From positions 1 through 44,498 of the forward strand of contig JAGWIC010000015.1 of assembly GCA_028866435.1 (NCBI GenBank): a stretch of 44,498 bases of DNA, written 5' to 3'. The position numbers and the translations under genes were made by a program. Of the stretch, positions 1 through 44,498 are shown one piece after another (within the stretch, counting starts at the first letter, position 1; each line of letters opens with the position of its first letter). The DNA comes from Lysobacteraceae bacterium. GTDB taxonomy: Bacteria > Pseudomonadota > Gammaproteobacteria > Xanthomonadales > Rhodanobacteraceae. Below the pieces are notes generated by a model. The model made no database searches, was not told the DNA's origin, and saw only the letters and a program-made list of their open reading frames with translations.

Positions 1-3000
1 GGCTCGTGGCCATTACGGGCAGGAAGGGGTAATCCGCCTCTGTGGCCGAAACCAGGAATGCCGAGCGCCAGTTCCAGACCACCTTGGCATTGAGCGGCCC
101 CCTGCCGTAATAGAGGCCGAGATTCAGGCTGTCACGAGAGAGTTCCTGTGGCGGCAGCTTGGTCTGATTGACGCACTGCGTGGCGGCGGCATATCCATAG
201 GCGCAATAGTTGACCGAGCCGAAATTCATTCCGATCGGCTTGATATAAGTGTAGTTGGCGTTTGCGCCAAAGCCCGACAGCCAGCCGGGCAGGAACGTGA
301 AGGTTTGCTGATAAGCCAGTTCCGCACCATGGACACTGGCGTGGTGGTTCAGGTTGACCAGGCCGGCGGTATATATCTCGGGGTAAGTCACACCATTATT
401 GGTGACTGCCACGTTCACCACGCTGGTGTCGTACTGTATGGTGTTGTTGAGTTTCTTCCAGAACAACGTCGCGGACAGCTGGCCGACGTTGGCGAAATAC
501 CACTCGGTGGTGAGGTCGAAGTTTTGCGACGTAATGGGCTTCAGATAGGGATTGGTTCCCGATTGATAATTGCCCACGGTCGGTACGGTAAGTCCGTTGG
601 AGGGAGTGTAGGGCAGCAAACCCGACACTCCTTGCCCCGCTGCCAGCGCTTGCAGGCTTGGGCGATAGATGGCGCCGGAGTAGGCGAATCGCGAGATCAG
701 ATCGTTGGTCCAGCCGATCGCCAGGTTGAAGCTCGGCAGCACGTTGGTATACGAATTCGGCTGCGTGATCGGCGTGTACGCGCCGTTGGCAAAGTTGGTG
801 TATCGCTGTTGCTCGGCGGGAGTCAGCGCGCAGAACGTGCCGGGAGCCGCGGTTCCGCCGTTCGTCTGGGTCGCGCAATACTGCGCGACGGTGGCGCCAT
901 TCTGGGCCAGCGTCTGGTTCGGAAGGATCAAGTAGCCCGTAGCATTGTTTTGGGTGCGGATGAGGCGAACGCCAACATTGCCGCTGATCTGCAAGTTGCT
1001 GAGGAAATCGGTACTGTCATTGCCGAAGTTCAGCTGCATGTACGCAGCCTTGGTTTCCGTGGAGTTGGAGGAGATCTCCTGCGGTATGTAGTTTGTTCCC
1101 GGAACGAGTCCGACGCGCTGATAGTTGGTGTAGTAGGGGCCGCCGAGTGTGCCTGGGGGCGCCGAAGCCAACCATTGGGCGTTGATCCCCTTGATGATGG
1201 CAACCGCCTGCTCGAACTGCGTTGCCGGATTCACATTGACGTAGGGAGCAGTGACGCCATAGTTGGTATTGAACGCCGGCAGGTTGATGCTGACCGGCGT
1301 GGTGACGCCTGGCGTCTGAGCACCCGTGATGACGGGTGACCAGCCCCCCCAAGGCCACATTGAGCTGACGACTTGATAGTTGAAGTCCGAGTTCTGCAGC
1401 GTCTGACCCTGCTTGTCGTAGCGAACGCCGAACTGGATCGTGTCAATGAAGTCGGCGTTGACATCGAACGTGCCGTCCATCCGGAACGCGCGCTGGTTGC
1501 CCCACGAGTGGCGATAGGCGTCCTGCGCCGCGGCATAGTAGAAATTGGCCGGATCGGCAAAATACTGCGCCGTCGTCTGGGTCGGGGTCGGTGACAACAC
1601 GCTAATGCTTGGCACGCCATTGCCATGCGTGGTGATGTCCCAATTGGCATTGGTCAGCTGGCGAATGTAGTAATACAGATAGTTGTAGTCGGACTTGGTG
1701 TATTGCCCGTCGGCACTGAGATGCAACCGGTCGGTGACGTTCCACTTCACATTGAGGTTGAAGTCGTTGGTGTTGTAGCGGGTCGTGTATCCCGTCGTGT
1801 CCAGCTGGGTCTGGGTGCCGCCGTATCCGGTGGGCGCGAAGCTCGTCCCTGATGGAGCCGTCGTGATGATGCCCGACGTCATGACTCCGTTGGAGTTGTA
1901 GGTTGGCGTGGTACCCGCCAGCGGTATGCCACAGGTCGCATAGCCACCGAACGCACACGCATCGGTCGAGGCCTGCAGGGTGCGCTCGTCCGTTTTTTCA
2001 TTGTCCGATACGCCAACCCATTGCAGGGTAGCGCTCAGCTTCTTGTCCGGGCTCTCCCACTGCAGCGCGAGGTCGTGGCCGAAGCGCTGGGACGTCTGGT
2101 TCTGGATGCGCAGATCACCACCAACGGGTACGTAAACGGTTTGACCTGGCGCCAGGCCCGGGAAAGCGTCTACTGCGCCGTTTGGAAGCGTGCAGCCGTT
2201 GCAACGCTGCTGGTAATTGACCACCGAGATGGCGTTGTCCTGCTGGGCAATCCGCCCGAACGCAACGGCGCCCAGGACGCCGAAGCGGCCCCAATCCGTT
2301 TCGAAGTTGTGGCTGAACAGGCCCGACATATGCGGCGTGGGCGTCCTGGCCAAGGTGCCCCAATCAGTGCCCACGCTCACAGATGCGGTCGTCGGCTTGT
2401 TGCTGTCGAAGGGCTTGCGCGTGTTCATGTCGATCGTGCCGGCGATACCGCCATCGATCATGCTCGCCGTCTGGTTTTTGCTGACTACGACCGAGCCGAT
2501 CAGCTCAGGGGCCACGGTGGAAAAGTTCAGCCCCTGGCCACCGCCGGCGGAAAACACCGAGCCACCATTGATAAGAGTGCTGGTGTAGGGCAGGCCCTGC
2601 AGGCTGATGTCCGTGCCCTGGATGGAGAAATGATCCGGATCGGCCTGGACGCCGAAGGAGCTTACCGTCACGCCTGGGAGACGCTTCAACGCTTCAGTAA
2701 CCGACGTATCGGGCAACGAGCTCACATCCTGCGCCGAGATGGCGTCCACCACCGTATTCGCATATTTCTTAAGTTGCTGGGCTCGGCTCAGGCTGGCGGA
2801 ATAGCCGTTGACGGTCATGGAAGTCAGCGTCACGACCTTCTTTTTGTCATCCCTGGAAGCTTTCTTGTCGGCTTCTTTGTTGGCGGCTTGCGTGGCTTGA
2901 TCGTTCATCTGCGGGGCAGGCGCCGCGGCTTGCGCGTGCAACTGGCCTGCCGCGAACAGCGTCATCGCGACTGCAAAGGGCAGCCGCCTCTGCTGAAAGG

Positions 3001-3037
3001 TGCCGGACATGTGCGAATACATGGTTTGCTTTTTCAC
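1..3037 (-). CDS. TonB-dependent outer-membrane receptor (C-terminus cut by window edge)
   Basis: The reading frame is open from a GTG at 3037 to the left edge (about 1012 codons seen), so the C-terminal barrel strands and stop lie outside the window. The N-terminus is a signal peptide (RRLPFAVAMTLFAAG, then LHAQAAA). A TonB-box-like region (VVTLTSMTVNGY) and a plug domain follow (VVDAISAQDVSSLPDTSV, EALKRLPGV, SMIDGGIAGTIDMNTRKP). Aromatic-rich barrel strands make up the rest. It should import a substrate across the outer membrane using TonB energy. The divergent LacI regulator and MFS carrier suggest a carbohydrate, which is inference. The GTG was chosen because AGGA lies 8 nt upstream; in-frame ATGs at 3022 and 3010 are alternatives. 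Confidence 0.93.
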   Translation of the reverse strand, partial: MKKQTMYSHMSGTFQQRRLPFAVAMTLFAAGQLHAQAAAPAPQMNDQATQAANKEADKKASRDDKKKVVTLTSMTVNGYSASLSRAQQLKKYANTVVDAISAQDVSSLPDTSVTEALKRLPGVTVSSFGVQADPDHFSIQGTDISLQGLPYTSTLINGGSVFSAGGGQGLNFSTVAPELIGSVVVSKNQTASMIDGGIAGTIDMNTRKPFDSNKPTTASVSVGTDWGTLARTPTPHMSGLFSHNFETDWGRFGVLGAVAFGRIAQQDNAISVVNYQQRCNGCTLPNGAVDAFPGLAPGQTVYVPVGGDLRIQNQTSQRFGHDLALQWESPDKKLSATLQWVGVSDNEKTDERTLQASTDACAFGGYATCGIPLAGTTPTYNSNGVMTSGIITTAPSGTSFAPTGYGGTQTQLDTTGYTTRYNTNDFNLNVKWNVTDRLHLSADGQYTKSDYNYLYYYIRQLTNANWDITTHGNGVPSISVLSPTPTQTTAQYFADPANFYYAAAQDAYRHSWGNQRAFRMDGTFDVNADFIDTIQFGVRYDKQGQTLQNSDFNYQVVSSMWPWGGWSPVITGAQTPGVTTPVSINLPAFNTNYGVTAPYVNVNPATQFEQAVAIIKGINAQWLASAPPGTLGGPYYTNYQRVGLVPGTNYIPQEISSNSTETKAAYMQLNFGNDSTDFLSNLQISGNVGVRLIRTQNNATGYLILPNQTLAQNGATVAQYCATQTNGGTAAPGTFCALTPAEQQRYTNFANGAYTPITQPNSYTNVLPSFNLAIGWTNDLISRFAYSGAIYRPSLQALAAGQGVSGLLPYTPSNGLTVPTVGNYQSGTNPYLKPITSQNFDLTTEWYFANVGQLSATLFWKKLNNTIQYDTSVVNVAVTNNGVTYPEIYTAGLVNLNHHASVHGAELAYQQTFTFLPGWLSGFGANANYTYIKPIGMNFGSVNYCAYGYAAATQCVNQTKLPPQELSRDSLNLGLYYGRGPLNAKVVWNWRSAFLVSATEADYPFLPVMATS

Positions 3038-3400
3038 TTCTGCTGTCCTCGGAATTTCGTGAATACCTGTTCGATACCGCCATGGCGGGCTTGTCTCCCG
3101 CACGAGGCACTTTGCTAACTGCGAGTTGGCCTGCTTCCGGTCGGTGCGCCGCGCAGGCGCTGACTGACGTTGGAGGGCGACTACGGATCGGGCGAGACTC
3201 GCCTGCACAGGCAATGGTTACCCATCACCTTTCCGGCACCTTGTAAGCAATGCAGTTCGTGACGGACTCCTGCTTTCCCGCGCGCTCGCGGCTGAGGGCA
3301 ACAAGGGCCTGCGAAAGCTCACTGCGCTGAACAAGTCGGATGGACATCTTCTACTCCCTTAGCATGGCGCGCCTTGGCGTGTTTACCCCGATGGAGATGG

Positions 3401-3429
3401 AAGCTAGCCAAATATACAAGCGCTGTCAA
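3401..3429 (-). promoter_or_regulatory. predicted sigma-70 promoter of the TonB-dependent receptor
   Basis: On the minus strand a perfect TTGACA (3424-3429) is followed, after exactly 17 bases, by TAGCTT (3401-3406). The strong -35 and ideal spacing support it; the -10 is weak. The operator at 3434-3453 ends 4 bp upstream of the -35, so bound repressor would compete with RNA polymerase. Confidence 0.6.
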
Positions 3430-3433
3430 TTAA

Positions 3434-3453
3434 AAATACCAGCGCTGGTATTT
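3434..3453. promoter_or_regulatory. LacI-type operator O1 (perfect 20-bp palindrome)
   Basis: AAATACCAGCGCTGGTATTT is a perfect palindrome with a central CG step, the form bound by LacI-family dimers. It abuts the -35 of the receptor promoter. The adjacent LacI gene is the obvious candidate binder (inference). Confidence 0.8.
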
Positions 3454-3608
3454 GAGTATCGAGGCGCTAGAATCCTGATGAATAGGCTCAGGCACACCGA
3501 CCCATGGTGCAGCGCAGTGAACGCGGTGACACGCCGATATGAGCCGTCAACAATCGAGGGTGCGGCTGCGAGTGCCGTTGTAACTGTCAATGCCGCCGTC
3601 TCCGTGAA

Positions 3609-3628
3609 AAATACCAACGCTGGTATTT
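3609..3628. promoter_or_regulatory. LacI-type operator O2 (near-perfect copy of O1)
   Basis: AAATACCAACGCTGGTATTT differs from O1 at one base and keeps the central CG. It lies about 95 bp before the LacI start codon, over the position expected for the -35 of a possible TAAAAT -10 (3642-3647). This suggests autoregulation. The centres of O1 and O2 are 175 bp apart. Confidence 0.78.
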
Positions 3629-3721
3629 GCCGGCGACCAGCTAAAATGGTGGTTTGACAGTCGCTCGCGGATCCACGTGGCCTGTTGCAGCGCAATACAC
3701 GCAGGAAGAGAGACTTAAGAT

Positions 3722-4735
3722 ATGGCCGCAAGAATCGAAGACGTTGCAGCGCATGCGGGTGTATCCGTCAAGACGGTATCCCGCGTCCTCAATGGGTATA
3801 CGAACGTGCGCGCCAATCTGCGCGCACGGATCGAGGCCTCGATCCGTGATCTCAGCTACGTGCCCAACGCATCGGCGCGCAGCCTGGCGGGAAACCGTTC
3901 GTATCTGGTCGCTTTGCTGTACGACAACCCGACCGCTGTTTCCAGCTACATCATGGACGTAATCGTGGGTGTCCTGCAGGCATGCAACGGGACGCCGTAC
4001 AACGCCGTTTTGCACCCGTTTGATGCGGCAGACGATCTCGCGGCGCGAATCGACGGCTTCGTGGCACAGCATCGCCCGGACGCGCTGGTCCTCGTGCCAC
4101 CTCATGCGAACAACGTCAAACTACTGCAACGTCTTGACGAGCTCGACATCCGCTATTCCACCATCTCCTCGAAATTGCGCGAGTCGAACATCGATATCGG
4201 GTTCGACGAACGCAAGGCGGCGGCGGATATCGTTGGTCACCTGGTTTCGCTCGGGCATCAGCGCATAGCCCATGTCACTGGACTGAAGGGTCATGGCGCG
4301 CACACCTGGCGGCGCAACGGTTATCGCGACGCCTTGCGCAAGGCCCACATCGCGTATGACGGTTCGCTCGTTGTAGAGGGAGATTTTACTTTCGAATCGG
4401 GGGTGGCGGCTGCCCGGGCCCTGCTTGATCTTGAGCATCCGCCCACGGCGATCTTTGCGGCGAATGACGACATGGCGTGTGGCGTAATACGTAACGCCTA
4501 CGAACGCGGATTGTCCATCCCCGGCCATCTGTCGGTTTGCGGCTTCGATGGTACGCCAGTGTCACAACTGATTTCGCCTGGCCTGACCACGGTTCGCCAG
4601 CCGTGCCGCGAAATGGGGTGCATGGCTGTCGAAAGCGTATTGCAGGCGATCCGTGACTCGGCCATGCGTATGCACGAACGGTTGCCCTACCAGCTCCTAC
4701 TTCGCGAATCCTCGGCCGCGCCAAAAAAGTCGTAG
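3722..4735 (+). CDS. LacI-family transcriptional regulator
   Basis: A 337-residue protein of normal LacI-family length. Residues 4-24 form the helix-turn-helix (IEDVAAHAGVSVKTVSRVLNG). The hinge region follows (VPNASARSLAG), then a periplasmic-binding-protein-like sensor domain from about residue 60, with GHQRIAHVTG and PTAIFAANDDMACGV as typical signatures. It likely represses the divergent receptor and possibly itself through the two palindromes upstream, with release by a sugar or sugar phosphate. The MFS gene follows after only a few bases, so both are probably one transcript. The ligand cannot be read from the sequence. Confidence 0.95.
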   Translation: MAARIEDVAAHAGVSVKTVSRVLNGYTNVRANLRARIEASIRDLSYVPNASARSLAGNRSYLVALLYDNPTAVSSYIMDVIVGVLQACNGTPYNAVLHPFDAADDLAARIDGFVAQHRPDALVLVPPHANNVKLLQRLDELDIRYSTISSKLRESNIDIGFDERKAAADIVGHLVSLGHQRIAHVTGLKGHGAHTWRRNGYRDALRKAHIAYDGSLVVEGDFTFESGVAAARALLDLEHPPTAIFAANDDMACGVIRNAYERGLSIPGHLSVCGFDGTPVSQLISPGLTTVRQPCREMGCMAVESVLQAIRDSAMRMHERLPYQLLLRESSAAPKKS

Positions 4736-4830
4736 GATTCGCCATGCGCCGGCACTGGGCTCGACACGGGCTTGGCGGATGCATTCACGGGGGCGAATTG
4801 AAGCTGAGCGGCGACAAGGTCAAAGGTGCG

Positions 4831-6099
4831 ATGCATGGACTCGCGCAAGACGGGATCGGTGCTTATTCCGTGCCGTGCGCACATCCCGTCGGCCGGGGTT
4901 TCATGGTGGTTTATGGCCTAGCCTATACGGGCGTGTGGATGGCGTTGCTGTCGCCGGTACTTGTGGGATTGGCAATGCGCGTGCGGGTGATCGATCCGGT
5001 GCACGCGGACGGTAGCCTCTCACTGGTGGCAGGTGTGGGTGCGCTGACGGCGTTGTTTGGCAACCCGTTCTTCGGGAGACTGTCCGATCGCACCACATCA
5101 CGCTACGGTATGCGCCGGCCCTGGCTCATTGGCGGCGCTTTGGGTGGCGTGGCGGGACTCATGGTTATCGCAGTGGCTGCGTCGATTCCGCAGCTTCTGC
5201 TGGGTTGGTCCATCACCCAGCTCGCCTACAATGCGCAATTGGCCGCGCTGGCCGCCATGCTTTCCGACCAGATCCCGGCGTCGCAGCGCGGCACCGTATC
5301 CGGCATCGTGAGCATCAGCATGCCGCTGGGTATGGTATGCGGTACCTTTCTAGTGCAGATCCTCGTGGATTGCACGCTCGCTGTCTTTCTGGTACCCGCC
5401 GCCATTGCTTTGGCCTGTGCCCTCGGCCTGGCTTGCGTGCTACACGATAAGCGCCTGACTTCCGTGCAACGATCGCGCTACGGATGGCGCGAATTCCTCG
5501 GCAGCTTCTGGCTCAATCCCCTGCGCTTTCCGGATTTTGCCTGGGTTTGGGGCAGTCGCTTCCTGCTCTTTGCAGGAGTCGCTGTGCTGCTGACTTACCA
5601 GGAGTTCTACCTGATCCATCAGCTGAACTGCCCGCCGAGCGAGGTGCCACATCGGATCTTCCTGTCCACCTTGGTGCAGTCCTGCATGCTGGCCATCTTC
5701 GGTTTGCTCAGCGGCAGCGTGTCCGATGCTGCAGGTCAGCGCAAGTTTTTTGTGTTCGCCGCGGCGCTACTCTATGCGCTGGCGCTACTGATGATGGCGT
5801 TCGCTACCTCATATCGCTCGTTCCTCGCAGGTATGGCAATTGCCGGCGTCGCACAGGGTACGTACCTAGCAGTTGACCTCGCGCTGTTGAACGACGTGCT
5901 GCCGGAGCGCGAAACTCATGCGGCTAGGAACTTGGGTATCTTCAACATCGCGAGCGTTTTGCCGCAGTTGCTGATGCCAGCAATTGCCCCTGGCATCCTG
6001 GCGGTGAGTGGAGAGAGTTTTACGGCCCTGTTCGTCCTGGCGGCAATTCTTGCGGCGCTGGGTGCCCAGGCCATCCTGCCCGTGCGCGAGGTACGCTGA
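4831..6099 (+). CDS. MFS transporter, probable sugar permease
   Basis: A 422-residue inner-membrane carrier with about 12 hydrophobic segments. The first is GFMVVYGLAYTGVWMALL. MFS motif A is clear after helix 2 (GRLSDRTTSRYGMRRPWL), the form seen in sucrose/GPH-like MFS members. The frame is open from an ATG at 4744, which has AGGA upstream and lies 8 bp after the LacI stop, but the extra 29 residues do not look like an MFS terminus. The ATG at 4831 has AAAGG a few bases before it and gives a usual short cytosolic tail. Context with the LacI gene and TonB-dependent receptor suggests uptake of an oligosaccharide or glycoside. No glycosidase is present in the window. Confidence 0.88.
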   Translation: MHGLAQDGIGAYSVPCAHPVGRGFMVVYGLAYTGVWMALLSPVLVGLAMRVRVIDPVHADGSLSLVAGVGALTALFGNPFFGRLSDRTTSRYGMRRPWLIGGALGGVAGLMVIAVAASIPQLLLGWSITQLAYNAQLAALAAMLSDQIPASQRGTVSGIVSISMPLGMVCGTFLVQILVDCTLAVFLVPAAIALACALGLACVLHDKRLTSVQRSRYGWREFLGSFWLNPLRFPDFAWVWGSRFLLFAGVAVLLTYQEFYLIHQLNCPPSEVPHRIFLSTLVQSCMLAIFGLLSGSVSDAAGQRKFFVFAAALLYALALLMMAFATSYRSFLAGMAIAGVAQGTYLAVDLALLNDVLPERETHAARNLGIFNIASVLPQLLMPAIAPGILAVSGESFTALFVLAAILAALGAQAILPVREVR

Positions 6100-6443
6100 G
6101 CCACCCTGCGGCCTAGACAACCTGACTTTCGTGATGGGATGTGCGGACCACCGAACTAGGGGTTCCCACGTTCGCCCGGCTTCCTTCACGCCGTCCAGAC
6201 AGGCCCTGCCGGCCACGGGTATCCGTGCAGGAGTCCAGGCTATGCCGCCGTACCCCACACATATCGCCGCTCGGCGACTTTGGGCGGCAGGTCTTTGCCA
6301 CGTTCACCTGCATCGACCCGAGACTTCCAACGAAACGGACAACTGCAAGGCCATGCTGGTCAAGTTGTACGGCGACAACTGGTCAACCCGGTTGCCAACC
6401 CATGGTCGTGCGGTTGCTGGTTCACAGCAGTTACCATCCGCGC
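6100..6443. other. intergenic stretch without a recognisable gene
   Basis: These 344 bases lie between the MFS gene and the carbonic anhydrase gene, both rightward. No open frame here has family features. Near the right end, CTGGTCAA occurs twice (6356-6363 and 6380-6387), flanking GTTGT and ACAAC arms that could form a small hairpin. I see no clear terminator or promoter. Confidence 0.4.
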
Positions 6444-6980
6444 ATGAATCCACTACGCAGTTACAAGGGCATCAGCCCGCGCCTCGGCGAACGGGTCTAT
6501 CTGGACCCGGCCTGCAGCGTGATCGGCGACGTGGCGCTGGGCGACGACGTCTCGATCTGGCCGGGCGTGGTGCTGCGCGGCGACGTCAACCACATCCGCG
6601 TCGGTGCGCGCACCAGCATCCAGGACGGCAGCATCGTGCACGTCGCGCATGAAGGCCCGTACGGGCCGGGCTTCCCCTGCCTGATCGGCGAGGGTGTCAC
6701 CATCGGCCATGCCGCGGTGGTGCATGCGTGCACCATCGGCGACTACTGCATGATCGGCATGCACGCGACCGTGATGGACGGCGCGGTGGTGCACAAGTAT
6801 GGCTTCGTCGGCGCCGGCAGCCTGGTATCGCCCGGCAAGGTCGTCGGCGAACGCGAGCTGTGGTTGGGCAACCCGGCCCGCTTCGTGCGCCTGCTCAGCG
6901 AGCGACAGGTCGAGCAGTTGCACTACTCGGCCGACCATTACGTGCGGCTGAAGAACGGTTACCTCGCCGACGACGATTGA
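6444..6980 (+). CDS. gamma-class carbonic anhydrase family protein (YrdA/PaaY-like)
   Basis: A 178-residue left-handed beta-helix protein of hexapeptide repeats, for example VIGDVALGDDVSIWPGVVLR and TIGDYCMIGMHATVMDGAVV. The three likely metal-binding histidines of gamma carbonic anhydrases are present at residues 66, 89 and 94. Family members are trimers that bind zinc or iron; many lack measurable activity, so CO2 hydration is not certain. The open frame extends upstream to 6141, but family members begin near MNPLRSYKG, hence this start. The 3' end nearly meets the convergent aroE (12-bp gap). Confidence 0.93.
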   Translation: MNPLRSYKGISPRLGERVYLDPACSVIGDVALGDDVSIWPGVVLRGDVNHIRVGARTSIQDGSIVHVAHEGPYGPGFPCLIGEGVTIGHAAVVHACTIGDYCMIGMHATVMDGAVVHKYGFVGAGSLVSPGKVVGERELWLGNPARFVRLLSERQVEQLHYSADHYVRLKNGYLADDD

Positions 6981-6992
6981 GCGCCGCGTCGC

Positions 6993-7823
6993 TCAGGCAT
7001 CCGGCCCGCGCAGCTGGGCATAGACCGGATCGGTAGCGGGTCGTTTGCCGTGCCACAGCTCGAAGGCGTCGGCGGCGGTCTCCACCAGCATGCCCAGCCC
7101 GTCGCAGGCGTAGCCCGCGTCGGCAGTTCTCGCCCAGGCGAGGAAGTGCGCGGCGGCCGCACCGTAGGAGAGGTCGTAACAAAGCGAGCGCGGACCGGCC
7201 AGCGAGCATGGCAGCTGCAAGCCGCCGCCGAGCACGCCGGCGGAGGTCGCGTTGACGATGAGGTCGTAGCGGCCGAGCGCGGCCAGGTCTTCCCAATGGC
7301 GGGCGCCCGCGCGGGCCGGCTCGGCGATGGCGGCGGCGAGCGCATCGGCGCTTTCCGGTGAGCGGTTGACGATGGTCAGGGTGGCGACGCCCGCATCGAG
7401 CAGGTTCCAGGCGACGCCGCGGGCGGCGCCGCCGGCGCCGAGCAGCAAGGCGCTGCGCCCGCGCGGGTCGAGCCGATGGCGTTCGGTGATGTCACGCAGC
7501 AGGCCGGCACCATCGGTGTTGTGCGCGGCCAGCCGGCCGTCGCCCAGGCGGGTAAGCACATTGGCGGTGCCGGCGCGGGTGGCGGCGAGGCTGCGCTCGT
7601 CAGCCAGCGCGAACGCGGCGGCCTTGTGCGGCAGGGTCACATTCGCCCCCACCGCGCCGCCGGCGAAGAACCTCCGCACGGCGTCATGGAACCCTTCCGC
7701 CGCCACGTCGACGGTGCCGTACTCCAGCGCGATGCCGAACTGCCGGGCGAACGCCTGGTGGATCGGCGGCGACAGGCTGTGCTTGATCGGATGGCCGAAT
7801 ACGGCGAACTGGGCGGCTTGCAT
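6993..7823 (-). CDS. aroE: shikimate dehydrogenase
   Basis: A 276-residue enzyme that reduces 3-dehydroshikimate to shikimate with NADPH in the chorismate pathway. Key features: the shikimate-binding start GHPIKHSLSP (residues 10-19), NVTLPHK with catalytic Lys67, Asn88, NTDG with catalytic Asp104, and the nucleotide-binding loop GAGGAARG (129-136). The C-terminal GLGMLVETAADAF segment is also typical. It stands alone, convergent with the carbonic anhydrase gene. The features fit AroE better than the broader-specificity YdiB. Confidence 0.96.
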   Translation of the reverse strand: MQAAQFAVFGHPIKHSLSPPIHQAFARQFGIALEYGTVDVAAEGFHDAVRRFFAGGAVGANVTLPHKAAAFALADERSLAATRAGTANVLTRLGDGRLAAHNTDGAGLLRDITERHRLDPRGRSALLLGAGGAARGVAWNLLDAGVATLTIVNRSPESADALAAAIAEPARAGARHWEDLAALGRYDLIVNATSAGVLGGGLQLPCSLAGPRSLCYDLSYGAAAAHFLAWARTADAGYACDGLGMLVETAADAFELWHGKRPATDPVYAQLRGPDA

Positions 7824-7984
7824 GCGGGGTTCCCTGCGCGATGAGGACGGGCGCCGTGATGGCGTGCCGCACGCATTCTAGCGGCGCGCCACGGTGGCCT
7901 GGCGATGCCGTGGTGCGACGGTCGCAGCCGCTGAGACCGCGGCCGGCCATGCTGACGGCCCGATCAAGCGCAGGGCCGTCCGTG

Positions 7985-8251
7985 ATGCATAGCAGATCCT
8001 TTCCCGCCAAGGCTTCGCCCAGGCTGCTCGGCGCCAGTGTCTCGTGGCTGCTCACCGGGGCCGTGCTGCTGCTGACCACCGCGCTGCCGGCGCGTACCGA
8101 CCTGCTGGGCTGGACGCCGGCGTTCTGGCTGCTCGGCGCGCCGCTGATCATGTTGCTGGCGCAGCGGCGGCGCCTGCGGCTGGCGCCGGGCAGCCGCCAC
8201 CGCCGCGCGGCACCGGCGCTGCCGTGGCATGGCGTTCATCTCCGGCGCTGA
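7985..8251 (+). CDS. small inner-membrane protein of unknown function
   Basis: An 88-residue frame starting at MHSRSFPAKA. It has two hydrophobic helices (LLGASVSWLLTGAVLLLTTAL and LGWTPAFWLLGAPLIMLLAQ) and a basic C-terminus (RRRLRLAPGSRHRR), suggesting an N-in, C-in hairpin membrane protein. Similar short proteins are, from memory, common in Xanthomonadales but uncharacterised. The frame is open from 7841, but the extra residues look non-coding. It converges on the ATP-grasp gene with a 10-bp gap. Confidence 0.6.
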   Translation: MHSRSFPAKASPRLLGASVSWLLTGAVLLLTTALPARTDLLGWTPAFWLLGAPLIMLLAQRRRLRLAPGSRHRRAAPALPWHGVHLRR

Positions 8252-8261
8252 GCGGGGCCGC

Positions 8262-9752
8262 TCACGCCTTGGCGCGGCCGCCCTGGCGCTTGCGCTCCAT
8301 CCGGCGCAGGAACTCCTGCATGACACGCAGATAGAGTTCATCGCCCAGTTTCGCGTCCTCGACGCCGGCGTCGATCGACGGGTTGTCGTTCACCTCGATC
8401 ACCACCGGCCGCTCGCCGACCTGCTTGAGGTCCACGCCATAGAGGCCGTCGCCGATCGGCTGGGTCGCCTTCAGCGCCAGCTTGACGACATCGGCCGGCG
8501 CCTCGCGCACGGCGATGGTCTCGAAGCCGCCGCTCCTGGCCGTACCCTTGGCGCCGTGATTGTAGATCTGCCAGTGGCCGCGCGACATGTAGTACTTGCA
8601 GGCATACAAGGCCTCGCCGTTGAGCACGCCGATGCGCCAGTCGAACTCGGTATAGAGGTATTCCTGCGCCAGCAGCAGGGCGCTGTGCTGGAACAGGCCG
8701 CTCGCCGCCTGCGCCAGCGCGGCCTCGTCCTCGACCTTGACCACGCCGCGCGAGAACGAGCCGTCCGGAATCTTCAGCACCAGCGGAAATCCGAGCTTGG
8801 CGACGACTTCCTTCATGCCCTTGGCGTCGTCGCGGTAGAGGATTTCGGTGCGCGGCACGGCCAGCTTGCGCGCCACCATGACGTCGTTGAGGAAGATCTT
8901 GTTGGTGCAACGCAGGATCGAGGTCGGGTCGTCGAACACCACCATGCCTTCCTTTTCGGCGCGGTGCGCGAACCGGTAGGTGTGGTTGTCGCTGGCGGTG
9001 GTCTCGCGGATGAACAGGCCGTCGTATTCGGCCAGCTTCTGGTAGTCGTTCTTGCCGATCGGATCGACCTCGATGCCGAGCGTCTTGCCCGCGGCGATGA
9101 ACGCCTTCAGCGCCTTCTTGTTGGACGGCGGCATCGCCTCCTTCGGGTCGACCAGCATCGCGATGTCGTAGCGGAACAGCTTGCGCGCGCGCGGCTTGCG
9201 CCACAGCTTGCGGGAGAAGCGGTCGAGTTCCTCGGCAAACGCATCCTCCTGCGCGTCGTCCAGGGTCTGCAGCCCCACCGGCTTGATCGAACTGACCTGC
9301 CACACGCGATCGCGCTCGAACTCGATCCGCAGCAGCGGGCAGGGGAACATTTCGAAGACCTGGCGGGCCAGGTCCTGCAAGGCCGGATACGCCGTTTCGC
9401 CGAAGTAGACCAGGATGCCGAAGTCGGTGGTGTCGCGCCCGCCGGCGGGCAGGAAATGGGTCAGCTTCTGGTTCAGGTCCTCGATGTCGAGGCCGTACAG
9501 CGAACGCCGGCGCAGATCGTTGACCGTGCGCACCGACGGCATCACCCGATGCCCGCGCGCTTCGGCCAGCAGCGAGACGTAATAGCCGGTGCCGAGGTAC
9601 TTGTAGCTGCGGCACAGGTTCAGCACATGGGCGCGCTCCTCGTCGGCGCCGACCGGCGTGCGCAGGTAGTCCATCGCGCTCATCACGTCGACGGAGGGAT
9701 AGTAGGAGCCCCAATCCGAGGCTTTTTCGACAACGATGACCAGGCGGGTCAT
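8262..9752 (-). CDS. RimK-like ATP-grasp ligase with N-terminal RLAN-type domain
   Basis: A 496-residue protein. The C-terminal part is a RimK-type ATP-grasp: the lysine strand and loop FPLVLKIPDGSFSRGVVKV, AQEYLYTEFDWRIGVL, and the metal-binding EVNDNPSIDAG. About 270 N-terminal residues before it (MTRLVIVVEKASDWGSYYPS, then LGTGYYVSLLAEARGHRVMP) match what I recall as the RimK-like ATP-grasp N-terminal (RLAN) domain. Such enzymes join a carboxylate to an amine using ATP, like RimK adding glutamate to ribosomal protein S6. The substrate here is unknown. The start was set at MTRLV, with GAGAGG 4 bases upstream; the frame is open to 9848. A GNAT gene lies divergently 215 bp away. Confidence 0.9.
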   Translation of the reverse strand: MTRLVIVVEKASDWGSYYPSVDVMSAMDYLRTPVGADEERAHVLNLCRSYKYLGTGYYVSLLAEARGHRVMPSVRTVNDLRRRSLYGLDIEDLNQKLTHFLPAGGRDTTDFGILVYFGETAYPALQDLARQVFEMFPCPLLRIEFERDRVWQVSSIKPVGLQTLDDAQEDAFAEELDRFSRKLWRKPRARKLFRYDIAMLVDPKEAMPPSNKKALKAFIAAGKTLGIEVDPIGKNDYQKLAEYDGLFIRETTASDNHTYRFAHRAEKEGMVVFDDPTSILRCTNKIFLNDVMVARKLAVPRTEILYRDDAKGMKEVVAKLGFPLVLKIPDGSFSRGVVKVEDEAALAQAASGLFQHSALLLAQEYLYTEFDWRIGVLNGEALYACKYYMSRGHWQIYNHGAKGTARSGGFETIAVREAPADVVKLALKATQPIGDGLYGVDLKQVGERPVVIEVNDNPSIDAGVEDAKLGDELYLRVMQEFLRRMERKRQGGRAKA

Positions 9753-9967
9753 GACACCTCTCGGGCTGGGCGACGCGCGCCGCGTACCGGGCCGGACACG
9801 GCGCGGCGTGCAAGGCGCGCAGTTTGGCACAGGGCCGGGCAGGCACAACCGGTGGCACTGAAGCCCAACTAAACGTGACCGGCACCGCCGCGCGGCCCGG
9901 GTCGCCGCCTGCTACAGTCCGCGCGGCCGCCCCGCCCGCCCTGCCCGCCACGGAACCCGCGCAACAC

Positions 9968-10441
9968 ATGCACCCGCCCCCAGCCACCGCCCAAGTGCGC
10001 GTTCGCCGCGCCGAAATTTCCGATCTCGACGACCTGGTCGCGCTCGAACTGCGCACCTTCGACGGTGACCGCATGAGTCGCGACCAGTATCGGCGCCATC
10101 TCGACAGCGATACCGCCCGCGTGCTGGTGGCCAGCGCCAACCATCGGAATTTTCTCGGCACCGCGGTGGTGTTCTTCCGCAAGCGTAGCCGGGTGGCGCG
10201 GCTGTACTCGCTGGCCAGCCAGCCCGAGGCGCGCGGCAAGGGCATCGGCACCGCCCTGGTGGAGGGCGCCGAAGCCGCGGCCCGCCAGCGCAAGTGCCAC
10301 GCCCTGCGGCTGGAGGTGCGCGCCGACAACGCGGCCGCCATCGCGCTCTACCAGCGCCTGGGCTATGAACGCATCGGGCTGCTGAAAACGTATTACGAAG
10401 ACGGCGCCGATGGCTGGCGCTACGAGAAGCGGCTCGACTGA
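9968..10441 (+). CDS. GNAT-family N-acetyltransferase (RimI-like)
   Basis: A 157-residue acetyltransferase covering one GNAT fold. The acetyl-CoA pyrophosphate loop is ARGKGIGTAL (residues 88-97). The C-terminal NAAAIALYQRLGYERIGLLKTYY is typical of RimI/ArgA-type members that acetylate alpha-amines. The start at MHPPPATAQ excludes a low-complexity upstream extension open to 9824. The divergent ATP-grasp ligase suggests that the two act on one peptide or metabolite, an association I recall for RLAN-type ligases; this is inference. Confidence 0.9.
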   Translation: MHPPPATAQVRVRRAEISDLDDLVALELRTFDGDRMSRDQYRRHLDSDTARVLVASANHRNFLGTAVVFFRKRSRVARLYSLASQPEARGKGIGTALVEGAEAAARQRKCHALRLEVRADNAAAIALYQRLGYERIGLLKTYYEDGADGWRYEKRLD

Positions 10442-10457
10442 AGGCCGCTGCCGAGGC

Positions 10458-11147
10458 TCACCCGCCCAGCGGCTGGCTGATCCTGCGCGCGGTGGCCCGG
10501 TCCGGTCGCGCCACCAGCGCGCCGGTGCGCAGCAGGCTCACCGCGTAGTGGCCCTGGTCGACCAGCGGCAGGTACACGCCGCTGCCGTAGACGGTATCGA
10601 CCTCGGGCAGCCATTGCGGGTATTTCCGGGCGAGCCGGAGCAGGTCGAACGCGCCGGCTTCGCCGAACCCGATCACCGTGCGCGGTGCGCTCATCTCCTG
10701 GGCGGGATCGTCATAACGCCCGGACAGGCGGTCCAGTCGATACAGCGGCGGCAGGCCGGCCAGCAGCGCCGGCAGTTTCCACTTCAGCACGACCGCCTCG
10801 ATCCGCCAGTCGTCACCCGCCAGCTGCACCTGGCGGGTGCTGCCGTCGGGCCAGCTCAGGGTGAGCGCCCAGCGCTGCGGCGACAGGATATGCGCGTCGA
10901 TGTCGACCACGGCGGCCTCGCCACCGAGCAGGCGGTAACCGCGCAAGGCAACGCCGCCACCGGCCAGCACCAGGGTCACGGCAAGGCTGGACAGGCACAG
11001 CAGGGCACGCCAGCTGGCGGCGACGTGGTGGCGCGCCCGCAGATGGCCGCGCAACGGGATCAGTTGCACCAGCGTCAGCAACAGGAAAACGCCGGCCAGC
11101 ACCAGCAGTACGGTCATCGGCATGCGCAGCAGTGCGCTCCAGTCCAT
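10458..11147 (-). CDS. two-helix membrane protein of unknown function
   Basis: A 229-residue protein starting at MDWSALLRMP, with AGGA 8 bases upstream; ATG at 11156 is an alternative. Two transmembrane helices come first (MTVLLVLAGVFLLLTLVQL and ALLCLSSLAVTLVLAGGGVAL). A soluble domain follows (GYRLLGGEAAVVDIDAHIL, then LSWPDGSTRQVQLAGDDWR). Relatives in Xanthomonads have, as I recall, been labelled cation/multidrug efflux pump, but nothing here resembles a transporter core, so that label should not be trusted. It is divergent from lptM. Confidence 0.8.
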   Translation of the reverse strand: MDWSALLRMPMTVLLVLAGVFLLLTLVQLIPLRGHLRARHHVAASWRALLCLSSLAVTLVLAGGGVALRGYRLLGGEAAVVDIDAHILSPQRWALTLSWPDGSTRQVQLAGDDWRIEAVVLKWKLPALLAGLPPLYRLDRLSGRYDDPAQEMSAPRTVIGFGEAGAFDLLRLARKYPQWLPEVDTVYGSGVYLPLVDQGHYAVSLLRTGALVARPDRATARRISQPLGG

Positions 11148-11258
11148 CGTGTTCATCCTCACGCCGGCCTGCGCCGTCGAAACGCCCATCATAGCGGCGC
11201 CGTCAGGCGCCGCCGCGGCCGCGTCGCTATACTGCGGCGGTCCCGAGGAAGTCCTGCC

Positions 11259-11429
11259 ATGCGCCGATCCCTGCTGCTGTTGCTGTTCGTTGCCGTCGCC
11301 GCCCTGCTCGCCGGATGCGGCAACAAGGGGCCGTTGGTGCTGCCGCCGACCAAGCCGCTGCCCGCGCCCGCGGCCGCCGCCACGGTCGCACCCGCCAGCA
11401 GTGCCCGGCCGACCGCCGGCCAGCCCTGA
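11259..11429 (+). CDS. lptM: LptM/YifL-type small lipoprotein
   Basis: A 56-residue lipoprotein with a signal peptide ending in the lipobox LLAGC, then CGNKGPLVLPP, the short conserved motif of the YifL/LptM family. A proline/alanine-rich tail follows. E. coli LptM (YifL) binds the LptD-LptE translocon and helps LptD oxidative maturation. The order lptM-dapF-DUF484-xerC matches E. coli, which supports the assignment. GAGGA precedes the ATG, and TATACT (11228-11233) is a possible -10. The gene is too short to be found by length alone. Confidence 0.88.
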   Translation: MRRSLLLLLFVAVAALLAGCGNKGPLVLPPTKPLPAPAAAATVAPASSARPTAGQP

Positions 11430-11440
11430 GGCGGCCGCGG

Positions 11441-12301
11441 GTGCAACTGCACTTTTCCAAGATGCATGGCATCGGCAACGACTTTGTCGTGCTGGATTGC
11501 CGCGAGCACGCGTTCGCCCTGGACCCGACCCAGATCCGCGCCCTGGCCGACCGTCATACCGGCGTGGGTTTTGACCAGTTGCTGAGCGTGGAGCGGCCAC
11601 GCGATCCCTCGTGCGCGTTCTATTACGGCATCTGGAACGGCGACGGCTCGCCCTCCGGCCAGTGCGGCAATGGGGTGCGCTGTGTCGCGGCCTGGCTGCA
11701 TCGCGCCGGCGCGCTGGCCCTGGGCCGCAGCGTGCGGATCGAGAGCCCGTCCGGGCCGGTGACGGTGCGCTTGTCCGCTCCGCTGGAAGTCACCGTGGAC
11801 ATGGGCGAACCGGTGTTTGAACCGGCCCGCATTCCGTTCGTCGCGGCCGCCGCCGCGGCCAGCTACGAGATCCAGCTCGGCCAGCAGGCCCTGCGGATCG
11901 GCGCGGTGTCGATGGGCAACCCGCATGGGGTGCTGGCGGTGGCCGACCTGGACGACCCCTCGCTGCAACGGCTCGGCCCGGCGCTGACCACGCACCCGCG
12001 TTTCCCCGCACAGGCCAACGCCGGTTTCGTGCAGCTGCTGGGACGGACCCGCCTGCGCTTGCGGGTGCACGAGCGCGGCGCCGGCTGGACCCTGGCCTGC
12101 GGCACCGGCGCCTGCGCGGCGATGGCGGTGCTGCACCAGCGCGGCGAGGTCGACGACCAGGTGCAGGTCGACTTGCCCGGCGGCACGCTGCGCATCGACT
12201 GGCCCGGCCCCGGCCATACGCTGTGGATGACCGGCCCGGCCGCCTTCGCGTTCGAGGGCGAATGGCCGGTTCCCGACCCGGCCACGCTTCGCGAAGGTTG
12301 A
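11441..12301 (+). CDS. dapF: diaminopimelate epimerase
   Basis: A 286-residue enzyme that converts LL- to meso-diaminopimelate for lysine and peptidoglycan. The two catalytic cysteines are visible: Cys75 in GQCGNGVRC and Cys220 in ACGTGACA. The start KMHGIGNDFVVLD is typical. The GTG at 11441 is the start, placing VQLHF before SKMHGIGN; no other start fits. It follows lptM by 11 bp. lysA, which lies between these genes in pseudomonads, is absent here. Confidence 0.96.
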   Translation: MQLHFSKMHGIGNDFVVLDCREHAFALDPTQIRALADRHTGVGFDQLLSVERPRDPSCAFYYGIWNGDGSPSGQCGNGVRCVAAWLHRAGALALGRSVRIESPSGPVTVRLSAPLEVTVDMGEPVFEPARIPFVAAAAAASYEIQLGQQALRIGAVSMGNPHGVLAVADLDDPSLQRLGPALTTHPRFPAQANAGFVQLLGRTRLRLRVHERGAGWTLACGTGACAAMAVLHQRGEVDDQVQVDLPGGTLRIDWPGPGHTLWMTGPAAFAFEGEWPVPDPATLREG

Positions 12302-12383
12302 AGCGCGCGCGCGTCCATCGCACACTGCGGCGGGAAGGCCGGCTCGCCCGCTTGCCTCGTCACCGTTCGAAGGATGCCTGCGC

Positions 12384-13070
12384 ATGACCGCAACCCTGCT
12401 CGACGACGCCACCCAGGCCCGCGTGGTGGCGGCTTATCTGAAACGCCATCCGGAATTCCTCAGCGAGTATCCCGAGCTGGCGGCGAAGCTGACGATGCCG
12501 CGGGAGCAGGGGCCGGTGTCCTCGCTGGCGATCTACCAGATGCAGAGCCTGCGCGACAAGAATGCCGAGCTGGAGCGCCAGCTGGCCGAACTGGTCGGCA
12601 TCGCGGCGGAAAACGAACGGCTGATGGAACGCGTGCACGGCCTCACGGTGGCCTTGCTGCGCGCGAACACGCTGGAGGTGACCGCGCGCACGGTGGTCGC
12701 CAAGCTGAGCGCCGATTTCCATACCGAGCAGGTGCGCCTGCTGCTGTTCGGCGACGAGCCGCAGATGCCGCGCGCCGACTGGCTGCAGCAGGTTCCCGGC
12801 GGTGCGGCGGAGCTGCCGGAGTTCGCCGATTTCCTGAACAAGGGCGAGCCCAGCTCCGGCCGCCTCTCCGCGGACAAGCTCAGGCGCCTGTTCGCCGGCC
12901 AGGCGGAGGGGATCCAGTCGGTGGCGATGATGCGGCTGGGCAATGCCGGCATCCTGGCGATCGGCAGCACCGACCCGAACCGCTTCCAGCCCGGCATGGG
13001 CACGCTGTTCCTGAAGATGATCGCCGCCACGGTCACCGCCGCGCTGGCGCGCGCGCGGGATGTCGCCTGA
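12384..13070 (+). CDS. DUF484 family protein
   Basis: A 228-residue protein of the DUF484 family: N-terminal [21 protein letters not shown], a coiled coil (about residues 52-85, [20 protein letters not shown]) and a GAF-like C-terminal domain. The family almost always sits between dapF and xerC, and its role is unknown. It overlaps the xerC start by 11 bp, so the two are translationally linked. Confidence 0.93.
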
Positions 13071-13965
13071 GCCGCGCATGACCGCGCAAGGCCAGGTCGA
13101 TGCCTGGCTCGGGCGGCTGGCCAGCGAACGGCAGGCCTCGGCGCACACGGTTGCCGGCTACCGTCGCGACCTGGCCAAGCTGCTGCGCTTCATGCTGCAG
13201 CACCGGCTCGAGTCGTTCGATGCGCTGGACCCCAACCTGATGCGCGGATTCATCGCCGCCGAGCATCGTGCCGGGCTGGCGCCGAAGAGCCTGCAGCGGC
13301 TGCTGTCGTCGTGCCGCAGCCTGTTCCGGCAGCTCCGCCGGGAAGGCCTGCTGGCCAGCGACCCCATGCTCGGCGTGCGCGGCCCCAAGGTGCGGCGCAA
13401 GCTGCCCCAGGTACTGGATGTCGACGAGGCCGCTGCCCTGGTCGAAACCGACAGCGGCGGCAAGCTGGCCGTGCGCGACCGCGCGATGCTGGAGCTGTTC
13501 TATTCCAGCGGCCTGCGGCTGTCCGAGCTGGTCGGCCTGCGCTGGTTCGCGCTGAACCTCGACGAGGGCGAGGTGCGCGTGCTGGGCAAGGGCAACAAGA
13601 CCCGTATTGTGCCGGTCGGACGCCACGCGGTCGGCGCACTGCGCGCACTGGGCGCGGAGCAGGGCATGGCGCCGGAGGCGCCGGTGTTCCGCGGCCGCGG
13701 CGGGGCGCCGATCAATCCGCGCACGATCCAGCTGCGGATGGCCACGCTGGCACGCCAGCAGGGCATCCCCAAGCACATCCATCCGCATCTGCTGCGGCAT
13801 ACCTTTGCAAGCCACATGCTGGAATCCTCCGGCGACCTGCGCGCCGTGCAGGAACTGCTCGGCCACGCCGACATCGCCACCACCCAGATCTACACCCATC
13901 TCGATTTCCAGCATCTGGCCAAGGTCTACGACAGCGCCCACCCGCGGGCCAGGCGCAAGCCGTAG
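13060..13965 (+). CDS. xerC: tyrosine recombinase XerC
   Basis: A 301-residue site-specific recombinase that, with XerD, resolves chromosome dimers at dif. All catalytic residues are present: Arg153 (SGLRLSEL), Lys177 (GKGNKTR), His243 and Arg246 (HPHLLRHTF), His269 (ELLGHADI) and nucleophile Tyr278 (TQIYTHLD). The N-terminal SAM-like domain spans about residues 10-95. ATG at 13060 overlaps the DUF484 gene; ATG at 13078 is an alternative. The stop codon TAG is part of a REP element (13962-13992), so the last residues border inserted DNA. Confidence 0.96.
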
Positions 13966-13992
13966 GCGCCCGCTGGCGGGCGATGCTTGTGC
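13962..13992 (+). repeat. REP element overlapping the xerC stop codon
   Basis: It begins with GTAG and contains GCCCGCTGGCGGGC, an imperfect hairpin, followed by GATGCT. It matches the element at 16739-16769 in about 28 of 31 bases. GTAG-headed REPs of this kind are mobilised by REP-associated tyrosine transposases in other gammaproteobacteria. The TAG of the GTAG head is the xerC stop. Confidence 0.8.
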
Positions 13993-14089
13993 CGCCGGTC
14001 CGGACGACGACGACGGCCCAGCGCCATTGAAGCCACCCCCCGTCGGCCCCACCTCGGACGACTCAGGCACAGTCAGCAGCGGAGCGCCC

Positions 14090-14623
14090 ATGGAATCGTT
14101 TCACGCCACCACCATCGTCTGCGTGCGTCGCGAAGGCCGCGTCGTGATCGGCAGCGATGGCCAGGTCACCCTGGGCAATACGGTGATGAAGGCCAACGCG
14201 CGCAAGGTGCGCCGCTTGGGCAAGGGCGACGTGGTGGCCGGCTTTGCCGGCGCCACCGCCGATGCGTTCACCCTGTTCGAGCTGTTCGAGGAAAAACTGA
14301 CCAAGCACGGGCACAACCTCACCCGCGCCGCGGTGGAGATGGCCAAGGAGTGGCGCACCGATCGCCGCCTCGGCAAGCTCGAGGCGATGCTGGCGGTGGC
14401 CGACAAGGACGCCTCGCTGCTGATTTCCGGCAACGGCGACGTACTCGAGCCGGAACACGGCCTGATCGCCATCGGCTCGGGCGGCCCGTTCGCCCAGTCG
14501 GCCGCGCTGGCACTGATGGAGAACACCGACCTGGACGCCCGCACGATCGTCGAGAAGGCGCTGAAGATCGCCGGCGACATCTGCATCTACACCAATCACA
14601 ACGTGTCGATCGAAGAACTGTGA
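14090..14623 (+). CDS. hslV: HslV peptidase subunit of the HslUV protease
   Basis: A 177-residue N-terminal-nucleophile threonine peptidase that forms the double-ring core of the HslUV (ClpQY) protease. The motif [20 protein letters not shown] holds the catalytic threonine after a short leader, MESFHA, which must be removed. Relatives in Xanthomonads and Burkholderia carry similar leaders. [11 protein letters not shown] and [16 protein letters not shown] end the protein as expected. GGAG lies 5 bases before the ATG, which fixes the start within a longer open frame. Confidence 0.96.
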
Positions 14624-14687
14624 TCCGGGATCGTGGCTTCGGGTTTCGTCAACGCCCGCAGCTCCGACCTCGCGCCACGGCCAGCTC

Positions 14688-14708
14688 TTTCCCAATCCCC
14701 AATCCCGG
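14688..14708. repeat. short AATCCC tandem repeat
   Basis: CCCAATCCCCAATCCC lies in the 92-bp gap between hslV and hslU. From memory, similar G-rich/C-rich repeats are scattered in Xanthomonadales intergenic regions. No function is evident. Confidence 0.45.
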
Positions 14709-14715
14709 CGAAGCC

Positions 14716-16062
14716 ATGAGCGAACTCACCCCCCGCGAAATCGTCCACGAACTCGACCGCTACATCATCGGCCAGCACGACGCCAAGCGCGCCGTGGCGG
14801 TGGCGCTGCGCAGCCGCTGGCGGCGCATGCAGCTGGAGCCGGGCATGCGCGAGGAAGTGACGCCGAAGAACATCCTGATGATCGGCCCCACCGGGGTGGG
14901 CAAGACTGAGATCGCGCGACGCCTGGCGACGCTGGCGAACGCGCCGTTCGTCAAGGTCGAGGCGACCAAGTTCACCGAGGTCGGCTACGTCGGCAAGGAT
15001 GTCGAATCGATTATTCGCGACCTCGCCGACGTGGCCTACAAGCTGACCCGCGAGCAGGCGGTCAAGCGCGTGCGCAGCCAGGCCGAGGACCGTGCCGAAG
15101 ACCGCATCCTCGACGCCCTGCTGCCGCGCCGGCAGGTGCCGACCGACTGGAACCACGACCCGACGTCGTCCGCACCGGGCATCGAGAGCGACACCCGCCA
15201 GAAGCTGCGCAAGCAGCTGCGCGAGGGCGCCCTCGATGAACGCGAGATCGAGCTGGAGATTGCCACCAATGTCGGCGTGGAAATCATGTCGCCCCCGGGC
15301 ATGGAGGAAATGGGCGCGCAGTTGCGGCAGATGTTCCAGAACATCGGCGGCGGCAAGACGCAGAGCCGCAAGCTGGCGATCAAGCTGGCGCGACCGCTGC
15401 TGATCGAGGAGGAGGCCGGCAAGCTGCTCAACGACGACGAGCTGCGCGCGCAGGCGATGGAATCGGCCGAACAGAACGGCATCGTGTTCCTCGACGAGAT
15501 CGACAAGGTGGCGCAGCGTGGCGGCGACCATGGCCACGCCGGGGTCAGCCGCGAGGGCGTGCAGCGCGACCTGCTGCCGCTGGTCGAGGGCTCCACCGTG
15601 TCGACCAAATACGGCCCGATCAAGACCGACCACATGCTGTTCATCGCCTCGGGCGCGTTTTCGCTGGCCAAGCCCTCCGATCTGATCCCCGAGCTGCAGG
15701 GTCGACTGCCGATCCGGGTCGAGCTTTCGGCGCTGAGCGTGGACGACTTCAAGCGCATCCTGCGCGAACCGCACAATGCCTTGACCAAGCAGTACACGGC
15801 CTTGCTGGCCACCGAGGGCGTGCAGCTGGAATTTACCGAGGACGGCATCGACCGGCTGGCCGAGGTGGCGTTCCAGGTGAACGAACGCACCGAGAACATC
15901 GGCGCCCGCCGGCTGCACACCGTGATGGAGCGCCTGCTGGAACAAATATCCTACGAAGCCGCGGACAAATCCGGCGAAAAGTACCTTATCGACGCCGAAC
16001 AGGTCGGCAACACGCTTGGCGGCCTGGTTTTGAACGAAGACCTCAGCCATTACATCCTGTAA
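14716..16062 (+). CDS. hslU: HslU ATPase subunit of the HslUV protease
   Basis: A 448-residue AAA+ unfoldase that feeds substrates to HslV. Walker A is GPTGVGKT (residues 57-64) and Walker B is [11 protein letters not shown]. The I domain spans roughly residues 110-240 and is helical and charged. The pore motif is GYVG, and the sensor region is [17 protein letters not shown]. The C-terminus LSHYIL is the conserved tail that inserts into HslV. The start at [10 protein letters not shown] fits the family. Confidence 0.97.
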
Positions 16063-16085
16063 ATAAGCGACCTGCCCGGATCTGC

Positions 16086-16099
16086 TAAAATCCACGCCG
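16086..16099 (+). promoter_or_regulatory. extended -10 promoter for a leaderless GTG start
   Basis: TGCTAAAAT is an extended -10 with its hexamer at 16086-16091. Transcription from it should begin at about 16098-16099, which is the GTG start codon of the next gene. No ribosome-binding site is present, so the mRNA may be leaderless. Confidence 0.55.
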
Positions 16100-16719
16100 T
16101 GAGCAACATTATCGAATTGAAGAACACCGGCCAGCGTGCCCAGCTGCGCGAAGCGCAGGACAAGCAGAGCCTGGTGAGGTTGTGGCGCGAGGATCTCGAG
16201 CACGGCAGTTTCTGCGGCTACGTGGGCGGCGTCGGGCGTGAGTTTTTCCTGCTCTGGGTGGTCGGCGACGGCATTACCTACGATGGCATGTACGTGATGC
16301 GCCATCGCGACATCTCCGAGCTGGAGTCGCCGGACAAGCACCACCTGTTCTTCGAGAAAGCGCTGGCGCTGAAGCACATCCTGCCGCGCCCGCCGCGCGG
16401 CTTTCCGCTGGACAATATCCGCGAAGTGATCCAGGCCGCGGGCGCGCAGGCGCCGGTGATCGGCGTGCACGTGGACAGCGAGGACGAGGCCGAAGTCTGC
16501 TACATCGGCCGGCTGGTCGGCGTCGAGGAGGACGGCTTCCACCTGCAGGAACTCAGCCCCGACGCGGAGTGGATGCTGGAGGCCTCGTTCTTCTCCTGGG
16601 ACGAGGTATCCACGGTCAGCATGGAGGACAGCTACGCGCAGTCGCTGCTGGCCGTGGCCGGCGCGGCACCGGCACTGCTACCGGGCGACAGCGGCATCGG
16701 TCGCGCGCCCTCGCCCTGA
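16099..16719 (+). CDS. conserved protein of unknown function
   Basis: A 206-residue soluble protein starting with GTG (VSNIIELKNTG). I do not recognise a named family. It has an N-terminal charged helix (LREAQDKQSLVRLWREDLE), a beta-rich segment (SFCGYVGGVGREFFLLWVVGDGITYDGMYVM), and a second repeat-like beta segment (VCYIGRLVGVEEDGFHLQELSPDAEW). The acidic, WD-rich strands could form two small barrel-like domains. There is no signal peptide or membrane segment. It follows hslU by 36 bp but seems to have its own promoter. Confidence 0.8.
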   Translation: MSNIIELKNTGQRAQLREAQDKQSLVRLWREDLEHGSFCGYVGGVGREFFLLWVVGDGITYDGMYVMRHRDISELESPDKHHLFFEKALALKHILPRPPRGFPLDNIREVIQAAGAQAPVIGVHVDSEDEAEVCYIGRLVGVEEDGFHLQELSPDAEWMLEASFFSWDEVSTVSMEDSYAQSLLAVAGAAPALLPGDSGIGRAPSP

Positions 16720-16738
16720 GATCGCCCCCTGTGCGGGT

Positions 16739-16826
16739 GTAGGAGCCCGCTGGCGGGCGATGCTCCTGCTCTGATGTCGCTATTGGAAAATCCATACGAC
16801 AGCATCGCCCGCGAGCGGGCTCCTAC
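16739..16826. repeat. pair of inverted REP elements (BIME-like)
   Basis: A rightward copy at 16739-16769 starts GTAGGAGCCCGCTGGCGGGC. An inverted copy at 16801-16826 ends GCGAGCGGGCTCCTAC. About 31 bases separate them. Each can form a hairpin, and the pair can form a larger cruciform. It lies between two rightward genes and may act as an mRNA 3' stabiliser or terminator. No transposase gene is near. Confidence 0.85.
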
Positions 16827-16891
16827 GCGCGGCGCGGCCAGCAGGTAAGCTCAGCGGATTCATGCCGAAAGTCCGCAAGCGGGGAGCATCC

Positions 16892-17788
16892 ATGGCACGC
16901 ATCGTCGTCGTCGGCAGCATCAACATGGATCTGGTGACCCAGGCGTCGCGTTTTGCCGGCCCCGGCGAAACCATCCTGGGCGAGCGCTTTCTCACCGTGC
17001 CGGGCGGCAAGGGCGCGAACCAGGCGGTGGCTGCGGCGCGGCTGGGCGCCGAGGTGGCGCTGGTCGGCGCCACCGGCGGCGACGCGTTCGGCCGGCAGCT
17101 GCGCCTGGGCCTTGCCGCCGAGGGCATCGACCTCGCCCATGCCGTCCAGCTCGACGACTGCGCCAGCGGCACGGCCTCGATCACCATCGCCGGCGGCGAA
17201 AACCAGATCATCGTGGTGCCCGCCGCCAACGCCCGCGTCACCCCCGCGCAAGTGGAAAACGCGCGGCCGCTGATCGAACGCGCCGACGCCGTGCTGGTGC
17301 AGATGGAAATCCCGCTGGAAACCGTCGAAGCCACCCTGCGCCTGGGCCACCGCCTCGGCGTGCCGGTGATCCTCAACCCCGCACCCGCGCAGCAGCTGCC
17401 CACCGAGTGGCTGCAACTCGCCCGCTACGTCACCCCCAACCAGCACGAACTGGCGCTCCTGCTCGGCGCCGACCCGGCCGAGGATTTCCGCGCATTGATG
17501 CAGCGCGCACCCTGTCCCGTCGTGCTTACCCGCGGCGGCGAAGGCGCCTGGTACCGCGAGCAGGGCGAACCGCACCACCAACCCGGCTTCAAGGTCGACG
17601 TGGTCGACAGCACCGGCGCCGGCGACACCTTCAACGCCGCGCTGGCGGTATTCCTGGCCGAGGGCCTGCCCACCGCCGTGCGCAAGGCCTGCGCCGCCGC
17701 CGCGCTGTCGGTGACCAGGCTCGGCGCGCAGGGCGGCATGCCGCGGCGCAGCGAAGTCGAGGCGCTGCTTGCACGCCCCGCTGCCTGA
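16892..17788 (+). CDS. rbsK: ribokinase (PfkB family)
   Basis: A 298-residue sugar kinase that phosphorylates D-ribose at O5 with ATP. Signatures are the N-terminal VVVGSINMDLV, the substrate loop GGKGANQAVAAARLG (from residue 38) and the ATP/anion-hole motif DSTGAGDTFNAAL with catalytic Asp245. The start at MARIVVV was chosen because GGGGAG precedes it; the frame is open 10 codons further upstream. No ribose transporter or regulator is adjacent, so the exact sugar is inferred from the family. It converges on mnmE. Confidence 0.9.
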   Translation: MARIVVVGSINMDLVTQASRFAGPGETILGERFLTVPGGKGANQAVAAARLGAEVALVGATGGDAFGRQLRLGLAAEGIDLAHAVQLDDCASGTASITIAGGENQIIVVPAANARVTPAQVENARPLIERADAVLVQMEIPLETVEATLRLGHRLGVPVILNPAPAQQLPTEWLQLARYVTPNQHELALLLGADPAEDFRALMQRAPCPVVLTRGGEGAWYREQGEPHHQPGFKVDVVDSTGAGDTFNAALAVFLAEGLPTAVRKACAAAALSVTRLGAQGGMPRRSEVEALLARPAA

Positions 17789-17821
17789 GCACGGTTCGAT
17801 GCACCTCCGGTGGACTGCCCT

Positions 17822-19168
17822 CTACTTGCCGATGCAGAACGACCCGAAGATCGCGCCCAGCAAATCGTCGCTGGTGTAGGCGCCGGTGATCTCGCCCAGC
17901 GCGTGCTGGGCCTGGCGCAGTTCCTCGGCGGCGAGTTCGCCGGCACGGTTGGCGTGCAGGGCGGTGGCGGCCAGGGCGAGTTGCGCGGCCACCTGTTCGA
18001 GCGCCAACACATGGCGGCGCCGGGCGCTGAAGGCGCCTTCGCCGCTGCCGGCGCCGGCCAGTTGCTTGAGGTGTTCGCGCAGGGTGTCGAGGCCGGCGCC
18101 GGTCTTGGCCGATGCCCACAGCCAGCGGCAGCCGGCGCGCAGCTCGCTGTGCGCGGCGCGGCCGGCGAGATCGATCTTGTTGATCAGCAGCAGCCGCTCG
18201 ACGCCGGGCGGCAAGGCGGCGAACCAGGCCAGGTCGGCGTCGGCGTGCGCGGCGTCGGTGACCAGCAGGGCCACGTCGGCGCGCTGCAGTTCGCCCTGTG
18301 CGCGGCGCACGCCTTCGCGCTCGACCTCGTCGTCGGTCTCGCGCAGGCCGGCGGTGTCGGCCAGCTCCAGCGCGATGCCGTCGAGGCTCAGCGCTTCGCG
18401 CAGCACGTCGCGGGTGGTGCCGGCGGCGGCGTTGACGATGGCGCGGTCGCTGCCGGCCAGCGCGTTGAGCAGGCTGGACTTGCCGGCGTTCGGCCGGCCG
18501 ATGATCACCACGCGCAGGCCGTCGTTGAGGCGCAGCCCGCGTTTGGCCTCGCGCAACAGGTCGGCCAGTTCGGCGCGCACGGCATCGAGCCGACGACCGA
18601 TGGCCGGGTCGGCGAGGAAGTCGATTTCCTCCTCGGGGAAATCGATCGCCGCCTCGATATGCACGCGCAGCGCGATCAGATCCTGCAGCAATGCCTCGAC
18701 CTTGCGCGAGAACACGCCCTCCATCGACTGCAGCGCGGCGCGGGCGCCTGCCTGCGAACGAGCGGCGATCAGGTCGGCCACGGCTTCGGCCTGGGCCAGG
18801 TCGAGCTTGCCGTTCAAGAACGCGCGTTCGGTAAATTCGCCGGGCCGCGCCAGCCGCGCGCCGAGCTGGCAGACCCGCCGCAGCAAGGCATCCAGCAGCA
18901 CCGCGCTGCCGTGGCCCTGCAGTTCGAGCACGTGTTCGCCGGTGTATGACGCCGGGGCAGGGAAATGCAGCAACAGGCCGCGATCGATCAGCTCGCCCGC
19001 CGCATCCCGAAAGGCACTGAAGTGGGCATGGCGCGGTTGCGGCGCGCGCCCTAGCAATCGCTGCGCGATGCGCGGCACCGCCGGACCGGAGACACGCACC
19101 ACGCCGACGCCCGCCGCACCGGGGGCGCTGGCAATGGCGGCGATCGTGTCGGCGAATTGATCGGTCAT
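17822..19168 (-). CDS. mnmE: tRNA modification GTPase MnmE
   Basis: A 448-residue GTPase that, with MnmG, installs the cmnm5 group on wobble uridine 34 of certain tRNAs. The N-terminal folate-binding domain comes first (DTIAAIASAPGAAGVGVVRVSG). The G domain follows, with Walker A GRPNAGKS (224-231), GTTRD, DTAGLRE and NKID. The C-terminus ends in the conserved CIGK with Cys445. It lies downstream of yidC in the standard rpmH-rnpA-yidC-mnmE order. Confidence 0.97.
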   Translation of the reverse strand: MTDQFADTIAAIASAPGAAGVGVVRVSGPAVPRIAQRLLGRAPQPRHAHFSAFRDAAGELIDRGLLLHFPAPASYTGEHVLELQGHGSAVLLDALLRRVCQLGARLARPGEFTERAFLNGKLDLAQAEAVADLIAARSQAGARAALQSMEGVFSRKVEALLQDLIALRVHIEAAIDFPEEEIDFLADPAIGRRLDAVRAELADLLREAKRGLRLNDGLRVVIIGRPNAGKSSLLNALAGSDRAIVNAAAGTTRDVLREALSLDGIALELADTAGLRETDDEVEREGVRRAQGELQRADVALLVTDAAHADADLAWFAALPPGVERLLLINKIDLAGRAAHSELRAGCRWLWASAKTGAGLDTLREHLKQLAGAGSGEGAFSARRRHVLALEQVAAQLALAATALHANRAGELAAEELRQAQHALGEITGAYTSDDLLGAIFGSFCIGK

Positions 19169-19250
19169 CGACGGGGGACTCTGGACCAGATCAGCCGCGC
19201 CGTAGCTCCGCCGCGGCTGATCATATGGGCGGTGCAGTTGGCCAGCCGCC

Positions 19251-20975
19251 TCAGCCGGTGGTCAGCGCGGCCTCGCGATCGACGTGATGGGTGACCCACC
19301 ACTGCTGGCCGAGGCCGACGATGCCGTTGACCGCGTAGTAGAGACACAGGCCGGCCGGGAAGAAGGCGAACATCACCGTGAACAGCAACGGCATGACCTT
19401 CATCATCTTCGCCTGGGTCGGGTCCATCCCGGCCGCGGCAGGATTGAGCCACTGCGTGCCGAGCATCACGGCGGCATAGATGACCGGCAGGATGTAGAAC
19501 GGATCGGGCGCGCTGAGGTCGGGGATCCACAGGAACGGCGCGTGGCGCAGTTCGAGGCTGTACTCGAGGACGAAGAACAGGCCATAGAACACCGGCATGG
19601 TGATCAGCACCGGCAGACAGCCGCCCATCGGGTTGACCTTCTCCTTCTTGTACAGCTCCATGGTGGCCTGCTGCATCTTGACCTTGTCGTCGCCGTGGCG
19701 CTCCTTCAACGCCTGGATGCGCGGCGCCAGCTTGCGCATCTTGGCGCTGGACTTGTACTGCACCGCGGTGAGCTTCCAGGTCAGGCCCTTGATCAGCAGC
19801 ACCAGCAGGATGATCGCCACGCCCCAGTTCTTGGTGATCGCGTGGAGCTGCGACAGGATCCAGTGCATGGGCACCGCGATCGCCTTGAACATGCCGTAGT
19901 CGATGGTCAGGTCCAGCCCCGGCGCGATCGCGTCCAGCGTGCCCTGCACGTTCGGGCCCACGTACAGCCGCGCCTGGCTGCTGACGGTCTGGCCCGGCGC
20001 CACGCTGAGCGCCGGACCCACCGCGCGAATGAGATAGCGCGGGTTGGCGCTGCCGGGGTCGATCGTGGTGGTGGTGTAGTGCTCGGTCTGGTCGGCCGGC
20101 GGGATCCACGCGGCGAAGAAGTACAGCCGCAGCATCGCGGCCCAGCCGCCCTTGATGCTGGCGTCGAGGGCGTCCTTCTTCTCGCTGAAGTGGCCGAAAT
20201 CCAGCTTCTCGAACTTCTCGCCGGTATACCAGGCCGCACCCTGGAAGCTGCGCTGCTCGGGGTCGGTGTAGTGGCTGAACCAGCTCGCCGGCTTAGGCGG
20301 CGCGACGCGCTGCAATTGCTGGTAGGCGCTGCCCTGCCAGGTTTGCGCGGTGGCGTTGTCGATGCTCTGGCTGACGTCGATGACGTAGCTGCCACGGGTG
20401 AAGTGGTAGGTCTTGGTGACCTTGAGTCCGGCGGCATCATGCCAGGTCAGCGCCACGTCCAGCGTGTTCTGGCCATCGGCCAGCGTGTAGGAGGTCTTGT
20501 CGCTGTGGAACAGCGCCAGGTGGTCGGGCTGGTCCTGGGCCGCGGTGTCGCTGCTGCTGACCAGGCCGCTCTGCGCCACGAAGTAGCGGCCCTGGTCGTT
20601 GTCGAGCAGCACGGTCGGTGGCGGGTTGGGCTCCTTGTGCGTGGGCGCGACCTTGGGGTAGGCCAGCAGGTCGGCATGCACCAGGCTGCCGCCGCGGGTA
20701 TCCAGGGTGAGCCGGAGCACATCGGTGTTGATCGTGATCAGCTGCGACGGCGCCGCCTCCCGGCTGGCGGCGCTGGCGATCGCAGGCGCCGTGCCGACGG
20801 CAGCGGCCGGCGGGACCGCTCCGGGTACGCTGCCGTCCGAGGTCGAAGCGGAGGCCCCGGCGCTGGTCTGGGTGGCCGGCGGCGGTGGTGGCGCGTAATC
20901 CTTTTCCCAGGCGACGAACAGGAAGTAGGCCACTGCCAGCAGGGCGAACATGAGGAAGTTGCGCGTTTGGTTCAT
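19251..20975 (-). CDS. yidC: membrane protein insertase YidC
   Basis: A 574-residue insertase that places proteins in the inner membrane, alone or with SecYEG. The N-terminal helix is FLMFALLAVAYFLFVAWEK. A large periplasmic beta domain of about 330 residues follows, preceded by an Ala/Ser-rich linker. The five-helix core is recognised by GVAIILLVLLIKGLTWKLT, KVNPMGGCLPVLITMPVFYG and CLYYAVNGIVGLGQQW. The length matches gammaproteobacterial YidC. The gap to rnpA is only 63 bp and lacks the usual yidD. Confidence 0.97.
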   Translation of the reverse strand: MNQTRNFLMFALLAVAYFLFVAWEKDYAPPPPPATQTSAGASASTSDGSVPGAVPPAAAVGTAPAIASAASREAAPSQLITINTDVLRLTLDTRGGSLVHADLLAYPKVAPTHKEPNPPPTVLLDNDQGRYFVAQSGLVSSSDTAAQDQPDHLALFHSDKTSYTLADGQNTLDVALTWHDAAGLKVTKTYHFTRGSYVIDVSQSIDNATAQTWQGSAYQQLQRVAPPKPASWFSHYTDPEQRSFQGAAWYTGEKFEKLDFGHFSEKKDALDASIKGGWAAMLRLYFFAAWIPPADQTEHYTTTTIDPGSANPRYLIRAVGPALSVAPGQTVSSQARLYVGPNVQGTLDAIAPGLDLTIDYGMFKAIAVPMHWILSQLHAITKNWGVAIILLVLLIKGLTWKLTAVQYKSSAKMRKLAPRIQALKERHGDDKVKMQQATMELYKKEKVNPMGGCLPVLITMPVFYGLFFVLEYSLELRHAPFLWIPDLSAPDPFYILPVIYAAVMLGTQWLNPAAAGMDPTQAKMMKVMPLLFTVMFAFFPAGLCLYYAVNGIVGLGQQWWVTHHVDREAALTTG

Positions 20976-21038
20976 CGCGTAGCAAATCCGGGTAACGCCA
21001 CGACACAGAGCACGCCGCGGAGGCAGGAAGGGAATGGG

Positions 21039-21443
21039 TCAACGCACGATTGTGCTGGTGTCGTCGGCCCGCTTCAATGGTTCGGGGATTTCAGGCGGGC
21101 TGGCGAGGAGTTTCTTCCACAGTCCGTCGATCTCGCGCAGCAGGATGGAACCGGGCACGCCCGCGGCCTGCTCGCGAGCCATCACCATGAGATCCACCGC
21201 GGGCAACTGGTGGCGAACGCGGCGGAACGATTCACGCAGCAGTCGCTTGATCCGGTTGCGCTCGACCGCGCGTTTGGATACGCGCTTGGAAATCGCCAGG
21301 CCGAGCCGTGCATGCCCCAGTTCGTTGAGCCGATAACGCATATGAAAACAGCGGCCGCCTGCGCGTCCGCTGCTTGTCCGCAAGGCGGCAAAGTCACCCG
21401 GCCGACGTAACCGCGCCTCGCGCGGCAGACCGGCGGTCGACAT
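21039..21443 (-). CDS. rnpA: ribonuclease P protein component
   Basis: A 134-residue basic protein that partners the RNase P RNA in tRNA 5' maturation. The RNR motif is SKRVSKRAVERNRIKRLLRE, and the N-terminal LRRPGDFAALR is typical. The C-terminal tail is longer than in E. coli (119 residues). The ATG lies 15 bp after the rpmH stop, so the two are co-transcribed. Confidence 0.95.
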   Translation of the reverse strand: MSTAGLPREARLRRPGDFAALRTSSGRAGGRCFHMRYRLNELGHARLGLAISKRVSKRAVERNRIKRLLRESFRRVRHQLPAVDLMVMAREQAAGVPGSILLREIDGLWKKLLASPPEIPEPLKRADDTSTIVR

Positions 21444-21458
21444 GGGCTCGACCCCGGA

Positions 21459-21593
21459 TTACGGGATCAGGCGCTTGCGGCCCTTGGCGCGACGGGCGTT
21501 GAGAACTTTGCGGCCATCGGCAGTGGCCATACGGGCACGGAAACCGTGCGTGCGTGCGCGCTTGAGCTTGCTTGGCTGGTAGGTCCGCTTCAT
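21459..21593 (-). CDS. rpmH: 50S ribosomal protein L34
   Basis: A 44-residue protein, [18 protein letters not shown] and onward, ending [11 protein letters not shown]; this is the full normal L34. GGAG lies 6 bases before the ATG. It is the first gene of the rpmH-rnpA-yidC-mnmE transcript, read from the promoter at 21632-21661. Confidence 0.98.
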
Positions 21594-21611
21594 GGCTTAC
21601 TCCGAAGGGAA

Positions 21612-21620
21612 TGTGGATAA
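21612..21620 (-). promoter_or_regulatory. DnaA box (perfect)
   Basis: TTATCCACA on the minus strand, in the rpmH leader between rpmH and dnaA. Confidence 0.85.
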
Positions 21621-21631
21621 AAAGGTTGGAG

Positions 21632-21661
21632 ATTATGTGGGGCATTCGCGCCCGCTGTCAA
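21632..21661 (-). promoter_or_regulatory. rpmH: predicted promoter of rpmH-rnpA
   Basis: On the minus strand a perfect TTGACA (21656-21661) is followed after 18 bases by CATAAT (21632-21637). The start would be near 21625, giving a leader of about 30 nt. A perfect DnaA box (21612-21620) falls inside that leader, so DnaA could influence this operon. Confidence 0.65.
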
Positions 21662-21679
21662 ATCGCCCGGATTTGAACT

Positions 21680-21723
21680 TGTGGATAGCTTTGTGGATAC
21701 AGCGGGGTCGGCGCTGTGGATGC
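21680..21723 (-). promoter_or_regulatory. cluster of three weaker DnaA boxes before dnaA
   Basis: TGTGGATAG (21680-21688), TGTGGATAC (21692-21700) and TGTGGATGC (21715-21723), as written on the plus strand, differ from the complement of TTATCCACA by one, one and two bases. All point the same way. They lie just upstream of dnaA and suggest DnaA autoregulation or a part of a bipartite origin. Confidence 0.7.
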
Positions 21724-21781
21724 AGCTGCTAGACTAGCCCATCCCCTGCGCGAAAGCGCCCTAGCGTGGCTGATTCCATTC

Positions 21782-23110
21782 ATGAGTGATTTGTGGCGGC
21801 GCTGCCTTGAGCGTCTTGAAGGCGATTTGAGCGCCGAAGACCTGCATACCTGGCTGATGCCGTTGCAGGCTCGTGAGGACGTTGGCGGCTTGCAGCTGTT
21901 TGCGCCCAATCCCTATACGCTCGAGACGGTACGCGAGCGTTATCTGGCCCGGATCGAGCTGGTGCTGCAGCAACTGAGCGGCAAAGCCTGGCCCGTGCGG
22001 CTGGAGGTCGGCTCCAGTTCATCGCGCCAGACACCCGCGCCGAAGCCGACGATGACGGCAGCGAGCCCGACGGCGCCGACAGTGCCGTTTCTGCACAACC
22101 TGGACCCGCACTACACCTTCGAAACGTTCGTCGAGGGCAAGTCGAACCAGTTGGGCAAGGCCGCGGCCATGCAGGTGGCGACCAACCCCGGCCGCGCCTA
22201 CAACCCGCTGCTGCTGTACGGCGGCACCGGACTGGGCAAGACCCACCTGATGCATGCGGCCGGCAACCTGATGCGCGAGCACAATCCCGGCTTCAAGGTG
22301 ATGTATCTGCGCTCGGAGCAATTCGTGGGCTCGATGATCGAGGCGCTGCGCGCCAAGAGCATGGACGAATTCAAGCGGCGCTTCCGGTCGGTGGACGCCC
22401 TGTTGATCGACGACATCCAGTTTTTCGCGGGCAAGGACACCACCCAGGAAGAGTTTTTCCACACCTTCAATGCGCTGTTCGAGTCCAAGCAACAGATCAT
22501 CCTGACCTGCGACCGCTATCCGAAAGAGGTCGACAAGCTCGAGCCACGGTTGAAGTCGCGCCTGGGCTGGGGCCTCAGCGTGGCCATCGAGCCGCCCGAT
22601 TTCGAGACACGGGCGGCGATCCTGCTGGCCAAGGCGCACGAGAAGGGCGTGGCGGTCGACGAGAACGTGGCGATGCTGCTGGCCAAGCGCATCCGCTCCA
22701 ACGTCCGCGACCTCGAAGGGGCGCTGAACACCCTGGCGGCCCGCGCCAACTTCTATGGCAAGCCGATCACCACCGAATTCGCCGAGGAGACCCTGCGCGA
22801 CCTGCTGGCCACGCATGCGCAGGCCATCACCATCCCCAACATCCAGAGGATCACGGCGGAATATTTCAACGTGCGGCTGCAGGACCTGCTGTCCAAGCGC
22901 CGCGTCCGATCGCTGGCAAGGCCGCGGCAGATGGCGATGACCCTGTCCAAGGAGCTGACCGAACACAGCTTGCCGGAGATTGGCGAAGCCTTTGGCGGTC
23001 GCGACCACACCACGGTCATGCACGCCTGCAAGACCATTCGCAAGCTGGTGGAGACCGATCCGCGGATGCGGCAGGACTGGGAACAACTGGTGCGAACGCT
23101 CACCGGGTGA
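21782..23110 (+). CDS. dnaA: chromosomal replication initiator DnaA
   Basis: A 442-residue AAA+ initiator that binds DnaA boxes and melts oriC. Domain I is [25 protein letters not shown] (to about residue 80), with a short linker II. Domain III has Walker [11 protein letters not shown] (Lys153) and Walker [14 protein letters not shown]. Domain IV ends in the box-binding signature [15 protein letters not shown]. The start at MSDLW fits the family; the frame is open 22 codons upstream. A recognisable ribosome-binding site is lacking. The long variable linker of some relatives is short here, so the protein is compact. Confidence 0.97.
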
Positions 23111-23162
23111 GGGCGTGAACGAGGGCGTCGCGGCAAAGCTAGGGATAACAGGGGCTTCAAGC

Positions 23163-23171
23163 TGTGGATAA
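23163..23171 (-). promoter_or_regulatory. DnaA box (perfect)
   Basis: TGTGGATAA on the plus strand, the exact complement of TTATCCACA, in the predicted oriC. Confidence 0.85.
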
Positions 23172-23196
23172 TAGGTGGATGTCTTGACCCTGAAAG

Positions 23197-23205
23197 TTAT
23201 CCACA
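23197..23205 (+). promoter_or_regulatory. DnaA box (perfect)
   Basis: TTATCCACA, followed by TGTGGTA, so that CCACATGTGG forms a small palindrome around its 3' end. Confidence 0.85.
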
Positions 23206-23292
23206 TGTGGTACACCGTCATCGAGCAGCTTCAGGCACAACCCATTTCTCTTGCAATAAATTGTTTTTGAAGGAGAAAATGGCAAAAAGCCG

Positions 23293-23301
23293 TTATCCAC
23301 A
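23293..23301 (+). promoter_or_regulatory. DnaA box (perfect)
   Basis: TTATCCACA at the edge of the AT-rich stretch, 64 bp before dnaN. It is the box best placed to nucleate unwinding. Confidence 0.85.
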
Positions 23302-23365
23302 ATGCCAACAACAACCACTAAACTTCTTTTAAAGACAGAACAGCAGGTATAGGGGAAGCCAAGCC

Positions 23366-24466
23366 ATGCAATTCAGCATCCAACGAGAAGCCCTGCTCAA
23401 GCCACTGCAACAAGTGGTAGGCGTGGTCGAACGACGCCAGACACTGCCGGTGCTCGCGAACCTGTTGGTCAAGGTTGGCGACGGCAAGTTGTCGCTGACG
23501 GGCACGGACCTGGAAGTGGAGATGGTGGCGACCGCCGACGCCGAGAAGCTGTCCGACGGTGAAATCACCATACCGGCTCGAAAACTGTTCGACATCGTGC
23601 GGGCATTGCCCGACGGCGCGCGGATCGAGCTCAAGCTCAACGGCGACCGGGTAGCGCTGAGCGCAGGACGCAGCCGTTTCACGCTGACCACCTTGCCGGC
23701 CACCGAATTCCCCACGATCGACGAAATCGAACTGGTCGAGAAAGTCACGCTGCCGGAGGAAGTTTTGCGCGACCTCATGGAACGCACCTCCTTTGCGATG
23801 GCGAACCAGGACGTCCGCTACTACCTCAACGGCATGCTGCTGGACTTGCAGGAGCACACCCTGCGCTGCGTCGCCACGGATGGCCACCGCCTGGCGATGA
23901 AGGAAACCAGGCTCGAGAGCGCGGTGAGCACCCGCCGCCAGATCATCATCCCGCGCAAGGGCGTGAACGAGCTGGTTGGCCTGCTCGAGGCCGGCGACGG
24001 TGAGGTGGAGCTGGAGTTCGGGCGGAACCACCTGCGCGTGCGACGTGGCGAGGTGACTTTCACCTCGAAGCTGATCGATGGCCGTTTTCCCGATTACGAA
24101 GCGGTGATCCCGCTGGGCGCGGACAAGACCGCAACGCTGGATCGCGAGGTGCTGCGCGGCGCCTTGCAGCGCGCGGCGATCCTGTCGAACGAGAAGTACC
24201 GCGGCGTTCGCCTGGAGCTGTCGCCCGGCAAGTTGCGCATCGTCGCCCACAATCCGGAACAGGAGGAAGCGGTCGAGGAGGTTGAGGCCGAGACCCATGT
24301 CTCCGATCTGGCGGTCGGGTTCAACGTGGGCTACCTGCTCGATGCGCTGGCTGCCTTGCGCGGCGAGAAGGCACGACTGAGCCTGCGCGATGCCCAGTCG
24401 AGTTGCCTGGTACAGGAGCACGACAATGAACTGGCTTGCCACGTGATCATGCCGCTGCGTCTGTGA
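23366..24466 (+). CDS. dnaN: DNA polymerase III beta subunit (sliding clamp)
   Basis: A 366-residue clamp monomer with three similar domains that pair into a ring around DNA and tether Pol III and other factors. Typical segments are MQFSIQREALLKPLQQVVGVVERRQTLP at the start, FAMANQDVRYYLNGMLL, and the C-terminal hydrophobic-pocket end HVIMPLRL. The length equals E. coli DnaN. It lies just after oriC and is followed by a predicted terminator before recF. Confidence 0.98.
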   Translation: MQFSIQREALLKPLQQVVGVVERRQTLPVLANLLVKVGDGKLSLTGTDLEVEMVATADAEKLSDGEITIPARKLFDIVRALPDGARIELKLNGDRVALSAGRSRFTLTTLPATEFPTIDEIELVEKVTLPEEVLRDLMERTSFAMANQDVRYYLNGMLLDLQEHTLRCVATDGHRLAMKETRLESAVSTRRQIIIPRKGVNELVGLLEAGDGEVELEFGRNHLRVRRGEVTFTSKLIDGRFPDYEAVIPLGADKTATLDREVLRGALQRAAILSNEKYRGVRLELSPGKLRIVAHNPEQEEAVEEVEAETHVSDLAVGFNVGYLLDALAALRGEKARLSLRDAQSSCLVQEHDNELACHVIMPLRL

Positions 24467-24506
24467 CTCGTCTGCATGGCTGTTCTGAGGCTTGAGGCCG
24501 ATACGC

Positions 24507-24546
24507 GACGCCGGGGATCCTCGACTGGACCCCGGCGTCATTTTGT
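24507..24546 (+). terminator. hairpin terminator or attenuator between dnaN and recF
   Basis: GACGCCGGGG (24507-24516) pairs perfectly with CCCCGGCGTC (24530-24539) across a 13-nt loop, which can itself pair TCC with GGA. ATTTTGT follows. The U-run is short, so termination may be partial and would lower recF relative to dnaN. Confidence 0.65.
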
Positions 24547-24561
24547 GAGCGGGCGGCAGGG

Positions 24562-25633
24562 ATGAGGCTGGAGCGGCTGCGGATCGATGGACTGCGCTGC
24601 CTGGCCGACGTGCGGATCGAACTGGATCCGGCGATCAACGTCTTCGTTGGCGCCAACGGTGCCGGCAAGACCAGCTTGCTTGAGGCGCTGTTCCTGCTTT
24701 CCCATGCGCGTTCGTTCCGTTCCGGCGCCAGGGACGCGTTGACCCAGAGGGGCGCCACACAGTTGTCGATCTTCGCCGAGTTTGGGTTGGACGAGGGGCG
24801 TGTACGACGGTTGGGCCTGGGGCGCTCGGGCGGACGCTGGGAAGCGCGGGTCGACGGTGCCAGCGTCGGCCTGGCTGAGCTGGTGCAGTCCTGCGCCGTG
24901 GTTTGCTTCGAACCAGGCTCGCATGCCCTGATTGCCGGCGCGGCCGAAGAGCGGCGGCGCTATCTGGATTGGGGCGTGTTCCACGTGGAACACGACTTTC
25001 TCGCCTTGTGGCGGCGGTACCAGCGGGCGCTCAAGCAGCGCAACAGCTTGCTTCGCTCGGAAGCGGCGGCGGACGATACGCTGTTTGAGCCCTGGGAGCA
25101 GGAAATGTCCCAGGCTGCCCACAGTATCGATGCGCTGCGAGCCGATTACCTCAGCGCGCTCCGACCCCGGCTGGCGGTCGGCATGCAAGGCTTGCTGCCC
25201 GAACTGGGTGCGGTGGACCTACGCTACCGGCGCGGCTGGCCGGATGAGCAGGCGTTGGCACAGCAGTTGCGGGAGCAGCGGCGCAGGGACTTCGCTCGCG
25301 GTCATACCACCCTCGGTGCGCATCGGGCGGATTGGTCGATAGCGTTCGAGCATGCACCCCTGCGGGAACATCTGTCCCGCGGCCAGGAAAAGCTCGCCGC
25401 CCTGGCTTGCATGCTGGCCCAGGCCGAGGTTTATGCCGTAAACCAGGGCCACTGGCCCCTGGTTTGCCTGGACGACCTCGCCTCCGAGCTCGACCTGGCG
25501 CATCAGGCGGCCCTGGTGGCACAACTGGTCAAGGCCGACGCCCAGCTGCTGTTGACCGGCACCGAGTTGCCCGCGGCACTCCAGGACCTGAGCAGCCGGG
25601 TGTTCCACGTGGAACAGGGCCAGATGACGCGCC

Positions 25634-25641
<8 letters not shown>
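24562..25641 (+). CDS. recF: DNA replication and repair protein RecF
   Basis: A 359-residue SMC-like ATPase that, with RecO and RecR, loads RecA at single-strand gaps. Walker A is GANGAGKTSL (residues 30-39), the ABC signature region is LSRGQEKLAALA, and Walker B is VCLDDLASELD. The codons for VFHVE at 139-143 and again at 347-351 carry two identical parS-like sites. The stop codon overlaps the -10 of the gyrB promoter. Confidence 0.97.
24977..24992. promoter_or_regulatory. parS-like ParB binding site 1 (inside recF)
   Basis: TGTTCCACGTGGAACA is a perfect 16-bp palindrome of the chromosomal parS form (consensus TGTTTCACGTGAAACA) and extends to 18 bp with flanking G and C. It is about 1.8 kb from the predicted oriC. 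It encodes RecF residues VFHVEH. Position and sequence fit a centromere site; ParB itself is not encoded in the window. Confidence 0.82.
25601..25616. promoter_or_regulatory. parS-like ParB binding site 2 (3' end of recF)
   Basis: A second exact TGTTCCACGTGGAACA, 624 bp after site 1 and in the same reading frame (VFHVEQ). It ends about 20 bp before the extended -10 of gyrB, so it covers the normal -35 position. Confidence 0.82.
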
Positions 25642-28170
<2,529 letters not shown>

Positions 28171-28180
28171 CGGACACATC

Positions 28181-28210
28181 GCGCGGAGCCCGACGGTGCA
28201 GGCTCCGCGC
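28181..28210 (+). terminator. strong hairpin after gyrB, without a U-run
   Basis: GCGCGGAGCC pairs perfectly with GGCTCCGCGC across a 10-nt loop, 11 bases after the gyrB stop. No T-tract follows, so it may act as an mRNA 3' end stabiliser or a Rho-assisted stop rather than a classic terminator. Confidence 0.55.
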
Positions 28211-28371
28211 CTGGGAACAGCTATCCGGCCGTCTCGCGGGCAAGGCGCCAACTTATTGATTTTTAACAATCTTCCATGTCGCACTGCAGCTTGTTATCGA
28301 TCCCAGTATCGGGTTAGTCTTGGTAGTCCCCCGCACGTTTGGTTCGTGCAGACACCACGATGAGGATCACG

Positions 28372-29658
28372 ATGAAGCATATTCCTGGGTTCACCATGCT
28401 GGCAGGCGCGATCCTGTCGCTGGGTCTGGCCTGCAGCCCGGTGCTGGCGCGCGAGCACGCCAAACCGAAACAGGAACAGCAGTATCCAGATGCGACCCGG
28501 GTCGCACCGAAACTTGATCTCACCAGTGAAAGAGACCAGAAGAATCTGCAGGCCGGCCTGCAGTCGCTGAATGCCGGAGACTCCGCCAAGGCGCAGACCG
28601 AGCTGCAGGCCGTCCTCGACGGCAGCAGGAGCAAGTATGCCCAGGCGACGGCTCTTCGCGGCTTGGCGATGATCAAGTACAACGCTGCCGACTACAAGGG
28701 TGCCATTGGCCTGTTGCAGCAGGCGCTGGCCAACGGCGTGCTCCCGAACGACGACTATTTCACGGTCGAGTACGTCCTCGCCGCCGCGCAACAAGCCGAC
28801 GGGCAGTATCAGGCATCGCTGGACACCCTTGCCAAGTGGCGCGCCGAGGGCAAGAAGGTCACGGCCGACTCCTACGCGCTGGAAGGCAACGACCAGTATC
28901 GACTCGGCAAGTACCCCGAGGCGATCGCCGCGGTGAAGAAGGCGCAGTCGCTGACCGACAAGCCGAACCCGCAGTGGAACGAGATCCTGATGGCCGCCTA
29001 TTCGGCATCGGGCCAGACCGATCAGGTCGTGCAACTGGCGCAGCAGGACCTCGCCGCCCATCCTGGCGATCCGGTGCGGCTCAACAATGCCATTGGCGCG
29101 CTGACCCAGGCGCAGAAATATCCCGAAGCGATCAGCCTGATGGAGTCGGCGCGCAGCAAGGGCGAGCTCACCACCGAAGCGAACTACGTCCTGCTGACCA
29201 AGCTCTACTTCAATCAGGCGCAATCCGGCAATAACCCGGCGCCGGACGCCAACAAGGCGGTTGCGACGCTCAAGGAAGGAATCGACAAGGGCGTGGTCAA
29301 GCCTTCGGCCGACAACTACGTGTTGCTGGGCAAGGCGGAGTACCTGGCCGGCAACACGGACGAGGCAATGAAGGACTACAACAAGGCCTTGCCCACGGCC
29401 AAGGATGGGGAGCCCTCGCTGCAGATCGCCAACATCCTGTTGAGCGAAAGCAAGTACAGCCAGGCCCGGGCGATGATCCAGCAGGGCATCAGCAAGGGTG
29501 TCCAGCACAAGGGCATTGCGTACCTGGTGCTGGCCGAGAGCGAGCGCGGCCTGAAGCACAAGGCCGCGCAAATCGCCGCGCTGAAGGTCGCCGCACAGGA
29601 CCCGGAAACGGCCGAGCGGGCTAAGGCCAGCCTCAGGAAACTGGGTGTCAAAAACTAG
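28372..29658 (+). CDS. periplasmic tetratricopeptide-repeat protein upstream of tonB
   Basis: A 428-residue exported protein. The signal peptide MKHIPGFTMLAGAILSLGLA is followed by CSPVLA and REHA; cleavage after VLA is likely. The rest is helical TPR-like repeats, such as LQSLNAGDSAKAQTELQAVL, LALQQALANGVLP-type helices and YVLLGKAEYLAGNTDEAMKD. The start at 28372 has AGGA 5 bases upstream. It precedes tonB-exbB-exbD on the same strand. TPR proteins assist TonB systems in some marine bacteria (TtpA/TtpC), so a similar role is possible but inferred. Confidence 0.88.
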   Translation: MKHIPGFTMLAGAILSLGLACSPVLAREHAKPKQEQQYPDATRVAPKLDLTSERDQKNLQAGLQSLNAGDSAKAQTELQAVLDGSRSKYAQATALRGLAMIKYNAADYKGAIGLLQQALANGVLPNDDYFTVEYVLAAAQQADGQYQASLDTLAKWRAEGKKVTADSYALEGNDQYRLGKYPEAIAAVKKAQSLTDKPNPQWNEILMAAYSASGQTDQVVQLAQQDLAAHPGDPVRLNNAIGALTQAQKYPEAISLMESARSKGELTTEANYVLLTKLYFNQAQSGNNPAPDANKAVATLKEGIDKGVVKPSADNYVLLGKAEYLAGNTDEAMKDYNKALPTAKDGEPSLQIANILLSESKYSQARAMIQQGISKGVQHKGIAYLVLAESERGLKHKAAQIAALKVAAQDPETAERAKASLRKLGVKN

Positions 29659-29713
29659 CATTGCGGGTTCGTGACACCCTCCAGTTGGACGTCCATTTGT
29701 CTGCCTGGAGAAA

Positions 29714-29735
29714 GCTGTACAAAAGCTATACAAAA
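29714..29735 (+). repeat. 11-bp tandem repeat upstream of tonB
   Basis: GCTGTACAAAA is followed directly by GCTATACAAAA, one mismatch in 11. It lies 143 bp before tonB. The period is one helical turn, and the second copy contains TATACA, a possible -10. Confidence 0.5.
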
Positions 29736-29878
29736 GCCATGTGCTGTTGTACCGTTAACCACTCCCTGTGTCTCCCCAGTGGCAAGTTTGTCCGGCACCG
29801 CCGCCTTCATCCATGCGGTCCTGGATTGATCCCTGCGGCGTCGCAGTCTCCGATCGATCAGCTTCCAGATAGTGACAG

Positions 29879-30529
<651 letters not shown>

Positions 30530-30549
30530 TTTAATTCGACTTTAACCAG

Positions 30550-30576
30550 CTGTAATTCGGATACAGTCGATTACAG
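30550..30576. promoter_or_regulatory. inverted repeat upstream of exbB
   Basis: CTGTAAT (30550-30556) and ATTACAG (30570-30576) are perfect inverted arms with 13 bases between, in the 82-bp tonB-exbB gap. It may be an operator. No matching regulator is known to me. Confidence 0.4.
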
Positions 30577-30611
30577 TTACAGTTCACGCTTGATTTCCCT
30601 AGGGTAGCGTT

Positions 30612-31385
30612 ATGTTCCTACAGACTCCTGCAACGACCGGTGCCGCACAGGCTTTGGGTGGCAATACCAACGCTGAAGCCATGAAACAGATGGGCTTCGG
30701 AAATTTGATGCAAAACTTCGACTGGCTGGGCTGGGTCGTCTTCGTGACTCTCGTCGCGATGTCGTTCCTGTCCTGGTACTTCATCATTGCCAATGGCATT
30801 CGCAATGCCACGGTGAAGGGGCGTGCCGACAAGGTCATCGACGGGTTCTGGGCCAATGGCTCCACCCAGGAGGCCATTCGTGAGCTGGAGGCCCAGCCCA
30901 AGAGCGAGCCGTTCTCCAAGATCGCGCTGGATGCCGCCTCGGCGGTCGCCCATCACCAGCAGACGGCCAACACCGCCGGCACCACCGGCAAGCTGGCCGA
31001 GTCGCTGAGCCGCTCGGAATTCATCGACCGCGCCCTGCGTCAGGCCGTGGCCCGTGAGAGCCTGCGCCTCGAAGACGGCATGACCCTGCTCGCCACGGTC
31101 GGCTCCGCCGCGCCGTTCGTCGGTCTGCTCGGTACCGTGTGGGGCATCTACCATGCGCTCATCGGCATCGCGGCCAGCGGCAACGCCTCGATGAATGCGG
31201 TGGCCGGCCCGGTCGGTGAGGCGCTGATCATGACCGCGTTCGGTCTGTTCACGGCCATTCCGGCGCTGTTCGCCTACAACTTCTTCAGCCGCTCGAACCG
31301 TGTGGTGTACGCCCGTTTTGACGAGTTCGCGCACGACCTGCACGACTTCTTCGCCACCGGCTCGCGCGTCGAAAGCCAGAAGTGA
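30612..31385 (+). CDS. exbB: ExbB, TonB-system proton-channel subunit
   Basis: A 257-residue inner-membrane protein with three helices: WLGWVVFVTLVAMSFLSWYF, LLATVGSAAPFVGLLGTVWG and LIMTAFGLFTAIPALFAYNF. The last two form the MotA/TolQ/ExbB core. Five ExbB surround an ExbD dimer. The length is close to Xanthomonas ExbB. It lies between tonB and exbD in one probable operon; TolQ is less likely given the tonB neighbour. Confidence 0.96.
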   Translation: MFLQTPATTGAAQALGGNTNAEAMKQMGFGNLMQNFDWLGWVVFVTLVAMSFLSWYFIIANGIRNATVKGRADKVIDGFWANGSTQEAIRELEAQPKSEPFSKIALDAASAVAHHQQTANTAGTTGKLAESLSRSEFIDRALRQAVARESLRLEDGMTLLATVGSAAPFVGLLGTVWGIYHALIGIAASGNASMNAVAGPVGEALIMTAFGLFTAIPALFAYNFFSRSNRVVYARFDEFAHDLHDFFATGSRVESQK

Positions 31386-31396
31386 GGGATTGACCC

Positions 31397-31819
31397 ATGG
31401 CCGTAAGTTTGGGTGGCAATGCCGGCGGTCCGATGTCGGAAATCAACGTCACGCCGCTGGTCGACGTGATGCTGGTGCTGTTGATCATCTTCATGATCAC
31501 GGCACCGCTGATGTCGCACTCGGTCACCATCGACCTGCCTACCGCCAACCCGAAGACCAAGGATGCGGAGATGCTCACTCCGCCTCTGGACCTGGCGGTC
31601 AAGCAGGATGGCAGCATGTATCTGAACGATCATCAGGTCTCCGATGCCGAGTTGCGGGCCCAGTTCCTGGTTGAGGCGCAGAAGACGCCCCAGCCGGAGC
31701 TGCAGATTCGCGCGGACAAGGACACCCAGTTCAAGATCGTGAAGAAGGTCATCGGTGACGCCAAGGAGTCGGGCATGGTGCATGTTGCCTTCATGACCAC
31801 AGACGCACCGAAGGGGTAG
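31397..31819 (+). CDS. exbD: ExbD, first copy
   Basis: A 140-residue protein with one N-terminal helix (EINVTPLVDVMLVLLIIFMI) containing the proton-carrying Asp23, then a periplasmic domain. It sits 11 bp after exbB. The 75 bases from 31433 are 71/75 identical to the start of the second exbD. Xanthomonas has the same exbB-exbD1-exbD2 order. Confidence 0.96.
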   Translation: MAVSLGGNAGGPMSEINVTPLVDVMLVLLIIFMITAPLMSHSVTIDLPTANPKTKDAEMLTPPLDLAVKQDGSMYLNDHQVSDAELRAQFLVEAQKTPQPELQIRADKDTQFKIVKKVIGDAKESGMVHVAFMTTDAPKG

Positions 31820-31825
31820 GCGGAA

Positions 31826-32236
31826 ATGGCATTTACGACGAAAACCAGTGGGCCCATGTCCGAGATCAACGTCACGCCGCTGGTCGACGTGATGTTGGTG
31901 CTGCTGATCATCTTCATGATCACGGCACCGGTGCTGGCGCACCAGATCCAGGTGGATCTGCCGCAGCCGAATCCGAACGTGGTCAACCCGCCCAACCCGC
32001 TCGATCCGATCCATCTGAAGATCGACCAGACCGGCGCGTTCTACTGGAACGACACCCCGGTCGACGAGCCGGGGCTGAAGGCGCAGTTGGCCCTGATCGG
32101 GCAACAGGACCTGGCCAACCAGCCGGAGATCCAGATCGCCGCCGCGGACGGTGTTGCCTACCAGTACGTTGCAACCGTGCTGGCCGATGCGAAGAGCTAC
32201 AACCTGGTCAAGATCGGCTTTACCGAGAATTTCTGA
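31826..32236 (+). CDS. exbD: ExbD, second copy (ExbD2)
   Basis: A 136-residue paralogue 6 bp after the first. The helix carries Asp21 in the same MSEINVTPLVDVMLVLLIIF context, but the periplasmic part (IQVDLPQPNPNVVNPPNPL, then FYWNDTPVDEPGLKAQLALI) has diverged. In X. campestris exbD2 is dispensable for iron uptake but affects plant interaction, so the copies can have distinct partners. The role here is unknown. Confidence 0.95.
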   Translation: MAFTTKTSGPMSEINVTPLVDVMLVLLIIFMITAPVLAHQIQVDLPQPNPNVVNPPNPLDPIHLKIDQTGAFYWNDTPVDEPGLKAQLALIGQQDLANQPEIQIAAADGVAYQYVATVLADAKSYNLVKIGFTENF

Positions 32237-32276
32237 GCGGTATCGGTGAGGCCGCGTCAGCGGCAGGAAAAACACG

Positions 32277-32306
32277 AACCCCCGCCAGGCGCGGGGGTTT
32301 TTGTTT
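32277..32306 (+). terminator. bidirectional intrinsic terminator between exbD2 and pdxJ
   Basis: AACCCCCGC pairs with GCGGGGGTT across a 5-nt loop, followed by a TTTTTGTTT run. Read leftward the same stem is followed by TTCGTGTTTTT, so it can also stop pdxJ transcripts. Confidence 0.9.
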
Positions 32307-32345
32307 GAGCGGGGCGCGGTCGATCCAACCGGAGACCACCCGCGC

Positions 32346-33089
32346 CTAACGAAGAATCTGCAGGTAGTTGCGCACGGTGGTGGCCAGGCCCTGGTAGAGC
32401 GCCTCGCCGATCAGGGCATGGCCGATCGACACCTCGGCCAGTCCTGGTATGGCGGCCTTGAACGTGCCGAGGTTGGCCTGGCTCAGATCGTGGCCCGCAT
32501 TCACCGCCAGCCCGGCCTGCTGGGCACGCCGTGCCGTGTCGACGCAGGCGGCGAGCGCGGCTGCCGGCTCGCCGCGCGCGAATGCGTGCGCATAGGGCCC
32601 GGTATAGATCTCGATGCGCTGCACCCCGAGCGCTGCCGCCAGATCGAAGTCCTGCACCAGTGCGTCGACGAACAGGCTGACGCGGCAACCGAGTTCGCAC
32701 AAGGTCGCCACGATGGGACGAAGCGCCGGCGCATCGCGTCGAAGGTCGAAGCCGTGGTCGGAGGTGATCTGGCCGTCGCCATCGGGCACCAGGGTGACCT
32801 GGGTCGGGCGCACTTCGCGCGCCAGCGCGACCAGTCCGGGATAGTCGCCGCGAGCGGCGGCAAACGGGTTGCCCTCGATGTTGTACTCCACCCTTCCGCG
32901 CAACATGCCCGCCAGCGCTCGCACGTCATCCGGGCGCACGTGCCGCTGGTCGGGCCTGGGGTGCACGGTAATGCCGCCGCAGCCGGCCTCGATGCAGGTC
33001 CGTGCCGCATGGGAGATGTCCGGCTCGGAGCCCCCACGCGAATTGCGCAGCACGGCGATCTTGTTGAGGTTGACGCTAAGCAGGGTCAT
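32346..33089 (-). CDS. pdxJ: pyridoxine 5'-phosphate synthase
   Basis: A 247-residue TIM-barrel enzyme that condenses 1-deoxyxylulose 5-phosphate with 3-amino-2-oxopropyl phosphate in the DXP-dependent vitamin B6 pathway. Signatures are [68 protein letters not shown] and [12 protein letters not shown] phosphopantetheinyl transferase gene lies 84 bp upstream on the same strand. Confidence 0.96.
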
Positions 33090-33173
33090 GGTCGCTGACG
33101 GCCTCGTCGTTGGAATGTCGCCGGCGTCGGGCAGTGCCGGCGTCGGGCAGGTCGGCCGGAAACATTGCGCCGA

Positions 33174-33818
33174 TCAGGCGCCGCTGGCAAGCGTGCCGAC
33201 CCGGATGTGCCTCGCCTCGCCCTGCCAGGCGATGGCCGCGGTTGCGTCGTCGGCGTCGGGCAGCGCATGCAGCTGCCAGTCACGCACCTCCCCACCGTCC
33301 AGGCGCAGCAGCGCGAGGCGCCGATCGACCCAGCCGACACTGAGGCGGTCGAGCCCGAACGCCAGGCCGCGCCCGAGCGCCTTGACGATCGCCTCCTTGG
33401 CCGTCCATAGCTGCAGAAACGCCGGCTCCCGCGCCGCTGCCGGCAGCCGGGAAAGCAGCGCCAGCTCGTCCGCGGCGAAGAAGCGTCGGGCGATCTGCAG
33501 CGCGCGCGGTCGCGGTCGCCGTCGCTCGACGTCGATACCGGGCGAGACCCGTCGCGCCACCGCGATCAGCGCATGCGGCCCGCTGTGCGACCAGTTGAAC
33601 TGCAGCGTGCTGCCGTGCCCAGGTGCCAGCGCGGGGCGCCCATGCGCGCCCTCGACCAGGCGGACGTCGGCCACGTCGCAGCCGAGGTAGGCGGCCAGTA
33701 CCGCGTACAGGGGCGCCCGCCCCGATGCCGCTTGATAGCCAAGGCGCCACACGTGAATCTCCTCATCGTGCAGTTGCTCTGCTAGCGTGGCAAGCGAAAG
33801 GGCATGGGTGGTGATCAT
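33174..33818 (-). CDS. Sfp-type 4'-phosphopantetheinyl transferase
   Basis: A 214-residue enzyme that moves the phosphopantetheine arm from CoA to a carrier-protein serine. Two motifs are clear: PGIDVERRRP (Mg-binding Asp and Glu) and FLQLWTAKEAIVKALGRGL (WxxKEAxxK). The N-terminal half holds FNWSHSGPHALIAV. The start at MITTHALSL was chosen within a far longer open frame on the minus strand. It is upstream of pdxJ; E. coli pairs pdxJ with a different transferase, acpS. The target may be fatty-acid ACP or a biosynthetic synthase; none is in the window. Confidence 0.9.
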   Translation of the reverse strand: MITTHALSLATLAEQLHDEEIHVWRLGYQAASGRAPLYAVLAAYLGCDVADVRLVEGAHGRPALAPGHGSTLQFNWSHSGPHALIAVARRVSPGIDVERRRPRPRALQIARRFFAADELALLSRLPAAAREPAFLQLWTAKEAIVKALGRGLAFGLDRLSVGWVDRRLALLRLDGGEVRDWQLHALPDADDATAAIAWQGEARHIRVGTLASGA

Positions 33819-33935
33819 GGCGGCATGGTGCCGCCGGCGGTCGGGTTCCACAAGCCGTGACGGCACGGGTTCGAAGTGCGGTCCGGGCTTGATGGATGGT
33901 TCAGATCGGCGGGCGGTCTCCGCCACAGTGGGGGA

Positions 33936-36900
33936 ATGGGCTTGATCACGGGTTGGCTGCTGCTGCTGCTGGCATTGCTGTACGTCGGGCTGCTCTTCCT
34001 CGTCGCCTACGCGGGCGACCGACGGCCGCTCTACCCGCGGCAACCGCGCCTGCGTCCGCTCGTCTACAGCCTGGCGCTGGCCGTGTACTGCTCGTCGTGG
34101 ACCTTCTACGGCGCGGTGGGCACGGCCGCGCGCACCGGCCTTGCCTATCTGCCGATCTACCTGGGACCCATCCTGCTGTTCGTCTTCGGTTTCGGCCTGC
34201 TCAAGCGCCTGCTGCAGATGGTCCGCCAGCGCAACATCACCTCGATCGCCGACTTCGTCGCCGCACGGTTCGGCAAGTCGCACGGCCTGGCCGCGCTGAT
34301 CGCCGTGGTCGCGGTGATCGCGGTGGTGCCGTATATCGCGTTGCAGTTCAAGGCAGTGGCGATGTCGTTCCGCGTCCTGGACGGCCCCAGCCTGGGCACC
34401 ACCGGCGGCGTCGACACCGCCCTGTGGTGTGCCCTGCTGCTGGCGGCCTTCGCGATCCTGTTCGGCACGCGCAGCATCGATGCCACCGAACACCATCACG
34501 GCCTGATGCTGGCCATCGCGCTGGAGTCGCTGATCAAGCTGGTGGCCTTCATGGCCCTGGCCGGCTACGCCCTGTGGCGGGGGCCGGGCTTGTCGACCAC
34601 CCTCAGCCTGCCGCTGCAGCAGCTGCACGAGGGACTGCCGTCGGGCTTCTTTGCCCAGACCATGCTCGCCTTCCTGGCGATATTCTGCCTGCCGCGCCAG
34701 TTCCAGATCGGCATGGTCGAATGCGAGGATGCCGGCGACCTCAGGTGGGCGCGCTGGATGGTGCCGCTGTACCTGGCGATCGTCAGCCTGGCGGTGCTGC
34801 CGATCGTCGCCGCCGGCAGGCACCTGCCGCAGGTGCGCGACGGCCTCGCCGACACCTGGGTACTGACGCTGCCCATGGCCTACGGCGATCGAGGCGTGGC
34901 GCTGCTGGCCTTCATCGGTGGCTTCTCGGCCGCCATCGGCATGGTGATCGTCGCCTCGGTCGCGCTCTCCACCATGATAAGCAACGATCTGGTGATGCCG
35001 GCGTTGCTGCGCATCAAGCCCCTGCGCCTTGCCCACCGCCCGGATCTGTCCCAATGGGTGCTGCGCGTGCGGCGGGTCGCGATCGTGGCCCTGGCGCTGA
35101 TGGCCTATGCCTATTACCGGGTGGCCGCCGATGCGGAGAACCTCGCCGACACCGGCCTGCTTGCTTTTGTCGCCGTGGCCCAGTTCGCGCCGGCGCTGAT
35201 CGCGGCGCTGTACTGGCGTGGCGCAAGCCGTCGCGGGGTGGTCGCCGGCCTGCTCGGTGGATCGGTGGTGTGGGTGTATACCTTGCTGTTGCCGGTGGTG
35301 CTGCGTTCCGAATCCTGGTTGCGCGACGGTCCGTTCGGCTGGGGCTGGTTGCGGCCGCAGGCGCTGTTCCACCTTACCGGCTGGGACCCGGTGATGCACG
35401 CCACGTTCTGGTCGCTGCTGACCAACGTGGCCTGCCTGATCTTCATTTCGCTGCGCTACCGCCCGAATCTCGAGGAGCGCCTGCATGCGGCCATGTTCAT
35501 GGACACCGACCGCACCGAGCGCGGTGGTGCCGGCGACTGGCGCGGCCGCGTGATGGTGGCCGACCTGCGGACCATCGCCGAACGCATCGTCGGCGAACGC
35601 GGCAGCGCGCGCGCCTTCGACGAGTACACCCTGCGTTCGGGTCGCACGCTGGCGCCGGGCGAGGTCGCCGACCGGCCGTTGATCCAGTACACCGAACGGC
35701 TGCTGGCGTCGGCGGTGGGTGCCGCCAATGCGCGGCGCATCCTGATCGGCGTGCTGTCCGGCAGCGGCCTGGATGTCGCCGAGTCCGTGGCGTTGATGGA
35801 CGAAGCCTCGCAGGAGCTGCGCTTCAACCGCGAGCTGCTGGCGACCACCCTGGAAAACGTTTCGCAGGGAATCAGCGTGGTCGACGTGCAGATGCGCCTG
35901 GTGGCCTGGAACAGCCGCTATCTGGAATTGTTCGACTACCCGCATGGCATGGTCTACGTGGGGGTGCCGGTGGCCGAGCTGATCCGCCGCAACGCCGAAC
36001 TGGGCGAGTGCGGCCCGGGCGAAGTGGACGAACACGTGGCCAAGCGCATCGACTACATGCGTGCCGGTTCCTCGCACCTGTTCCAGCGCATCAGGCCGGA
36101 CGGCAGCGTGATCGAAATGCGCGGCCGCGCGCTGCCCGGCGGCGGCTATGTCACCACGTACACCGACGTCACCGCGTACAAGAACGCGGAGCGCGCGCTG
36201 ATCGAAGTCAACGAAACCCTCGAGCAGCGGGTCGAGCAACGCACCGCCGAGTTGTCCGAGGCCCTGGTCGCCACCGCGCACGCACGCCGCGCCGCGGAGA
36301 GCGCCAATGTATCCAAGACCCGCTTTCTCGCCGCCGCCAGCCACGACCTGCTGCAACCCTTGAACGCGGCGCGGCTGTTCACCTCGGCGCTGCGCCATCA
36401 TCCCGGCCTGGACGCCGAGGCCAGCGGCCTGGCCGAGCGCATCGATGCGTCGTTCCGTGCCGCGGAAGACCTGCTCGACGCCCTGCTCGACACCTCGCGC
36501 CTGGACACCGGCAGCTATCGCCCCGAGATCGGCGGCTTTGCCCTGGCCGAACTGTTCGATTCGCTGCAGGCCCAGTTTGCCGTGGTCGCCGAAAAGCGCG
36601 GCCTGCACCTGCGGGTGGTACCGACCGCCCTGGCGGTGCGCAGCGACCCGCAGCTGCTGCGCCGGATCCTGCAGAATTTCCTTTCCAATGCCCTGCGCTA
36701 CACCAGCAGGGGTGGCGTCCTGCTCGGCGCGCGGCGCATGGGCAGCGAGGTGCGCATCGAAGTGTGGGATTCCGGCCCCGGCATTGCCGCCGACCAGCGG
36801 GCCAGGATCTTCGACGAATTCCAGCGACTGGCGCAGCCCTCGCCGTGGGGGGAAAAGGGCCTGGGCCTGGGGCTGTCGATCTGCGACCGGCTGGCCGGCA

Positions 36901-37415
36901 TCCTCGGCCACCGGCTGGACCTGCACTCGCACGTCGATCACGGCAGCTGCTTCGCGGTGGTGGTTCCGCGTAATGCATCGGTGCCGCCGCGTCGGCAGCG
37001 GGTGGAGCGTACCGGCCCGGACAAGCAGTTGCCGCTGACCGTGCTGTGCATGGACAACGACGCGACGATCCTGGAAGGCATGCGCGCCCTGCTCAGCCGC
37101 TGGGGTGTCGACTGCCGGCTGGCGCTGGATGTGGAACAGGCGCGCTGCGAACTGATGCGCGGCGCGATCGACCTGATCCTGGCCGACTTCCACCTGGCCG
37201 ACGATGTCGACGGCATCGAGGCGCTGCAGCAACTGCAGCTGACCTGCGCGCCGTTGCCGCCGGTGGCGATGATTACCGCCGACGGCAGCACCGAGCTGAA
37301 GCAGCGCGCGCGCGCGCTGGGTTACCCGTTGCTGCACAAGCCGGTGAGGCCGGCGGCCCTGCGTGCGCTGCTGGCGGCCCCGTTGCGTCCGCGGGGCACC
37401 CCGCGCACCGAATGA
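33936..37415 (+). CDS. SLC5-type hybrid sensor histidine kinase (CrbS-like)
   Basis: A 1159-residue membrane kinase. The first roughly 500 residues form a sodium:solute-symporter (SLC5) domain with about 12 helices ([40 protein letters not shown]). A linker resembling the STAC domain follows, then a PAS domain ([20 protein letters not shown]), a coiled coil, HisKA with His803 ([16 protein letters not shown]), an HATPase ([29 protein letters not shown]), and a receiver with Asp1084 ([14 protein letters not shown]). This architecture with receiver is that of CrbS/MxtR, which respond to acetate metabolism. The partner is probably the regulator at 43785-44456. The frame is open 20 codons upstream. 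Confidence 0.93.
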
Positions 37416-37431
37416 GCGGACCGCGCCGGTT

Positions 37432-38895
37432 TCAGCGTGGCAGGACGGAACGGCCCATCAGGAACCTGTCTACCTCGCGCGCGCATTGGCGCCCTTCGCG
37501 GATGGCCCACACCACCAGCGACTGCCCGCGGCGCATGTCGCCGGCGGCAAAGACCTTGTCGACATTGGTTCGGTAGCAAGCCTCGCCATCCGTCGTTGCC
37601 CGCGCATTGCCGCGGGCATCCTTTTCGACGCCGAAGGCATCCAGAACGGCCTGCACCGGCGAGACGAAACCCATGGCCAGCAGCACCAGACCGGCCGGAA
37701 TGTCGAACTCGCTGCCGGCCAGCTCGGCCATCTTGCCGTCCTTCCACTCCAGCCGCACCGCGGTAAGGCTCTTGAGGTTGCCCTTGCCGTCGTCGTTGAA
37801 GCGCTTGGTCGCCACCGCCCAGTCGCGCTGGCAACCCTCCTCGTGCGAGCTGGAGGTGCGCAGGCGAATCGGCCAGTACGGCCACACCAGCGGCTTGTTT
37901 TCCTGTGCCGGCGGCTGCGGCAGCAATTCGAACTGGGTCACCGAGGCCGCGCCCTGGCGGTTCGAGGTGCCCACGCAATCGGAGCCGGTATCGCCGCCGC
38001 CGATGACCACGACATGCCTGGCCGTGGCCAGTATCTGTTGCTTGATCTTGTCGCCGGCCACCACCTTGTTCTGCTGCGGCAGGAAATCCATGGCGAAATG
38101 GACGCCTTTCAGCTCGCGACCCGGCACCGGCAGGTCGCGCGGTGTCTCCGCCCCGCCGGCCAGCACCACCGCGTCGAAATCCCGCTGCAACTGTTCCGGC
38201 GCGATCGCCACGACCTCGCCATGGGCCGCCGCCTCGGCAGCCGCTCCCACGAACACGCTGCAGCGGAACTGCACGCCCTCGCCGCGCAGTTGTTCCACCC
38301 GGCGGTCGATGTGGTTCTTCTGCAGCTTGAAGTCCGGGATGCCGTAGCGCAGCAGGCCGCCGATCCGGTCGTTCTTCTCGAACACGGTCACCGCGTGTCC
38401 CGCGCGGGCCAGCTGCTGTGCGGCGGCGAGGCCGGCCGGGCCGGAGCCGACCACGGCCACCTTCCTGCCGGTCTGCCGGGCCGCGGGCTGGGCCGTCACC
38501 CAGCCTTCCTCCCAGCCCTTGTCGATGATCTTGTGCTCGATCGACTTGATGCCCACCGCATCGTTGTTGATGTTCAGCGTGCAGGCGGCCTCGCACGGTG
38601 CCGGGCACACCCGCCCGGTGAATTCCGGGAAGTTGTTGGTCGAGTGCAGGACATCCAGCGCCCGCTTCCAGTCCTGCCGGTACACCAGCTCGTTGAAGTC
38701 GGGAATGATGTTGTTGACCGGGCAGCCGTTGTGGCAGAACGGGATGCCGCAATCCATGCAGCGCGCCGCCTGGAGCGCGGCGTCGCCGTCGCTGAGGTGC
38801 CTGGAAAATTCGCGCCAGTGCTTCTTGCGTTGCGCCGGTGCCTCGCTGGCCTCGTGCAGCCGCGGGTATTCGAGAAAGCCGGTGATCTTGCCCAT
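37432..38895 (-). CDS. gltD: glutamate synthase small subunit
   Basis: A 487-residue flavoprotein that passes electrons from NADPH to GltB. N-terminal cysteines for [4Fe-4S] clusters lie in [20 protein letters not shown] and [17 protein letters not shown]-binding [14 protein letters not shown] and NADPH-binding [14 protein letters not shown] follow. It begins 23 bp after the gltB stop, one operon. It is convergent with the kinase gene, 16 bp away, with no terminator visible. Confidence 0.97.
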
Positions 38896-38918
38896 GTGTG
38901 GTGTATTCCCCTAATAGC

Positions 38919-43622
<4,704 letters not shown>

Positions 43623-43655
43623 TCTCTCCACTCCAAGGAGTATGGGGGAGGATTG

Positions 43656-43683
43656 ACTATAGTGCGACGCAACAAAAAGGCAA
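43656..43683 (-). promoter_or_regulatory. gltB: predicted promoter of gltBD
   Basis: On the minus strand TTGCCT (43678-43683) is followed after 16 bases by TATAGT (43656-43661). The start would be near 43649, a leader of about 27 nt with GGAGTGGAGAG before the ATG. Confidence 0.6.
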
Positions 43684-43784
43684 GCGAGTCCGGAACGGCG
43701 GCGCAAATGGCCGTTTATAAGTCTGGACGGCCGATCCGGGGCGGGCGCAGGCGCCAGGCCGCCGGCAGCTGCCTTCCGCCCCGC

Positions 43785-44456
43785 TCACTCCTCGATGGCC
43801 GGCAGTGCCGGCATGCCTTCCTTGTCCACCGCCAGCTGGCTGGCCATGAGCGCCACCTGGGTCCGGTTGTTCACCCCCAGCTTGCGCATGATCGCGGTCA
43901 TGTGCGCCTTGACCGTCGCCTCGGAAACATTCAGGTCGAAGGCGATCTGCTTGTTGAGCAGGCCTTCGGCGATCATGCTCATCACCCGGAACTGCTGCGG
44001 CGTCAGCAGGGCGATCTGCGCGGCCGCCGCCGCCTCGTCGGGTTTCAGGTCGGTGGGCTCGCCGAGCAGGCCTTGCGGGTGCCATACGTCGCCGTCGAGC
44101 ACGGCGCGGATCGCGGTGACGATGTCCTCCGCCGACGCCGACTTGGGGATGTAGGCGGAGGCGCCGTGGGCCAGCGCCCGCCGCGCGATCAGCGCCTCCT
44201 CGTGGCCGGAGACCACGATCGTCGGCAGGCCAGGGTTCTGGCTGCGGATATGCACCAGGGCCGAGTAGCCGCGTGCGCCGGGCATGTGCAGGTCGAGCAG
44301 CAGCAGCTCGGTATCGGGAAACTGCTCGATCAGGCCGAGCAGCGCATGCACGCTGTCGGCGCAATGCACGCTCGCCTCCGGTATCGCCGCCAGCACCGCC
44401 CGGCGCAGCGCATCGCGGAACAGCGGGTGGTCGTCGGCGATCAGGATGTCGGGCAT
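43785..44456 (-). CDS. NarL/LuxR-type response regulator (CrbR-like)
   Basis: A 223-residue regulator. The receiver domain (residues 1-120) has acidic Asp8 and Asp9 (LIADDHPLF), phospho-acceptor Asp55 (LLLLDLHMPG) and Lys104 (AYIPKSAS). The LuxR helix-turn-helix is LTPQQFRVMSMIAEGLLNKQ with SEATVKAHMTAIMRKLGV. This subfamily includes CrbR/ErdR, partner of CrbS-type kinases. It lies upstream of gltB on the same strand, but gltB has its own promoter. About 6.4 kb separates it from the kinase gene. Confidence 0.93.
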   Translation of the reverse strand: MPDILIADDHPLFRDALRRAVLAAIPEASVHCADSVHALLGLIEQFPDTELLLLDLHMPGARGYSALVHIRSQNPGLPTIVVSGHEEALIARRALAHGASAYIPKSASAEDIVTAIRAVLDGDVWHPQGLLGEPTDLKPDEAAAAAQIALLTPQQFRVMSMIAEGLLNKQIAFDLNVSEATVKAHMTAIMRKLGVNNRTQVALMASQLAVDKEGMPALPAIEE

Positions 44457-44498
44457 GGGGCTTCGTCGGAAATGGGGGAGCGCACCTTGTGCGCGATG

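Follow-up and report, generated by a model that had tools for sequence, protein, structure and literature searches.

The window analysed here, a stretch of 44,498 nucleotides from the genome assembly G000, contains recF next to the probable origin of replication. The usual gene order in such regions is dnaA-dnaN-recF-gyrB, from which the two neighbours of recF were named. The relevant features are the following:

23111..23365, no strand: probable oriC, occupying the interval between dnaA and dnaN; TTATCCACA boxes at 23163, 23197 and 23293
23366..24466, + strand: dnaN-like ORF (366 aa) from the ORF list, upstream neighbour of recF, named from gene order
24562..25641, + strand: recF (359 aa), host of both parS-like sites; an ORF matched by PDB RecF chains, with 75% identity to Rhodanobacter loci
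24977..24992, no strand: parS-like site 1, palindrome TGTTCCACGTGGAACA, RecF codons V139-H144
25601..25616, no strand: parS-like site 2, identical palindrome TGTTCCACGTGGAACA, RecF codons V347-Q352
25738..28170, + strand: gyrB-like ORF (810 aa) from the ORF list, downstream neighbour of recF, named from gene order

A search of the window with the pattern TTWTCCACA gave five matches compared to 0.23 expected, two of them outside the oriC interval at 21612 and 22455. The initial annotation had described two identical parS-like 16-mers inside recF within about 2.4 kb of the predicted origin. Both were found at the positions listed above with 0 mismatches to TGTTCCACGTGGAACA, and they are located ~1.7 and 2.3-2.4 kb from the TTATCCACA boxes of the inferred oriC. 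They share one reading frame, with starts 624 bp apart, and are read in the recF frame as (G)TG TTC CAC GTG GAA CA, encoding VFHVEH at site 1 and VFHVEQ at site 2. When the window was shuffled 100 times, the mean number of TGTTCCACGTGGAACA matches was 0.12 even with up to three mismatches allowed. Across assembly G000, which comprises 128 contigs and 3.08 Mb and is 89.4% complete, four places matched with ≤ 2 mismatches, namely the two exact copies in recF and two places with exactly two mismatches on other contigs. The genome-wide count proposed in the initial annotation thus left only the recF pair at ≤ 1 mismatch, and a reversed-pattern control gave no match at ≤ 2 mismatches in the same assembly, whose completeness of only 89.4% means that additional parS sites may be present elsewhere in the chromosome. 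By simple arithmetic (3.08e6 / 4^16), a perfect 16-mer is expected fewer than 0.001 times in a random sequence of 3 Mb, and therefore chance does not account for two perfect 16-mers in a stretch of 640 bp next to the origin.

On another contig of G000, we identified a parB ORF of 289 aa (TIGR00180, E 4e-56) and immediately upstream of it an ORF of 292 aa that was named ParA-like by eye. The deduced ParB protein matches solved chains of ParB, Spo0J and Noc. In ParB of Caulobacter (6t1f), residues R173 and G201 are described as parS-type specificity residues in the available part of PMC7383237; the GRSR and MGHAR stretches of the G000 protein resemble these positions and may correspond to them. 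Several features by which a sequence is assigned to parS are found here: a 16-bp palindrome that is oriC-proximal and near-absent elsewhere, a genome encoding ParA and ParB, and selection on the site that is independent of the protein, as described below.

The assignment of the 16-mer to a known chromosomal parS form was borne out by excerpts of the literature on Pseudomonas aeruginosa, in which parS2 and parS3 are exactly the TGTTCCACGTGGAACA 16-mer and ParB ChIP-seq revealed enrichment around parS1-4 (PMC5098823). According to these excerpts, parS1 and parS2 lie within recF (PMC5521831), and nine of the ten parS sites, whose sequences have been reported, are most likely located in coding sequences (PMC4368675). 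Like the pair in the window, parS1 and parS2 are both oriC-proximal and in recF, parS2 being identical and parS1 having C as its last base (PMC5521831, PMC4368675, PMC5098823). P. aeruginosa possesses two further oriC-proximal sites, parS3 and parS4, whereas in the window genome the recF pair alone was found. PMC5521831 describes both of these as intergenic, PMC4368675 only parS4. The presence of parS inside recF is thus already published for P. aeruginosa and hence not new.

Xanthomonas citri belongs to the same order as the window organism. Its parS is nearly the same 16-mer (TGTTCCACGTGGAACG) and is likewise located near oriC, but at the 3′ end of dnaN and not in recF, according to the accessible part of PMC3937727. 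Unlike X. citri, three Pseudoxanthomonas loci have both recF sites plus a third parS-like site ahead of recF (157 bp before it in L047 and L048, 67 bp before it in L053); in position, these upstream sites resemble the parS at the dnaN end in X. citri. A third site just after recF was observed in a Mizugakiibacter locus (L033). In Caulobacter crescentus, ParB-parS is situated near the origin, as here, and the recF-gyrB region is a hot spot for parS insertions, whereas the native parS cluster is located elsewhere, as far as described in the available sections of PMC5815017.

To place the pair in a wider context, we determined its distribution among relatives. All 59 family genomes contained TGTTNCACGTGNAACA with ≤ 1 mismatch; 50 had exactly two places, six had three, two had one and one had four. 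Among the 36 of these 59 genomes whose places were listed, the pair was found inside recF, 612-627 bp apart, in all 36. The 59 genomes together had 124 TGTTNCACGTGNAACA places compared to ~39 for the reversed-pattern control, which gave 0-3 matches per genome across the family, class and order tables. Since the control matches are nonzero, genome counts alone are weak, and it is the positions in recF that carry the argument. Of the 276 class genomes, 242 held the degenerate parS pattern, with the control likewise nonzero; a RecF match was present in 233 and a ParB match in 263. All 80 named recF loci had a site at both positions with ≤ 2 mismatches. These loci had been fetched partly by peptide patterns, including DWGVFHVE and VFHVEQGQ, so that the conservation of the peptide among them is biased and only their codons were used. 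The pair was also present at the homologous recF positions in four Halopseudomonas loci (L062, L067, L076, L082) and in Pseudomonas saliphila (L070). A strict signature of recF site 1, TGGGGNNTGTTYCACGTG, occurred in 54 of 397 phylum genomes, but as this pattern misses variants, it does not prove the absence of recF sites outside the class. A single one of these genomes (G592) belonged to another class, and the stretch around its match gave no RecF hit.

The initial annotation had considered that the RecF sequence and a high-GC codon choice may favour the palindrome. By this explanation, conserved RecF peptides and a preference for GC-rich codons would yield the 16-mer as a coding coincidence lacking any DNA-level function. 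It is in line with this that the same peptide is encoded at both sites of one gene, and that most RecF genes in the alignment have a WG.F(H/Y) stretch at site 1 whether or not they carry the site. Synonymous codon usage argues against it. For the family, we used the best-scoring 30 of 58 RecF matches, chosen by the score of the whole protein and not by the peptide to avoid bias. In these 30 genes, the mean synonymous entropy was 0.08 bits at the site codons versus 1.45 bits elsewhere, and the only conserved degenerate codons without synonymous variation (8 of 140) were all located in the two sites. Ranked by variation, site 2 (0.00) and site 1 (0.02) were first and second of 1062 windows of 16 nt. 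The invariance stops near the edges of the 16-mers; the adjoining 16-nt flanks showed values of 0.18 and 0.46 around site 1 and 0.60 and 0.48 around site 2, where the contrast was clearest. In 33 named Rhodanobacteraceae-like genes, five of 131 codons were below 0.3 bits, again all inside the sites. The Glu codon was GAA at both sites in 30 of 30 family genes; the window's recF has a GC3 of 0.805 and contains 14 GAG and 11 GAA codons, both site codons counted. The codon comparison across the family, which the initial annotation had put forward, thus revealed a constraint confined to the two 16-mers: the codons of both sites were held in relatives that retain ParB, which is the opposite of free synonymous drift.

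For a broader sample, recF DNA of the class was obtained from 157 of 233 genomes, comprising those with the better RecF scores as well as hand-picked ParB-negative and small genomes. Addition of 69 recF genes from the order with E. coli-like genomes (RecF in 116 of 120) and of recF from E. coli K-12 gave 227 genes, and the class and order sample is accordingly weighted to better RecF scores. Inclusion of the 80 named loci and of the window's own recF brought the alignment to 308 genes. With respect to ParB, 192 of the 227 genomes were classified as positive (strong match) and 18 as negative (no match), and 17 with weak, divergent or plasmid-like matches were set aside. The latter group includes G344, which was placed there by judgement because its match (E 5e-54) is on a second contig and its family relatives have only weaker matches or none, and E. 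coli K-12, likewise placed there by judgement; an E. coli control genome had a TIGR00180 match.

The result obtained for the family was also seen in this sample. GAA was used in 133 of 134 genes having the peptide with Glu at each site, where about half would be expected from each gene's own usage. CAC, GTG and RAA occurred together at site 1 in 141 of 149 ParB-positive genomes with FHV[EK] (13.8 expected from own codon usage) and at site 2 in 149 of 162 (14.6 expected). In 100,000 simulations the maxima were 30 for site 1 and 31 for site 2, values that serve as a yardstick and not as an exact probability, since the sampled genes share ancestry. In the 227 genes, the preference at site 1 depended on the presence of the peptide. 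At H141, CAC was found in 147 of 152 genes with the peptide (75.3 expected) versus 23 of 49 genes that had lost it (17.8 expected); at E143, GAA was found in 133 of 134 (68.2) versus 12 of 24 (13.5), and at V139, GTG in 82 of 84 (32.1) versus 9 of 26 (8.0). Site 2 without the peptide showed a modest lean to the parS codons, with CAC at H349 in 6 of 11 (3.1 expected), GTG at V350 in 10 of 24 (7.3 expected) and GAA at E351 in 15 of 18 (11.0 expected). The Phe codon, at which C or T is free in parS, had only a mild preference (TTC in 87 of 152, 63.3 expected). The residue before F at site 2 is variable (M, V, L, T, R, W, A, K) and yet G is the last base of its codon in 164 of 168 genes, the other four being three alignment gaps and one ATC.

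Furthermore, FHVE is not a general feature of RecF. E. coli RecF has CFHNEP at site 1 and MFTVEK at site 2, and at site 1 FHVE is absent from the four PDB RecF chains compared (2o5v, 5zwu, 8a8j, 5z67), in which site 2 lies beyond the alignments and which we take to derive from organisms outside the Proteobacteria. An origin of the palindrome from coding constraint was rejected, as it is contradicted by the codon tests: GAA, CAC and GTG are strongly over-represented relative to the codon usage of the individual genes, and the site codons are the sole synonymously invariant ones among 140. The probability left to a coding coincidence is almost negligible. Selection appears to act on the DNA of the sites independently of the encoded protein.

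Taken together, the two 16-mers very probably represent the parS centromere of this chromosome, kept by selection on DNA which fixes the RecF codons and largely the residues F-H-V-E/K. Because the sites are located in recF, selection for the centromere also acts on codons and largely on residues of this gene, at two places where RecF itself would presumably accept other residues.

A further explanation is that the RecF protein needs the peptide and that a DNA- or RNA-level signal other than a ParB target fixes the codons. Synonymous constraint indeed reveals a signal at the level of nucleic acid and not the protein that reads it. Arguments against this scheme are provided by P. aeruginosa, in which the same 16-mer is a ParB-enriched parS and recF likewise contains two sites according to the excerpts cited above, by the ParA-ParB pair encoded in the genome, and by the loss of the peptide in most lineages lacking a ParB match, although few independent events are involved. 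A recF site with ≤ 1 mismatch at either position was present in 176 of 192 ParB-positive genomes (at both positions in 122), in 3 of 18 ParB-negative genomes and in 5 of the 17 set aside. Neither site was found at ≤ 1 mismatch in 16 of the 192 ParB-positive genomes, four of which have a site with two mismatches. Among the 18 ParB-negative genomes, none had site 1 at this threshold and three had site 2, in full in G114 and with one mismatch in G249 and G283. Since the assemblies of G113 and G114 have a completeness of 90% and 95%, respectively, parB may be absent from these two assemblies only. In raw counts, the site 1 peptide was present in 149 of 192 ParB-positive versus 0 of 18 ParB-negative genomes, and the site 2 peptide in 162 of 192 versus 4 of 18.

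On the RecF tree, the ParB state changes only five times. An independent-pairs test of ParB against the peptide yielded 4 pairs (5 on all branches), a number with which significance for this link is impossible, and the median p was 0.5 for site 1 and 1 for site 2. Where the pairs differ, each peptide accompanies ParB and not its absence; for the trait "either site present" a few pairings ran opposite to the direction of ParB (0.1-0.2 on average). The decay of the peptide can be followed in genus g27, in which the ParB-positive G025 has MFHVEP and MFHVEH, and G155 and G249, in which no ParB match was obtained, show LFHAEP at site 1 and either MFHVKR or MFHVKH with decaying codons at site 2. RecF of family f153, which is probably Pasteurellaceae-like, has LFH[HQ].. 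at site 1 and is variable at site 2, and that of f180 has mostly CFHHYP at site 1 and IFHIKS, IFHINS or IFNIKS at site 2. A signal read by a factor other than ParB has in our view a very small probability, and RecF presumably does not require FHVE for its own work.

We also considered that the recF pair is a genuine but minor or relict parS, the working centromere being located in a portion of the genome that is missing from the assembly. The completeness of 89.4% would leave room for this, and some relatives have an extra site adjacent to recF (upstream in L047, L048 and L053, downstream in L033). Yet exactly two places at ≤ 1 mismatch are present in 50 of the 59 family genomes, most of which are ≥ 99% complete, and in every family genome with listed places a pair is present within recF. 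The chance that the working centromere lies elsewhere is small.

Nucleation and spreading of ParB and ParA-driven segregation of origins are established for ParABS systems. If the two 16-mers act as parS, ParB, encoded beside ParA on another contig, would nucleate on both recF sites and then spread across the oriC-proximal region, and ParA would move the ParB complex so that the newly replicated origins separate first. At a distance of 1.7-2.3 kb from oriC, the two sites would be replicated almost immediately after initiation. As a cost, RecF would have to accommodate F-H-V-E/K at two positions. Judged from sequence, binding and spreading of ParB and segregation at the recF sites are thus predicted for this species.

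In ParB-positive genomes, the Phe codon and the codon of the fifth residue were combined at site 1 as TTC-GAA (84), TTT-GAA (47), TTT-AAA (17) and TTC-AAA (0), with one GAG, and at site 2 as TTC-GAA (74), TTT-GAA (57), TTT-AAA (24) and TTC-AAA (6), also with one GAG. The association of E or K with the Phe codon had a raw Fisher p of 1.6e-7 at site 1 and 4e-4 at site 2. On the tree, 4.7 pairs showed the same and 0 the opposite direction at site 1 (median p 0.0625), and the association was weak at site 2 (4.6 versus 1.1, median p 0.25). Pairs of the type F-x-x-[EK] elsewhere in recF leaned in the same direction as at the sites (p 0.06), and hence the raw signal is partly due to shared ancestry and base composition. 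A pairing of the change from E to K at the fifth residue with TTT for Phe is suggestive, not proven. A second kind of change concerns the centre of the palindrome. CAT for His occurred at either site in 9 of the 214 genes having both peptides (of 308) and at both sites in five of the nine, giving a CATGTG centre by synonymous exchange of CAC in both copies (L022, L054, L074, L118 (G162) and L242 (G341); L022 and L054 are close relatives). This suggests a concerted change, perhaps by a shift in ParB specificity or by gene conversion.

On this basis, we consider it likely that a two-site centromere in recF dictates RecF across much of the Gammaproteobacteria: the two F-H-V-E/K segments would be due to parS, the exchange of E for K together with the Phe codon would keep the symmetry (TTC..GAA or TTT..AAA), and the paired CATGTG in about four lineages would point to a drift of ParB specificity which RecF follows. 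That part of the RecF sequence in much of the class stems from the centromere is well supported for the codons and moderately supported for the residues. The extent of the recF pair within the class and the imposition of part of the RecF sequence by a centromere look new. In the portions available of the P. aeruginosa accounts (PMC5521831, PMC4368675, PMC5098823), an effect of parS on the RecF protein sequence is not discussed, nor did we find it stated in the accessible open-access literature, which leaves aside the parS survey of Livny 2007. The case shows how a chromosome-level signal can determine part of a protein unrelated to it, and RecF residues that are seemingly conserved and could pass for functional ones are more readily accounted for by selection on the centromere. 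The recF pair provides a simple genomic marker of an oriC-proximal centromere in unstudied gammaproteobacteria, and lineages that have lost ParB or moved parS represent natural knock-outs in which the decay of a protein segment could be followed after its release from the DNA constraint.

Several lineages deviate from the common arrangement. Three genomes of family f46 (G045, G168, G257; loci L135, L131, L133) have a weak ParB match (E 5e-34 to 5e-36) and no parS-like place at ≤ 1 mismatch, and their recF site 1 reads AFYLDK; their ParB may be divergent and recognize a different target. In family f160, both recF sites are gone from the recF genes of G299, G317, G350 and G377, and 9 to 12 parS-like places at ≤ 1 mismatch were found genome-wide in G277, G317, G365 and G389, as also in G100 and G241. 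The loss of the recF sites in f160 together with the many parS-like places suggests that the centromere may have relocated and increased in copy number there. In family f174, which we take to have two-chromosome genomes, the site 1 peptide is lost, and site 2 is TGTTYCATGTGGAACA in seven of seven loci (L216-L219, L224, L230, L231), always with CAT.
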